DNA from: a bacterium
GTDB lineage: Bacteria > DRYD01
Length of the DNA: 64,000 nt
NCBI GenBank assembly: GCA_030549815.1
Contig: JAUQQQ010000004.1
Coordinates: 1-64,000, forward strand
Direction: 5' to 3'
The position numbers and the translations under genes are program-made. Below the pieces are notes generated by a model. It saw only the letters and a program-made list of their open reading frames with translations, searched no databases and was not told where the DNA came from. Shown here piece by piece: positions 1 to 64,000 of this stretch; within the stretch, counting starts at the first letter, position 1; each line of letters opens with the position of its first letter.

Positions 1-47
1 GAAAAATTATTTCTGACTTCGACATAGTGTTTTAGACATAATGTAAT

Positions 48-119
48 AGCCGGTGAGGGGATTTGAACCCCTGACCTGGTGATTACAAATCACCTGCTCT
101 GCCGCTGAGCTACACCGGC
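48..119 (-). tRNA. tRNA-Thr (TGT)
   Basis: Reverse complement GCCGGTGTAGCTCAGCGGCAGAGCAGGTGATTTGTAATCACCAGGTCAGGGGTTCAAATCCCCTCACCGGCT folds as a full cloverleaf; anticodon loop TTTGTAA. Confidence 0.95.
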
Positions 120-178
120 AAAGTTTCTTAGAATATTATTCTACATTTAACATCTAAAACCCTTCTTCATTTAAACAT

Positions 179-1210
179 TTATTCAAATAAATCTACTGTT
201 AGAAAATATTCCAAAGGATAAAGAATAGTTAGAGGTTTTTTATATGATAAAAAGGGCAATACCTTAGAAGCAATAGATACTTGTTCACTATTATCATTTA
301 CATTAAGAATATTCACATCATACTCATTATTATCTTTAAGACTAACATAAAAAATATAGTTTTTATCAATATTTTCAATAATATCAACATACAAAATTTC
401 TTTACCTTTTATACTAACTTGATATAATTCTTGCAGAAAATCCATACTTGGCAAATATTTGTATATTTTCATTTTGTTGCCATCAACAAAAGATATGTAG
501 AAAGTATCTTTATAAGATGAATTTATTAATATTTTTTTACCTTCTACTAAAGTAGTAGTTTTTTTATCATACTTTATAGCTTTAAAGCCTTTATCTGATT
601 TAACAATCGCAATAAAAGAATCAGTGTTTACAGGTACAACATCAAGAATTTTTTGATTTTTCAAATTTTCAGTCAAATTAATTTTGTTTATTTTATTTGA
701 CTTCATAGTGAATAAATATATATTGCCGTCTGTTTTTTTATTTTCTTTGTAATTGTATCCTAACCAGTAAAATATACCTTCATAATTTGTTTTTATTATG
801 GATATAGGGAAAGATGGATTATCAAAAGTAAGAATATTTACAGATGGAGAAATGTAATGAATTTTGTTACCACCGGACCTTTCAAAAATAATTAACTCAT
901 TTTTATTATTAATACAACAAATCGAAGGGACTTTTATTTGAGGTATCAATCTATATCCTAACGTTCCTGAAACAGTGTTTATATTTATCAATAAAGTTCC
1001 CCTTGCTTTGTAAAGCTGATAAAGATAAATTATGTCCCCTTTATTGTTGTAAGTAAAAGAAGAAAATTTATACTCTTTTTGATTTAATTTTTGAGTTTCA
1101 TAGATATATTTAGACAAATTAAAATAGACCTGTTTTTTTTCATTAAGATTAAATGAAGGTAAAAAAAAGACCAGAATTATTATTATCAATGAAATAACTA
1201 CTTTTCTCAT
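179..1210 (-). CDS. Exported or membrane-anchored protein of unknown function, possibly beta-propeller-like
   Basis: N-terminal hydrophobic segment MRKVVISLIIIILVFFLP, then beta-rich repeats; no recognised domain. Confidence 0.75.
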   Translation of the reverse strand: MRKVVISLIIIILVFFLPSFNLNEKKQVYFNLSKYIYETQKLNQKEYKFSSFTYNNKGDIIYLYQLYKARGTLLININTVSGTLGYRLIPQIKVPSICCINNKNELIIFERSGGNKIHYISPSVNILTFDNPSFPISIIKTNYEGIFYWLGYNYKENKKTDGNIYLFTMKSNKINKINLTENLKNQKILDVVPVNTDSFIAIVKSDKGFKAIKYDKKTTTLVEGKKILINSSYKDTFYISFVDGNKMKIYKYLPSMDFLQELYQVSIKGKEILYVDIIENIDKNYIFYVSLKDNNEYDVNILNVNDNSEQVSIASKVLPFLSYKKPLTILYPLEYFLTVDLFE

Positions 1211-1228
1211 TTTTTACCTCCTTAGTAA

Positions 1229-1270
1229 AAAATTAAGAGGGAAGAGAATAAGCTTCACTTCCCTCTTTTA
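1229..1270 (-). terminator. Intrinsic terminator downstream of the 1290-2270 gene
   Basis: Inverted repeat AGAGGGAAG...CTTCCCTCT with a flanking A/T tract just after the stop codon. Confidence 0.65.
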
Positions 1271-1289
1271 TTAAATTATTCAATTTAAT

Positions 1290-2270
1290 TTATTTTCTAC
1301 CAATACCCCATTCAATTGATGGCCACCACTGCCAAATTTTTATAACGGTTCCATCATATTTTTTAGCATAACCCTCCAAGCTATTTTTACCATAAACTGT
1401 ACCTATCTCAACAATTCCTACATCTTTCATTGTTAATAACTCATCTTTTTGAACTTTTGCATCCTGGTTTTTATCTTGCCAAATGAAAATATTTTCTAAT
1501 TCGTCTCCACTTATTTTGTTATCCTTATTAAAATCAAAGTTTTCGGCCAATTTCTCAAATCCATTTGCATAACCAAAAGCGTTTGACATCAAATTAAAAC
1601 CATTAACCGATTCTTTATATTTATTGTTTTCAAAAAATATTAATAATCCGTCATTGGGTCCAATCCATTCAACAAAATCTTCTACTCCATCTGCATTTAA
1701 GTCAAACAATTTTGCATATTGCTTATTAAAAGTATTTTTTGCTAAATTTGTTCCACCAGGCACATCAGGAATATTATTCCCATCCAAATCTATGACTAAA
1801 GGATCAACTACTTGTACATATTGGTTTACTGTTTGGTAGTAATTAGTAGTGATTGTTTGATTAACTTGTGTGTCTGTTCTTTGGAATATTTGCTGTGATA
1901 AAGTTATAATAACATCTCCTTCTTGCTCTTGTGTTTGCCTTGTTTCTATTAATTGAGGAGTTCCCAATATTGTATATATATTTGTTTGGGTTGTACTACC
2001 AAGATATCTTGTTGTACTACCAATATATTCATAATACGGTGGGAAATGACCTCTCCGCACTCTTTTTCCTACAACTACATCAACACTACCAATATTAGCA
2101 TTTGCTACTATATTCTGGTTAATTACATTTGTATGAGTTATAGTAATACTTGGTAAAGTTACATGAGTATTAAGTGACACATCCTCGGTTATTTGTCCCT
2201 TCTTTATACCTGCAAATGAAACGGAAATCATTATAAAAGCAAACACTGCTATTAATACCAATCTTTTCAT
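1290..2270 (-). CDS. Secreted protein with FrpC/RTX-type EF-hand-like Ca2+-binding self-processing module
   Basis: Signal peptide MKRLVLIAVFAFIMISVSFA; DPLVIDLDGNNIPD, FDLNADGVEDFVEWIGPNDGLLIF, FDFNKDNKISGDELENIFIWQDKNQDAKVQKDELLTMKDVGIVEI. Confidence 0.8.
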   Translation of the reverse strand: MKRLVLIAVFAFIMISVSFAGIKKGQITEDVSLNTHVTLPSITITHTNVINQNIVANANIGSVDVVVGKRVRRGHFPPYYEYIGSTTRYLGSTTQTNIYTILGTPQLIETRQTQEQEGDVIITLSQQIFQRTDTQVNQTITTNYYQTVNQYVQVVDPLVIDLDGNNIPDVPGGTNLAKNTFNKQYAKLFDLNADGVEDFVEWIGPNDGLLIFFENNKYKESVNGFNLMSNAFGYANGFEKLAENFDFNKDNKISGDELENIFIWQDKNQDAKVQKDELLTMKDVGIVEIGTVYGKNSLEGYAKKYDGTVIKIWQWWPSIEWGIGRK

Positions 2271-2421
2271 TTTTTCATCACCTCCTCATATAATATATAA
2301 TCAATTTGAAATCAAAAATTGTAAAAAAATGTTAAAAAAATTAAAAAAAATTCCAGGAAAAATATGAGATTATTGAAAATAAAGCAGGGAAAATATAAAA
2401 AGAAACCTAATAATTTATATT

Positions 2422-3618
2422 GTGAAGATAATAGGATTAGCAGATAAAGAACAATTAGAAATAATAAAAACCCTCTTTAAAAATAAAACTTTAATCACTT
2501 TATGCTCCAATATATTCGATCATGAATTCATCCAAAACTTAAAAGACAATAATATAAAAGTAGAAACTTTATTTATAAAAGAAGAATTGGAAACTTTAAA
2601 AATAAACTACCCTACATTTCTGAATTTAACAGAAGAAATCAAAAAAAGATTGGCAACGTTCGGTAATGATTTCATATATCTATCAACATCATTCGACCCT
2701 TTATCATCAGATTGGATAGCATCAGAGTTAGAACACAAAGAATGCCTAATGTTCAAAACCACCGAAATAATACTTAATAAAGCATTCAATCAATCCCATA
2801 ACTTTAATTTTCAATTACCCCTCATAAAAAAAGTTGATTTCCTTTACTATCTGTATCACTTTGATAAAGAGGACAAATTCATTATTCCCAATGTTATAGA
2901 CTTTATTGATAATAAACTTGAAGGAAAAGGTAAATTAGTAAAAGTATCAAATATAGCAAACGTGAAATGTTTCATCCCTGACGAAATAATTTATAAAACC
3001 ATTTTCGATTACCTCTGGAGTGTAATGATAAAGCTAAGGTATAACTGTCAATGGGATAGAATTCAAACATCGGAAAGCATAAAAAACCACTTAGTTGAAG
3101 AAGCGTATGAAGTTTTAGATACAGTAGAAAAAAATGATCCAGAAAAATTTAAATCAGAGCTTGGAGATCTTTTATTACAAATAATCTTTCACTCTCAAAT
3201 CCAATCTGATTTTAAAAAATTTAATTTCTATGATGTAGTAGTAAAATTGGTTGAAAAATTGATAAACCGGCACCCGCATGTATTTACAGAAAACCAAACA
3301 GAAGACCTGGAAAAAATATTGGTAGATTGGGAAAAAATGAAAAATAAAGAAAGCAAATCAATAGACCTACCTAAATCCATGCCATCCTTACTAAAAATGT
3401 ATCTACTTTACAGAAAAATAAAAAGGCTAAAAAAAGAAAAAGAATTTGAAAAAATAATCTTACAAGAAATACCAAATTACGAAATATCCAATATCCTATT
3501 ACAACTTCATGAATTCCATTTACAAAACTCAGAAAACCTGGAAAATTTACTTAATCAATTTTTAGATAAATTAACAACTAAAATAAACCAATCAGAAATC
3601 GTAAAGACAAGAGATTGA
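2422..3618 (+). CDS. mazG: MazG-family nucleoside triphosphate pyrophosphohydrolase with N-terminal extension (YabN-like layout)
   Basis: HLVEEAYEVLDTVEKNDPEKFKSELGDLLLQIIFHSQI; GTG start. Confidence 0.85.
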   Translation: MKIIGLADKEQLEIIKTLFKNKTLITLCSNIFDHEFIQNLKDNNIKVETLFIKEELETLKINYPTFLNLTEEIKKRLATFGNDFIYLSTSFDPLSSDWIASELEHKECLMFKTTEIILNKAFNQSHNFNFQLPLIKKVDFLYYLYHFDKEDKFIIPNVIDFIDNKLEGKGKLVKVSNIANVKCFIPDEIIYKTIFDYLWSVMIKLRYNCQWDRIQTSESIKNHLVEEAYEVLDTVEKNDPEKFKSELGDLLLQIIFHSQIQSDFKKFNFYDVVVKLVEKLINRHPHVFTENQTEDLEKILVDWEKMKNKESKSIDLPKSMPSLLKMYLLYRKIKRLKKEKEFEKIILQEIPNYEISNILLQLHEFHLQNSENLENLLNQFLDKLTTKINQSEIVKTRD

Positions 3619-3949
3619 AAATAAAGAATAAAACTGTGTGTAAAATGATAAAAAATTCACTTTCCTCATCAATCCCTAACAAATTCACTAACATCAAAAA
3701 AATTAATTGCATCAAACAGAGCTTTACATTAATTAAAACCCCAGGAAGAATAATTAATAACAAACCTAATGGGTATAATCTATCGTATTTCTCTTTATAC
3801 TTTTCCAAAACAGAAAAATAAATACTTTGAATAAATAAAAAGAAGATAAACTTTGAATTTAAGTTGATTAGAGGAAAGTTTATATTTGGTAAAATCAAGA
3901 AAATGTTGTAAAAATAAATGAATGAAACAACAAAAAACAGGAGATTCAT
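3578..3949 (-). CDS. Small multi-pass membrane protein, unknown
   Basis: 123 aa, several hydrophobic helices; divergent from the 3950 gene and overlaps the mazG 3' end. Confidence 0.5.
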   Translation of the reverse strand: MNLLFFVVSFIYFYNIFLILPNINFPLINLNSKFIFFLFIQSIYFSVLEKYKEKYDRLYPLGLLLIILPGVLINVKLCLMQLIFLMLVNLLGIDEESEFFIILHTVLFFIFNLLSLRFLIGLF

Positions 3950-5176
3950 ATGAAAGTATTAATCATTACTTATTTTTTTCCTCCATTGAATTCAATAGCA
4001 TCATTACGTCTTTACTCATGGGCTAAATATTTTGCAGAAGAAGGAATTGATGTTACAGTCTTAACCCCCAAAAAATACAAATTCGAAAATGACTTAGAGT
4101 TACCTTTCAATAACTTCAAAGTCATAGAAATTCCCATACCTAAACCTTTTAAATTAATATCCTTTGGGAAATTGATAAATTTCCTAAACAGGAAATATCA
4201 ACTTGGGATATACTATAAGACTCGTCTTCCCGATGAAACAATAAGGTGGGTAAAGCCAGCATTTGAATTTGCCAAACAAAATGAATGGGATGTGGTTATA
4301 TCTTCCGCATTACCTTATACTGTGCATGAAGTAGCATGGAAACTAAAAAAGAATGGTAATTGCAAACTTTGGGTGGCAGACTGGAGGGACCTATTTTCAG
4401 AAAACCCAATATTCACAGGAATACCATTATTTAAAAACATAGAAAAAAACATAGAAAAAAAATATAATAACGAAGCTGATTTAGTAATTACAGTATCAGA
4501 AGGGCTAAAAAATTACTGGGTAAAAACTACAAACAAACCTGTCAAAATAATATATAACGGATTCTTTGAAGAAGATTATCAAAAAAATGGTAATTGTAAT
4601 CCTTCTGACGTAATTTCTATTTTTTATGCAGGATCTTTTTATAAAGAGCGGCTCATAGATTACTTTTTTGAATCACTCGGATATTTAAGAGAACAAGGTT
4701 ATGATAATTTCAAGTTAGTTGTTGCTGGTGCATTTGACATAAAAGAAAAAGTAAAAAACTTAAGAGTACCCTATGAATACAAAGGTTTCATAAAAAGAGA
4801 AGAAGTTATTAAATTATATTTTGAAAGTCATTTTCTACTCTTTCCGTTAGAACAAGAAAAAGACCTTCCTAACTGGAAAGGAATATTAACAGGAAAAATT
4901 TATGAATATTTGGCGGTTAATCTATTTACCAATAAACCCATCATCATTGTGGGGCAAACTTTTGACAAGGAAAGACAAGAAATATTAGAAAAATCAGGTT
5001 GTTGCATATTCCTTAAAAATCAACAAGAAACGATTAATTTCTTCGAAAATTACTTTAAAACTAAAAAAGTCAACATTAATCCCAATCACGAATTTATAAA
5101 GTTTTTCAGTAGAAAAAACCAAGCACAAAGATTACTCGGTTTTATAAAGGAGATGTTAGAATGGAAAAAATCATAA
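3950..5176 (+). CDS. Glycosyltransferase, GT4-like
   Basis: MKVLIITYFFPPLNSIASLRLYSWAKYFAEEGIDVTVLTPKK and C-terminal donor-binding-like region. Confidence 0.8.
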   Translation: MKVLIITYFFPPLNSIASLRLYSWAKYFAEEGIDVTVLTPKKYKFENDLELPFNNFKVIEIPIPKPFKLISFGKLINFLNRKYQLGIYYKTRLPDETIRWVKPAFEFAKQNEWDVVISSALPYTVHEVAWKLKKNGNCKLWVADWRDLFSENPIFTGIPLFKNIEKNIEKKYNNEADLVITVSEGLKNYWVKTTNKPVKIIYNGFFEEDYQKNGNCNPSDVISIFYAGSFYKERLIDYFFESLGYLREQGYDNFKLVVAGAFDIKEKVKNLRVPYEYKGFIKREEVIKLYFESHFLLFPLEQEKDLPNWKGILTGKIYEYLAVNLFTNKPIIIVGQTFDKERQEILEKSGCCIFLKNQQETINFFENYFKTKKVNINPNHEFIKFFSRKNQAQRLLGFIKEMLEWKKS

Positions 5177-5784
5177 TCATTGGAGGAGGAGGACATTCAA
5201 AAGTTATCCAAAACATCATAAGAAGAGATTACAAAGAATATGAAATAATCGGCTACGTAGATCAACAAAATAAAAATCTAAACATACCTTATTTAGGAAA
5301 AGAAAACGCAGTTTTCAATTTTGATAATAAAAATTTCAAACTTGTTATAGGAATAGGACAAATCGATGAAGGTATAAAAAGAAAAGAACTAATAAAAACT
5401 TTCTTAGAAAAGGGATATAATTTTTTGACAATAGTATCAAAAAAAGCAATAATAGCAGATAGTAGTATCATTGGTGAAGGAACAGTTGTCTTTGATAATG
5501 TGGTTGTCAATGTGGATTGCAAAATAGGTGATTTTTGTATTCTCAACACGGGGTGCATAGTAGAACACGATTGCTATATAGGTAATTTTGTCCATCTATC
5601 TCCTGGAGTAGTATTATCGGGAGGAGTAAAAATAGGTGATAACTGCTTCTTAGGCTCGGGAAGCGTAGTTAAACATTACACAACCATTTGCGACAACGTT
5701 ATAATAGGAGCAGGTAGTGTAGTAGTAAAAAATATCACAGAAAAAGGTACTTTCGTAGGAATACCTGCAAAAAAAATCAAATAG
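5161..5784 (+). CDS. NeuD/PglD-like sugar O/N-acetyltransferase (left-handed beta-helix)
   Basis: IIIIGGGGHSKVI N-terminus and hexapeptide repeats. Confidence 0.85.
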   Translation: MEKIIIIGGGGHSKVIQNIIRRDYKEYEIIGYVDQQNKNLNIPYLGKENAVFNFDNKNFKLVIGIGQIDEGIKRKELIKTFLEKGYNFLTIVSKKAIIADSSIIGEGTVVFDNVVVNVDCKIGDFCILNTGCIVEHDCYIGNFVHLSPGVVLSGGVKIGDNCFLGSGSVVKHYTTICDNVIIGAGSVVVKNITEKGTFVGIPAKKIK

Positions 5785-5839
5785 CAACTAAAGGAAAAGT
5801 TTAAATGTTAGATAACTCTATATAAAAGGGGGTAGTTTT

Positions 5840-6268
5840 ATGTATACAAAAATCCTGGTGACACATGACGGGTCGGATAACTCCCAAAGAGCATTCAACG
5901 AAGCAATAAACCTTATCAAACAACTTCAAAATAAAGAAGGAATAGAACTAAATGTTGTAAGCGTAATACAAATTATAGATCTACCAGAAGTAGCAGAAAA
6001 TCAAGCGATCATTGATTATTTCAGAAAATACTACAAAGAAATTCACTCCAATCTAATAGAAACAGCACAAAAAGAAAACATAAAAATAAATACCTACATC
6101 TTGGTTGGAAATCCATCAGTTGAAATCTTGAATTTCGCAAAAGAAAATAATGTAGATCTTATTGTAATAGGAAAAACAGGTAAATCGAAAATAGAGCAAT
6201 GGTTATTAGGTAGTGTATCCAAGAAAATACTCGATCATGCCCCATGCTCCGTACTACTCATTAGATAA
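5840..6268 (+). CDS. Universal stress protein (UspA family)
   Basis: ILVTHDGSDNSQRAFNEA ... VIGKTGKSKIEQWLLGSVSKKILDHAPCSVLLIR. Confidence 0.9.
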   Translation: MYTKILVTHDGSDNSQRAFNEAINLIKQLQNKEGIELNVVSVIQIIDLPEVAENQAIIDYFRKYYKEIHSNLIETAQKENIKINTYILVGNPSVEILNFAKENNVDLIVIGKTGKSKIEQWLLGSVSKKILDHAPCSVLLIR

Positions 6269-6270
6269 CA

Positions 6271-8634
6271 TTGGAAAAACAAATAATAGAAATTCTTAAG
6301 CAGGAAATAAACAATAACTTCAAAAATAATTCTGTATTTGGAGGACTGTCCTTTTTTGTAAAAAAATTATCAAAGAATGATAAAATAGACCATCCAATAA
6401 TTAAACAACTTCTCGATTACGACTATCTAAACATAGATAACCGAAAAAAATTAGTATATCAAATATTGGATTACCTTCAAAACAAAAATAAAGAATATGA
6501 AAAAGAAGATAGCCAAACATTAAATGAAGAAAATCTTGAAAACTTTGAAAATTTAATCATCGACACAGACAATTCAATTTTGAATGCTCCTATTAATTAC
6601 TTTGCTAAAGACCTTAATCTAAATAAAAGAATTTTGAATAATTTAAAGAAAATAGGGATAGAGAGTATAGGGGATTTGTTATGGTTTGTTCCACGTTCTT
6701 ACAGCGACCGGACAAAAAGCGTTTCTTTGAAAGACGCAATAAACCAAGAAAAAGCATTCCTTAATGTAGAAATAATCTCTAACTATCAAATAATAAAACC
6801 AAACAATAAAAAATTGAAGATAATAAAATACATGATAAAAGATGAGTACGGTAACATTGGAGAAATAGTTTTCTTTAACCAAGAATATATAACCCACCTA
6901 TTAAACAAAGGAAAAAGAATAAGAGTCTTTGGAAGAGTGATAAAAAATAGAGTTTTTCAAGTAATGCCAGAAGAATGGGAATTTGATGAATTAAAAACGA
7001 TTGATTTCAACAGAATAGTCCCTACTTATTCAACATCAATTAATCCAAAAAAAATAAGAGAGATAATTTTTAGAGCACTGAAATTAGTTTATAAAAAAAT
7101 TAACGATCCTTTGATAAACCTTTTAAATAAAATTCCGTCAAATTTTGAGTTCGATGACCTAAGTAAAGCTTTTGTTAATATTCATTTTCCGCCAAATTAT
7201 GAATCCTTACAAAGAGCAAGAAATAGATTAGCTTTAGAAGAAATAATATATACACAAATTTTGATGAATGGGATATCAAAAAAGAAAGAAACTATTTACA
7301 TAATAGACAAAGAAAAAGCTTTAGAACTATTTTCGAAACTCGAACTTCCATTCGAATTAACAAACGCACAAAAGAGGGTAATTAATGAAATAATAGAAGA
7401 TTTATCAAGCAAATACAGTTGTAGAAGATTGATTCAGGGAGATGTTGGAGCAGGAAAGACAGTAGTAGCAATGGTAGCATGTTTTGTAGTTTGTAAACAT
7501 GGCTATCAAGCTGCACTAATGGCCCCCACGGAAATATTAGCTACCCAACACTACAATAATTTCAAAAACATACTGCCCAATCTACAAATAGAATTACTTA
7601 CATCAAAAATCAAAGGAAAAAAAAGAGAACACATATTTGAAAAACTGAAAGAAGGAAAAATAGATATTTTAATAGGAACACACGCTTTAATAAATGAGGA
7701 TGTGGAATTTAAAGATTTGGCTTTAATTATCGTTGACGAACAGCACAAATTCGGAGTCCAACAAAGGTTTAAACTATACTCAAAATCGCAATGTCCCCAT
7801 TTAGTTGTGATGAGTGCAACTCCAATTCCCCGAACCTTAGCATTAACCGTATATAGCGACCTTGATATATCAATAATCGACGAATTACCACCAGGTAGAA
7901 AAAAAGCAATAACAGAAATCTTTAACTATAAAGATATACGAAAAGTTTATGATTTTATAAAAAACCAGTTGAAAGAAGGTAGGCAAGCATATGTAATATG
8001 TCCCTCTATCTTCGAAAACCCTAAACTTGAACTTAAAAACGTAGAAAAAATCTACAAAGAAATAAAAGAATATTTTGCAGAATACAAAGTAGATTACCTA
8101 CATGGTAAGATGAACAACAAAGAAAAAGACAAAGTAATGGAAGACTTCAGAAATAAAAACATAGATATACTTATTTCAACAACTGTTGTTGAAGTAGGAG
8201 TTGATGTACCCAATGCAAATACAATATTAATCCTGGATGCCGAAAGATTTGGATTATCTCAATTACATCAATTAAGAGGAAGAGTTAAAAGAAGTAATCA
8301 TCAACCATACTGCCTGCTTGTAACCTCAAAAAATCTTTCATACCAAGAATTCAGTAAATCATTACAAAGATTAAATGTTTTAAAATATTACGATGATGGG
8401 TTTAAGATTGCTGAGAAAGATCTTGAATTAAGGGGACCTGGAGAAGTTATAGGATACAAACAACACGGATTTACAGATTTTAAAGTCCTTAACCCACTAA
8501 AAGATGTAGAATTAATAAAATTTTCCAACAAATTGGCTCAAATGATCACACCCCAAATACTCAACTTCAACTTTATAAAACAAAAAATCCAACAAATAAA
8601 TCAAAAAATGCAAGATATAACTGATAGCATATAG
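6271..8634 (+). CDS. recG: ATP-dependent DNA helicase RecG
   Basis: QGDVGAGKTVVAM, VDEQHKFGVQQR, MSATPIPRTLALTVYSDLDISIIDELPPGRK; TTG start. Confidence 0.95.
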   Translation: MEKQIIEILKQEINNNFKNNSVFGGLSFFVKKLSKNDKIDHPIIKQLLDYDYLNIDNRKKLVYQILDYLQNKNKEYEKEDSQTLNEENLENFENLIIDTDNSILNAPINYFAKDLNLNKRILNNLKKIGIESIGDLLWFVPRSYSDRTKSVSLKDAINQEKAFLNVEIISNYQIIKPNNKKLKIIKYMIKDEYGNIGEIVFFNQEYITHLLNKGKRIRVFGRVIKNRVFQVMPEEWEFDELKTIDFNRIVPTYSTSINPKKIREIIFRALKLVYKKINDPLINLLNKIPSNFEFDDLSKAFVNIHFPPNYESLQRARNRLALEEIIYTQILMNGISKKKETIYIIDKEKALELFSKLELPFELTNAQKRVINEIIEDLSSKYSCRRLIQGDVGAGKTVVAMVACFVVCKHGYQAALMAPTEILATQHYNNFKNILPNLQIELLTSKIKGKKREHIFEKLKEGKIDILIGTHALINEDVEFKDLALIIVDEQHKFGVQQRFKLYSKSQCPHLVVMSATPIPRTLALTVYSDLDISIIDELPPGRKKAITEIFNYKDIRKVYDFIKNQLKEGRQAYVICPSIFENPKLELKNVEKIYKEIKEYFAEYKVDYLHGKMNNKEKDKVMEDFRNKNIDILISTTVVEVGVDVPNANTILILDAERFGLSQLHQLRGRVKRSNHQPYCLLVTSKNLSYQEFSKSLQRLNVLKYYDDGFKIAEKDLELRGPGEVIGYKQHGFTDFKVLNPLKDVELIKFSNKLAQMITPQILNFNFIKQKIQQINQKMQDITDSI

Positions 8635-8660
8635 AAAAGTATAAAAAGAGGTGAAAAAAA

Positions 8661-9719
8661 ATGATAACCAAAGATAAAATTATAATGTCATTAAGAGGAG
8701 TAAAAGAACCCTTTTTTCAAAAAGATTTTATCCAAATGAACCTGATAGATGTTGATCTATTAGAAAACAATATTAACATAAAAGTTTACTTAAAAGAAGA
8801 AGTTTTTGATAAAAAAGAAGAGATAGAAAAAAAGATTCAAGAAAAATTGAAAATAGCATTCGGAGAACAAATAGGGAACGTAAATATTGAATTTATTAAA
8901 GTTTCTGATTATTCACAAGTCAGGAGAAGAGTAAAATTGGAGGTTTTAGATTCTAAGAAAGCTAATTTAGGTAAAGTTATAGCGGTTACGTCTGGGAAAG
9001 GTGGAGTTGGAAAATCTACAATATCAATAAATTTAGCTCTTAGCTTAAGGGAACTTGGGTTTAAAGTTGGATTACTTGATGCTGATGTCTATGGCCCATC
9101 AATACCCACAGCATTCGGATTAGAAGGAACAATATTAGAAATAAGAGATGACAAAATACAACCGATAGAAAAATTTGGTTTAAAATTGGTTTCAATAGGT
9201 TTCATGATACCAGAAGTTGATACTCCACTTATTTGGAGAGGACCTATGCTACACAAAGCAATAAATGAAATGGTTAATCAAGTTGATTGGGATAGTTTAG
9301 ATTATTTGGTTGTAGATCTACCACCAGGAACAGGGGACGCAATACTTAGTCTCAACAATTCCGTAAAGATAGACGGAGCAATAGTTGTAAGTACATCGCA
9401 GAAAGTTGCTGCAGCTGACGTCATGAAAAATATAAACATGTTAAAAACACTATCAATTCCCATTATCGGTATAGTTGAAAACATGTCCTTTATTGAGTGT
9501 AAAAATGGTGAAAAAATATACTTATGGGGTAAAGGTGGAGTTATTGAATTAGCCCAAAAATACGATATAGAATTCTTAGGAGAAATACCATTTATACCCA
9601 ATGTAGTGCAAACAATGGAAACCGGAAACTTAGTAATGCTTACCGAACAAACAAAAAACATTTTCAAAGAATTTGCTAAAAAAGTTATCAATAGATTAAA
9701 CGTAATTAGTGTAAGTTAA
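8661..9719 (+). CDS. Mrp/NBP35-family Fe-S carrier ATPase with N-terminal DUF59-like domain
   Basis: AVTSGKGGVGKSTISINLA deviant Walker A; DLPPGTGDA; ENMSFIEC. Confidence 0.9.
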   Translation: MITKDKIIMSLRGVKEPFFQKDFIQMNLIDVDLLENNINIKVYLKEEVFDKKEEIEKKIQEKLKIAFGEQIGNVNIEFIKVSDYSQVRRRVKLEVLDSKKANLGKVIAVTSGKGGVGKSTISINLALSLRELGFKVGLLDADVYGPSIPTAFGLEGTILEIRDDKIQPIEKFGLKLVSIGFMIPEVDTPLIWRGPMLHKAINEMVNQVDWDSLDYLVVDLPPGTGDAILSLNNSVKIDGAIVVSTSQKVAAADVMKNINMLKTLSIPIIGIVENMSFIECKNGEKIYLWGKGGVIELAQKYDIEFLGEIPFIPNVVQTMETGNLVMLTEQTKNIFKEFAKKVINRLNVISVS

Positions 9720-9721
9720 AT

Positions 9722-10348
9722 ATGACAAGACTATTGATTATTTTTATTTTTTGGTTAACTTCAGTATCCTTTGCTCAAACCTATTTAAAATTTTATCTCA
9801 ATTCAACACAAAGAATAGTAATTAAAGAAAAGAAAATAGATAATACAATCTCGATAAAGGGGAAAATCATCTCAAAAATCAAAAAATCGAAAAAAACATT
9901 AAAACTAACCCTAAACCTATACAACGTGGAAATAAAGATTTATGATAAAGAAAAAATAATCCAAAAGGATAAATACGATTCTTATACTCAAACTTACAAC
10001 TATGAATTTTACCAAAACAAAAACAGGTATGAAATATATGAAAAAGAAGAAGACAGCAATCCCTGGAGTTTCATAAAGCCATTAATTATACTCTATTCTT
10101 TTAATGGTAAAACTGAAATGTTATCAATAACTTCCCCCAAAAATATACTAATCTTTTCAAAAGATAAAAACAATACGTATTTATTTCAGGAAAAATACAA
10201 AGAATTAGTCTTATCAAGAGGTTTAATAAAATTCAGCAAAGAAAACATCTATTTTAATATGAATTCAAACATTCCCAAAAACAAAGTTGAAAAGGTTAGT
10301 TTTTCTATAGAATCGGAAATACAAGCATTATTAAAAAAGACGAATTGA
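9722..10348 (+). CDS. Exported protein of unknown function
   Basis: Signal peptide MTRLLIIFIFWLTSVSFAQ; no recognised domain. Confidence 0.65.
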   Translation: MTRLLIIFIFWLTSVSFAQTYLKFYLNSTQRIVIKEKKIDNTISIKGKIISKIKKSKKTLKLTLNLYNVEIKIYDKEKIIQKDKYDSYTQTYNYEFYQNKNRYEIYEKEEDSNPWSFIKPLIILYSFNGKTEMLSITSPKNILIFSKDKNNTYLFQEKYKELVLSRGLIKFSKENIYFNMNSNIPKNKVEKVSFSIESEIQALLKKTN

Positions 10349-10878
10349 TAAAAAAAGGAAGACATAGTGAAGTCGTTATATACTCTGATTTTGTTATAAA
10401 AAAATTCAAAGCATACCTTTACTCAAATTTTCTAAAAGAAAAAACAGCATTGAACAAATTAAAAAAATACAATTTCGTCCCCCAAATTATTGAATCGATT
10501 GAAAAAGAATTGATAATAAAAATGGAAAAAGTTGAAGGCATAGAACTAAGGATAATCATTAAAAATTCAAACGATACAAAATTTTTACTAAATATTTTTA
10601 AAATTATCTTTAAAATCTGTTTTATTCTTGATATAGAAGGTATTTATAAAGACGAATGGAATAGACCATTTAAACATGTTATAATTAACGACAAAACTAT
10701 AAAAATCATTGATTTCGATAGATGCTTAATTTGTAGTGAAAAGAAAAATCTTCCACAGTTTTTATCATTTGTTTTCAATTTTTTCAACCTTTACAAAGAT
10801 TACAAACAAACATTAATAGAATACATTCAGTTCTTAGAGAAACAAATAAGTGCGTATAAAACCTTTGGGAAACCGTGA
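10345..10878 (+). CDS. Predicted atypical protein kinase (COG2112-like/RIO-Bud32-like)
   Basis: KKGRHSEVVIYSDFVIKKFK, DEWNRPFKHVIINDKTIKIIDFDRC. Confidence 0.6.
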   Translation: MIKKGRHSEVVIYSDFVIKKFKAYLYSNFLKEKTALNKLKKYNFVPQIIESIEKELIIKMEKVEGIELRIIIKNSNDTKFLLNIFKIIFKICFILDIEGIYKDEWNRPFKHVIINDKTIKIIDFDRCLICSEKKNLPQFLSFVFNFFNLYKDYKQTLIEYIQFLEKQISAYKTFGKP

Positions 10879-10924
10879 AAATATTTGGGTAAACTTACCT
10901 TTTTACTTTTACTTCCCTTTGATA

Positions 10925-11701
10925 TTATATAAAAATACCTCGTAGAGAAGTGGAATTAAAAAAATCGATAAAAATATCTATTATACTCAAAATTTCAGGA
11001 TCGTTGGTTTGATTTTTTAATTCTTCTATTTTACTTTTAATACTCTTTAAAGATAATTTTTGATGGTAGATAATTTTATATATTTGTCGTGCTATATCTA
11101 TCTGCTTAGAAGAAAAATTATTTCTTTTCATCCCTTCTCTATTTATTCCTATTACTTTTGGAGGATTACCATCAACAGTCATAAAAGGTGGTATATCTTG
11201 AGAAACTTTTGTTAACCCGCCAATTATTGTATATTTTCCGATTCTTACCTTTTGGTGTACTCCTGCCATTCCTCCAAGGATAACAAAATCATCTATAAAG
11301 CTATAACCTGCTATTCCCACAAGACTTGATATAATCGTATTATTACCGATAATGCAATTATGACCTATATGAACTTGCGACATTATAAAGTTATTATTCA
11401 TAATGATCGTTTGATTATTTTCCCCAGTGGCTCTATGAATACAAGTTAATTCTCTTATAACGTTGTTTTTACCTATTTTAACAAAACTTATTTCGTTTTT
11501 AAAGCTCTTATCCTGAGGTTCTGTACCTATAATACAATTTGGATAAATAACAGTGTTTTCATCAATAATAGTGTGAGTAATATATGAATTACGCATTATT
11601 TTTACGTTCTTTCCTACCTTACAGAAAGGCCCAATATATACCCCCTCTTCTATTATCACAGTAGAGTGAATATCAGAATCTGGATGAATATAGTAACCCA
11701 T
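10925..11701 (-). CDS. lpxA: Acyl-ACP--UDP-N-acetylglucosamine O-acyltransferase
   Basis: Hexapeptide repeats, FIMSQVHIGHNCIIGNNTIIS, GVHQKVRIGKYTIIGG. Confidence 0.9.
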   Translation of the reverse strand: MGYYIHPDSDIHSTVIIEEGVYIGPFCKVGKNVKIMRNSYITHTIIDENTVIYPNCIIGTEPQDKSFKNEISFVKIGKNNVIRELTCIHRATGENNQTIIMNNNFIMSQVHIGHNCIIGNNTIISSLVGIAGYSFIDDFVILGGMAGVHQKVRIGKYTIIGGLTKVSQDIPPFMTVDGNPPKVIGINREGMKRNNFSSKQIDIARQIYKIIYHQKLSLKSIKSKIEELKNQTNDPEILSIIDIFIDFFNSTSLRGIFI

Positions 11702-12669
11702 TATATCTTTGCTATTTGTATGTTTTTTAACATTTGCGTAGCAATATCTAAGGATCTAATTCCATTATCTATATTCACTAAAGGTTCCCTGTTTTCTAAA
11801 ACACTATTAACAAATTCCATTATTTCCAATCTTAACGATTCTGCCCTAATTATATTAGGTATTTCTATCTTCACTTCAAAAGATTCTATATCCGTATTTT
11901 TGTATATATTAGACGGTACATAATGAATTTCAATGTATTGCAGTATCAAATCTACATAGATAGAATTATCATTTTGCACTATTCTCATTTTTCTTTCTTT
12001 GGAGGGGTAACACCTACTCGCTGTCATAACAGCAATACTTCCATTCTCAAAAACTATATTACCAACAGCAATATCTTCATTATTAGTAAAATTGTATACA
12101 CTATTACCAATTGAGTTTATATTCTTTATTTTTTTATCCTTCATTAAATAATTAACGATGATATCTATATCATGTATCATTAGATCAAGTAAAACACCCG
12201 TGGAAGGTTTTCTACTTGGTAAAGGTCCCATTCTTCTACATTCTATAAAGATAGGATTCGATATATAGTTAGTTAACTGTCTTATGGCAGGATTAAATCG
12301 TTCAGTAAATCCTACCATTACTTTAACTCCATACTTTTGGGAATAATATTTTATTTCTTCGGCTTTTTCTATTGTATCAGCAACAGGCTTTTCTATAAGC
12401 AAATGTTTTCCTTTTTTTATACAAGGGATAGCAATTTCATGATGTTTATCAGTAGGAGCAGCAATAGAAATTATATCGCATTCATCAACTAATTCATCGA
12501 TGGAATTGAATTTTTTAACTCCCAAATTATCAGCAACAATTTCAGATTTAGAATTATCAATATCAAAAACTCCAACAAGTTTGACATTATTATTTAATGT
12601 TGAGTATATCCTTGCGTGATGAAAACCCATATATCCTACACCAATAACACCAGCTTTAAGCATTTTCAT
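11701..12669 (-). CDS. Gfo/Idh/MocA-family NAD-dependent oxidoreductase (GnnA-like by context)
   Basis: AGVIGVGYMGFHHARIYSTL, EKPVADTIEKAEEI; between lpxA and fabZ. Confidence 0.85.
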   Translation of the reverse strand: MKMLKAGVIGVGYMGFHHARIYSTLNNNVKLVGVFDIDNSKSEIVADNLGVKKFNSIDELVDECDIISIAAPTDKHHEIAIPCIKKGKHLLIEKPVADTIEKAEEIKYYSQKYGVKVMVGFTERFNPAIRQLTNYISNPIFIECRRMGPLPSRKPSTGVLLDLMIHDIDIIVNYLMKDKKIKNINSIGNSVYNFTNNEDIAVGNIVFENGSIAVMTASRCYPSKERKMRIVQNDNSIYVDLILQYIEIHYVPSNIYKNTDIESFEVKIEIPNIIRAESLRLEIMEFVNSVLENREPLVNIDNGIRSLDIATQMLKNIQIAKI

Positions 12670-13102
12670 ACCTTTTCAAAGCGAAATTCAAATTCCCCTC
12701 TGCTACTATTTCTTGATCTCTTAAAATTTGGGCATAAGCAAAAGGAAAGTAATCATTTCCAATTTTTTTAAGCTTTATTTTTTTAACTTTTATAATAAGA
12801 ACATCACCAGGTTTAACCATCTTTTTGAATTTAAAATTTTCTACACCAAGCAAAAGTGTCAAGTAATTTTCTTTTTCTTGAAATGAGGAGAGGAATAGAA
12901 CGCCAGCTGCCTGAGCAACAGATTCTATCAATATAACCCCTGGAAAAACAGGATTACCCGGAAAATGACCCTCAAAAAACCATTCATTTATACTTACATT
13001 CTTTTGAGCAATTATGTAATCTTCTCCAATCTCAACAATCTTATCTATAAATAAAAAAGGATACTTATGTGGTAAAGATTTAAAAATTAATTCTTCTGCC
13101 AT
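12656..13102 (-). CDS. fabZ: 3-hydroxyacyl-ACP dehydratase FabZ
   Basis: LPHKYPFLFIDKI ... EWFFEGHFPGNPVFPGVILIESVAQAAG. Confidence 0.95.
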   Translation of the reverse strand: MAEELIFKSLPHKYPFLFIDKIVEIGEDYIIAQKNVSINEWFFEGHFPGNPVFPGVILIESVAQAAGVLFLSSFQEKENYLTLLLGVENFKFKKMVKPGDVLIIKVKKIKLKKIGNDYFPFAYAQILRDQEIVAEGNLNFALKRYENA

Positions 13103-13154
13103 TTTATTATTAATTCTCTAAAAAAATCCTCAAATCCTTCTAAAAATTAATTTA

Positions 13155-14492
13155 CTATACTTTGTATCTCGAAATTAGTTTTGAGAATTTTCTTAATATA
13201 AATTCCCCTTCATGAGGAGCTTCTATTTCACTAAAGCCGATAGAACCTATCTCAACAAACCTATAAATACCAATAGAACTAAGGACATCTATAAATTCGT
13301 CAGTATTTTTCGTCCTAATACTACAACTCTGTAGAATTTCAGAATAATCTTTCAATGATTCTTTTAGCATTTCTAAAGTATATACATTTTTAACACATAC
13401 AAATCTATTTAATGGTCCTATAAAAAATCCTGGTGAATAATCAAGAAAGACTCTTTCAAAATATTTTCCTTCATTCAAAGCTTCATTAGCCATAGAAATT
13501 TCCTCAAATTTAAATAATTCCGTATATTCATCAAAGCTAAGCTCCCCTTGCTCTATTTCAAAATTTCTTATGGCAACAGAAAGATTCTCAGCAAATTTTT
13601 CTAACAAACTCTTTTGTATTTCACCAACAATAAAAACGGTTTGAACAGAAGAACATGCCCTCTGCTCCCATAAACAAACATCCCAACTTAAAGCTTTGAA
13701 AAAGTTTTGATCATCAATAACCTCTTCAACCGTTTGAGAATCCAAAACACAAATACTATACTTAGGGCCATACAAAATGAGTTTCTTCTTAGGATCAAAA
13801 TTCGAACTAAAAAATTTTATAGTATCATAGTTTCCCCAAACAACAACTCCATCATTATACTGATTCAAAAAATCGATAATATCATCTTTGTATGATATAA
13901 TGGCAATATTATCAGAAATAATTCCTTCCATTCCCAACTTTTTCTCTACTTCTTTCAACGTCTCTACCCATATCAATCCCCAAAAATTCCCCACTTTTGA
14001 AGAAGTTTTTATGATGTTTATATTCTTTGTTAAAACTCCACAAAGAAGAGAATCTATGGAAGACACAAAAACATTGCCCGGAGTTATATGAGTAAGTAAA
14101 CCAATAGGATAAGCTCTTAACTTAATATCCTGGCCAATCCATTGATCCAACATTCTTATATCCCCAAACTCTTTATTAATCCTCCTTACCATGTTATCAT
14201 ACGAAAAAATTCTACATAATTCATTAATAGCTAACTTTATCATTCCCTTACTAAACCCTATATTTTTTAAATTATCAAAAACAAAGTCAATTTTTTGGTC
14301 GTCATTCATCCAAAGCCTACTAACTTCATCTATAACTTTTAACAAATCATCGAGTTTATTCTTAATAAATTCTTTCTTTTTAGCTTTTGCTAAAATAAAA
14401 ACTTCTCTTAACTCTACTTTATCAATCTCATCAAGAAACAAACCAAAGCAGTAATTCTTTTTATAATTTTGGTCCATAAAGATACCTCTCAT
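13155..14492 (-). CDS. LuxC-like acyl-CoA/acyl-protein reductase
   Basis: AYPIGLLTHITPGNVFVSSIDSLLCGVLTKN ... DVCLWEQRACSSVQTVFIV (catalytic-Cys region). Confidence 0.75.
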   Translation of the reverse strand: MRGIFMDQNYKKNYCFGLFLDEIDKVELREVFILAKAKKKEFIKNKLDDLLKVIDEVSRLWMNDDQKIDFVFDNLKNIGFSKGMIKLAINELCRIFSYDNMVRRINKEFGDIRMLDQWIGQDIKLRAYPIGLLTHITPGNVFVSSIDSLLCGVLTKNINIIKTSSKVGNFWGLIWVETLKEVEKKLGMEGIISDNIAIISYKDDIIDFLNQYNDGVVVWGNYDTIKFFSSNFDPKKKLILYGPKYSICVLDSQTVEEVIDDQNFFKALSWDVCLWEQRACSSVQTVFIVGEIQKSLLEKFAENLSVAIRNFEIEQGELSFDEYTELFKFEEISMANEALNEGKYFERVFLDYSPGFFIGPLNRFVCVKNVYTLEMLKESLKDYSEILQSCSIRTKNTDEFIDVLSSIGIYRFVEIGSIGFSEIEAPHEGEFILRKFSKLISRYKV

Positions 14493-16464
14493 ACAAATCT
14501 AAAAATTCCCTGAACTTCTGGAAAATTTTATCTTCTATATTTAATAATTTTATTTCTCTAAGAGTTAATTCCTTAGCAAAAACAATATCTTTCATTCTGA
14601 AATAATCAATAAACATTGTAAATATTTTTTTCATTTGTTTAGTTTTTATTTGCCCTAATTCCAATTTCTCTAAATATTGTGCTAAATAATTTTTTCTTAA
14701 TACGTAAAATATTCTATAGGATAGAAAAGAGATAATGAGAATAACAAGAATTTTAAAAACAAGGTCAGCTAAAAACTTTATTCTATCAATAAACTCCTCA
14801 TCTAACCCTAACATTTGAAAAAGATTAGAACTCTTGGATTTATTCTCAAGATACTTCAGAGTTTGGTTATCAACATTAAACGGAGATGGATCCACAGGAA
14901 TCCAACCATACGGCGTAAGAACTTCCACCCAAGCATGAGCATCATCTGCATAAACCTCAATAAACCCTGTAAATAATTCCTTGTTTTGCGGCAAATAACC
15001 TAAAACAACCCTACAAGGTATACCTAAAATTCTAAGCATAACAGCAAGAGAACTGGCAAATTGCTCACAATACCCTCTTCTTTGAATAAAAAGAAAATCA
15101 TAGACTGCTTCACTTTTAGGAGGATCTATAAATAAATCATAAGTATAATTAGTTTCCAGATAATTCTTTATCTTCTCCACCTTTCCCCAAAAAGTATTCT
15201 CACCACTTGTAATATCAAAAGCCAAATCCCTAACCCTATTGCTTATTGGAGGTAATTCAATATAATTCCGTAAATCAGGATTCTGCTTTACAAGTTTTTG
15301 AAAAAATTCATCATACTCAACATAACTTATTGACTTTAATTTACTTACATCAACGTATGGGATAATAGAAATAACCGTATAAGTAATACCTTTAACTAAA
15401 GGATACTCAGAATAAAAATTATAACCTTTCATTCGTAAAAAAGAAGAAGGGAAAAACACTTCACTCGGAACAGGCACATGATACAGTATATCCGGTAAAT
15501 CAGCAGTTATCATAAAATACGAATTAAAAACAGTATAATTTGAATAACTAAATTCTGAAGGCAAAGAAGAAAAATAAGAATATTCGGAAGAAGATATATT
15601 TATTTCTTGCTCATTATCATTATACCATTTTTTCCCATCATACTTTACTAAATGAATCCCCTTTATATAAGTAATAGTAGGCATTTTTACTTTCATAACA
15701 AGAACATGGGGCAATAATCCCCTATTCTCCAAATTCATCTCACCCTTAAATCCTCTATAAGTATAACTTTGTTTAAAAACATCCTCTATCTTCTTTTGAT
15801 AATTAATATTAGAAGCAGGGTTGCTCATATTGATTGCTTCATCCTTAGGAGCAAATACAAACCTAAAGAAATACCCACCCGTAGGCTTAGGTAAAATCAA
15901 AAATAAAAAAATAACAACAAAAAATACAAAACCTAAAACTTTTAAACTAATAACAGATAAAAATCGCAAATCCTTAATATTACTATCCATTATAAATAAA
16001 GTCAAATAAAATAAAAAAGTAAAAATCAAGATATATAAAACAATAAAATTAGAAAAAGAAACAACAGTTAAAACTACTAATATTATCAAAGAAGAAGTTA
16101 TAGAATAAAGAATATCTTTTCTTCTTGGTAAATCAAAACTATGCAGTAACAATAAAGAAATCAGTAATTCTAAAAGAGGGATCCGAGGGTCATATATGGT
16201 TTCGGGAAGCTTCCTGAAGAAATCTACCCCCACAAATATCATTAACAATGCTAATATTAACTTAACAAAATACTGCTTGCTGTACCTAAAAAAATAACTC
16301 CATGCATAACCTATAGTTAAAACAATAGAAAAAATTACCGATTTTATTAAAAATTCTTGCTCAAAAAGTGAAAAATACAAAAAAATACCATAACCCCATA
16401 TACTCAATAAACACAAAAGGTAAGACATGAATCTAAATAAAACATTATTCTCAATCGTTTGCAT
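14461..16464 (-). CDS. TgpA-like membrane transglutaminase (DUF3488 + transglutaminase domain)
   Basis: Multiple N-terminal TM helices; GYCEQFASSLAVMLRILGIPCRVVLGYLP, DAHAWVEVLTPYGWIPVDPSP. Confidence 0.85.
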   Translation of the reverse strand: MQTIENNVLFRFMSYLLCLLSIWGYGIFLYFSLFEQEFLIKSVIFSIVLTIGYAWSYFFRYSKQYFVKLILALLMIFVGVDFFRKLPETIYDPRIPLLELLISLLLLHSFDLPRRKDILYSITSSLIILVVLTVVSFSNFIVLYILIFTFLFYLTLFIMDSNIKDLRFLSVISLKVLGFVFFVVIFLFLILPKPTGGYFFRFVFAPKDEAINMSNPASNINYQKKIEDVFKQSYTYRGFKGEMNLENRGLLPHVLVMKVKMPTITYIKGIHLVKYDGKKWYNDNEQEINISSSEYSYFSSLPSEFSYSNYTVFNSYFMITADLPDILYHVPVPSEVFFPSSFLRMKGYNFYSEYPLVKGITYTVISIIPYVDVSKLKSISYVEYDEFFQKLVKQNPDLRNYIELPPISNRVRDLAFDITSGENTFWGKVEKIKNYLETNYTYDLFIDPPKSEAVYDFLFIQRRGYCEQFASSLAVMLRILGIPCRVVLGYLPQNKELFTGFIEVYADDAHAWVEVLTPYGWIPVDPSPFNVDNQTLKYLENKSKSSNLFQMLGLDEEFIDRIKFLADLVFKILVILIISFLSYRIFYVLRKNYLAQYLEKLELGQIKTKQMKKIFTMFIDYFRMKDIVFAKELTLREIKLLNIEDKIFQKFREFLDLYERYLYGPKL

Positions 16465-17866
16465 GAGTATTATGAGTTTTACTTGTCGGCTTTCTTTTTG
16501 TAAAAAGTAATTTCAAAGGCACATTTGGTATATTCAAAATTCTTGATAAAGTATTCTTTAAGTAGCTTTTTATATTATCTGGGACTTTATCAACATTTGA
16601 ATAAACTTTAAGCGTAGGTATTTCCTCTTTATAAAATTTAACATCCCTAACCTTCATTCTAACTTTTTTATCATCTACATTAATAAGCGGTAAAGAAAGC
16701 AAAACACTATCCAAAAGTTCCTTCAAATCATGTTTTGATAAATCCATATTTAATTGCTCATCAATAGAAAGTAAAGTGTAGATAACAGAATCAATCTGAT
16801 ACTTAGTTTTTGCACTTACAAAAATAACAGGAGCAAAAGGGATTAAGTACAATTCCCTTTTTATCTGATCCGCTAACTCATATTTTAAATTTTCGATAAA
16901 TTGATTATTAAACTTCTTACCAAGTTTTTGCTTATAGTCTTCTATAACCAAATCAAACTTATTAGCGACAATAAAACAAGGTTTTTCATGCTTGTATAAC
17001 TGGTATACGATCCTTTTATCCTGCCTAGTTAACCCCTCTGAAATATCAATAACCAATCCCAAAATATCTGCGTATTTTATTGTCCCCAAAGCTCTTGTTA
17101 TAGAGTATGCTTCCAATTTTGAAGAAACGTGTGTTTTCCTTCTTACTCCAGGCGTATCTATTATGACAAATTTTTTACCATTGTATTCAAAGGGAATATC
17201 TATACTATCTCGAGTAGTTCCTGCTATACTGCTAACAATAACCCTTTCATCTTGATTAATCAAAGAAAGAAGGGAATTAATAATGGAAGATTTCCCTACA
17301 TTAGGCCTACCAACAAATCCCACTTTCCTTCCTTCCTCTTCATAGAACCTATATTTGCTTTCTACAAACCCAAGCTTTTCAAATAATTCCTTTATCATAA
17401 AAACTAATTCCTTAACATTCATTTTAGTCTTACAAGAGATTTGGATCGAATTTTTGAAGCCCAAATCTCGAAATTCATCTTCCTTCGTATTATTAGCTTC
17501 AGATTTATTTAATACCAATATCGTTCTCTCTTTCATCCCACTCTTTCTTATTATATCCGCAAGCTCAATATCCATATAATCAATGCCATTAATATTATCA
17601 ACAACAAACAATACAATATCGCTATTAGTCAAAACATCTTGTACTTTTTGTCTTACTTGTAAATCTATTTCGTCTTTAGAATTAATAATTCCACCCGTAT
17701 CGATAAAAATAATTTTGTAGTCGAAGTATTGTGAGGACTTTATTAATACATCCCTTGTAGTTCCTTCAACATCAGAAACAACCGATATTCCTTTATTTAT
17801 CAATAAATTAAATAGTGTTGATTTTCCAACATTTGGCTTACCTACGATAGAAACAACTATATTCAT
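16451..17866 (-). CDS. der: Ribosome-associated GTPase Der (EngA), two GTPase domains
   Basis: GKPNVGKSTLFN and GRPNVGKSSIIN, DTGG, DTPGVRRK. Confidence 0.95.
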   Translation of the reverse strand: MNIVVSIVGKPNVGKSTLFNLLINKGISVVSDVEGTTRDVLIKSSQYFDYKIIFIDTGGIINSKDEIDLQVRQKVQDVLTNSDIVLFVVDNINGIDYMDIELADIIRKSGMKERTILVLNKSEANNTKEDEFRDLGFKNSIQISCKTKMNVKELVFMIKELFEKLGFVESKYRFYEEEGRKVGFVGRPNVGKSSIINSLLSLINQDERVIVSSIAGTTRDSIDIPFEYNGKKFVIIDTPGVRRKTHVSSKLEAYSITRALGTIKYADILGLVIDISEGLTRQDKRIVYQLYKHEKPCFIVANKFDLVIEDYKQKLGKKFNNQFIENLKYELADQIKRELYLIPFAPVIFVSAKTKYQIDSVIYTLLSIDEQLNMDLSKHDLKELLDSVLLSLPLINVDDKKVRMKVRDVKFYKEEIPTLKVYSNVDKVPDNIKSYLKNTLSRILNIPNVPLKLLFTKRKPTSKTHNTHAND

Positions 17867-17894
17867 TCTTTAGAATTTATTCTTTTTAATTCAA

Positions 17895-18518
17895 TTAATT
17901 ATTTTGCTCCGAGTAAATCTCAAATCTTATTGAATTGTTAGGCATTTCAATCCTATGTCTTCTGTTTAAGCCTGGCATTGAAACCCTTATATTCATTACC
18001 CGATTATTCCCTGCAACAGCAATACCTCCATTAGTTCTAAAACCTACATAATATATTTGATTTCTTACAAGGAAAACACAAATCATAGAAATAGGATAAC
18101 TATTTCGATCAGTAGGAGAAAAAAAAGAATTAAATTGATTATCTCTAACATCAATTCCAACATTAATATTCCTATCAATTTCATTAAATGTTAAATTAGG
18201 TAATCTTTGCAGGGTTGAATTATTATTATTTACCAATGCTACTCTATATGTTCTCATTTCAAAAAATCTGTTAGCAGGTTGGTTACCATCAGGTAAATTT
18301 ATTCGGAGATTATTTGGATTTCCTACAATAACAGGAGATACTTTAGTAGCCTGAGCTTGAACATTTTTCAAAAAGTTAAAAATCTTTTCAGCATCATTCC
18401 TTAAAACTATTCTCTTTTTATTAGAAAGACTAAAAATCGCAATTCCACTGATTAACGCAATGATAGCAATAACAACAAGCATTTCCACCAAAGAAAAAGC
18501 ATTTTTTTTCTTCATCAT
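17895..18518 (-). CDS. Type IV pilin-like protein (GspH/FimT-like)
   Basis: KKNAFSLVEMLVVIAIIALISGIAIFSL prepilin N-terminus. Confidence 0.8.
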   Translation of the reverse strand: MMKKKNAFSLVEMLVVIAIIALISGIAIFSLSNKKRIVLRNDAEKIFNFLKNVQAQATKVSPVIVGNPNNLRINLPDGNQPANRFFEMRTYRVALVNNNNSTLQRLPNLTFNEIDRNINVGIDVRDNQFNSFFSPTDRNSYPISMICVFLVRNQIYYVGFRTNGGIAVAGNNRVMNIRVSMPGLNRRHRIEMPNNSIRFEIYSEQNN

Positions 18519-18587
18519 ATAATACCTATTATTAATATTATACGTTTTACAAAAAAATCCCCCAATTTTATAGATTTGAAAAAAAAT

Positions 18588-18923
18588 CTAATCAAAAATT
18601 CCAAAAATATCACTTAAAACATCTATAACTTTTTTATACTTTTTTTTCTTACTCCAATTCTTTTCATAATACTTTCTATCATAATATTTTTCATCATCCC
18701 TTTGATAATCTTTTTCATGATATTCATCATAGTGTTTATCATGATATTTTCTTTTTGAATCGCCATAGTTTTCTTCATCTTGCTTAACTAAGTATTGAAT
18801 TATTTTCTCCATTTCTCCTCTATCTAGCCATACACCCCGACAATTCGGACAAACATCTACTACCACATTATACTTACTAATTTCCTGCATCTCTGTTTTA
18901 CACAATAGGCACTTCAAAACCAT
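18588..18923 (-). CDS. zf-TFIIB-type zinc-ribbon protein with charged Tyr/His/Lys-rich tail
   Basis: CLLCKTEMQEIS...DVCPNCRGVWLDRGEMEKII. Confidence 0.8.
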   Translation of the reverse strand: MVLKCLLCKTEMQEISKYNVVVDVCPNCRGVWLDRGEMEKIIQYLVKQDEENYGDSKRKYHDKHYDEYHEKDYQRDDEKYYDRKYYEKNWSKKKKYKKVIDVLSDIFGIFD

Positions 18924-18933
18924 AAATACCTCC

Positions 18934-19401
18934 TTAAGGAAAACTACTTTTTATAATAGCACTTAAACTATATTTCTTATTTGGATAGTTTTTATGATAA
19001 CAATAAACTGTAACAGTGTAGAAATTGGGTTGTAAATAAATTCTTACTCTCGTTGCAATACCAAAATCTTTATAACTTTCATAAAAATAATAAGGAATTT
19101 GATTTGATTGGTAATGTTTCTTAAAAGATTCATATACATTCCATGCAGAGTTGTAAGCAATTTCTTTTTGGTCTATTAAATTGTATATAGGCCAATTACT
19201 GCCTACCTTCCTTAAAGTTACTTTATCTGAATTATACATAATTGTTTCAATTTTAGAAGATGCTATAGATAAACATTCTGTTGCAATATAGTTTTTAAAA
19301 GACAGGTCTTTAACAAGAAGGTAGAGTTGAAAAAAAGTAAGGATAAAGATTATACCTATAATCAAGGCGACGATGATCTCAGTTAGAGAGAATCCTTTCA
19401 C
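18934..19401 (-). CDS. Type IV pilin-like minor pilin
   Basis: MKGFSLTEIIVALIIGIIFILTFFQLY prepilin motif. Confidence 0.75.
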   Translation of the reverse strand: MKGFSLTEIIVALIIGIIFILTFFQLYLLVKDLSFKNYIATECLSIASSKIETIMYNSDKVTLRKVGSNWPIYNLIDQKEIAYNSAWNVYESFKKHYQSNQIPYYFYESYKDFGIATRVRIYLQPNFYTVTVYCYHKNYPNKKYSLSAIIKSSFP

Positions 19402-19410
19402 TTAGTGGTA

Positions 19411-19485
19411 TCGAGGTGGCCGGACTCGAACCGGCGACCTCAGGCCCCCCATGCCTGCGCTCTAACCAGGCTGAGCTACACCCCG
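19411..19485 (-). tRNA. tRNA-Pro (GGG)
   Basis: CGGGGTGTAGCTCAGCCTGGTTAGAGCGCAGGCATGGGGGGCCTGAGGTCGCCGGTTCGAGTCCGGCCACCTCGA; anticodon loop ATGGGGG. Confidence 0.95.
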
Positions 19486-19578
19486 AACTTTACCCTTTTT
19501 ATAATTCAACGAAAATTCTGTTACTCCTTTACTATTTCCTATCATCCCTAAAATCCGACAAAAAATGCCAATTCTTAC

Positions 19579-20466
19579 CTAAAAACTCCATGGATAACTA
19601 TTAAATATACCTTCTTGACCCTGTGTCATTTTCTTTATACTTGTTTTATTAACTTCATAAATATTCGTTTTTATTACAAAATTCCCATAAATACTACTTT
19701 TAGCACCACCCGTTGTATAAAGCATATTAATTCCCTGCAATTGAGTTTTTAAGTTTATATCTGAAAGAAGGATATAATCCTGCCCACTTATAGTAAATTT
19801 TATAGCAATACTAACAGGCCGGATAGAAGTTTGATAAATATTTTTCTTTACACCACCAGCATAGACTTTCACAGTGTCATAGTTAATTCCCCATACAGTT
19901 GATAAATTATTTGGATTAACAGCAAATGTTTCGGATATATACTTTATTAAGTAATCTTTATAAGTTTTTAAAACATTTTTCTCTACATTAGTTAAACCTT
20001 TATTAAAAAACACATCTCTTATACTTCGCGGCATATAAACATAATCCTTTACTTTATCGTACACATAGAGATTTATTACATTGTAGTTAAAAATTTTAGC
20101 TATTTTCCAGTTATTTTGATTATCATATATAGTTGAATACAAAAAATTTTGTTCAATATTAAAATAAATCTTTCTAACATTATCATACATGAGGAAATTA
20201 TAAGTTTCGTTTTGGTTTTTATAAATTTTCTCCGCATTATAAACTGAATTCAAAACTCCACCATTATATACAAAGGCATTAACAATATAAAGTAGCATAT
20301 CACCCTTCTGCTTTTTTGTAGTTGCATAAATATTTTCTCTTATTTCTTTTGAAATCATAATATATCTTTTATTAGTTAAATAAAGTATGGCAATAATAGT
20401 AGTAACAAAAAGAATCATAAATAGGGCAAACAATATTATACTTCCTCTTTTTTTCATATGTATCAC
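19579..20466 (-). CDS. PilX-like pilus assembly protein
   Basis: KKRGSIILFALFMILFVTTIIAILYLTNKRY; upstream of pilin-like genes. Confidence 0.6.
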   Translation of the reverse strand: MIHMKKRGSIILFALFMILFVTTIIAILYLTNKRYIMISKEIRENIYATTKKQKGDMLLYIVNAFVYNGGVLNSVYNAEKIYKNQNETYNFLMYDNVRKIYFNIEQNFLYSTIYDNQNNWKIAKIFNYNVINLYVYDKVKDYVYMPRSIRDVFFNKGLTNVEKNVLKTYKDYLIKYISETFAVNPNNLSTVWGINYDTVKVYAGGVKKNIYQTSIRPVSIAIKFTISGQDYILLSDINLKTQLQGINMLYTTGGAKSSIYGNFVIKTNIYEVNKTSIKKMTQGQEGIFNSYPWSF

Positions 20467-20618
20467 CCCCTTTGTTTATAATAAAAATTCTTAAAAAACT
20501 GTAAAAAATAAATTAAAAAATTTTTAAAATTAAATTAAAATAAACAATAAAAGGGAAAATAAAGTAACCCTAAAAATTATAAAATTAGATAGAAATTAAA
20601 AAGAAGGGAGGGGGAAAA

Positions 20619-21299
20619 TTGACTTACCTAAAACAAGTACTTTACAATTTAGAAAGAAATCCTAAAGTTTTATTTACCATACAAAAGGCAAACTCAAACC
20701 TAAAAGCATGGGGATATACAGAACATGGTATTAGACACGCAAAAATTACATCACAACGAGCTATGTATATCCTTCAAAAACTATCCTATCCTGAAGAAGA
20801 TATCTATTTGGCAGGTATTGCAGGATTCCTACACGACATTGGAAATGTTATCTCCCGATACAACCACGAAATAAGTAGTTCATTCATAACATTTGAAATT
20901 CTCAAAGAAATGAATGTTAAATACGAAGACATAATTAAAGTGGTATCAGCAATAGGGTCACATGAAGATAACAGTTTTCTTGATATACCCGATCACATAG
21001 CATCCGCTCTCGTTATAGCAGATAAAAGCGATGTTCACAGAAGTAGAGTCCAAAATACAGATATGAATACCTTTGATATACACGACAGAGTCAATTATGC
21101 AGTCGAAAAAGATAAATTAATCGTTAATAAAAATTCATCAAAACACGATATAATATTAGATCTGAAAATAAACACAAATTACTCATCCATAATAGAATAC
21201 TTTGAAATATTTCTACATCGGATGAAAATGTGCAAAAGAAGTGCAGAAGTCCTATCGTCCGAATTTTATCTAATCATCAATGGACAAAGAATGGCTTAA
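20619..21299 (+). CDS. HD-domain phosphohydrolase
   Basis: HGIRHAKITSQRAMYIL ... GFLHDIGNVISRYNHEISS. Confidence 0.85.
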   Translation: MTYLKQVLYNLERNPKVLFTIQKANSNLKAWGYTEHGIRHAKITSQRAMYILQKLSYPEEDIYLAGIAGFLHDIGNVISRYNHEISSSFITFEILKEMNVKYEDIIKVVSAIGSHEDNSFLDIPDHIASALVIADKSDVHRSRVQNTDMNTFDIHDRVNYAVEKDKLIVNKNSSKHDIILDLKINTNYSSIIEYFEIFLHRMKMCKRSAEVLSSEFYLIINGQRMA

Positions 21300-21720
21300 A
21301 AAAATGAAAAAACCTTGCCCCCTAAAACTAAGTCTTAAACTAATTTCAAAAATAACAAGAATAATCCAAATAATTAAAAGTATTAAAATCTTTATACCAT
21401 TAATTATATCTATCTTTTCTCTCATTAATATCATTATTATCGAAACTAAAAATGATCAATTTAGGCAAAATGAAAATAAACAAAAACTAAAAGAGGATAT
21501 AAAAAATAACCTGCAAAAACTTGTTGATATTTTAGTTGAATCATTCTTCTCCTCTTCTCTACCAGCAATGGGATTATCATTAATCGTAAAACCCCAAGAA
21601 ATAACCAGTAACTTAACAAATATAATAAATAAATATACGGATCAAATTTTCGATGAAATACTACCTCAAAAAATAAAGTCAATAATAGCAAATAAAGAAA
21701 TAAATAATAAAAACCAATAG
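21280..21720 (+). CDS. Small protein with hydrophobic segment, unknown
   Basis: Overlaps HD gene end; hydrophobic stretch then basic helical region. Confidence 0.5.
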   Translation: MDKEWLKKMKKPCPLKLSLKLISKITRIIQIIKSIKIFIPLIISIFSLINIIIIETKNDQFRQNENKQKLKEDIKNNLQKLVDILVESFFSSSLPAMGLSLIVKPQEITSNLTNIINKYTDQIFDEILPQKIKSIIANKEINNKNQ

Positions 21721-21730
21721 AAACAAAAAA

Positions 21731-21788
21731 CCGCCTGTCATACAGGGCGGAATATAAATACCTATGACCCAAAACCTAAAGGTTTTGG
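21731..21788. other. Tandem hairpins in intergenic region
   Basis: CCGCCTGT-CAT-ACAGGGCGG (one bulge) and perfect CCAAAACC-TAAA-GGTTTTGG; on the minus strand the first is followed by TTTTTTGTTT. Confidence 0.6.
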
Positions 21789-21803
21789 CAAATAGAAAAC
21801 ACA

Positions 21804-22139
21804 ATGGAAAATAACTGCATATTCTGTAAGATAATAAACAAAGAAACTAAAGCAGAGATAATTTTTGAAGACGATAAAATTATTGTTTTCAAAGATATAT
21901 ACCCCAAAGCTCCCATTCATTGGCTCTTTGTCCCCAAAAAACACATACCTACCCATATGGAAATAACCGAAGAAGACAAGGAAATAATGGGACATCTACA
22001 CATTATCACTCAAAAAGTAGCCAAAGAAAACAATATAAACCATTACAAATTAATAATGAACTGCGGTTATGAAGCAGGACAAAGAGTATTTCACATACAC
22101 CTACACCTACTCTCAGGAAAAATAATGGGAGAAGTATAA
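21804..22139 (+). CDS. HIT-family protein
   Basis: CIFCKIINKET ... GQRVFHIHLHLLSG. Confidence 0.95.
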   Translation: MENNCIFCKIINKETKAEIIFEDDKIIVFKDIYPKAPIHWLFVPKKHIPTHMEITEEDKEIMGHLHIITQKVAKENNINHYKLIMNCGYEAGQRVFHIHLHLLSGKIMGEV

Positions 22140-23453
22140 ATGGGAAAAATAGAAGTAGAAAAATTCCTAAACATATTGGAACAAAAATATAATCTCCACA
22201 TTAACTTCGATGTTATACTTGTTACAGGAACAGCAGGTAAAACCACAACATCACATTACATCAACCTAATCCTACAAAACTCTACAAACCTCAAAATAGG
22301 CTTATTTTCTAAACCACACATAACTAACATAACAGAAAGGATTAGAATAAACTACGTACCAATAAAAGAAAATCAATTTGAACAAATACAAAGTTTTGTT
22401 AAATCCATCAACCAAGAGCATAATCTTAATTTCAGTTGGTTTGACGAATTAGTAAGCATTGCAATCATTTACTTTATAAAAGAAAAAATTGATTTAGCAA
22501 TATTTGAAATAGGAATTGGAGGTTTGAAAGATTCTACAAATGCATTAAAATCAATAATAAATGTCATTACCAATATAGGATTAGAACATACAGATATCCT
22601 TGGAAAAACAATAAAAGAAATAGCACAACAAAAAGCAGGAATAATTAAAAATAAATCAATAGTAGTAACAAACGCAACAAAAGGATTAAAACAAATAAAA
22701 GAAAAAGCAAAACAAACTAATTCAAAAATTTATAAACCTACAAACTTCTTCAAAATAGAAAAAATAAACTCACAATTCCCTTCTTATACTTACAAAATAA
22801 AACTTAAAACAGAAACAAGGAAAACAGACTTATTTAATAAAAAAGAACTAACATTAAAGTTTAATACATACTACTTAGTAGAAAATTTTTTAATAGCTTT
22901 AACTACGTCACTGTTGTATTGCATGGAAAAAAACATAAATACCAGATTCGATAATTTGCAAAATTGTGTAGACTCTATGGATGTAAAGCTAAAAACTCAA
23001 ATTTTTGAATATTACGACAAAAAAATTATAATCGATACTGCCAAAGATTACCAATCCCTATTAAAATTATTTAAAGAATTATTTACAAGAATAAATCAAA
23101 AATTCGCAGTAATTCTGTCTTTTTCAAAAGGCAAAGAATTAAAATTAATAAAAAAATTGCTACTTAATCTACTCGAAAAAAACATAAAATTATACCTTTC
23201 TGAGCATTCCATAGAAGAAAAAAAATTAAACCCATACCACCTAAAAGAAAAACTAATAGAAAAATCAAAAAAAATGGAAGAAAAAGAAAAATTAAAAAAC
23301 TTGCAAATAATAACACCATTAAGCCAAATAGAAGAAGAAATAAAAAAAATAGAAGAGCAAATAATTGTTATAACAGGCTCATTATATTTCTGTGCTGAAA
23401 TTTATAACAACTTATTAAATAAACGTCCAGAAAACTTCCAAGTAGCAAAATAA
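22140..23453 (+). CDS. folC: Folylpolyglutamate/dihydrofolate synthase (Mur ligase family)
   Basis: VTGTAGKTTTSHYIN, SKPHITNITERIRIN, TNIGLEHTDILGKTIKEIAQQKAGIIK. Confidence 0.85.
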   Translation: MGKIEVEKFLNILEQKYNLHINFDVILVTGTAGKTTTSHYINLILQNSTNLKIGLFSKPHITNITERIRINYVPIKENQFEQIQSFVKSINQEHNLNFSWFDELVSIAIIYFIKEKIDLAIFEIGIGGLKDSTNALKSIINVITNIGLEHTDILGKTIKEIAQQKAGIIKNKSIVVTNATKGLKQIKEKAKQTNSKIYKPTNFFKIEKINSQFPSYTYKIKLKTETRKTDLFNKKELTLKFNTYYLVENFLIALTTSLLYCMEKNINTRFDNLQNCVDSMDVKLKTQIFEYYDKKIIIDTAKDYQSLLKLFKELFTRINQKFAVILSFSKGKELKLIKKLLLNLLEKNIKLYLSEHSIEEKKLNPYHLKEKLIEKSKKMEEKEKLKNLQIITPLSQIEEEIKKIEEQIIVITGSLYFCAEIYNNLLNKRPENFQVAK

Positions 23454-23527
23454 AAAGATCCTTTTTTAAAAAGTGGAAAACTCCCACAGCAGGAATACCC
23501 TATCTTAGGGGAAAGGAGAGAAAGTTA

Positions 23528-24343
23528 ATGTTATTATTCGGAACAGCAGGAATCCCAAACTCGGCCAAAAAAGACACCTTCTCAGGAATACTCAGGCTAA
23601 GAGAGTTAAATTTAGACGCAATGGAACTTGAATTCGTCCATGGAGTTAAAATATCACACATAAATGCTCAAAAAATAAATACTTTTGCTAATAAAAATAA
23701 TATTTCCCTCTCTTCTCATGCCCCGTATTATATAAACCTTAATTCATTGGAAAAAGAAAAAATAGAAGCAAGCATATTAAGGATAATAAAAACTGCAGAA
23801 ATATCACATATTAGTGGTGCCAGGAACATCGTAGTCCACCCAGGATACTACCACAATATGGATAAACTGGAAGTTTATAATAATATAAAAAATGCATTAA
23901 AAAAAGTAGTCCAAGAAATAGAAAAATATAATGTCGTTATAAGAATAGAAACAATGGGAAAGATTAGCCAATTCGGTTCTTTAGAAGAAGTTCTCAATCT
24001 ATCTCAAGACCTGGGACCCAAAATTATGCCATGCATAGATTTTGCACATCTACACGCAAGAACTATCGGAAAAATAAATTCTTACAATGAATTCTGTAAA
24101 GTCATCGATGACATACAACATAAATTAGGAAAAGAAGCAATAAAAGATGTTCATATACATGTTTCTGGAATAAAATACAATGAAAAAGGAGAACTACATC
24201 ATCTAAATTTCAAGGAATCAGATTTCAATTATATCGATTTAATTAAAGCACTCAAAGATTTAGAAGTAGAAGGAATGGTCATCTGTGAAAGCCCTAATTT
24301 AGAAGAAGATGCGCTATTACTTAAAAACCTTTACCATAATTAA
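23528..24343 (+). CDS. AP endonuclease family 2 (endonuclease IV-like TIM barrel)
   Basis: SSHAPYYINL, VVHPGYY, IRIETMGK, CIDFAHLHAR, VHIHVSG, ICESPN metal-ligand motifs. Confidence 0.8.
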   Translation: MLLFGTAGIPNSAKKDTFSGILRLRELNLDAMELEFVHGVKISHINAQKINTFANKNNISLSSHAPYYINLNSLEKEKIEASILRIIKTAEISHISGARNIVVHPGYYHNMDKLEVYNNIKNALKKVVQEIEKYNVVIRIETMGKISQFGSLEEVLNLSQDLGPKIMPCIDFAHLHARTIGKINSYNEFCKVIDDIQHKLGKEAIKDVHIHVSGIKYNEKGELHHLNFKESDFNYIDLIKALKDLEVEGMVICESPNLEEDALLLKNLYHN

Positions 24344-24345
24344 CC

Positions 24346-25086
24346 TTATTTTTTATTGAAAGAAACATAATACAATGGATTAGGTAGTTTGAATCCTTTT
24401 AAAGAATAACCTCCTAAAAGGTCACTTAATTGATCACCAATGTTTGCAATAATGGTATATCCCATACCTACTATTTCTTTTCTTGCTTTTACTTTACTTT
24501 CACCTACACTAAGTTCTGGATCCCTAAAAAATATACCATCAAAATTGTCAAAACCCTCCTTCTTTAAATTAGAAATAGTAATATCTTTATCAACTTTTTT
24601 CCTACCTGTTACAAAAAATACCTTAATTCCCATACTTTTGCATATTTTATATAATTCTAATACAGGTTTGATAGCAACTGCTTTCTGAGAATACCTCCAT
24701 TCAATCAGTTTTTCATAAGTAACATTAAAATTATTTTCCAAATGCAACTGGGCATTAGATAAAGCAGTCTCATCTATATCCAAAACAACAGCAGGATTAT
24801 TCACTTCTTTATAAGTAGTAACAATGTGTTTCATAGCAAGTTTTACTACTTTCTCTATGTCTCTTTCATACTCACCGTTATTTAAATAATTAATGATCTT
24901 ATTTTTCAGTAAACCTAATTCATCAATTTCCTCAGGTATATATGTATCATCAAAGTCAAGCATCTTACCATTTTTAGAAACATTTTGAAATTTATGGTTG
25001 AGAAAAAGTGAATGACTATCCTCTACAATAGATAAATTCATACTAATTCCACTACCCTCCCAATTGCAGATAATTATATATTTCAA
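24346..25086 (-). CDS. HAD-superfamily acid phosphatase-like protein (class B/IIIB)
   Basis: PAVVLDIDETALSNAQ, KVFFVTGRKKVDKDITISNLKKEGF; start may be the internal Met at 25041. Confidence 0.75.
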   Translation of the reverse strand: MKYIIICNWEGSGISMNLSIVEDSHSLFLNHKFQNVSKNGKMLDFDDTYIPEEIDELGLLKNKIINYLNNGEYERDIEKVVKLAMKHIVTTYKEVNNPAVVLDIDETALSNAQLHLENNFNVTYEKLIEWRYSQKAVAIKPVLELYKICKSMGIKVFFVTGRKKVDKDITISNLKKEGFDNFDGIFFRDPELSVGESKVKARKEIVGMGYTIIANIGDQLSDLLGGYSLKGFKLPNPLYYVSFNKK

Positions 25087-25132
25087 ACAATACCTGAATA
25101 AAATAAATAAATGTAAAAAAAATGTAAAAAAC

Positions 25133-26323
25133 TTAATAATATTTTTTATTAATTTGCCTCAAAACAAAAGGAGCAATAAAAGTTGTCAAAAGAACAACAA
25201 ATATAACAACAGCGTATAATAAATCGTTATATATTTTGGCTTGCCTACCGAATTCAGCAAATATAAGCCCGACCTCACCACGAGGAAGCATCGAAAAACC
25301 AACCATTAACCTCTCCCTAAAACTAACATTAATAAAAAATCCTGCTAAAACCTTAGAAACAACAGCAACAATAGTTATAATAACAGTTAAAATCCAAAAA
25401 TCAAGTGAAGCAAAATTTATTGATTTTAAATTAACTTGCAAACCTATGAAAACAAAAAACACAGGAGTAAAAAGCCAAATTAAGGGAAGTATCGAATGCT
25501 CCACCTTCTCCATAGTTTGCTTCTTTGTTGATAAAAATTTCAAAAATGGTATGTTAAATCCCCTTGACATAGCCAAACCAACAATAAAAGCACCTAAAAT
25601 TTCAGGAGAACCAAATTTATAAGCTAAAAACGAAAAAATAAAAACTACAGATATAACCGCCGCAGGTATAAAATCCAAATTTTCAAGCTTTTCTGAAAGT
25701 ATTTCAACCAATTTTGTCATCAATTGAGCTACAAAAGGTGCAAATATAAAGAAAGTGCCCAAGTAAAGAAATAGTACCAATATGTTATTGAATTCAAAAG
25801 ACATATTTTGAGATAACTGAACAAGAATAGCCAATATAACAACACCTAAGATATCATCCAAAACAGCAGCACCTAATACAATCTGTGCAAAATTTTCTTT
25901 CATCTTATCAAGATCTTTTAAAACTCTCACAGTAATTCCTATACTCGTTGCAGCCATAGTCCCTCCAATGAACAACGAAACGATAAAATCCATCTTTAAT
26001 AACAAAAAACAAACAAAAAAAGAAAAAATAATAGGCAAGAAAGCACCCACGAAAGCAACAATTAAAGCATTAATCCCTACCATCCTTAGCTGTCTTATAT
26101 TAGCTTCCATTCCCACTTGGAATAACAATAATACAACACCAATCTCTGCCACTATCTTTATAACCTCATTAGGTTTAATTAATCCCAAAACACTTTGGCC
26201 TAAAATAATACCTACTAATATCTCACCAATAACCGAAGGATACCCGAATTTAGAAATAGTATCACCAATAATACGAGCCAATAAAACTATTAATCCCAAA
26301 TACCAAAATATACTGTGATCCAT
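25133..26323 (-). CDS. CPA2-type Na+/H+ (or K+/H+) antiporter
   Basis: About 12 TM helices, GYPSVIGEILVGIILG, LLFQVGMEANIRQL, MLPRGEVGLIFAE. Confidence 0.9.
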   Translation of the reverse strand: MDHSIFWYLGLIVLLARIIGDTISKFGYPSVIGEILVGIILGQSVLGLIKPNEVIKIVAEIGVVLLLFQVGMEANIRQLRMVGINALIVAFVGAFLPIIFSFFVCFLLLKMDFIVSLFIGGTMAATSIGITVRVLKDLDKMKENFAQIVLGAAVLDDILGVVILAILVQLSQNMSFEFNNILVLFLYLGTFFIFAPFVAQLMTKLVEILSEKLENLDFIPAAVISVVFIFSFLAYKFGSPEILGAFIVGLAMSRGFNIPFLKFLSTKKQTMEKVEHSILPLIWLFTPVFFVFIGLQVNLKSINFASLDFWILTVIITIVAVVSKVLAGFFINVSFRERLMVGFSMLPRGEVGLIFAEFGRQAKIYNDLLYAVVIFVVLLTTFIAPFVLRQINKKYY

Positions 26324-26494
26324 ACTCCTATTTTTGTTTTAACAACAAACTCGGGATTTTCAACCTTACAAAATTATCATACTAGCAAACTGTAGCAGAA
26401 CGCTTTATTCCCTGCTCTCTATTAAACCACTCTATCTTCCTTTTCTTCTTGAAAGACGACTACCTTTTAAAACTACGTTCTTTGTTTTTCAAAT

Positions 26495-27508
26495 TTAAAC
26501 TTTAATTTTATTTTTTACCATGTAATGGAGCAAATCTGCAACTCTTGCAGAATAACCCATTTCATTATCATACCAAGCAAATATCTTTACCATATTTCCA
26601 TTTATAACCTGAGTTGATAACCCATCAACGATAGAAGAATAAGTTGATCCTTTAAAATCCATGGAAACAAGTGGTTCCTCTGTATATGCTAATATCCCTT
26701 TTAAATATGTTTCCGAAGCATTTTTTAATGCATTATTAACATCCTCGACAGTTACATTCCTTTCAGTAAGGACAACAAAATCCACCAGTGAAACTGTAGG
26801 AGTTGGGACTCTTATAGAAACACCTGTAAATTTTCCTTTTAATTGAGGAATAACCTTTTCAACTGCTTTTGCTGCACCAGTCGTAGTTGGGATCATATTC
26901 AAAGCAGCAGCTCTTGCTCTTCTCAAATCCTTATGAGCTATATCAAGTATTCTTTGGTCATTTGTATAAGAATGTATAGTTGTCATATGACCTGCGATAA
27001 TACCGAATTCCTTGAAAATAACTTTAGCAAGGGGTGCCAAACAATTTGTTGTACAGGAAGCATTAGAAATAACAAAATGTTTTGATAAATCAAGTGCTTC
27101 TTCATTAACTCCCAAAACTACTGTAATATCTTCACCTTTCGCAGGAGCAGTTATAACAACGTATTTAGCTCCCGCTTTCAAATGTTTTTCAGCTTTGTCT
27201 CTATCCGTAAATTTTCCACTTGACTCGACAACTATTTCGACACCAAGATCTTTCCATGGTAATTTTTCAGGGTCAGCCTCTTGAAAAACTTTTATTTTCC
27301 TGCCATCTATTTGAATATAATCTTCTCCACTCCTTACTTCACCATCATAAACCCCATAAGTACTATCATATTTAAAAAGAAAAGCATTTGTATGAGGATC
27401 AACAAGGTCATTAACAGCAACCACATCAAACTCGGGATACTTTTTTAATATACTTTTCAAAGTTAATCTACCAATTCTTCCAAATCCATTTATAGCTACT
27501 TTTGTCAT
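26495..27508 (-). CDS. gap: Glyceraldehyde-3-phosphate dehydrogenase, type I
   Basis: [36 protein letters not shown]. Confidence 0.97.
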
Positions 27509-27521
27509 TCTTTTCCCCCCT

Positions 27522-28967
27522 TTATTTTGAAGTTAATATCAACCTGCTACTCTTTATCGGAGAATTCTTTTTAATAAAATCAACTATTAATTCCCTGGCA
27601 TACCCATAATTCTGCAAAACTGGGAACTTAGAGAACTCAGTATATCCATCTCCACCATAATAAAGAAAATCCACAGTTGCTACAGTATAATATTCATCCT
27701 CCTTCAGCTCTTTACCTCTCAAAAACCACTTCCCATTAATATTCTCCAATGAATCATTGTAGTGAAGCTTTGTTTTCTTTTGATCCATTGAATCAAGTAA
27801 GGAAATTAAATCTGAGCCTTTCATCTTAAACTTGACAACCGTATTTTCAAAAGGTAAGATGTTAAAAATTTCTCCATATGTTATTTCTCCTTTATTCAAT
27901 ACATCTCTTATTCCACCGTGATTATAAAAAGCTATATCACTATTTGTCATATAACTTAAAACATTGGTTATAAACGTTCCTAAATTTTTATCAATATCTT
28001 TGGAATCTTTATTAAGTTCAACATCAGAAAAACCTATTACTTCAGAAGAATATTTCTCAGCATCCACAATATAATTTTGAACAACTTTATATGCATTTTT
28101 ATCAGGATTTATTATAGCATTTATCGTTGGATAAAGACTATAACTAAAACTTTTTATTTTCTTATTTTCAACGTCCAACTTTATATGCCCAACATACTTT
28201 CCATAAGATCCTGCCTGAACAATGTATATTTTCTTATTATTATTCTCAACAACTATAGGTTCGAACAATTCCGTATGGCTATGTCCTCCTACTATAAGAT
28301 CAACAAAATCAACATTTTTTGCAATTCTTTCATCTTCTTTAACTCCACAATGAGAAAGAACCACAACTAAATCAGGATTTTGAGCTAAAATATCATTTTT
28401 GTATTTATTAAGAGTTTCAACAGGATCAATTATATCCCTATTATTCAAAGCATTTGGCATAGTTATTATTTTTGTTTCTGGCGTTAATAACCCAATAACT
28501 GCCACTCTTAAACCATCTTTGTTAATAATAACGAATGGTTTTGTATTATCAAAAAGAGGATAAGCATTGGCACATAAAACAGGAGCAGATAATCTTCTAA
28601 CCATATTTTTCATTGCATCATATCCAAAATCAAACTCATGATTACCCAAAGCAACAGCATCAAATTTCAAATAGTTATAGAAATCAACAACAGATAATCC
28701 ATTAGACAAGTTAGAATATATAGTTCCCGCACTAAAATCACCTGCATCAAATAACAATACATTCTTCTCCTTTTGTTTAATATTGTTTACTATAGCAGAT
28801 ATATACTCAGCACCTGCAACAGTATAACTGTAATTTTTATAAATCTTCTGAACCTGCGGCACCAACCTTCCATGAAAATCATTTAAATGAACTATATTAA
28901 GTTCTTTCGCAAATACAGATGCAAAAACCAAAATTAAAATTAAAACAATGGTTATTATTTTTTTCAT
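27522..28967 (-). CDS. Secreted 5'-nucleotidase/UshA-like metallophosphoesterase
   Basis: Signal peptide; [42 protein letters not shown]. Confidence 0.92.
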
Positions 28968-28982
28968 TGTATTCCTACTTAA

Positions 28983-29100
28983 CTATGCAACAGCATAGGT
29001 CAGGTTACTTGTATTCCGCCATAACCTGACAAGCGGAAAGTAAACTACCACACGTTTTTCATCCTTAATCGCATCCACACACATAATCTACATCCCTTAC
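28983..29100 (-). promoter_or_regulatory. Putative structured 5' leader (H-type pseudoknot + hairpin) upstream of 5'-nucleotidase gene
   Basis: Minus strand TTCCGC-TT-GTCAGGTTA-TG-GCGGAA-TACAAG-TAACCTGAC gives interleaved 6 bp and 9 bp perfect stems, then CTATGC-TGTT-GCATAG; locally GC-richer. Confidence 0.6.
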
Positions 29101-29145
29101 AACTTGTTTATTTCCACCTTTGAATTAAAACCCACCCATATTGCA

Positions 29146-30087
29146 TTAAACCTCAACTCTAATAAATTCCTTCTCATAAACCTTCTCGAAAAACAACCAT
29201 TCATCATTTCGTTGGTATTTATAAAAATTATCAACATTGATATAAGTCATCGTTGCAAAAATACTAATAAAGATAAAATAAAAAAGATTTGGATGAAAAG
29301 CGGTTAATGGTAAAATTAGAGTAGAAAAAATAGCAACCTTTTTTAAGAAAGGAACACTTTTCTCAATTCTATTAATATCAAAACCCTTTAGGAAAGGTAA
29401 AGTAAAAACATGTTTCATTAACCACCAAATTCTTGAATAATTATAATGACTTTTACCAAAAAACCTATTAAAATGTTTAACCGGATAATTTGATATCAAC
29501 TCTTTTTTAGCTTTAGTAATTATAGGTAAGAACCTGTGATAACCATGCGGCAGTTTTAAACCTTTAACACATTGATCCCTATATACCTTTAATGAACATC
29601 CCACATCCTTAACGTCATAGTTTGATACCAGCCTAATAATCCAATTGCCTATATTACTTATTTTTACCCTCATTCCTTCATTTCTTTGTTTTCTATATCC
29701 GCTAACAGCATCCAAATTTTCATTTATTAATTTTTTTATCATATAAACAAGGTCTTCAGGATCATTTTGAAGATCAGAATCTATGGTAGCAACGAATTTT
29801 CCTTTAAATTTGGAGAATCCGAGGCTAAGAGCAGCAGACTGCCCCTCATTCTTCAAAAACTTATAAATATAAACACTGAGATTAATAGATTCAACAGGGA
29901 TACTATCAATAGATTTTATAAGTAAATCAGTGCTATTATCACTACTACCATCATCTATAAAAATAATTTCAAAATTATTTAACCCTAAATCCTTTTTTAT
30001 TTTCTCAAAAGTGTTTACGATTTTACTATATAATATTGGCAAATTTAATTCTTCGTTATGATAAGGGACGATTAAGCTCAAGTCCAT
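29146..30087 (-). CDS. Glycosyltransferase family 2 (DPM1/ArnC-like) with C-terminal hydrophobic segment
   Basis: LSLIVPYHNEELNLPILY, FIDDGSSDNST, ATIDSDLQNDPED. Confidence 0.92.
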   Translation of the reverse strand: MDLSLIVPYHNEELNLPILYSKIVNTFEKIKKDLGLNNFEIIFIDDGSSDNSTDLLIKSIDSIPVESINLSVYIYKFLKNEGQSAALSLGFSKFKGKFVATIDSDLQNDPEDLVYMIKKLINENLDAVSGYRKQRNEGMRVKISNIGNWIIRLVSNYDVKDVGCSLKVYRDQCVKGLKLPHGYHRFLPIITKAKKELISNYPVKHFNRFFGKSHYNYSRIWWLMKHVFTLPFLKGFDINRIEKSVPFLKKVAIFSTLILPLTAFHPNLFYFIFISIFATMTYINVDNFYKYQRNDEWLFFEKVYEKEFIRVEV

Positions 30088-30695
30088 ATTATATGCCTTT
30101 CCGCTAAAGCAGTTAATAATTCGATAGCTGCCTTGAAATTCTTCTCATTCTGTATGATTATATCTGCATACTTTTTAGTAGGTTCAATAAATTCAACATA
30201 CATCGGACGCACAAAATTAACATATTGCTCAATTATATCATCAATATCTCTTCCTCTTTCCTTTATATCCCTGTAAATCCTTCTAATCAGCCTTATATCA
30301 TCCGGCGCTTCGACAAATATCTTTATCTTGCTCATCCTTCTAATTCTCTCATCATAAAGAGCAAACAAGCCTTCCAAAATAACCACAGAATTTGGGTAAA
30401 CCAACTCAAACTCCTCTTTTCTTGTATATTCAGTAAAAGAATAAATCGGTTTTTTTATGGGCTTACCAGAAATTAAACTATCGAGATGGGTATAAAGAAG
30501 ATCCCAATCTATAGAATTAGGATGATCAAAATTAAACTTCTTTCTTTCTTCAAAGCTCAAATGAGAAAGATCAACATAATAAGAATCCATACTTATAAGA
30601 GAAACTTTATTACTATTAAGTATTTCAATGATGTTCTTTGCGATTGTAGTTTTACCCGACGCAGTTCCACCTGCTATAGCAATTAGCAACATCAA
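30078..30695 (-). CDS. udk: Uridine kinase
   Basis: IAGGTASGKTTIAKNI, MDSYY, NFDHPNSIDWDLL. Confidence 0.93.
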   Translation of the reverse strand: MMLLIAIAGGTASGKTTIAKNIIEILNSNKVSLISMDSYYVDLSHLSFEERKKFNFDHPNSIDWDLLYTHLDSLISGKPIKKPIYSFTEYTRKEEFELVYPNSVVILEGLFALYDERIRRMSKIKIFVEAPDDIRLIRRIYRDIKERGRDIDDIIEQYVNFVRPMYVEFIEPTKKYADIIIQNEKNFKAAIELLTALAERHIIWT

Positions 30696-30718
30696 TTACA
30701 CCTTTCCCACACCTTTAA

Positions 30719-31030
30719 CTATTTCGCACCTTTTTGCTTATAAAAGTTTTCCCACTTTGCTTTAAACTCTTCCTTATTAAGCTTATAGTAATCTTTGTTT
30801 ATTTCAATATATGTTTTATACTCCTCAGGAACATCCTCCTCAGGATATATAGCACTAACTGGACATACACTTTCACAAGCACCACAATCTATACAAACAT
30901 CAGGGTCTATGTATAATTGAAACTCTCCACCATCTTCAGATTCAGTGGGATGTATACAATCAACAGGACAAACACTTACACAAGACCTATCCTTTGTACC
31001 TATGCATTTTTCTGTTATTACTCTTGCCAT
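30719..31030 (-). CDS. Ferredoxin (two Cys clusters)
   Basis: CIGTKDRSCVSVCPVDCIHP, CIDCGACESVCPVSAIYPE. Confidence 0.95.
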   Translation of the reverse strand: MARVITEKCIGTKDRSCVSVCPVDCIHPTESEDGGEFQLYIDPDVCIDCGACESVCPVSAIYPEEDVPEEYKTYIEINKDYYKLNKEEFKAKWENFYKQKGAK

Positions 31031-31050
31031 ACTTTTTTACCTCCTTTCAA

Positions 31051-32862
31051 TTACTCCATTATAAACTCCGCATCATTATCAACTAAACAATAATATTTAC
31101 CATCTTTGTTATAGAAATTGATGCTTTCAACAGGGGTTGGCTGTATCTTAGTATATAAAAAACCACCATTACTTTCAAATTCTAAACCTAACGAATCAAC
31201 ATTGTTAAAATAAATAATTTTATTTTTATAAACACCAAAATTATCAGAAATAGATAAATTAATTTTAGTTTCAACTATATCAAAGTTTTCCTTATTTAAT
31301 TTAATCATAACTCCCTCTTTAAGAAGGATCCAAAACCCATCATTTGCAGCTTCTATTCTTGCAGCCTTAATATTTAATTCCAAAATTTTTTCAACCCCTC
31401 CTTCTTTATTTATAATTACTAAATTTTCGCTTTCCAAAAACAATGTTAAAAAATTGTTAAAAGCAACATCCCTAATATCAACTAAAGTATAATTCAACAA
31501 AACCTCAGAATTTTTAACGAAAAAATCAATAGTCTTTTCCCCTTTAACAACAAAAAATATAGTATCATCCTTTTTCTGAAGTAATAAAATCTTTTCAGCA
31601 TCAATATCTATATCAAATTCCAATAATAATGTTTCATCAATCACATTAGTAGAAAAGTTTTTATCTTGAACCCCAATAAACTCTACTTTTCTTTGATTTT
31701 TTTCAATAATTACAGTGAAAAATGAAGTTAAATAGTTGAAATAAAAAATATATTTATCATCCAGAATTTTAAAATCAACTATTTTTAGGTTATTAATAAA
31801 CTCAGATATTAATTTCCTTTTTTTGCTTTGATAATCTATAAATTCATGCAAAACACTTTCATTTTTCCTTATTTTTTCTATATTTTCCTCATACACTAAT
31901 TCAATTTTATTTTCATTAAGTTTCAAAATCCTTATAAATGAACCATCATAAACAATATTAATAGTTTCATTTTTAACTTTAACTAAATTAGAATTCCTGG
32001 AGATTAATTGAAAATCATTGAAATCTTTTGTAAAATATAATTCATTTAAATCCTTAAAAATGAATAACACAACAAATCCATCATTAAATTTTTTAATCCT
32101 AAAAACATCAGACAAAATAAACTTTAACCAAAAATCCCTATTAATCATTAGATCTTGAACAGAAACATTATCACCATTATCCAATACTATTTTCCTTAAC
32201 AAGTTATTGCTATTAGAAATAGCAAAAATCATTATTTTATTAATTCCTTCTAAAAATACCAACCTAAAATCATTTTTTACAACATCAGAAATATCAATAT
32301 CTTTTTTCACAAAACTTTTCAATTCAATTGTTTTTACTCTTTTATAAACATTAAGCAAATGGTTAGAATTTTTTATCGAATGTAGATAAAAAAACGAATC
32401 ATCGATTTTAATAAAAACAGGAACAGAGGCACTTTTCAAAGTTTTTACCTCCTCATAATAATCTAACCCACTAATAATCTCTATAAATTTTCCCTCTTCA
32501 AACTTATAAATACTATCACTACTAAAAATAAAATCACTACAAATATTCAATACTTCTTTCCTTACTTCATAGATAAAATCAAACGATAAATCAGAATTTA
32601 ACTTAATCAGTCTTAGAAAATTTTTCTCCAAATTAATGACTAATAAATACAAATCCTTGGAATCAAATACCTTAACAAAATCCCAATAATGAGATTTACT
32701 TTCCCAAATAGGTAAAAAATATGTTCTAACTTCATTATTTTCTACCAAATCAAAAAATAATGAATCTCTTAATAAAATAAACCCGTCGTTCCATCTACTT
32801 ATGTCATTTACTTTAAAATGCAAGTCAAAATTTTCAGGGACTTTGGTATAATAAAACAACAT
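31051..32862 (-). CDS. Large beta-rich protein of unknown function, possibly beta-propeller-like
   Basis: ORF track starts at 32937, but the first 25 codons overlap the upstream gene (stop at 32870); internal Met at 32862 gives an abutting start. Confidence 0.65.
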   Translation of the reverse strand: MLFYYTKVPENFDLHFKVNDISRWNDGFILLRDSLFFDLVENNEVRTYFLPIWESKSHYWDFVKVFDSKDLYLLVINLEKNFLRLIKLNSDLSFDFIYEVRKEVLNICSDFIFSSDSIYKFEEGKFIEIISGLDYYEEVKTLKSASVPVFIKIDDSFFYLHSIKNSNHLLNVYKRVKTIELKSFVKKDIDISDVVKNDFRLVFLEGINKIMIFAISNSNNLLRKIVLDNGDNVSVQDLMINRDFWLKFILSDVFRIKKFNDGFVVLFIFKDLNELYFTKDFNDFQLISRNSNLVKVKNETINIVYDGSFIRILKLNENKIELVYEENIEKIRKNESVLHEFIDYQSKKRKLISEFINNLKIVDFKILDDKYIFYFNYLTSFFTVIIEKNQRKVEFIGVQDKNFSTNVIDETLLLEFDIDIDAEKILLLQKKDDTIFFVVKGEKTIDFFVKNSEVLLNYTLVDIRDVAFNNFLTLFLESENLVIINKEGGVEKILELNIKAARIEAANDGFWILLKEGVMIKLNKENFDIVETKINLSISDNFGVYKNKIIYFNNVDSLGLEFESNGGFLYTKIQPTPVESINFYNKDGKYYCLVDNDAEFIME

Positions 32863-32869
32863 TCCTTTA

Positions 32870-34033
32870 TCACTCCTTAACCAAATAAACCTTAACCTTT
32901 CTTCTGCCCCACCTAATAGCGTCTTGATAACTTTCAAAATACAAATCTATTTTAAATCCTTTTATTGCTGATCCTGTATCCAAAGCTTGAGCATAACCAT
33001 ACCCCTCAACATACAATTTAGTTCCCAAGGGTATTATTGAAGGATCCACAGCTGCAACTCCTCTTCTTACTCTACTTCCTGTAGCAGTGTAATATCCAAC
33101 TACTCCAACACCAGCAGTATATCCGCTACTTTCCATTATATAATAAGGTTTACCTTCTAAACTATAGATAGGGCCAATACCAACTTCAACGATCTCATCA
33201 ACCTTTTCTTCAATAACATTCTTTCTTAATAATTCAATTTCTCTTGTTCCATCATAATTAAGATAAACTAAATATTCTTTAAAAACTTTACCATTTTTCC
33301 CTTTTCGAGTAACTCTTATTTCACTTTGCGGTAAACTACTGCTATAAAAAACTACCCTCTGATAAGGAATAATCTCCTCTTTCTTGCTAATAAACCTAAC
33401 ATTAACACCTACATGATTATCAACATTTTCTACAGAAAATGAAGTAAGTTCAAATCCCTCCTTTAAATCAACAAAATCAATTCCTTTTATATTTTCTACC
33501 TTTACACCCTTGTTAACAATTATTTTTTTGACTTTATCAGATATTATTCTTTTAATCCTTTGACTATCATAAAATGCAAAACAACTAATTTCATATTCTT
33601 TAGAATCAAAGACAAAATACATTTTTTGTGGAGTATAAAATTTAAATTTCTGAGCCAAGACAGAAGAAGTAAGAGGATTAAAACGTCCTACATTACCGTT
33701 TCTTAATAAAACAAATAACTCCTTTTTATCAAAACCCGCTTTAACTAAAACATCTCTTAAACTTTCCGAAAAATTACTTTTTACAACTTTTTTTACATTA
33801 TCAACACTTAAAACAATATCAAAATTTTCAAAAACATCAACCCCATTTTCATTCACAGATAAGGAATATATTTGTTTATCGACATCAAATTTCGGTTTAC
33901 CTAAAACAATTTTGCTTTTTACAAAACCATCTTTATTGTAATAATTAACATAGTAAAAATTAATCTTACTGATAAAAACAATAATAAAAATTAAAAAGAT
34001 TACTAAAAAAAACAAACTACTTCTCATCATCAT
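32870..34033 (-). CDS. YabE-like cell-wall protein: G5/DUF348-like region + 3D domain
   Basis: YYTATGSRVRRGVAAVDPSIIPLGTKLYVEGYGYAQALDTGSAIKGFKIDLYFES. Confidence 0.88.
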   Translation of the reverse strand: MMMRSSLFFLVIFLIFIIVFISKINFYYVNYYNKDGFVKSKIVLGKPKFDVDKQIYSLSVNENGVDVFENFDIVLSVDNVKKVVKSNFSESLRDVLVKAGFDKKELFVLLRNGNVGRFNPLTSSVLAQKFKFYTPQKMYFVFDSKEYEISCFAFYDSQRIKRIISDKVKKIIVNKGVKVENIKGIDFVDLKEGFELTSFSVENVDNHVGVNVRFISKKEEIIPYQRVVFYSSSLPQSEIRVTRKGKNGKVFKEYLVYLNYDGTREIELLRKNVIEEKVDEIVEVGIGPIYSLEGKPYYIMESSGYTAGVGVVGYYTATGSRVRRGVAAVDPSIIPLGTKLYVEGYGYAQALDTGSAIKGFKIDLYFESYQDAIRWGRRKVKVYLVKE

Positions 34034-34217
34034 CTTCGATTTCTTCTTCGCTTTCTATCAAACCATATTCTTCTAATGTTTTTTCTAACAACTGTATATA
34101 CAAACTTCTCTCTATATAACCGAGTATATAGAAAGCTTCTTCTTCATCTAATTTGTATCCAACTAATAAATCCATAACTTCTTGTGCAATATCTTCCAAT
34201 TTATCAAGTGTTCTCAT
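34017..34217 (-). CDS. Small acidic protein, unknown
   Basis: 66 aa, acidic C-terminus; fits the operon spacing. Confidence 0.55.
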   Translation of the reverse strand: MRTLDKLEDIAQEVMDLLVGYKLDEEEAFYILGYIERSLYIQLLEKTLEEYGLIESEEEIEDDDEK

Positions 34218-34232
34218 AACAACACCCCTTTA

Positions 34233-34976
34233 TTAATTAACATTAATTATTCTATACTTTATGTCTTTTCCCTTAACTTTAACAGAAAATTCCCAATCTT
34301 TAATAGCGTTGAATATTTTCGAATTATCGATTTCAACATTCTTTAAAAAACTATCCAATTCTTTTAGTAATTTATTTTTATCCTTGGCTAAACTTTCAAG
34401 TTTTTTTGTAAATTTTGAATGATTAACTATAGCTTCCCATTCGTTCATACTTTGAATATTTTTAATCATTTTTTGCCAATCATCTTCAGAATTAATAATC
34501 CTTTCTATCTTTCTTTCAAATTCGGGAATAAATCTTTCTATCATTTTTTCAATAACTTTAGCCACGGGAGATTCCGTAGTTATTTTGTAATTTTCTCCAT
34601 CACCCTCTATCTCTTCATACAACGCTACTATTTTTACTTTTATTTTTTTATCCCAATTACCACTATCATTAACCAATAATTCAAATTCCCTATCAATAAT
34701 AGGAACAGAAACAGTTTTCTTCGTTGTCTTTAATCTTAAAACCTTTTTTTCTTCAGATTCCTCAGATTCCTCTCTTTCTATCTCCTCCAACCTACTTTGC
34801 AAATTTGATTTTTCCTGTTTTATCCTAATAAGGGTTTCCAAGTTAAACTGGTAATCCTGATTATCAGGGCTATCTCCACCTTCCATTTTCGCTTCCTGAA
34901 TTTTTTCCCGCTTTTCTTTTTCTTCCTCAGATAACTTCTTCAATCTTTCTAATATTTTCTTTTTCACATCTTCCAT
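34233..34976 (-). CDS. Charged coiled-coil-rich protein, unknown
   Basis: 247 aa, Glu/Lys-rich N-terminal half. Confidence 0.65.
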   Translation of the reverse strand: MEDVKKKILERLKKLSEEEKEKREKIQEAKMEGGDSPDNQDYQFNLETLIRIKQEKSNLQSRLEEIEREESEESEEKKVLRLKTTKKTVSVPIIDREFELLVNDSGNWDKKIKVKIVALYEEIEGDGENYKITTESPVAKVIEKMIERFIPEFERKIERIINSEDDWQKMIKNIQSMNEWEAIVNHSKFTKKLESLAKDKNKLLKELDSFLKNVEIDNSKIFNAIKDWEFSVKVKGKDIKYRIINVN

Positions 34977-34982
34977 AAATAC

Positions 34983-35807
34983 TTACCTCCCGATATTTAA
35001 CAATTTCTTGGTTTGGTTAATATCAGCAATCGGCCTACCTAATTCATTAGCCATTCTTACTATTCTTTTTACTAATTCTTGATTTGTAGCTAACACTCCT
35101 TTCCTATAATAAATATTATCTTCCAAACCAGTCCTAACAAAACCACCAAGAATGATAGAAAGAGTATTTATTAATAATTGATTTTTGCCTACTGCTGCAG
35201 CAGACCAAGTAAATTGAATATTCCTTCGCTTCAGATCATTAATCATAAATAACAGATTTTCAGGAGTTGCAGCAGCACCCCACCTAACTCCTAAAACAAA
35301 ATCCACATGCACTGGCTCATCAACAAAACCATTCCTAACAAGATACTCAACCATATCCAACATACCCAAATCATAAACCTCTAATTCAGGTTTTATTTCT
35401 AACTCCTTCATTTTCAAAGCGAGTCTTTTTATAAAATCAGGAGTATTGATAAACAATTCATCTCCGAAATTCATCGTCCCTAAATTCAACGTAGCCATAT
35501 GGGGTTTCAGTTTCAAAGGTTCCATCCTTTCCTCTTCAGTCATTCCTACAGCGCCACCCGTTGTAAATTGTATTATCATCGGCACCTCTTTCTCAATTAA
35601 CTCCTTTACCTTAGCAAAATACTCAACTTTACTTGATGGAGTTCCATCTTCTTCTCTAACATGTATATGTGCAACCGTAGCACCCAAATGATAACATTCG
35701 ATAGCATCACGAGCTATTTCTTCTACCTTAACAGGCAAATAAGGATTTTTCTCTTTACTAACCTCAGCACCACATAAAGCAACAGTTATTACCAATGGTG
35801 TATCCAT
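34983..35807 (-). CDS. BKACE/3-keto-5-aminohexanoate cleavage enzyme family (DUF849)
   Basis: LVITVALCGAEVSKEKNPYLPVKVEEIARDAIECYHLGATVAHIHVREEDGTPS, QFTTGGAVG. Confidence 0.92.
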   Translation of the reverse strand: MDTPLVITVALCGAEVSKEKNPYLPVKVEEIARDAIECYHLGATVAHIHVREEDGTPSSKVEYFAKVKELIEKEVPMIIQFTTGGAVGMTEEERMEPLKLKPHMATLNLGTMNFGDELFINTPDFIKRLALKMKELEIKPELEVYDLGMLDMVEYLVRNGFVDEPVHVDFVLGVRWGAAATPENLLFMINDLKRRNIQFTWSAAAVGKNQLLINTLSIILGGFVRTGLEDNIYYRKGVLATNQELVKRIVRMANELGRPIADINQTKKLLNIGR

Positions 35808-35808
35808 A

Positions 35809-37659
35809 CTAAACTACTTGCTTGACTTTATTGTATATCGAAAAATAATCCATATTATGATAATTCAACAAATCATTAGCAGGAGCACTCAAAGGAATTT
35901 TATCTATTGCGATAATCTCGAAATAATCTAAAACCTTCCCTTTCTTCAAAAGCAAAGAAGAAACAATTTGCCCCATACCACCATATAAACTATGCTCTTC
36001 AAAAATCAAAACTTTCTTAATACCATCCAAAGCTCTAACAAGGTAATCCTCATCCAATGGTTTTATACTGTAAATATCAATAACTCTAACATTTATTTCT
36101 TCGTCCTTTAGTTTGTTATAGGCCTTAATAACTTCAAATAATGGAACACCATTAGATAGAATAGCTATTTCATCGTTTTCTGATTTTCTTAAAACTTTTA
36201 CTTTACCAATCTCGAATTCTTCATTGATGTCATAAAGAATAGAAGTAGAAGGTCGAGAAGTCCTGAAATACACGATTCCATTTAACTTACCCTGTAAATG
36301 TTGATTAATCACATTAATCAATAATTTCTGAGCACTTACGGAATCTGATGGATACAATACAGTGCTTTCGATTAAAGAGCTAAACATAGCCAAATCTTCA
36401 AGAGCCATCTGAGAGGGTCCATCTTCCCCTATAGAAACTCCAGCATGAGTCCCAACAAAAATAACCAACGGTGGCTTAGAATACATCATCATTCTTACAA
36501 AATCAAAAGCACGTGTAAAGAAAGCACCAAAGGTAGATAGATAAACTATAAAACCATTTTTTGCTAACCCTAACGCCATCCCCGTCATAACCTGCTCAGC
36601 TATATGACATTGAATAAATCTATCTCCATATTCTTTTTCAAAATATTCAGTATAAGTAGAGTTTTTAACATCTGCATCTAAAACAACCAAATTATTAATA
36701 TACTTTCCAACTTTGGTTATAGCTTTTGCTACAGCTTGCCTCGTAGCCATCTCCTTATATTCCACTTCTACAGGAATCAACTTATTCTGAACTGAATTTG
36801 AATAGGGATATCTTCTATAACTAACATTTACACTAACTTCTTCATTTTGTATATTCAATTCTTGTATTGCTTTATTTAGTTCATCCAGAGTTTGCAGAGG
36901 TTTTCCATGCCAGTTTTCCTTATTTTCCAGGAAAGAAACCCCTTTGCCTTTAAAAGTTTTAGCAACAATAGCAAACGGTTTATTAACACCGTTAATAAAT
37001 TTTTGGTAAGCCCCTTCAATTTCTTCTATATTATGTCCATCAATAACAACATATTCCCATCCAAAAGCATCAAGTCTCTTTACATATTCATCTAAATTAT
37101 GTTTAAAGAGAGTTTCTTCACTTTGCCCCAACCTATTAACATCTATTATTAAGCAAAGGTTATTGAGGTTATATTTATATGCTATATTTAATGCTTCAAA
37201 GTTGCTTCCTTCTGCAAACTCTCCGTCACCGATCAAAACATATACTTTAGAATCTATTTTATGGTATTTTCTGGCCCAAGCTGCACCAACAGCTATAGAT
37301 AATCCCTGCCCTAATGATCCAGTAGCATACTTAACTCCATTTAATTTCACGCTTGGATGCCCTTCTAACAAACTTCCCAATTTTCTTAGTGTTTTTAAAT
37401 CCTCGTTTATTATTCCTACTTTTTTGTATATCGAATAAAGTAATGGAGCAGCATGACCTTTTGAAAGTATAAATTCATCGTGGTATATTTGTGGATAATT
37501 TTCCGGTTCAAAAACAAGGTATTTAAGAAATAAAACTGTTACTAATTCCACAGAAGAAAGACAAGTAGTAGGGTGTCCAGATTTCGCATAAAAAGTGCTT
37601 TCCAATATATCTTTTCTTATCAATTTGCATAGTTCTTGGCTGTTAGTAGTTGTGATCAT
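35809..37659 (-). CDS. tkt: Transketolase (full length)
   Basis: SGHPTTCLSSVEL, GDGEFAEGSNFEAL, THAGVSIGEDGPSQMALEDLAMF. Confidence 0.95.
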   Translation of the reverse strand: MITTTNSQELCKLIRKDILESTFYAKSGHPTTCLSSVELVTVLFLKYLVFEPENYPQIYHDEFILSKGHAAPLLYSIYKKVGIINEDLKTLRKLGSLLEGHPSVKLNGVKYATGSLGQGLSIAVGAAWARKYHKIDSKVYVLIGDGEFAEGSNFEALNIAYKYNLNNLCLIIDVNRLGQSEETLFKHNLDEYVKRLDAFGWEYVVIDGHNIEEIEGAYQKFINGVNKPFAIVAKTFKGKGVSFLENKENWHGKPLQTLDELNKAIQELNIQNEEVSVNVSYRRYPYSNSVQNKLIPVEVEYKEMATRQAVAKAITKVGKYINNLVVLDADVKNSTYTEYFEKEYGDRFIQCHIAEQVMTGMALGLAKNGFIVYLSTFGAFFTRAFDFVRMMMYSKPPLVIFVGTHAGVSIGEDGPSQMALEDLAMFSSLIESTVLYPSDSVSAQKLLINVINQHLQGKLNGIVYFRTSRPSTSILYDINEEFEIGKVKVLRKSENDEIAILSNGVPLFEVIKAYNKLKDEEINVRVIDIYSIKPLDEDYLVRALDGIKKVLIFEEHSLYGGMGQIVSSLLLKKGKVLDYFEIIAIDKIPLSAPANDLLNYHNMDYFSIYNKVKQVV

Positions 37660-37670
37660 AGTGAGAAAAA

Positions 37671-37742
37671 TGGAGCCGAGGGGATTTGAACCCCTGACCT
37701 TCTCGGTGCAAACGAGACGCTCTCCCGCTGAGCTACGACCCC
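37671..37742 (-). tRNA. tRNA-Ala (TGC)
   Basis: GGGGTCGTAGCTCAGCGGGAGAGCGTCTCGTTTGCACCGAGAAGGTCAGGGGTTCAAATCCCCTCGGCTCCA; anticodon loop TTTGCAC. Confidence 0.95.
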
Positions 37743-37946
37743 TTCCTTTTTTATTCTATTCCACAAAAAACCCTAACATCCTCTTTTAATTACTCCCTAA
37801 CCACAGTTCCATAACTTAATGATAAAATAATACATTCCATATGGAAGAGTATTTTACATCTTGTAATATTCTATCTAATTGCTGTATTTAGGCACAAAGT
37901 GGTATTAAGAACAGAGGGTATAAAGAAAACTTTGTCAAACAGTTAT

Positions 37947-38528
37947 TTATGTAGAAGTTTTTTGGCTACTTACAAGTAATACTTTTTGAAGCAAGAAAAT
38001 GAGTTCTTCAATTTTTCCTTTTAAATCAGCACCCTCCTTAACATCGTAGATAAAAAATTGTTCTAAAACTTCAAAACCACAAAATTCGAATATAACATGC
38101 TGATTAATTTTTTTTATTGCAGACTCTAAGGAATTTTGCTTATAAACTTCTTCTTTTCCTCCAAAGGTAGATATAACAATACATTTTTTACCTTTCAATA
38201 AAGGTAAGGTTTGTCCATCTTCATCGATACCATAAGCAAATCCGTAAGAAAATACTTTATCGATATATCCTTTTAGGATGGCAGGCATAGAGCCCCACCA
38301 CGTTGGATAAATAAAAATCAATAAATCACTACCTTCGATAAATTTTTGTTCTTCTCTTACCTTTTCATCATGCTTATCAAAAAACAAAACAGGGTCAAAT
38401 TTCTCTTCATATAAATCCCGAATCCTAAAATCAATCCCTTTATTTTCCAAAAACTCCTTGACTTTTAATAATATTTGATAATTAAAGCTTTTTTTACTTG
38501 GATGTGCAAAAATTATTAAAACTTTCAT
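37947..38528 (-). CDS. NAD(P)H oxidoreductase, flavodoxin-like fold (KefF/MdaB-like)
   Basis: VLIIFAHPSKKSFNYQIL, LIFIYPTWWGSMPAILKGYIDKVFSYGFAY. Confidence 0.9.
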   Translation of the reverse strand: MKVLIIFAHPSKKSFNYQILLKVKEFLENKGIDFRIRDLYEEKFDPVLFFDKHDEKVREEQKFIEGSDLLIFIYPTWWGSMPAILKGYIDKVFSYGFAYGIDEDGQTLPLLKGKKCIVISTFGGKEEVYKQNSLESAIKKINQHVIFEFCGFEVLEQFFIYDVKEGADLKGKIEELIFLLQKVLLVSSQKTST

Positions 38529-38538
38529 TATTTATTTT

Positions 38539-39126
38539 TTACTCTTCTTCCTCAATTGGCCTATTTATATATTTTGTCATTTTATCTATTTCTTCGACTA
38601 ATTTTTGTTCGTCTCCTTCTCCAATTGCTTCGTTTATTTTGGAAATTATACTATCCATGTATTTGTCCCCTGTACTTTCAAGTTCAAAATCTTCTTCCTC
38701 ATCTTCATAATTTTCGTCATTCATTATTTTCTCAAATTCTTCTTCTATGTTGACTTCGTCATTTTCTTCGTCTTCAATTTCAGCAATTTCCATTATGGTT
38801 TCCACAGATTCTATTATCTCTTGTAGTTCATTTTCAAGCTCCTTAAGTTTTTCCAAATCTTGTTCTGATAAACTTCCCATTTCTATAAGCACCAGAAAAT
38901 TTTGCAAAACACCGTTTATTTTTTCTAAGTAAGGTATAAATTGGGCTACGAAAGGGTTTTCAGCATCCGTAGTATATTCTAACTCCTCCTTTATCCCTTT
39001 ACTTATATTGTTCAATAAGTTTTTTAATTCAACAACTCCTTGCTTTATTTTATTAAAATCCTTCCCTTCTGCTCCTTTTATTATTATGTTATTAATTTCT
39101 TCAATTTTTTGATCCCAACTATTCAT
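38539..39126 (-). CDS. Highly acidic protein, unknown
   Basis: 195 aa, Glu/Asp-rich (EDEENDEVNIEEEFEKIMNDENYEDEEEDFELE). Confidence 0.6.
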   Translation of the reverse strand: MNSWDQKIEEINNIIIKGAEGKDFNKIKQGVVELKNLLNNISKGIKEELEYTTDAENPFVAQFIPYLEKINGVLQNFLVLIEMGSLSEQDLEKLKELENELQEIIESVETIMEIAEIEDEENDEVNIEEEFEKIMNDENYEDEEEDFELESTGDKYMDSIISKINEAIGEGDEQKLVEEIDKMTKYINRPIEEEE

Positions 39127-39133
39127 ACTTTTA

Positions 39134-41371
39134 TTATACCATCACTGACAATCCCATTCCTCCATTTAGGTATCCTGCAAAAATACCGAGATTACCTCCC
39201 AATGGCATACCAAAAGTCCCCATATCCCCCATAAATTTTCCGAGTGCTGCTCCCATAACTCCACCAACCAAAGCTCCACCCAAAGCTCCTGCGATTGCTC
39301 CAAATGGTCCTCCCATTAGCATTCCCATACCCATTCCTAATAAAGCTCCACCGAAAGCTCCACGAGCAGCACCTGCACTTGCAGGTGAAATGTTAGTCAA
39401 ATTCTCTCCTACTGCCTGAGATACAAGTTGCTTTACTTCAGGTCTCAAATCTATTTTCTGGGCGATTTGAATATATATCTGCTTAAGTAAAATTTTTGCT
39501 TGAGGATTAGGATTATTCATAACATGTTGAGCAAATTGAGTTAAAGCTTGCTCAGCTTGCTGTTTTATATTAGTTGGTCTGAAAATTCCACCTGTTGCTG
39601 CACCCAATGGTCCTCCTAAACCTACACCCATTAAAGAAGGCATCATTGGATTAAGCGAAAACATTCCTCTATTCATACCCATAATACTGCCGCCCATCAA
39701 TGTCATAGCACCCATCATCATCATAGACATACCTAACATAGGATTCATCATTGACAACATCATTCCACCCATTAACATCGAAGCACCTAAATTCATCATC
39801 ATATTTGGCATTTGCATAGGTGGATTAACAATAGGAAATCCAACATTTGGCATCCCAATTCCTGGGAAACCTATCCCTGGCATTCCCATTCCTGGGAAAC
39901 CTACTCCAGGCATCCCCATTCCTGGAAATCCCATGTCTGGAAAACCTAATCTTGGCATACCTGGAAATCCTATTCCTGGAAAGCCCATACCCGGTAGACC
40001 AATTCCTGGGAAACCAATTCCTGGCATCCCCATTCCTGGTAACATAGGATTCTCACCAAGCATCCTTAATCTCATCATTATCAATTGCATTAACTGCTGA
40101 TTTGTAATCAAGTTATTAATTGTTTGCTGTTTTCTATCCCTAATTTCTGCTAAATTATTTCTTATGTTTTGCAAATGTTGCATAACTTTTTGCTTAAGTT
40201 TTTCTAGGAAGTTTATTTTCTTATCCATTAGGTTTTGCATTTTATTCATGTGGTTAGCTTTGTTTTGCATCAATTTAGCTTTTTGTTGAAGGACTTTAGC
40301 AGCTTTTTTAAGCATTTTAGCAACCATTCTTAATGCTTTTGCAGCCATTCTCAAAGCTGCAGCTATAGCAGGTCCTACCAGGGGGATAGCCTGTGCTGCA
40401 TTGGCAGCAGCTTCCAAACCTTGAGCAGCTTGTTCCATAACAATAGACATCTTATCAACGGCTTTACTAACAGTGTCCAATATTTTAGAAAATCCCTTAA
40501 ACATTACCTCCTTACCCTTAAAGAACATTTTTCTCATTTTGGCAAAAGATTGAGATTGATTAAATTTCATGAGATCCATTTGTAATCTCATCATTTTTTG
40601 CATTTCGAAATTTTCTGCCTGATTAAGAATATTAAGCCTTCCAAGCAAATTTTGATGATTTTGATAAGAAGAATTCAACATGTTAGCCAATTGATTAACA
40701 TCATGTATTTGCATTACAAAACCCATTTGAGTAGATCCCAAAAGTTGGTTAGCCATCATTCCAAAGAATGAACCCATTAAAGACCCTACACTAAAATTAT
40801 TCATAAAAGGATTTTGAGAAATCATATTGTCAGGAATAGAGATATTAAAAGCGGTTAGTAAAAATCTGAAATCCCCTTGTAAATTAGGGAATTGAGCCAG
40901 TAATTTCGCGCCTTTATTATACAAAGCATCCTTAGCTTCATTTGAACCAGCAAAAACTCCTAACTGTTGATTTATTCCACTTTCGGTCTTAGATTTCAAA
41001 TTTAAATGCTTAGATTTCAATTTTTTAAGATTATTTAAACCTTTGGTATACATTTTTATTTGTTTTTTAATCTGGTTAATTAACCCCCAAGGTTTTTTCT
41101 TTTTACTTAATAAGCTACTAAGTTTTTGTTTCAATGATGATATTTTATTCGTTAAAGAAGAGATACCACCATCAAATTTTGCAATAGTTTGCGAAAAATT
41201 TTGTTGTAAGACATTAGGAGTAGATTCAATTTTAAAATTTTCACCAAAACCTAAATCTTCCAAAGGTTTGTCACTTTTTATTCCTTGCTCAACCTGTTTT
41301 ATATCGTTTTGTGTAACATCACCACTTATTCTACCAACACCAAAAAACGAAAAACTATCGTTTATCATCAT
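39134..41371 (-). CDS. Coiled-coil / elastin-like pentapeptide / Gly-zipper protein, unknown function
   Basis: ORF track starts at 41404; Met at 41371 is preceded by GGAGGTGAATATT. 745 aa, no signal peptide, 13 XPGXG units, Gly-rich C-terminus. Confidence 0.8.
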   Translation of the reverse strand: MMINDSFSFFGVGRISGDVTQNDIKQVEQGIKSDKPLEDLGFGENFKIESTPNVLQQNFSQTIAKFDGGISSLTNKISSLKQKLSSLLSKKKKPWGLINQIKKQIKMYTKGLNNLKKLKSKHLNLKSKTESGINQQLGVFAGSNEAKDALYNKGAKLLAQFPNLQGDFRFLLTAFNISIPDNMISQNPFMNNFSVGSLMGSFFGMMANQLLGSTQMGFVMQIHDVNQLANMLNSSYQNHQNLLGRLNILNQAENFEMQKMMRLQMDLMKFNQSQSFAKMRKMFFKGKEVMFKGFSKILDTVSKAVDKMSIVMEQAAQGLEAAANAAQAIPLVGPAIAAALRMAAKALRMVAKMLKKAAKVLQQKAKLMQNKANHMNKMQNLMDKKINFLEKLKQKVMQHLQNIRNNLAEIRDRKQQTINNLITNQQLMQLIMMRLRMLGENPMLPGMGMPGIGFPGIGLPGMGFPGIGFPGMPRLGFPDMGFPGMGMPGVGFPGMGMPGIGFPGIGMPNVGFPIVNPPMQMPNMMMNLGASMLMGGMMLSMMNPMLGMSMMMMGAMTLMGGSIMGMNRGMFSLNPMMPSLMGVGLGGPLGAATGGIFRPTNIKQQAEQALTQFAQHVMNNPNPQAKILLKQIYIQIAQKIDLRPEVKQLVSQAVGENLTNISPASAGAARGAFGGALLGMGMGMLMGGPFGAIAGALGGALVGGVMGAALGKFMGDMGTFGMPLGGNLGIFAGYLNGGMGLSVMV
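39839..40042 (-). repeat. Tandem 15-bp coding repeat (elastin-like XPGXG pentapeptides, 13 units)
   Basis: LPGMG MPGIG FPGIG LPGMG FPGIG FPGM(PRL)G FPDMG FPGMG MPGVG FPGMG MPGIG FPGIG MPNVG; 204 nt = 68 codons. Confidence 0.9.
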
Positions 41372-41550
41372 ATAATATTCACCTCCTGCATATTTTCTTA
41401 CCAATATTTTTTATGTATTTTTTTTTAAAAAATTCAATTTTCTTTATCATTTTTTTACAAAATTTTAACAAAGTACATTATAAATATAAAGGGAACAAAA
41501 AGATTAGGAAAAATTTTATAAATGAAAATTATTATTAGGAGGTAATAAAA

Positions 41551-41886
41551 GTGTTACCATACAGCCCATACATCCTAAAAGGAAACATTTTATTTATTTC
41601 AGGACAATTAGGAATTAATGAAAATAATGAAATAGTAAGCGATGACGCTACTGAACAATTCAAACAAGCACTTAAAAACCTGAACAATATCCTACTATCA
41701 ACAGGTTTCTCAAAAGAAGATATAGTTAAAACAACAATATTCATAACCGATGAATCCTATTTTTCACAAATAAACGAAGAATTCTCCAAATTTTTTGATA
41801 ATCATAAACCCACAAGAACAACAATAATCGTGAAAGCTTTACCAAAATCAGCAAAAGTAGAAATAGAAGCCATCGCTATAAAATAG
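41551..41886 (+). CDS. RidA/YjgF-family protein
   Basis: YSPYILKGNILFISGQLGIN, TTIFITDESYFSQINEEFSKFF, RTTIIVKALPKSAKVEIEAIA. Confidence 0.9.
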   Translation: MLPYSPYILKGNILFISGQLGINENNEIVSDDATEQFKQALKNLNNILLSTGFSKEDIVKTTIFITDESYFSQINEEFSKFFDNHKPTRTTIIVKALPKSAKVEIEAIAIK

Positions 41887-41890
41887 GGTT

Positions 41891-42577
41891 ATGAAAAATA
41901 AAAAAAATAAAAATAAAGGATTAACGTTAGCAGAAACATTAGTAAGTATCTCCATTATTTCATTATTATTAGCCATAATGTTAGAAATAACATTCATGGT
42001 TTCAAAATACAATAAAAAAGTAGGATATGTTCAAGAAGGAGATATCAAAGCAAAAGAAATAGCAGTAAAAATAGAAAGAGTAATATACAACCAAAATATA
42101 TTGGCAATTAGGATTATCAATGGTAATGTTCTCTGTATATATACTATACAACAAAATCAAATACAACCAAATGAAATAACATTAGTAGAATTTTACTACC
42201 TAAAGAACCTAATAAACAGAAAATATTATCGAAGAATAAATGTTTTTTTCCCGAAAACAGGGATAAGAAATTTTACCTACGTACCAGATAATGTATTTTG
42301 GACAATATACACCACTAACGTTTCAAAGAGAAGAGAAGTATACAAAACCGCTTACTTATATAATTTCGATTCAATATCCCCAATAAAAATTATAGGATAC
42401 CAAAATAATATAAACTACAGTGACATATTCTTTCAAAATTTATCTATAGGATTCTATGTATACAACGCTGATCCAAAAGGTAGAGAATTTTCAAGGTACG
42501 TAAAAGAACCTAATTGGAAAAACTTCGCCAAAGGAATGCTAGTATATTTTATAAACATAATAAACTTGCACGAATAA
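41891..42577 (+). CDS. Type IV pilin-like protein
   Basis: NKGLTLAETLVSISIISLLLAIMLEITFMV prepilin-like N-terminus. Confidence 0.7.
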   Translation: MKNKKNKNKGLTLAETLVSISIISLLLAIMLEITFMVSKYNKKVGYVQEGDIKAKEIAVKIERVIYNQNILAIRIINGNVLCIYTIQQNQIQPNEITLVEFYYLKNLINRKYYRRINVFFPKTGIRNFTYVPDNVFWTIYTTNVSKRREVYKTAYLYNFDSISPIKIIGYQNNINYSDIFFQNLSIGFYVYNADPKGREFSRYVKEPNWKNFAKGMLVYFINIINLHE

Positions 42578-42609
42578 TTTTGAAGGTTTTTATTTTATTT
42601 TTATAGAAT

Positions 42610-42618
42610 TGGTATAAT
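42610..42618 (+). promoter_or_regulatory. Candidate extended -10 promoter (TGGTATAAT) upstream of dnaN
   Basis: TGn-TATAAT about 70 bp upstream of the dnaN ATG; no clear -35. Confidence 0.4.
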
Positions 42619-42688
42619 GTAAAACCCAATTTATTCGAAGAAAGATGAAATTCTTAGAAAGATAAAATTTAAGGAGGTTTAAAAAAAT

Positions 42689-43825
42689 ATGAAATTTACG
42701 ATAAAAACAGATATTCTTGAAAAGTCGCTAAATATGGCAAATTTAATAGTCCCCAAGAAAAGTCCCCTTTTAGCATTGGAAGGGATTAAAATCGAAGTAA
42801 ATAACTCTAATGTCACTATTTCAACAACAGATTTAGAAAATGAATACATAGCAGTTTTAGATTGCGAAGTTTTCAAAGAAGGTAAAGCAGTAGTCCCACT
42901 TAAAAGTATTCAGCAAATCGTATCTAAGATAGATTACCCAGAAGTAACAATTGAATTAGCAGATAATAAACTTTTACTCAGTTCGTTTGGATTTACAGCA
43001 GAATTAACAACAATAGACCCTTCAGAATACCCTGAATTTACACTATCTTCTTCAAAATTCCAAACGTTGTTAGAAATAAATTCAGAAGAATTAAATGAAG
43101 GTATTGAAAGTGTCGTATATTCATCAAGCTACCCCGACGATAGTAATCCCGTATTCGCAGGAATATTATTCGAATGCAAAAAGAATGAGCTTAGTTTTGT
43201 AGCAACCGATGGAAGTCAATTAGCCGTCAGAAAAATTAATACCGATTGCCAAGAACAACTAAAAATGATCATTCCTGTTAAAAGCCTAAAAGTTATTCAA
43301 AAATACATGGAAGGAAAAATAGAAATACAAGTAGAAAATTTTGAAAACCCGCAAACCATATGCTTCAAAAATAGCTCATCTTTTGGAGAAATTAAAGTTG
43401 TGTCTAAATTAATTGAAGGTAATTTTCCAGAATACAAAGAAGTCATACCTGAAGAGTTTGAAATAACAACCGTAGTATCCAGAAAAGTCCTACTGGATGC
43501 CATAAAAAGGGTTATGATCCTTAGCAAAAGCAAAGAGCTAAGCGGCATCGTTATCTTTGAAATCTCCAAAAATAAAATGATAGTCAAATCAATAGAAAGC
43601 GAATTAGGTAAAGCAAAAGAAGAAATAGTATTAAAGAAAAAAGCTTCAAAAGAACTAACCATCACTTTTAATGGTAAATTTTTAGAAAGTATGCTAAGCT
43701 CAATAAAGGTAGATGAAATAGAACTTAATTTTATAGACGATTCCAGCCCTCTTAAAATCAATTTCGTAGATAATGAAGGATTCCTATACTTGCTCATGCC
43801 CGTTAGAATAGCAGCAACAGTATAA
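42689..43825 (+). CDS. dnaN: DNA polymerase III beta subunit (sliding clamp)
   Basis: MKFTIKTDILEKSLNMA, ATDGSQLAVRK, EGNFPEYKEVIPEEF, YLLMPVRI; GGAGG RBS. Confidence 0.95.
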   Translation: MKFTIKTDILEKSLNMANLIVPKKSPLLALEGIKIEVNNSNVTISTTDLENEYIAVLDCEVFKEGKAVVPLKSIQQIVSKIDYPEVTIELADNKLLLSSFGFTAELTTIDPSEYPEFTLSSSKFQTLLEINSEELNEGIESVVYSSSYPDDSNPVFAGILFECKKNELSFVATDGSQLAVRKINTDCQEQLKMIIPVKSLKVIQKYMEGKIEIQVENFENPQTICFKNSSSFGEIKVVSKLIEGNFPEYKEVIPEEFEITTVVSRKVLLDAIKRVMILSKSKELSGIVIFEISKNKMIVKSIESELGKAKEEIVLKKKASKELTITFNGKFLESMLSSIKVDEIELNFIDDSSPLKINFVDNEGFLYLLMPVRIAATV

Positions 43826-43866
43826 AAATTTCTGAATACCCCTGTAGGGAAAGGAAATAAAAAAAG

Positions 43867-45000
43867 TTGAGATGGAAAGACATATACTTAGGGCTAAATG
43901 TAATGACCTATTTCTCATTCTTTTCTACACTCTATCTTTATTTACCAATTATAACAAAAGAATTTAACCTTAATAATCAACACATTGGGATAATAGGTTT
44001 TTTTTACTCCCTCGGATCTGTTTTTTCAGGTTTCTTATTGGCAAATTTTATAGAAAATTCTAAATACAGAAACACGATAATAAAAATAATAATGTTAATA
44101 AACTCAATATTGATATTTTCTCTAATTTACATAAAAAACTATTTTTTTCTTTTATTTGCTGTATTTCTAATTGGCTACTTTGGAGCATCATTCGTAGGAA
44201 GCAATATATCGAGATCAAAAAACAAAGGAATAACAATAGGAATATCTTCGATAGGGTTTATAATAGGATACCTAATCGGTGGGATTTTAGAAAACTACAA
44301 CATTATGTTTATTATCATCTCTTTTCTCTTTCTATTCTTACTCATTTTAAATTTTTTCACCCCTATATTTGAAGATAAAAATGAAAAAAGAGAAGAAAAC
44401 AAATTAGTTAACCCAATTACTATAATAAAAAATAATTGGTTTATATACCTTAGCCTATTCTTGAGGCACATTGGAGCAGCAAGTATCTGGATATACCTAT
44501 CTTATATTCTTCTTAATTATTACCATTTTAATTTACACATCATAGGAATATTAAATGCAATAAACATTCTTGTTCAAACTTTTTCAAATCCCTTAATATA
44601 TGTATTTTTGAAAAAAGACAACAGAAGTGTTCTAAAATTGATTTCACTTGGTTTCTTTTTATCAGCGATCTATTTCCTATTCTTTCCATTAACAAAAAAT
44701 TTATTAGTCCTTTCACTACTTCAAATCATTCTCGGATTATCTTTTACAGCCCTTTATTTAGGAACAATAGAGTATTTATCTGAAAATAACGAAGAGAAAG
44801 TAACAGCGATAACCTTAATCTCATCAACATTCTCATTAGCAAACGCCGTTGGAGCAGCCATATCTGTTTTTCTCATAAAATTAGGCTATACTTGGTTATT
44901 TATCAACGGATTCATATTAGCATCAATAAGCTTCTTTATTATCCTATCTGTATTGAGGAATAAATTTAGAAGATTGGTCTATTCCGATGTTTATTCCTAA
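43867..45000 (+). CDS. Major facilitator superfamily transporter
   Basis: About 12 hydrophobic helices; TTG start. Confidence 0.8.
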   Translation: MRWKDIYLGLNVMTYFSFFSTLYLYLPIITKEFNLNNQHIGIIGFFYSLGSVFSGFLLANFIENSKYRNTIIKIIMLINSILIFSLIYIKNYFFLLFAVFLIGYFGASFVGSNISRSKNKGITIGISSIGFIIGYLIGGILENYNIMFIIISFLFLFLLILNFFTPIFEDKNEKREENKLVNPITIIKNNWFIYLSLFLRHIGAASIWIYLSYILLNYYHFNLHIIGILNAINILVQTFSNPLIYVFLKKDNRSVLKLISLGFFLSAIYFLFFPLTKNLLVLSLLQIILGLSFTALYLGTIEYLSENNEEKVTAITLISSTFSLANAVGAAISVFLIKLGYTWLFINGFILASISFFIILSVLRNKFRRLVYSDVYS

Positions 45001-47046
45001 TATAGGTAAAGCCTTAAGGTACGCATATAAATACAATTGCTTTATTGAACTCCTATACACCAAATAGCTCACCCAACAGTGGTTATCCTTTACCAAAACA
45101 AAGTCTATATAATCTATTTTTTTTGTAAAGGAATTATAGTTAAACCAAGCAGTCAATCTCAAATCTTTAGTTATATACCAATCAATATTTGTGTTAATAT
45201 TAGTCAGTAAGCTTCTTTTAGTATCAAAAGTAGTAAAAATACTTGCATAAAAATTATTATTAGGGTAGTATTTAAGGTTAATACTAATAGGAGATATTGA
45301 ACCTAAATTCAAGTTATAATTTGTTGATAAACTTAAGTCAAAGCTTTTGTTATTAAAAATACTCAGATTTCCAGATAAATTTTGATATTTTCCTGTAAAG
45401 TCAGCAAATATAGGAGCAAAACCCTTCCCAAAATTATAAGAATAATTAATATTTAACCTAAACCATTTTTTATTCATGTTAAAATTAGTTGTAAATGAAT
45501 TGACATAGGAAGCATGAAAATTTCTGTCAAAATAGTAATTACCAGTATCAAAAAAATTTTGTTTAAAAAAACCAGTTGTTCTCATTGTTATATCTTTACT
45601 TTTTATGTGGTCAATAGTGTAGTTCATTAAAAATTGGTATTTAGTGGTTCTTCTGTTAAAACTCGGTTCTTCGTATTTCCCTAAGAAAAAAGAAGGAGTA
45701 ATAGTTACAGAATCTTTTATCTTTATAGGTTTATTCATTTTCAGCATCAACTCTGGAAGCTTATTTACACCAAAAAAACCATAATTGTTATTAGTATTAT
45801 CAACTAAAAAAGTTAAAGTATATAAACCATTGGAAAACAAATAATCCATATCAAATTTAAAATTTTGGCTTTTCTGTTTAACATTCGTGGAAAAATATTC
45901 ATTCTCCAAATCATTTACAGTAAGCCTAAAATTAAGGTTTCGGTAATTACCTGATATGTTTAAAAACTGATTCAAAGAAGAAAAATATTTTTCAGTAGAA
46001 GTTTTATTTGCACTATAATTTATACTAATACCCTTAACAGAAGTATTAAATCCATAAGAAATGTTCTCATTTAAGGGAGATACAAAATTTCTGTATATCG
46101 ACCTGTTACTTGAATATCTGAAAAAAGCGCTAAAATTACTCATATTAAAATTGAGATCACTTTGCACATTCCTAAAACTATTTCCATATCTCTTATTATT
46201 GTTGAAGAAAAAGTAATTGTTTAATCTCAAATTTAATTTTCCTATCTGTTTTTGGTAGTAATTAGAAATACCGTAGTAAAGTCCTGTGTATTGTCCATAT
46301 TTTGTTAAAATCCTTCCATAATTAGTATTACTAAAATAGTAATCAAAGTTTTTTGTAACAAAAAAACCATCGGTATTGTTATATCCTATCTTGGGAAAAG
46401 CAGAAGTATCTTCACCATGTAATTGAGGTAATTTCTTTTTTTTCAACGGTATTATTAACTTCTTATATCCAAAAACGTTCTTTTTATACAAATTTAATCT
46501 TGAGTTAGTAAGTATCATTTTGTCCTCAGGTATAACTTCAACTTTTTCGGAAATTAACAAATAATGTTTTTCATCAAAACATTCATATTCACAGATATTA
46601 CAAGTAGAAAACTTAACGTTATAAAAGATGTAATTAGATGAAAAAAGGTTAAGTTTAGAGTAATTAAAAAACAGCTTATCTTTAAATTTAAGTGGTTCTT
46701 GACCAAAATTTAGTAAGTATCCTGATCCTTTTCCTCCAGTTATTTCGCTTATATTGCCATTCTGATCATACCTTATTTCAATATTTTCGGTTAAAAACTC
46801 ATCTCCGGTTTGAGTGTTTTTTATAAAAGTTTTTTCAGGTATGATTATTTTTCTTTGTTTTTTGTCAATCAAAGCTCTGTTAGATTTTATCCAATATTGT
46901 TGGGAATATATTTCTATCGTTTGATTTATTTCTATTCTTTCGGGGTTGGAAATAATTTGTGGTGTATATAAAATAATGGTTGTTTCTTGGGCAAAAGATA
47001 CTTTTAGAAGCAGTATTAAAAAAATTAGTAGAATACAGAGATTCAC
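44944..47046 (-). CDS. lptD: LptD/OstA-like LPS-assembly outer-membrane protein
   Basis: Hydrophobic leader ending VSFAQ, OstA-like N-terminal region, long beta-strand-rich barrel region. ORF-track start at 47085 lies in tRNA-Trp; GTG at 47046 preferred. Confidence 0.7.
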   Translation of the reverse strand: MNLCILLIFLILLLKVSFAQETTIILYTPQIISNPERIEINQTIEIYSQQYWIKSNRALIDKKQRKIIIPEKTFIKNTQTGDEFLTENIEIRYDQNGNISEITGGKGSGYLLNFGQEPLKFKDKLFFNYSKLNLFSSNYIFYNVKFSTCNICEYECFDEKHYLLISEKVEVIPEDKMILTNSRLNLYKKNVFGYKKLIIPLKKKKLPQLHGEDTSAFPKIGYNNTDGFFVTKNFDYYFSNTNYGRILTKYGQYTGLYYGISNYYQKQIGKLNLRLNNYFFFNNNKRYGNSFRNVQSDLNFNMSNFSAFFRYSSNRSIYRNFVSPLNENISYGFNTSVKGISINYSANKTSTEKYFSSLNQFLNISGNYRNLNFRLTVNDLENEYFSTNVKQKSQNFKFDMDYLFSNGLYTLTFLVDNTNNNYGFFGVNKLPELMLKMNKPIKIKDSVTITPSFFLGKYEEPSFNRRTTKYQFLMNYTIDHIKSKDITMRTTGFFKQNFFDTGNYYFDRNFHASYVNSFTTNFNMNKKWFRLNINYSYNFGKGFAPIFADFTGKYQNLSGNLSIFNNKSFDLSLSTNYNLNLGSISPISINLKYYPNNNFYASIFTTFDTKRSLLTNINTNIDWYITKDLRLTAWFNYNSFTKKIDYIDFVLVKDNHCWVSYLVYRSSIKQLYLYAYLKALPILGINIGIDQSSKFIPQYR

Positions 47047-47054
47047 GATGAATT

Positions 47055-47128
47055 CAGGGCGGAGAGGATTTGAACCCCCGACCAATGGATTTGGAGTCCA
47101 CCGCTCTACCGGACTGAGCTACCGCCCT
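47055..47128 (-). tRNA. tRNA-Trp (CCA)
   Basis: AGGGCGGTAGCTCAGTCCGGTAGAGCGGTGGACTCCAAATCCATTGGTCGGGGGTTCAAATCCTCTCCGCCCTG; anticodon loop CTCCAAA. Confidence 0.95.
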
Positions 47129-47156
47129 ATACTATTATATTTTGACAACGCAAAAT

Positions 47157-47453
47157 CTAACCCTTCTTTTGATTTCTCTTTAAATAATTAGAGTACCAAA
47201 TACTAAAAACCCACCTCCATATAAAACTACTAAATAACAAATAAACCAGAAAACCTAAACTATAGAAATAAAAATTAGGAAATAGTTTAACAAAAAGAAG
47301 AATAATCAAAACAAGAATAGAAAATCTAAAAAAGCTATAAAAAACAAAATCAACCTTAAACTTCATCATAAAATACAAAAGTCTTGTAAATCCATCAATG
47401 AAAATAAGCAAACACAGAATTAGTATAAATACTACCAATTCAAAACTATTCAT
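47157..47453 (-). CDS. Small membrane protein, unknown
   Basis: 98 aa with hydrophobic helices directly downstream of pilT. Confidence 0.55.
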   Translation of the reverse strand: MNSFELVVFILILCLLIFIDGFTRLLYFMMKFKVDFVFYSFFRFSILVLIILLFVKLFPNFYFYSLGFLVYLLFSSFIWRWVFSIWYSNYLKRNQKKG

Positions 47454-47454
47454 T

Positions 47455-48504
47455 TTATTCTATCATCCTAGCAATAACTTCTTTGTTTGTAGCATATCGG
47501 TATGCAGTTTCCTTAGTAATAACTCCTTGTCTATACAGATCAGCCAATCTTGCTTCTAATGAAATCATTCCTGCTTCTCTACCCGTATAAAGAACATTAT
47601 AAAGCTGATGATGTTCCCCTTTTCTTATAAGGTTTCTAACTGCAGTATTTGCTATTACCATTTCATATGCTACTATTAAATTACCATCAACAGTAGGAAT
47701 GAGAACTTGTGAAATAGAGCCATTCAATATGTTAGCCAACTGAGTCCTAACTTGATTTTGCTGAGAAGATGGAAACACATCTACTATTCTATCGATTGTA
47801 TTGACAATACCAAAAGTATGTAAAGTAGAGAATACGAGGTGTCCCGTTTCAGCAGCTGTCAAAGCCAAACTTATACTCTCCATATCTCTCATTTCTCCGA
47901 TTAAGATCACGTCAGGATCTTGCCTTAGAACATGCCTGAGAGCTTCATTAAAACTGTGGGTATCAACTCCTATTTCCCGCTGGTGTATTATTGATTTCTT
48001 ATTTATATGAACATACTCTATAGGATCCTCAATTGTTATTATATGCTTTGAAAAGTTATTATTTATAAAATCAATCATAGCTGCCAATGTTGTAGATTTA
48101 CCAACACCCGTTGGTCCAGTTACCAAGAAAAATCCTCTTTCATAAGATGCCATTTCTGATAAAATATGGGGCAATCCCAATTCCTCCAAATTTTTGATCT
48201 TAAAAGGTATAGCCCTGATAGCAGCTGCTATTGTTCCTTTTTGAAAGTAAAGGTTTCCCCTAAAACGGCCCACATTCTCCAAAGAATATGAAAAATCTAA
48301 TTCCCTCTTTCTTTCAAACTCCTCTATCTGTTCAGAAGTAAGCAAAGCAAAAACCATACTCCTAATCATATCGTTAGTTAAAGGGGGAAAATTGAGAGCC
48401 TTCAATTTTCCCTTTATCCTAAAAATAGGGGGAGACCCAACACCTAAGTGCAAATCACTTGCCTCCAATTTATGCATATTTTCTAAAAGCTCAAATATTA
48501 GCAT
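47455..48504 (-). CDS. pilT: Type IV pilus retraction ATPase PilT
   Basis: ASDLHLGVGSPPIFRIKGKL, VTGPTGVGKSTTLAAMIDFIN, IHQREIGVDTHSFNEALRHVLRQDPDVILIGEMRD. Confidence 0.97.
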   Translation of the reverse strand: MLIFELLENMHKLEASDLHLGVGSPPIFRIKGKLKALNFPPLTNDMIRSMVFALLTSEQIEEFERKRELDFSYSLENVGRFRGNLYFQKGTIAAAIRAIPFKIKNLEELGLPHILSEMASYERGFFLVTGPTGVGKSTTLAAMIDFINNNFSKHIITIEDPIEYVHINKKSIIHQREIGVDTHSFNEALRHVLRQDPDVILIGEMRDMESISLALTAAETGHLVFSTLHTFGIVNTIDRIVDVFPSSQQNQVRTQLANILNGSISQVLIPTVDGNLIVAYEMVIANTAVRNLIRKGEHHQLYNVLYTGREAGMISLEARLADLYRQGVITKETAYRYATNKEVIARMIE

Positions 48505-49753
48505 TTTTCAACCACCTATCCTTATCAACTATTTCTACTCCTTTATAATAATATTTTATTATTTCCTCACATTTAAAACCATTTTTAGCTAATACATTTG
48601 CTCCAAATTGACATAACCCAACTCCATGACCCAAACCAATTCCTTTAAAATTAACATAACCACCTTGGATCTTTATTTCTTTTAAATAAGGGCTTTTAAC
48701 TACACTATAGCCCAAAAATTTTCTTACCTCCCAATTATACAAACTATAAATAACTCCTCCATTATAAACAATATAAGTCCTGAAATTATTAGTATAAATA
48801 TTATCAATAGAATAAACCCTTGTTTTTGTTAATTTTTCAATTGCTTTTTTTAAAGAGTAAGTTTCTACTTTATTTTCCCACTCCTTACCTTGATATAAGC
48901 ACTTGACAGAAGTTAAATAATTTTCATTTTTGTTTAACCTTGTGGGAAAAACTAATCTTCCATCCAGAGTTTGCCCTCCACAATTGGAATGATAAAGAGC
49001 CCATATAGGATAACCTTCATAAACAACGATTAAATTATCAGTTTGCTGGACAGCTATATCAGTCCTTGGATTTTCTTTATCAACACCATAATAAGCTTGA
49101 TCCATAACAGTAGAATACAGATCAAAAACTTCATTCTTCTTTCTTCTTTCTAAAGCAACTCTTATTGCATAAGTCCTTGCAATTATAGCTTGAGCTTTCA
49201 AAGCTTCAATATCCCAAGATACAGGCATCTCTGAAGGAACAACAGATCGCAAATAATCATCCATCGAGACCAAATTAATCAAATAATATTCATCGTTTTT
49301 ATTCACAATAAAAAACTTGCCTCTATACTTCCTATCCCTATACTCAAGATAATTCGTAGATAATATCATTATGTCCTTAAAATTACTTACTTCATTCATC
49401 TGTGAATCATTATTATCATAATAAAATTTCAAAACAGGGTTGAGATTAAGAATAGTTAGCTGATTAGATAAATAAAACCCCCCTTGATATATAGACGGAA
49501 ATTGATAAGTTGAATACCTCAAACTTATATTAGCTCCTTTCAAAATTAAATTAGTATTGTAAGGATTTATTCTATCTATTAAAACTCTCAAATTATCAAA
49601 ATCCTTAAAATCTACATAATTTAAAGTATTTTGTAAATTACTTTGATTAGCTTTAGGAAAAAGAATTAAGAACAAAATAAACAAAATAACAATAGTTTTC
49701 TTTATCTTTGGTTTAGAAGTTTGTAAAGGTTTATAACTGTTGATAAATTGCAT
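48491..49753 (-). CDS. SpoIID/LytB-domain protein
   Basis: SVVPSEMPVSWDIEALKAQAIIARTYAI, HSNCGGQT, GLGHGVGLCQFGANVLAKNG. Confidence 0.92.
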   Translation of the reverse strand: MQFINSYKPLQTSKPKIKKTIVILFILFLILFPKANQSNLQNTLNYVDFKDFDNLRVLIDRINPYNTNLILKGANISLRYSTYQFPSIYQGGFYLSNQLTILNLNPVLKFYYDNNDSQMNEVSNFKDIMILSTNYLEYRDRKYRGKFFIVNKNDEYYLINLVSMDDYLRSVVPSEMPVSWDIEALKAQAIIARTYAIRVALERRKKNEVFDLYSTVMDQAYYGVDKENPRTDIAVQQTDNLIVVYEGYPIWALYHSNCGGQTLDGRLVFPTRLNKNENYLTSVKCLYQGKEWENKVETYSLKKAIEKLTKTRVYSIDNIYTNNFRTYIVYNGGVIYSLYNWEVRKFLGYSVVKSPYLKEIKIQGGYVNFKGIGLGHGVGLCQFGANVLAKNGFKCEEIIKYYYKGVEIVDKDRWLKNANI

Positions 49754-50553
49754 AATAATCCTACTCCTCCGGGAACAGCAGATACTGCTTTTGCTATTCC
49801 TATTAAACTTTCTTTATTAACATCCCCCATTATTTTTCCATTAACCACTTCAAAACCTACATCTATAACAACAGCACCTTCTTTAACAAAAGAAGAATCT
49901 ACTAAATTAACTTTGCCCGTAACAGAAATAATAATATCCGCCTTTCTGCATTTCTCAGGTATATCGTAAGTGTGTTGATTTATAATTTGAACAGTGGAAT
50001 CAAATTTTATTAGCAAATGTGCTATAGCTAAACCAGTGTATAAACTATTACCTAAAATAACAACATCTTTTTTCTGAAAATCTATTTCATAAAAACTCAA
50101 CATCAGATATACAGCATTAGCAACTGAAGGTATAGCAACACTTTCCAAATCCTCTTTCTTCGAAATAAGAAAATAATAATAATTTATAGGGTTTAGACAA
50201 TCGAGATCTTTTTTAGGGTTTATTAATTCCAAAATTTTCTTACTAAAATTAAAAGGCAATGGTAATTCTACATTTATACCCAAAACTTTTTCATCATTTG
50301 ATACTTTTTTTAACAAATTAATAAATTCGCCTTCATCAAGAGTGTGAATTGAATCAACATTAAACCCAACCTTTTCAAAAATCTTCTTTTGATTTATTGA
50401 AAAATAATTGTTATTTTTCATACCAAAATAAAATATAACGATTTTATAGTCTTCGGTTTTTATTCTTTTCGTTATTTTTGATTTGTAATCTTCCAAAAGA
50501 TGTTTATAGAAATCTCCTTTTAGGATAACGGTTTGGATTTGGTTTTTCATCAT
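49702..50553 (-). CDS. folD: Divergent FolD-like methylenetetrahydrofolate dehydrogenase/cyclohydrolase
   Basis: LGINVELPLPFNFSKKILELINPKKDLDCLNPINYY, VKEGAVVIDVGFEVVNGKIMGDV, VSAVPGGVGLLC. Confidence 0.8.
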   Translation of the reverse strand: MMKNQIQTVILKGDFYKHLLEDYKSKITKRIKTEDYKIVIFYFGMKNNNYFSINQKKIFEKVGFNVDSIHTLDEGEFINLLKKVSNDEKVLGINVELPLPFNFSKKILELINPKKDLDCLNPINYYYFLISKKEDLESVAIPSVANAVYLMLSFYEIDFQKKDVVILGNSLYTGLAIAHLLIKFDSTVQIINQHTYDIPEKCRKADIIISVTGKVNLVDSSFVKEGAVVIDVGFEVVNGKIMGDVNKESLIGIAKAVSAVPGGVGLLCNLSTVINLYKLLNQR

Positions 50554-51212
50554 TTTTTATTCTCTTCGAAAGGGTTAGAAAGAATTCTTATTCTGTTTGG
50601 TGGAAAGATTATAATCAACGCTTTTGCTTTTATATCGCTTTCTTGGACAAAAGGTTCAGACCATAAATGGCTATCATAACTATTTGGTCTATTGTCTCCC
50701 AAGAAAAAGTAGCTTTTTAAAGGAACTTTCACAGGCCCATAATCATAGTAATCTTTATAAACCACATAATCCTCTTTTATGTATTTGTCATTAACATACA
50801 AATTTCCGGAAACTACCATTATCTTTTCATTAGGTAATCCTATCAACCTTTTTATATAAAGTTTATTATCTACAGGGGGTTTAAATATAACTATATCTCC
50901 TCTTTTTAATTTTAGTTCATTTTTACCAGAAAACCAGAGTTTGTTTATACCCAAAACAATATCACCAGGCTTAAGAGTCGGTTCCATAGAAGAAGATGGT
51001 ATTATGTATAATCTTCCTATAAGGAGTATAAATAAAAATGCAAAAATACCAGCAGTAAGAGCACTATCAACCCATTCTAAAACAGTCTTTCTACTTACTT
51101 TTTTGAGAAAATTGGGTAACCAAAAGCGGGGAAAAGAAAAAAAATCATTAACAATTCCTAACCTTACCAAAAAAAGCACGATTATTAATACAGCCAAAGC
51201 CCATTCACTCAC
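50550..51212 (-). CDS. lepB: Signal peptidase I
   Basis: IIPSSSMEPTLKPGD, RGDIVIFKPPVDNKLYIKRLIGLPNE, FFLGDNRPNSYDSH. Confidence 0.95.
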   Translation of the reverse strand: MSEWALAVLIIVLFLVRLGIVNDFFSFPRFWLPNFLKKVSRKTVLEWVDSALTAGIFAFLFILLIGRLYIIPSSSMEPTLKPGDIVLGINKLWFSGKNELKLKRGDIVIFKPPVDNKLYIKRLIGLPNEKIMVVSGNLYVNDKYIKEDYVVYKDYYDYGPVKVPLKSYFFLGDNRPNSYDSHLWSEPFVQESDIKAKALIIIFPPNRIRILSNPFEENKK

Positions 51213-52032
51213 TATTAACCACCCTCAATAATCTATTTTTTACAATTTCTTCATAATCCTTCAAATCTTGCATACTATCAATGTTAAATGCCAAATTAGC
51301 AAAATTTGTTAATAATCCATGTGCTTTAATATTAAAAATCTCACTTAATTTTCTTTCTAATTCGATAACGGTCATATTTCCAGAAATTAATTTCAGAATA
51401 GTAAAAAAGTCGACATTGAGATCTTTTGCAATCTTAATAGGATCTTTTCTGTTTTCTAAAATTCCTTTTACTTTGTCCCAAATAGATAAAAAAATGTTTT
51501 CCTTTATTACCAATATGCCCGTACCACAAAAACTATCTTTCTTTAACTTTACAAAAGTCCTTCTTTTTACCAAATTTCCACCAAACTGAACTTTATAAAC
51601 TTCCTTACTAACAAAAGGAAAGAAAACATCTCCATCTAACAAAGAAAATCTTTTAAGAATATCATCTAAACTTTCAAAATCAATCAATGGTGTATCTGTT
51701 GCAATAAATAATAAATACCTATTTTCTTCTATAGTTTCTTTTCTCAAATTAACAAAATTAGATACAGTATCTACTAATTTTTCCCCACCTCTTACAAAAA
51801 TTACATTCCTATCAGGCAATGACAATTTACTTTTAAAATCATTCTCATCAATATCAGGAGGGAAAAGAATATAAATACTTTCCAAAATTAACCGATAATC
51901 TTGGTAATTTACTTTATCAATTATGTTTAAAATTTCCTGGATAATAAAATTATTATTGGGGGTCTTAAAAAAGCATTTATATTCATTACTTAGCTTTCCT
52001 CCTGCTAATAGAATAGCGATTATTTTTTTCAT
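51205..52032 (-). CDS. Nucleotidyltransferase-like protein (MobA-like NTP transferase fold)
   Basis: IIAILLAGGKL ... YLLFIATDTPLIDFESLDDIL. Confidence 0.75.
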   Translation of the reverse strand: MKKIIAILLAGGKLSNEYKCFFKTPNNNFIIQEILNIIDKVNYQDYRLILESIYILFPPDIDENDFKSKLSLPDRNVIFVRGGEKLVDTVSNFVNLRKETIEENRYLLFIATDTPLIDFESLDDILKRFSLLDGDVFFPFVSKEVYKVQFGGNLVKRRTFVKLKKDSFCGTGILVIKENIFLSIWDKVKGILENRKDPIKIAKDLNVDFFTILKLISGNMTVIELERKLSEIFNIKAHGLLTNFANLAFNIDSMQDLKDYEEIVKNRLLRVVNSE

Positions 52033-52925
52033 ATTTTCAACCTACCAATCACCACTACCCAATTTTTCAACTGATCATAATTCAAGTCATATTGATCCAA
52101 ATAGTTATCAAATTCTTTATTAATCTTTTCTACAAATTCTTTTAAAGTTTCATGATTACTTTTTTTTACACCTGAAATTATAACAAAATCAAAATAGAAA
52201 TCTTCTTGTTTAAAATATTGGAAGCAAGAAGATAATACAAAGAGAGGGACATTTATAATAAAAACTTTTTTCTCAAAAAAAGATAATTTTTCCAGGTTTA
52301 TAAATTTGAGGTTAGCAGCACAAACAGAAAACAATTCCAACTTATTTAACTCATAATTTTTCTTTGCCTCGTTTAAACTTTGAAAATCTATTTCGATAGA
52401 TAAAACCCAAGAATTAGGTAATATTTTCTTTGAAGCAATAGATAATATCCCGCTACCACTGCCGTAGTCAATTATTATCGTTTTATAATCCTCAATTTGC
52501 TTTAAAAACAAAGGTAATTTATCAAGGATCAATTTAGTCGAAGGATGGTCTCCCGTGCCTTCAGCAAAATCAAAACCACGCAAATATATAGGTATCTTCT
52601 CATTAACTGATGTATCCAAACGAGGAGTTATAACAAAATAATCCGTTTCTATATCTTCCGTAGAATCTATAACCATCTGTTCATATTCGTTTTCATAAAG
52701 GGGATAATTAAAAATTTTCACAACCACACTAACTAAATTATTCAAAAACAAAAAAGAATACACCGAGTAAAGCACTTTTTTCAAACTTTTTTTAGGTACA
52801 ACTATTAAAGTGGGTGGGCTAAACGTTTTAAAACCTATAAAAACTGTTTCACTTAGATATAAAGAAACCAATAATTTTTGCACTATAGAAATGTCGTTAA
52901 AAACTATCTTTAAAGCTCTAATCAT
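52029..52925 (-). CDS. prmA: Ribosomal protein L11 methyltransferase (PrmA-like)
   Basis: DFAEGTGDHPSTKLILDKLPLF, IIIDYGSGSGILSIASKKI. Confidence 0.8.
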   Translation of the reverse strand: MIRALKIVFNDISIVQKLLVSLYLSETVFIGFKTFSPPTLIVVPKKSLKKVLYSVYSFLFLNNLVSVVVKIFNYPLYENEYEQMVIDSTEDIETDYFVITPRLDTSVNEKIPIYLRGFDFAEGTGDHPSTKLILDKLPLFLKQIEDYKTIIIDYGSGSGILSIASKKILPNSWVLSIEIDFQSLNEAKKNYELNKLELFSVCAANLKFINLEKLSFFEKKVFIINVPLFVLSSCFQYFKQEDFYFDFVIISGVKKSNHETLKEFVEKINKEFDNYLDQYDLNYDQLKNWVVVIGRLKI

Positions 52926-53028
52926 ATAAACACGCTGTTAATTTTAATTTCTGCAAAAATAAAACCCCTCCTTTAAGTCATCCTAAGATTATACAATCAA
53001 GTATGAACTTCCAAAACTTATATACTTC

Positions 53029-53484
53029 CTAATCAACAAATTTAGACAACTTCTTTATTGCCTTATTAAATTTAGAAATGACAGTGTTAATATTTTTATT
53101 TAGTATTTGTGATATTTCCTTAAAAGTAAGATTATCAACAATTTTCATTTTGATTATAAATCTTTCTTCTTCAGATAAATTAGATATAATTCTTTCAAAT
53201 TCTATTTTACTGTCCAATTCTTCTTTTGTTAATATATCATTATTAATAGGGTATACTCGTTTTTTAGTCCTGACCATGTCTATCATTAAATTGCGTGCTA
53301 TTGAAAAAAGATATGAATTATAATTTTTAACTCTATCAATATTTTGCATAAATTTAATGAAAACTTGGTGGATAAGATCCTCTACATCAAAAATAAAGTT
53401 TTTTTTAATAAAAAAGTTTTTCAATTTATTATAGTTTTCTTTGTATAATCTCTCAACTTCTGCTTTTCTTTTTGCATCTAACAT
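53029..53484 (-). CDS. ECF-type RNA polymerase sigma factor
   Basis: FDVEDLIHQVFIKFMQNI, NYNSYLFSIARNLMIDMVR, LTFKEISQILNKNINTVISKFNKAIKKL. Confidence 0.93.
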   Translation of the reverse strand: MLDAKRKAEVERLYKENYNKLKNFFIKKNFIFDVEDLIHQVFIKFMQNIDRVKNYNSYLFSIARNLMIDMVRTKKRVYPINNDILTKEELDSKIEFERIISNLSEEERFIIKMKIVDNLTFKEISQILNKNINTVISKFNKAIKKLSKFVD

Positions 53485-53498
53485 ATTTATTTCAAAAA

Positions 53499-53521
53499 GG
53501 GGGGGGCTTAAAGCCCCCTTT
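53499..53521. terminator. Hairpin with flanking U/A tracts between sensor-like gene and sigma gene
   Basis: GGGGGC-TTAAA-GCCCCC with G8 tract; minus strand followed by CCCTTTTTG. Confidence 0.55.
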
Positions 53522-53531
53522 CTACTAATTA

Positions 53532-54173
53532 TTATTTCTTAGTTTCTTGACTCTTATTTGATTCCATTTTTTTTATATCTTCTTTTACCATTTCTTTAAT
53601 TCTCTTCAACATACTTTCTACCTTTTCTTCTTTTTTAGCAACAAACTCCTTTAATTTTATTTCCATTATCTTTGCCACATTATCATGGATAGTAGAAATA
53701 ATAGGTCTTGCTTGTTTATCAAATTCTTCCTCTTTAATTTTACCTTCCTTATAGTCTATAGTCAATTTTGCCAATTTAGTTTCCTCATTTATTTGATCTG
53801 TAACAACATTCTTTAATTCTTGGTTATCACTTTTGCTTATTTGCAAATACATAACCCCAAATTTTTTAACTAACTTTTTATACATTTTTGGATCTTTATT
53901 TTTCAGATTGTTTAACAAATCATAAGTTTCAGGATGATTACTTTTCAGGTAATTCCAAAATTCTTGATTATTTTCTATATTTTTTACTTCTTTACCAAAT
54001 GGTAAGCTTTCCTTCTTATTATATTCAACATTATGTGCTTTTTTATCATCAGCAAATACTTTACCTTCTTTAATATTAGTAAAGTTCAAGATTATACCTG
54101 TGATAAACAGAGTAATAATAGCAATGATTATAAATACCACTTTAACTTTTCCTTTATTATTCATACTCATCAC
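53532..54173 (-). CDS. Membrane-anchored extracytoplasmic helical protein, sensor-like
   Basis: Single N-terminal TM, then charged helical region with HPETYDLLNNLKNKDPKMYKKLVKKFG. Confidence 0.7.
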   Translation of the reverse strand: MMSMNNKGKVKVVFIIIAIITLFITGIILNFTNIKEGKVFADDKKAHNVEYNKKESLPFGKEVKNIENNQEFWNYLKSNHPETYDLLNNLKNKDPKMYKKLVKKFGVMYLQISKSDNQELKNVVTDQINEETKLAKLTIDYKEGKIKEEEFDKQARPIISTIHDNVAKIMEIKLKEFVAKKEEKVESMLKRIKEMVKEDIKKMESNKSQETKK

Positions 54174-54591
54174 CTCCTGTTAATACTACTTGCATAATTT
54201 CAAATTCATATATTTTTTCTTCAAAATAATTAATAGATAACTCACTCTCCTTTTTAATTAAACCCTTTTTAATTACGCTAATTGAATCAAAATTAGGGAA
54301 AAATAAAAACAAAACAATAAAAAGCATTGTGTATATAGCAAATCTAAAGTATTTAAAAACGTATAAATTATTCTTTTCGTAATCAAACGACCTTTCATTC
54401 AATTTTTCCTTATTTTGATTTAATAATTTTATTACTTTAAGGGCTTTATTTAACTTTTTCTGACAAAGAATACATTCATTCAAATGTTTTTCTATTTTTT
54501 CTCTTTCTCCCTTATTCTTGAATTCATTAAAAATGAAAAAATACAATTGTTCATCTTTTATACATTTTTTATTCATACCAAACCAACCCAT
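54157..54591 (-). CDS. Anti-sigma factor with zf-HC2-like zinc-binding motif and one TM helix
   Basis: EKHLNECILCQKKL (HxxxCxxC), central TM AIYTMLFIVLFLFFP. Confidence 0.75.
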   Translation of the reverse strand: MGWFGMNKKCIKDEQLYFFIFNEFKNKGEREKIEKHLNECILCQKKLNKALKVIKLLNQNKEKLNERSFDYEKNNLYVFKYFRFAIYTMLFIVLFLFFPNFDSISVIKKGLIKKESELSINYFEEKIYEFEIMQVVLTGGDEYE

Positions 54592-54719
54592 TTTTTTACC
54601 AACCTTCTTTTTTCAATTTTAATAGACGAAAAAAATGGATTTTTTATTGCAATAAAAAGGTTTTTATAAATAAAGTAAAGAAAAATATATAAGATAAAAA
54701 GAAAAAAGGAGGAAAAGGA

Positions 54720-55694
54720 ATGAAAATAGGTATTTTAACAAGTGGTGGGGATAGTCCAGGAATGAATGCTGCAATAAGATCAGTCGTTAGAACAGCTATA
54801 GACAACAACATCCAAGTTATCGGTTTTATCAAGGGACTAAAAGGAATTTTAGATGATCAATTCATAGAATTAAATGATAGAAGTGTAAGTGGAATAATAG
54901 AAAAAGGCGGTACATTCCTACAATCATCACGAGAACCAAGATTTCTACAAAAAGAATACAGACAAATAGCATACCAAAAGTTAAATGAACTCGGTATAGA
55001 TTGGCTAATCATCATAGGAGGAAATGGAAGTTTTAACGCAGCATACAAAATCTTAACAGAATCCAACATAAAAGTAGTTGGAATTACAGGAACTATAGAT
55101 AACGATATATATGGGACAGAATACACTTTAGGATATGATACAGCACTTAATACAGCAACCGAAGCAATAGACAAAATTAGAGATACTGCTTATTCCTTTG
55201 GGAGAATTTTCATCGTTGAAGTAATGGGAAGAGATTACGGATTGCTTCCCTTAGATATCGCATTTGCAACAGGTAGCGAATTAGTATTAGTTCCAGAATT
55301 CAAAATATCCACAAAAACAATAGCACAAAAAATACACGAATACAAGCAAAAAGGTAAAAAGCATGTCATAATTGTCCTGTCCGAAGGATACGCTTCAGCA
55401 TACGAATTAGAAAAAGAACTAAATCCTATACTAAAAAGCTATAACCCTGAATATGAGTTAAAAATAGCAGTGCTGGGACATATACAAAGGGGAGGAAGTC
55501 CAACAGCTTATGATAGAATTTTTGGTACACTAAGCGGCCAAAAAGCAGTAGAATTAATTTTAGAAAACAAAAACGGATATTTCGTTGGCCTTAAACACAA
55601 CCAAATACAACCTGTTGAAATAGAATTAGCTGTCAAAAACAAGAAAAAAATCGAACATAAATTAATCACTGTATTGGAAGAACTCGCAGTTTGA
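54720..55694 (+). CDS. pfkA: 6-phosphofructokinase
   Basis: IGILTSGGDSPGMNAAIRSVV, IGGNGSFNAAYKI, TIDNDIYGTEYTLGYDTALNT; AAAGGAGG RBS. Confidence 0.96.
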   Translation: MKIGILTSGGDSPGMNAAIRSVVRTAIDNNIQVIGFIKGLKGILDDQFIELNDRSVSGIIEKGGTFLQSSREPRFLQKEYRQIAYQKLNELGIDWLIIIGGNGSFNAAYKILTESNIKVVGITGTIDNDIYGTEYTLGYDTALNTATEAIDKIRDTAYSFGRIFIVEVMGRDYGLLPLDIAFATGSELVLVPEFKISTKTIAQKIHEYKQKGKKHVIIVLSEGYASAYELEKELNPILKSYNPEYELKIAVLGHIQRGGSPTAYDRIFGTLSGQKAVELILENKNGYFVGLKHNQIQPVEIELAVKNKKKIEHKLITVLEELAV

Positions 55695-55719
55695 AAAAAT
55701 AAAAACTATCCAAAAAAAC

Positions 55720-56220
55720 TTATCGCATTCTTTGAACCATAATATAATAAACAAGTTTCCTAACTGTTTTGTTTCGGTATTTTTGAGCATATTTGTTATA
55801 AACATAAAAACTTATTTCGTAAATGTAAGTAAAACCAAAATCTCTATACCCAAACTTCCAGTATATTTCATTTTTTACATTTTTCTCCTTTTGTTTACTA
55901 ACGATAGTATATGGATGACTATAAGTTATTTCTTCGATTTTTTTAGGTACATTTTGATTAAGCCTATAAGCAATATTGTCCAACAAAATAGTATAAACCC
56001 CAGCACCATTATATCTTACTTTTAATTCTTGCGATGTAATCATGTTTGTTTCTATTCCAATTGCTATTTCTTTAGCATCCAAAGCAGTAGAACTCAAAAA
56101 CCCCCATTCCCTACTAAACTTATTGTAAAGCAACGTTATTTCAACTATAATACCAATAAATACAGAAAATATAACTATAACAAGCATTAACTCAACCAAA
56201 CTAAACCCTTTAATCTTCAT
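55720..56220 (-). CDS. Type IV pilin-like protein
   Basis: MKIKGFSLVELMLVIVIFSVFIGIIVEITLLYNKF. Confidence 0.75.
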   Translation of the reverse strand: MKIKGFSLVELMLVIVIFSVFIGIIVEITLLYNKFSREWGFLSSTALDAKEIAIGIETNMITSQELKVRYNGAGVYTILLDNIAYRLNQNVPKKIEEITYSHPYTIVSKQKEKNVKNEIYWKFGYRDFGFTYIYEISFYVYNKYAQKYRNKTVRKLVYYIMVQRMR

Positions 56221-56239
56221 AACCTATATTATAACACTT

Positions 56240-56821
56240 TTATAAACTTCCTGTACCTGTCACAGTAGAGTCAGGACCACCACCCCCACCACCGTCTGGT
56301 ATCGTAGTAGGTTCTCCTTCTAAGAATAGTGGTACTAAAATTTCAACTCTATCATTTTTTCTTAACGATTTAATATAATATGCAACTTGAATTTTATAGT
56401 ATGACTTATAAATATTTCTTATCTTATATTTTTCTCCTTCACTTGTCTGAATTTTTCCTTCATCTACAGTAGCATGTAAATTAAGTAATCCTATGTCCTT
56501 AATTTCATCAAAATTACAATTGTATATTCCAATATTTACAAAATCAATTTCTTGCAAGTCAGGGTCATTTTTTAAATTGTCCAAAATAAATCTCTGAAGT
56601 ATATCCAGAAAATCATCATTTTGGTATATATTTATTGATTCAAGAACACATAACAATGAATAGTATTCCACTTTTTTAGCCACTGTTTGTCCAAACACTT
56701 GTTTATATTGTGCTAATTGTATGTTATAAACAACCATAAGCAAACTCATGATAACTAATGAAATAATACCAATAGCAGTAATAATCTCAACCAAGGTAAA
56801 TCCTCTCTTTTTTCCCTTCAT
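56240..56821 (-). CDS. Type IV pilin-like protein with Gly6 C-terminal tail
   Basis: KKRGFTLVEIITAIGIISLVIMSLLMVVYN; C-terminus PDGGGGGGPDSTVTGTGSL. Confidence 0.8.
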   Translation of the reverse strand: MKGKKRGFTLVEIITAIGIISLVIMSLLMVVYNIQLAQYKQVFGQTVAKKVEYYSLLCVLESINIYQNDDFLDILQRFILDNLKNDPDLQEIDFVNIGIYNCNFDEIKDIGLLNLHATVDEGKIQTSEGEKYKIRNIYKSYYKIQVAYYIKSLRKNDRVEILVPLFLEGEPTTIPDGGGGGGPDSTVTGTGSL

Positions 56822-56831
56822 AATATACCTC

Positions 56832-57659
56832 CTACTTAATTTGTTTTATCGATAAACTATCAAAAGTAGCACTAACATTGGTGCTAACATCAATTTGAAA
56901 ATTAACAGTAGTTGAGCAATTATAAAGTCCATCTTGGTAACTTGCGTCTGTATAATTCCAATTTCTTGTTGTTTTTGAGTTAGTAGAAAATAATACATTT
57001 AAGTTATAGGTAAACGTAACTTCAAACTTCCTGCTAAAGTCTTTATTTTTGTTTTTACCTTTAATATTTTCCACTTCCACGATATATTTTATTACATAAG
57101 TTCCCCTCCTTATATTTCCACTTATTGGTGGATTTGGTAGAGTTTCATTTTCATCAATTATATGGTAAGTAAAATTTTTAAAACTAATATCTAAAAAATT
57201 TCTTGTTTCTTGCTTTACAGCATTCATTATTTGACGTGCATATTGCTCTCTTCGAGAATAGTAAGGTTTCATCTCATTACTTAAATTAAGTCCAAATATC
57301 CCTTGATTAGTATTAATTACAAATCCACCATTATCCGGATCAGGATCAATCCTATCTATACATAGACCAGATTTTTCAGGACTTGGCCATGTAAAAGATC
57401 TGCTCGTCGAAAATTCTCCCAGATATTCTGACGGAAGAGTAATTAATTTTATATCTATTCCATTTATATTTTGGAATTTTTCAAGCATATAAATATTAAG
57501 AATATTTTCCCTAATAGATAAATTAACTTTTCTATAATTGTCTTTTTCGTATTGTGACAATATCAGTATCCTTTTATTATAAGAATACATTAGGCCGATA
57601 ATAGAGACAATAAAAGCAACCATGAAGAGGGCCAAAAGTAAAACGTTTCCTTTCTTCAT
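56832..57659 (-). CDS. PilX-like pilus assembly protein
   Basis: MKKGNVLLLALFMVAFIVSIIGLMYSYNKR; upstream of two pilin-like genes. Confidence 0.6.
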   Translation of the reverse strand: MKKGNVLLLALFMVAFIVSIIGLMYSYNKRILILSQYEKDNYRKVNLSIRENILNIYMLEKFQNINGIDIKLITLPSEYLGEFSTSRSFTWPSPEKSGLCIDRIDPDPDNGGFVINTNQGIFGLNLSNEMKPYYSRREQYARQIMNAVKQETRNFLDISFKNFTYHIIDENETLPNPPISGNIRRGTYVIKYIVEVENIKGKNKNKDFSRKFEVTFTYNLNVLFSTNSKTTRNWNYTDASYQDGLYNCSTTVNFQIDVSTNVSATFDSLSIKQIK

Positions 57660-57837
57660 TTATTCCACCCCCACCAAATATCCCTACTTTATATTTAAAT
57701 AAAATCTCTTTTACTTCCTAAAAACCAAAACAAATATTAACAAATTTTTAACATTCTAAAAAACAAAAATTTACATTTTTTTTAGAATAATTACGATTTT
57801 TCAAGTTTTTAGTTTTAACAAAATTCTGGCAAGAAGT

Positions 57838-58194
57838 CTAAAACCTATTAACAACAACAAGGAAAATAAATAAATCCTGTTTAGGTATATTTTTAGAAAG
57901 ATTTTCAGTTAAAGAAGATTTAATGGAATTTATAATAAATTCTCTGATTTTTCGTCTTAAAAAATTTCTAACCACCGCTTTGCCAACCTTTCTTGATACG
58001 ATTATCCCATATTTAATAAAAAATTCCTGTCGAAAAAATTTGAAAACTTTCATTTTTACCTTTATCCCGTCTTGCAAAGATAAACTTCCTTCCTTTAGAG
58101 GCTTTACTTTTTTTTTATATAACTTATCTATTTCTTTTGCTTTTAAAGAGACTACCTTTATAATTGTTTTATTTACTTTTATGACATGTTCCAC
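57838..58194 (-). CDS. rnpA: Ribonuclease P protein component
   Basis: YGIIVSRKVGKAVVRNFLRRKIREFI. Confidence 0.85.
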   Translation of the reverse strand: MEHVIKVNKTIIKVVSLKAKEIDKLYKKKVKPLKEGSLSLQDGIKVKMKVFKFFRQEFFIKYGIIVSRKVGKAVVRNFLRRKIREFIINSIKSSLTENLSKNIPKQDLFIFLVVVNRF

Positions 58195-59225
58195 AATCTA
58201 TTTCCTTCATCTTCATTTGGAAAAATATCAAAATCATTGGGTATATTGGGATAAGAAAGATAGAGAAAAACAGAGGCTATTGCAACCATAACCGCATTAT
58301 CAGTACAAAGATTAACAGGAGGAATTAAAATTTCTAAATTATACTTTTGTTTCAAATCATTAAGTTCATCTCTAAGAAATGAATTAGCAGCTACTCCACC
58401 CCCAATTAAAACATTTCCAATTCCAAAATCTATAATTATCTTTTCAATCTTTTGAACCAAATGCTTTATTGCAGAATATTGGAAATGATAACAAATCTCC
58501 TTAATTTTAGAATTTTCCAATTCTTTATTTTGCTCAATATACCTTTTAACTGCAGTTTTTAATCCACTGTAGCTAAAGCTATAATCTGAAGGATTAGGAA
58601 TAGGGAATATAGGTTTAAAGTCATTTAAATTTGTTTCCTTTTTGTATTCTTGAGCCATTTTATCTATTATTGGCCCACCAGGAAACCCTAAATTAAGCAT
58701 CCTTGCAACTTTATCAAAAGACTCACCCACTGCATCATCCAATGTTCTCGATATACTTGTTATTTTTAATGGAATTAAACTTTCAATCAAATAACTACTT
58801 GTATGTCCTCCTGAAATTACTATCCCCAGATATTTTTTATTTAATACTTCAGTTATTTCTTTATCAATGAAATTTACCAAAAAATGAGCCCAGAGATGAT
58901 TCACAGGAATAACAGGTTTATCTAATAAGGAAGCAATAGTTTTAGCAGTAGCAACACCTGCGGCCAAAGCACCCAACAAACCAGGGTAAGCACTAACACC
59001 AATTATATCGATTTCTTGAATATCAATAACCAGTGCTTTCTTTAAGACTGGCACCATATTTTCTTGATGCTTCCTAAATGCCTTTTCAGGAAAAACTCCA
59101 CCAAAAATACTGTGAATGTCCTGGGATAGAACAACATTTGAAATTATTTCGAATTTTTGGTTTTCGAATTTAACTAAACTGATAGATGTTTCATCACAAG
59201 TTGTTTCTATACCTAAAACAATCAT
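58179..59225 (-). CDS. tsaD: tRNA N6-threonylcarbamoyladenosine synthase subunit TsaD
   Basis: VLGIETTCDETSISLV, VNHLWAHFL, ISGGHTSSYLIE, GGVAANSFLR. Confidence 0.97.
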   Translation of the reverse strand: MIVLGIETTCDETSISLVKFENQKFEIISNVVLSQDIHSIFGGVFPEKAFRKHQENMVPVLKKALVIDIQEIDIIGVSAYPGLLGALAAGVATAKTIASLLDKPVIPVNHLWAHFLVNFIDKEITEVLNKKYLGIVISGGHTSSYLIESLIPLKITSISRTLDDAVGESFDKVARMLNLGFPGGPIIDKMAQEYKKETNLNDFKPIFPIPNPSDYSFSYSGLKTAVKRYIEQNKELENSKIKEICYHFQYSAIKHLVQKIEKIIIDFGIGNVLIGGGVAANSFLRDELNDLKQKYNLEILIPPVNLCTDNAVMVAIASVFLYLSYPNIPNDFDIFPNEDEGNRLWNMS

Positions 59226-59231
59226 TTTTCA

Positions 59232-59942
59232 TCATCCAATGAATTTATTTTTCATTTTTATTATTTGCAAGAATTCTTCACGGGTTTTGTAATCTTTCTT
59301 AAATACACCTTTCAAAGAACTCGTAATAGTGTGAGAATTTTGTTTTTCAACTCCTCTCATCATCATACATAAATGATATCCATCAAGCACAACAGCAAGA
59401 CCTTTAGGTTGCAAAACATCTTCAATAGCTTTAGCTATTTGGTTTGTAATTCTTTCTTGTATTTGTAATCTCCTTGAGTACATTTCTACTATTTTAGCAA
59501 ATTTTGATAATCCGAGTATTTTTTTGTTTGGTATATAACCTATATGAGCAACTCCGAAAAATGGTAATAAATGATGTTCACACATAGAGTAAAACTCTAT
59601 ATTTTTCACAACAATCATATCGCTGCTTTCAGTATCAAAAACAGCATCATTAACTATGCTTTCTAATTTTTCAAAATATCCTTTTAGTAAAAATCCCCAT
59701 GCTTTAGCAACCCTGTAAGGAGTCTTTCTTAATCCATCACGATTTATATCCTCTCCTACTTCCAACAAAAAAGTTTTATATATTTCTTCAATTTTTTTTA
59801 AATTTATCCCAGTTTCATATTTAGTTAATAATTCATCATCCACAACTTCAGTTAATTTAATTTTATTATTTAATCTACTTTTCATTTTTATTTTCCTTTC
59901 CCATAACTTCCTTATTAAATTTTTTCTACTTTTCTTTTTCAA
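59232..59942 (-). CDS. folE: GTP cyclohydrolase I
   Basis: [55 protein letters not shown]. Confidence 0.96.
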
Positions 59943-60059
59943 TTCCTATTAAAAAAAACTACCTCTTTATTTTAACATTTTTTTTACAATTTAAAAGCAT
60001 TAATTTTATTTTTTTTATAAATAAAAATTTTGTAAAACCACAAAAAGGAGGTAAAAAGT

Positions 60060-61280
60060 ATGATAGACAAGATAACTTTAAACTTAAATAATACAACAGT
60101 CCAAAATCCAACAACACAAGTAAAAAGAGAAAATCAAACAGCAGAAATAGTAGATAAGGTTGAAAATGGTGGGGAGCCAGAAAAAAAGAAATGGTTAGTT
60201 TTACTATACTCTGCAGGAGACAATAACCTATACAGCTATCTCTTTGATGACTTAGATGAATTAGAAACTGTAGGTTCGGATAAAAACACTCACATAGTTG
60301 CATTAGCAGACCAAGGAAAATATGGAACAAAATGGAAAGGCGCAAAAACTTTCTATTTGCAACCTGATCAAGAAAAAGGGAAAATAAACTCTCCCGTATT
60401 AGAAGATTTAGGGCAAGTTAATTTAGCAGACCCTGAATTTATGGGACAAAAAATTGGTGAAATCATCAAAAAATATCCCGCTGATTACGTAACTGTTATT
60501 ATCTCAGATCATGGAGGAGGATGGGAAGGTGCAGTAGAAGATGACAGCCCTAATTACAAATTCATGAGTTTAAGTGAAATAAAACAAGCTCTACAAAAAG
60601 CAGTAGAAGTTGGTGGTAAAAAGATAGACGTTTTAGGATGGGATGCATGCTTAATGGCTATGGCTGAAGTTGGTTATGAATTAAAAGATGTAGCAAAATA
60701 CATGGTTGCAAGCGAACAATTAGAAGGGGCAGATGGTTGGCCTTATGGAAGCATATTTGGTAGTACACTTAAAGACGTGTTAAAAACTGCTCAACAAATG
60801 ATGCTTGTCAATATAGATGTAGAACCTAAAGATTTAGCAACAATGATGGTTAAAGCAGCACAGAATTTCACTCACTCTATCAAAACATTGTCAGCAGTAG
60901 ATTTAGAAAAAGCTCAAAATTTAGCAACTAAAACAGATGAATTAGCTCAAGCTATACTAAACGATACTTCCTCGTTTAACAAAATAAAAAACGCAATAAG
61001 AAATACTGAAAAGTTCTACGGCAGTTTCAGAGATCTTGGACATTTTGCAAAGTTAGTCCAAAATTTAGATGTAAGTGATGAAATAAAACAAAAAGCTGCA
61101 GAATTAGAAAAAGCATTAAACGAATACGTAGTTAAAGAATTCCATACTTCAGCTCATCCCAATGCTACAGGTGTATCAGTAGAAATGCCAACATGGGGCA
61201 GCCCTTCATATTCTTACCAAGATACTTCTTTCGCAAAAGATACCAAATGGGACGAAATGCTTAGCAAAGTTAGTGGATAA
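60060..61280 (+). CDS. Clostripain-related (C11 family) cysteine peptidase
   Basis: KWLVLLYSAGDNNLYSYLFDDLDELE, VTVIISDHGGGWEG, DVLGWDACLMAMAEVGYEL; strong AAAGGAGG RBS. Confidence 0.92.
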   Translation: MIDKITLNLNNTTVQNPTTQVKRENQTAEIVDKVENGGEPEKKKWLVLLYSAGDNNLYSYLFDDLDELETVGSDKNTHIVALADQGKYGTKWKGAKTFYLQPDQEKGKINSPVLEDLGQVNLADPEFMGQKIGEIIKKYPADYVTVIISDHGGGWEGAVEDDSPNYKFMSLSEIKQALQKAVEVGGKKIDVLGWDACLMAMAEVGYELKDVAKYMVASEQLEGADGWPYGSIFGSTLKDVLKTAQQMMLVNIDVEPKDLATMMVKAAQNFTHSIKTLSAVDLEKAQNLATKTDELAQAILNDTSSFNKIKNAIRNTEKFYGSFRDLGHFAKLVQNLDVSDEIKQKAAELEKALNEYVVKEFHTSAHPNATGVSVEMPTWGSPSYSYQDTSFAKDTKWDEMLSKVSG

Positions 61281-61302
61281 ATAATTAAAAATCTGATTAA
61301 CA

Positions 61303-61336
61303 TAAAAGGGGGAATAACATTTTCCCCCTTTTATTT
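61303..61336 (+). terminator. Intrinsic terminator downstream of clostripain-like gene
   Basis: AAAAGGGGG-AATAACATTTT-CCCCCTTTTATTTTT. Confidence 0.85.
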
Positions 61337-61544
61337 TTCTATCAAAAATTCATAGAAGTCTTTTCTTAATTAACACCCGTTTTTTTGAAACAATCAAAAG
61401 AGAACAATACAAGGTGCTAAAAATACTAACTCTGATAACCCTATAGATAATACTAATAAAAAATTAAAGAGGCTTTTAAGCTTTTTTATTTAACAAACTA
61501 ATGAAAATTTCTACAAAGATAAAAACATTAATAAAGAAAACTTA

Positions 61545-61979
61545 TCAATACCCTCTATAATTTAATATTCCAAATATAGAATTTATAATAGACAATCCGA
61601 GTGTTAAAAAATTAATTACAGCACCTATAATTCCCCAGATTTTGTTATTTTTAGATGTTATTCCAAAAGCAGAAATTCCAAGTCCTATCAGAGACATAGG
61701 ACAACCACATAGAGGTATAATCCATGAACAAAAATTAATAAAGCCCAAAACCATCCCTGCTATTCCCGCATACATTGCATAGTCAGTTGTTTGTGCATCA
61801 GGGTATGTAGTACCCACAGGATCATATTGAGGGTTAATAGGTGGATTAACTTGCATATTAGGTTGTTGGTATGGTTGTTGATAACCTATTTGATAAGGAG
61901 TTTTTAGATTAAAACCACAGTATGGGCAAACGTTTGCATTTGGATCTACAAAATTTTTACACTGTGGGCATTGGTTCAT
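61545..61979 (-). CDS. Zinc-ribbon membrane protein (DUF4190-like)
   Basis: CPQCKNFVDPNANVCPYCGFN, Pro/Gln/Tyr-rich linker, two hydrophobic helices. Confidence 0.8.
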   Translation of the reverse strand: MNQCPQCKNFVDPNANVCPYCGFNLKTPYQIGYQQPYQQPNMQVNPPINPQYDPVGTTYPDAQTTDYAMYAGIAGMVLGFINFCSWIIPLCGCPMSLIGLGISAFGITSKNNKIWGIIGAVINFLTLGLSIINSIFGILNYRGY

Positions 61980-61992
61980 TTCTAATTACCTC

Positions 61993-62850
61993 CTATATAG
62001 ATTGAGGAATCCAAACTGTTTTTATTTCAACGAATTTTTCTATCCAGTATAAACCTTCTGATTTTTCATCATCATAAAAGTCTTGGTATTTCATATCTTT
62101 TATTTTAATTCTTTTAACGTTAAGAGAAGCTCCTTCTATTATTTTTTCAATCAATTCTTGGTTATTTCCTACGTAATCGATAAGGTTAACATCCATGTGC
62201 TTTACCAAATGATCAACTATTTCATTTTCGTATTGTGTTATTATATTGATAACCCCAGGAGGTAGATCAGAAGCAACTAATACTTCAGCAAAGGTAAGAA
62301 CAGGTAATGGATTTTTATTTAACAAAGCAACAACTGTGTTACCAGCAACTATTGCAGGTATAACCTGGGTTATAAAGGAAAGTAAAGGAGGAGTATCAGA
62401 TATAATAGATCCAACAACGCCAACATACTCAGGAACAGAATAATTAATAAAAGAGGAAGCAACTTTATTAACAGTGCCAAGAATATGAGCATATTTATCT
62501 GTCCAACCTGCATAATGGATAAGTCTATCGATAGATTTTTGGATTTCAATTTCAGGGTTTTCAACATTGTGCTTTTTTAATTCATTTATTATCTCACTTT
62601 TCCTATTTTCTAATTCTTCAGCCATTCTATATATTATTTGTCCTTTATTATAGTTAGACTTTTTATTCCACACTTTCAGAGCGTTTTTTGCAAATCTTAC
62701 GGCATCTCTTAAATCCTTTTTAGAACCTCTCGGGATATTAGCCAAAAATTTCCCTTCTTTATCAAAAATTTTATAAGTCCTGCCACTTTCACTTCTAACA
62801 AACTCGTTATTAATGAACATTTTATAAGTTTTATAAACTTCCACCATCAT
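61993..62850 (-). CDS. Truncated aldehyde dehydrogenase-fold protein (lacks catalytic half)
   Basis: MFINNEFVRSESGRTYKIFDKEGKFLANIPRGSKKDLRDAVRFAKNALKVW, YVGVVGSIISDTPPLLSFITQVIPAIVAGNTVVAL, SDLPPGVINIIT; 285 aa. Confidence 0.85.
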   Translation of the reverse strand: MMVEVYKTYKMFINNEFVRSESGRTYKIFDKEGKFLANIPRGSKKDLRDAVRFAKNALKVWNKKSNYNKGQIIYRMAEELENRKSEIINELKKHNVENPEIEIQKSIDRLIHYAGWTDKYAHILGTVNKVASSFINYSVPEYVGVVGSIISDTPPLLSFITQVIPAIVAGNTVVALLNKNPLPVLTFAEVLVASDLPPGVINIITQYENEIVDHLVKHMDVNLIDYVGNNQELIEKIIEGASLNVKRIKIKDMKYQDFYDDEKSEGLYWIEKFVEIKTVWIPQSI

Positions 62851-63097
62851 TAACTACCCCTACTTTTATAAGTTAAAAGTTTATTTTTCATGGAATTCTT
62901 TGAATGTTTCAATAATTTTAGCATACACTATTCCACTTCCCAATAACAAAACCTTTCTATAATATTCTACACTTATTTACTTACTACCTTCAAACTTTGG
63001 TATTCTTTTAGACAATTTGTAAATTGGCTACGCTAATTAATGTTTATATCAAGTCCTTTAACAAGGAAAAACTAAAAGTTTTATTAAAAATAATAAT

Positions 63098-64000
63098 ATG
63101 AACAACATTATATTAAGGATCTTTGTTTTTACTTTTCTTCCTTACATGATTTCAATTCTTTTCATTTTCACTTTCCAGAACATTCCTAAAGTAAGAAACA
63201 ATCAAGAAGAAAAAAAAATTATCTACAGTTTCAATTACTTTATTCTTCTTGATTTTAGAGGTTTTCTTTCAAAGATAAGGGAATACATAAATAACCAAAA
63301 TTTATTAACTCTTACCGACCTCTACAATGATTATATTGTGACGTTTGATATTTATGGAAACCCAGAAATAGCAAAAAAAATAGAAAACAAACATCTAATA
63401 AACTTACACACAGATTTGAATAAATTTTATTCATATGCCATTTTTCAAGAGCAAAACTCAAATATCGAACAAAACAAAGTATGGATAACACTTTTTGATT
63501 TTAATCTAAATCCTATTAACTCATCAAAAATCATTTTTAACAAAAATTTTAAAGAAATATCTTACCTAAGTAATGAAAAAATAGGTTTTTTACTATCTTC
63601 AGAATCGTTAAATTATTTGGCATTATATAATTTTCAATATTTTAAATCTTCATTTAAATTGCAAAAAAAAGCCGAGTTTAATATCAAACAAAACATATCC
63701 TGTAAATATAACCAAGATGCTAAATTTTCTATATTTCACATCTTTAATGATACTCAAAACATAGTTATTCTTTTTGATAATGATACTTATAATCAATACT
63801 ATTTATCCGATACATACCCACAAAACATAACAACAAACGATAATAATATCTTTATATTAGCAAAAAAAATAATAGATAATCAACAATATTTAGTAAAAAT
63901 CCCAAAAAATAATATAAAATACGCTTTCTTTTACAAAATAGATAATAACTGGAATTATAGCCTTAATTATTATAATAGCTATTTAATCATACTAAAAGAA
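63098..64000 (+). CDS. Partial CDS running off the window end; N-terminal TM anchor, beta-rich unknown protein
   Basis: ATG at 63098 opens an uninterrupted 301-codon frame (MNNIILRIFVFTFLPYMISILFIF...); absent from the ORF track because it has no stop in the window. Confidence 0.65.
   Translation, partial: MNNIILRIFVFTFLPYMISILFIFTFQNIPKVRNNQEEKKIIYSFNYFILLDFRGFLSKIREYINNQNLLTLTDLYNDYIVTFDIYGNPEIAKKIENKHLINLHTDLNKFYSYAIFQEQNSNIEQNKVWITLFDFNLNPINSSKIIFNKNFKEISYLSNEKIGFLLSSESLNYLALYNFQYFKSSFKLQKKAEFNIKQNISCKYNQDAKFSIFHIFNDTQNIVILFDNDTYNQYYLSDTYPQNITTNDNNIFILAKKIIDNQQYLVKIPKNNIKYAFFYKIDNNWNYSLNYYNSYLIILKE

What the first reader, a model, noticed from the sequence alone, without database searches (positions are those of the whole stretch)
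39839..40042. Natural elastin-like (XPGXG)13 domain in a bacterial protein
Translating the minus strand gives 13 consecutive pentapeptides of the form (L/M/F)PG(M/I/V)G, with one 3-aa insertion (PRL) and two degenerate units (FPDMG, MPNVG). This is the VPGXG signature of elastin, with Met/Phe/Leu as the first residue. Tropoelastin and engineered elastin-like polypeptides show inverse-temperature coacervation. A highly hydrophobic version in a presumed thermophile could be a temperature-responsive assembly or condensate element.
Basis: partly seen in the sequence, partly recalled or inferred. Interest (0 to 1): 0.72.

Follow-up and report, generated by a model that had tools for sequence, protein, structure and literature searches.

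The report
Hydrophobic elastin-like repeat in hot-spring bacterium
An uncultured hot-spring bacterium (Candidatus Calescibacterium lineage) has a large protein of unknown family that carries 13 copies of an elastin-type five-residue repeat; the repeat is real, conserved in related species and very rare elsewhere in microbes, but it is probably too water-repelling to act as a temperature switch at about 80 C and looks more like a flexible tether between a helical bundle and a membrane-prone end.

Summary
Window 39839-40042 (minus strand) encodes 13 in-register pentads, 10 exact xPGxG, inside a 745-residue protein (39134-41371). Whole-protein shuffles never gave 3 exact pentads in a row (observed: 5). 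Orthologues in five other Calescibacteriota genomes keep the period of five but vary in exact copies (3 to 21); the conserved core is hydrophobic-Pro-x-hydrophobic-Gly, and Gly3 is often replaced in the genus. Elsewhere it is very rare: a hydrophobic (hPGhG)4 DNA pattern is in 0 of 380 other bacterial genomes and 2 of 2.9 million viral contigs; other xPGxG arrays found are hydrophilic or Ala/Gly/Pro-rich. The protein is basic, Met-rich, without recognised signal peptide, and predicted as a helical hairpin with a hydrophobic tip, then the array (disordered), then Met-rich and Gly-zipper segments. An acidic helical gene follows 7 bases downstream in the window and adjoins in all four orthologous loci that reach that far. 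Best reading: a lineage-specific membrane-active or exported protein with an acidic partner, the array being a length-tolerant hydrophobic tether. A thermal switch is unlikely, since published (FPGVG)4 separates near 18 C (in 3 M NaCl) and the habitat is about 80 C. Coacervation is untested.

The parts
39839..40042 (-). Array of 13 pentads (L/M/F)PG(M/I/V)G, 10 exact, one PRL insertion, two degenerate
   Evidence: translation and unit table; shuffles
39134..41371 (-). Host protein gene, 745 aa, pI 10.2, 10.7% Met, no Cys, no Pfam family; the ORF from TTG extends to 41404
   Evidence: ORF, start and composition, Pfam below cut-off, orthologues
41380..41387 (-). Shine-Dalgarno-like AGGAGGTG, 8 bases before the ATG
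   Evidence: sequence read
40061..40699 (-). Predicted helical hairpin, residues 236-448 of the open frame, with conserved hydrophobic tip AIPLVGPAIAAALRMAAKAL (about 333-358)
   Evidence: AlphaFold2; hydropathy; identity 61-79%
39569..39814 (-). Met-rich hydrophobic segment, residues 531-612, directly after the array
39389..39568 (-). Conserved polar helical domain, residues 613-672
   Evidence: 70-78% identity; helices
39227..39388 (-). Gly-zipper hydrophobic segment near the C-terminus, residues 673-726
   Evidence: hydropathy peaks; helices
38539..39126 (-). Acidic all-helical partner gene, 195 aa, pI 4.05, 7 bases downstream of the host gene's stop; same neighbour in G001, G003, G004, G005

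Best explanation
The array is a disordered, hydrophobic, length-tolerant tether inside a Calescibacteriota-specific membrane-active or exported protein. The protein is made without a recognised signal peptide, is basic and probably aggregation-prone, and is probably held by the acidic helical protein encoded next to it. A long helical hairpin with a hydrophobic tip is joined by the (hP-x-hG)n array to a Met-rich and Gly-zipper region able to enter a membrane or self-associate. Selection keeps the period and the hydrophobic Pro/Gly-rich composition, while copy number drifts by gain and loss of 15- and 30-bp units. Shown: array, period conservation, copy-number change, gene pair, charge contrast, restriction to the lineage in the genomes searched. 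Predicted only: helical hairpin and disorder. Inferred: tether role, partner as chaperone, membrane or export destination.
For: Orthologues in G001-G005 keep the array between the same two conserved blocks, with hydrophobic residues at positions 1 and 4 of nearly all xPxxG units. Exact unit counts are 10 (window), 3 (G003), 3 (G001), 6 (G002), 12 (G004), 21 (G005). G004's units are identical in DNA except TTA/TTG and one ATG, and G005's show a 30-bp two-unit period, so arrays expand by duplication; the window's own units differ at synonymous sites, so that array is older and retained. AlphaFold2 gives two ~100-residue helices meeting at a hydrophobic tip and pLDDT about 27-35 across the array. 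Hydropathy peaks at the tip, after the array and near the C-terminus recur in orthologues. pI 10.2 against 4.05 for the adjacent partner, which adjoins in all five readable loci.
Against: The full-length model is poor (mean pLDDT 50, pTM 0.30, six sequences), so the relative placement of parts is not established. Hydropathy peaks are moderate (1.3-1.8) and do not prove membrane insertion. No family, fold or experiment supports a chaperone role for the partner. A simple tether does not obviously explain why both guest positions stay hydrophobic.
Confidence: 0.42

Rival explanations
1. Elastin-type self-association element: the array collapses and brings many copies together, building a condensate, fibre or cell-surface material; at growth temperature it is permanently collapsed rather than switched.
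For: Sequence chemistry matches elastin-like polypeptides; guests stay hydrophobic in all orthologues; 21 exact units in G005; short (FPGVG)4 phase-separates near 18 C in 3 M NaCl (PMC12903191).
Against: Only 3 to 21 exact units in a protein dominated by predicted helices; PG turn not conserved in G001; no signal peptide recognised; no phase data.
Confidence: 0.22
2. Substrate of the flagellar-type export apparatus: a translocator-like or pore-forming protein exported with the acidic neighbour as its chaperone, by an apparatus that has lost flagellin. (Compatible with the best explanation, but a stronger claim.)
For: FlhA in all six lineage genomes searched, FlhB beside it in G000, G004, G006, rod proteins, FliI and FliJ in G000, but no flagellin, FliD or P-ring FlgI match, with positive controls for each. 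No signal peptide recognised; basic hydrophobic protein plus small acidic gene; weak structural likeness to alpha-pore-forming toxins (MakA E=0.01, AhlB, SmhB).
Against: No linkage to export genes seen; no SseC Pfam match in the protein; the genome-wide SseC search had no positive control and is uninformative; fold matches do not reach E 0.001 and generic coiled coils score alike; partner matches no chaperone fold; all genomes are incomplete.
Confidence: 0.17
3. Neutral repeat expansion: a slippage-prone low-complexity linker without a specific job.
For: Copy number varies widely and the G004 and G005 arrays are homogenised at DNA level; in G001-G003 Gly3 is often replaced.
Against: Period, Pro2, Gly5 and hydrophobic guests persist across genera at 55-56% overall identity; the window's array is diverged at synonymous sites yet keeps the motif.
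Confidence: 0.14
4. Met-rich bristle: the array and the following Met-rich region bind hydrophobic clients or soft metals such as copper, as Met-rich segments of other proteins do (analogy from general knowledge).
For: 10.7% Met overall, no Cys; Met at position 1 of every exact unit and at position 4 of many in G005.
Against: Met is interchangeable with I, L, V and F between orthologues, which does not fit metal ligands.
Confidence: 0.05

Closest known systems
Tropoelastin hydrophobic domains and engineered elastin-like polypeptides (VPGXG)n
   Same: Period of five, Pro-Gly at positions 2-3, Gly at 5, hydrophobic position 1, guest at 4
   Different: Position 1 is M, F, L or I rather than V; Gly3 replaced in many orthologue units; few units; embedded in a helical bacterial protein; no homology claimed
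Other prokaryotic and phage xPGxG arrays (e.g. PGTGT, PGQGQ, PGRGP)
   Same: Same DNA and peptide period (62 viral contigs; G034)
   Different: Those are hydrophilic or Ala/Gly/Pro-rich with at most 0.2 large hydrophobic residues per array residue; this one is 0.4 (two of five)
Pentapeptide repeat proteins (right-handed quadrilateral beta-helix; reviewed in PMC8145042)
   Same: Period of five only
   Different: Different motif; no Pfam hit; no beta-helix predicted
Alpha-pore-forming toxins (MakA, AhlB, SmhB) and type III translocators
   Same: Long helical hairpin with a hydrophobic tip (predicted here)
   Different: Fold matches not significant, no family match, extra array and C-terminal segments

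Membership tests
Elastin-like repeat (VPGXG)n | Tandem xPGxG in register | tested here: met
   10 exact units, five in a row; 12 and 10 in a row in G004 and G005
Elastin-like repeat (VPGXG)n | Valine at position 1 | tested here: not met
   L, M, F in the window; Val only twice, in G001
Elastin-like repeat (VPGXG)n | Conserved Pro-Gly turn | tested here: inconclusive
   kept in G004 and G005, replaced in many units of G001-G003
Elastin-like repeat (VPGXG)n | Inverse-temperature phase transition | not testable with these tools
   needs the purified segment
Pentapeptide repeat protein | Pfam pentapeptide motif and beta-helix | tested here: not met
   no Pfam match; array predicted as coil
Type III translocator (SseC family) | SseC Pfam match in the protein | tested here: not met
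   not among matches up to E=1
Type III translocator (SseC family) | Encoded in a genome with a type III export apparatus | tested here: met
   FlhA, FlhB, FliI, FliJ, rod genes
Alpha-pore-forming toxin | Significant fold match | tested here: inconclusive
   best E=0.01, none at 0.001, model of low confidence

The most novel reading that the evidence does not exclude
Calescibacteriota use a flagellin-less flagellar-type export machine to deliver a lineage-specific, chaperone-paired, membrane-inserting helical protein whose two halves are joined by a natural elastin-like spring that is permanently collapsed at about 80 C.
Probability: 0.13. Interest if true: 0.78.

Novelty: new variant of a known kind. 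Interest (0 to 1): 0.46.

Why it matters
Hydrophobic elastin-type arrays are known mainly from vertebrate elastin and engineered polymers (general knowledge). A natural bacterial one, with a conserved period and varying copy number across species, offers an independent origin for comparison and a thermophile-derived sequence set for materials work. The gene pair and the flagellin-less export apparatus of its hosts also give a testable question about what an uncultured phylum secretes.

Tried and rejected
Pfam, PDB sequence and PDB fold searches gave no family for either protein; PDB sequence hits of the host protein (viral spike coiled coils, E about 0.001) were judged coiled-coil composition effects. 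One search used a wrong accession (TIGR01107, an unrelated family) and is void. The SseC genome search had no positive control and says nothing about absence. Literature searches found no report of a natural bacterial hydrophobic elastin-like array in the held open-access papers; this is not proof of absence. An assembly artefact was rejected because orthologues occur in five other, independent genomes.

Full report
Observation. The minus strand of 39839-40042 encodes 13 pentads, 10 of them exact xPGxG, inside an open frame of 756 aa; unit and codon tables are. A start at ATG 41371, preceded by AGGAGGTG, gives 745 aa. Shuffling the whole protein 20,000 times never produced three in-register units; shuffling the array segment alone produced at most three, against five observed.

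Organism. Orthologues fetched from named records carry titles such as Candidatus Calescibacterium sp. SKYB25; its contig length (13,697) is that of G002's contig, and G002 is in the window's genus, so the window belongs to the Calescamantes/Calescibacteriota lineage. PMC4791363 describes this lineage from circumneutral springs at about 80 C. GC of the window is about 29%.

Conservation. Searching 58 genomes found long relatives in five genomes, three of the same genus and two of another genus of the family, and none in the other-family genome G006 (73% complete) or in more distant ones beyond short low-complexity matches. In the alignment the array sits between the same two conserved blocks. 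Exact xPGxG counts are 10 (window), 3 (G003), 3 (G001), 6 (G002), 12 (G004), 21 (G005); G001 and G002 are cut by contig ends at their N- and C-terminus, not in the array. Positions 1 and 4 are hydrophobic in nearly all xPxxG units; position 3 is mostly Gly in the window, G004 and G005 but often Pro, Ser or Ala in G001-G003. So the conserved thing is hP-x-hG with period five, and the strict elastin PG turn is a subset of it.

Repeat evolution. In G004 the 12 units are identical in DNA apart from TTA/TTG and one ATG; in G005 a 30-bp MPGLG-MPGMG pair dominates. These look recently duplicated. In the window Pro and Gly codons vary between units, so that array is older and its motif has been kept. 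This favours selection on composition with copy number free to change, though no formal selection test was run.

Rarity. The DNA pattern for five successive PGxG units occurs in 4 of 385 genomes: three of this lineage plus G034, whose array is Ala/Ser/Asn-rich. Requiring a hydrophobic codon (NTN) at both guest positions for four units gives 0 of 380 genomes, a set centred elsewhere but overlapping the first set heavily, and 2 of 2.9 million viral contigs, both short runs in short frames. The 62 viral contigs with six plain units have hydrophilic or Ala/Gly/Pro-rich arrays.

The host protein. It is basic (pI 10.2), 10.7% Met, without Cys, with no Pfam family. AlphaFold2 predicts helices 236-337 and 344-448 joined at a hydrophobic turn (AIPLVGPAIAAAL), with the array unstructured, but overall confidence is low. 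Hydropathy peaks recur at the hairpin tip, in the Met-rich region after the array and in a Gly-zipper region near the C-terminus. PDB fold matches, led by alpha-pore-forming toxins and chemoreceptor coiled coils, are not significant. No signal peptide was recognised by eye; no predictor was available.

The partner. A 195-aa gene starts 7 bases after the stop of the host gene. It is acidic (pI 4.05) and has counterparts in the same place in G001, G003, G004 and G005, although it diverges much faster: 23% identity to the other genus against 55-56% for the host protein. Its model is all-helical and moderately confident, without a PDB relative. A chaperone or binding role is an inference from charge contrast and gene pairing.

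Export context. All six lineage genomes searched have FlhA and rod proteins with the Flg_bbr_C domain; FlhB lies beside FlhA in G000, G004 and G006; FliI, FliJ, a FliK-like protein and a lytic transglycosylase were read in G000. Flagellin, FliD and FlgI gave no match while positive controls rang. [quoted passage not shown] the present result questions that inference, with the caution that all genomes are incomplete. Whether this apparatus exports the array protein is unproven.

Thermal switching. PMC12903191 reports that (FPGVG)4 at 0.2 mM in 3 M NaCl phase-separates near 18 C, and PMC4072924 states that hydrophobic guests and larger polymers lower the transition. Both guest positions here are hydrophobic and the array is three times longer, so at about 80 C an elastin-like segment would be collapsed all the time. 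Salt and context differ, so this is an argument and not a measurement. It makes a temperature switch in the natural range unlikely and leaves permanent hydrophobic collapse or a tether as the open readings.

Conclusion. The array is genuine, conserved in period and rare. The best-supported account is a hydrophobic tether within a lineage-specific membrane-active or exported protein with an acidic partner (0.42). Self-association of the elastin type (0.22), export by the flagellin-less apparatus (0.17; compatible with the first account but listed apart), neutral expansion (0.14) and a Met-rich binding role (0.05) remain open.

Noticed in passing
G000-G004, G006 (loci L027, L029, L041-L045): A flagellar-type export apparatus and rod (FlhA, FlhB, FliI, FliJ, FlgB, FliE, FlgC, FlgF/G-like, FliK-like) with no match for flagellin, FliD or FlgI in six incomplete genomes; it questions the motility inferred in PMC4791363.
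   Followed up: partly
L070:1492-2217 (window genome), L021:143-883, L022:3426-4160, L020:6672-7406, G004 C27: A second lineage family of about 240 aa with a strong C-terminal Gly-zipper; some members carry a few PGxG pentads, the window genome's copy does not.
   Followed up: partly
L042:12432-13546: Two adjacent small Gly-zipper proteins without recognised signal peptide or Pfam family, about 2 kb from the flgB-fliE-flgC genes of the window genome.
   Followed up: no
L029:11997-13364: In G006 a phospholipase D/cardiolipin synthase-like gene lies directly upstream of flhB-flhA on the same strand.
   Followed up: no
L018:10133-14039 and L019:1675-5772: Near the array gene, the other genus has a conserved run of a coiled-coil protein, an EF-hand protein with a long Ser-rich tail and a 440-aa acidic protein.
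   Followed up: no
window 60060-61280 (+): Clostripain-family (C11) peptidase with an Asn/Thr-rich N-terminus and no recognised signal peptide.
   Followed up: no
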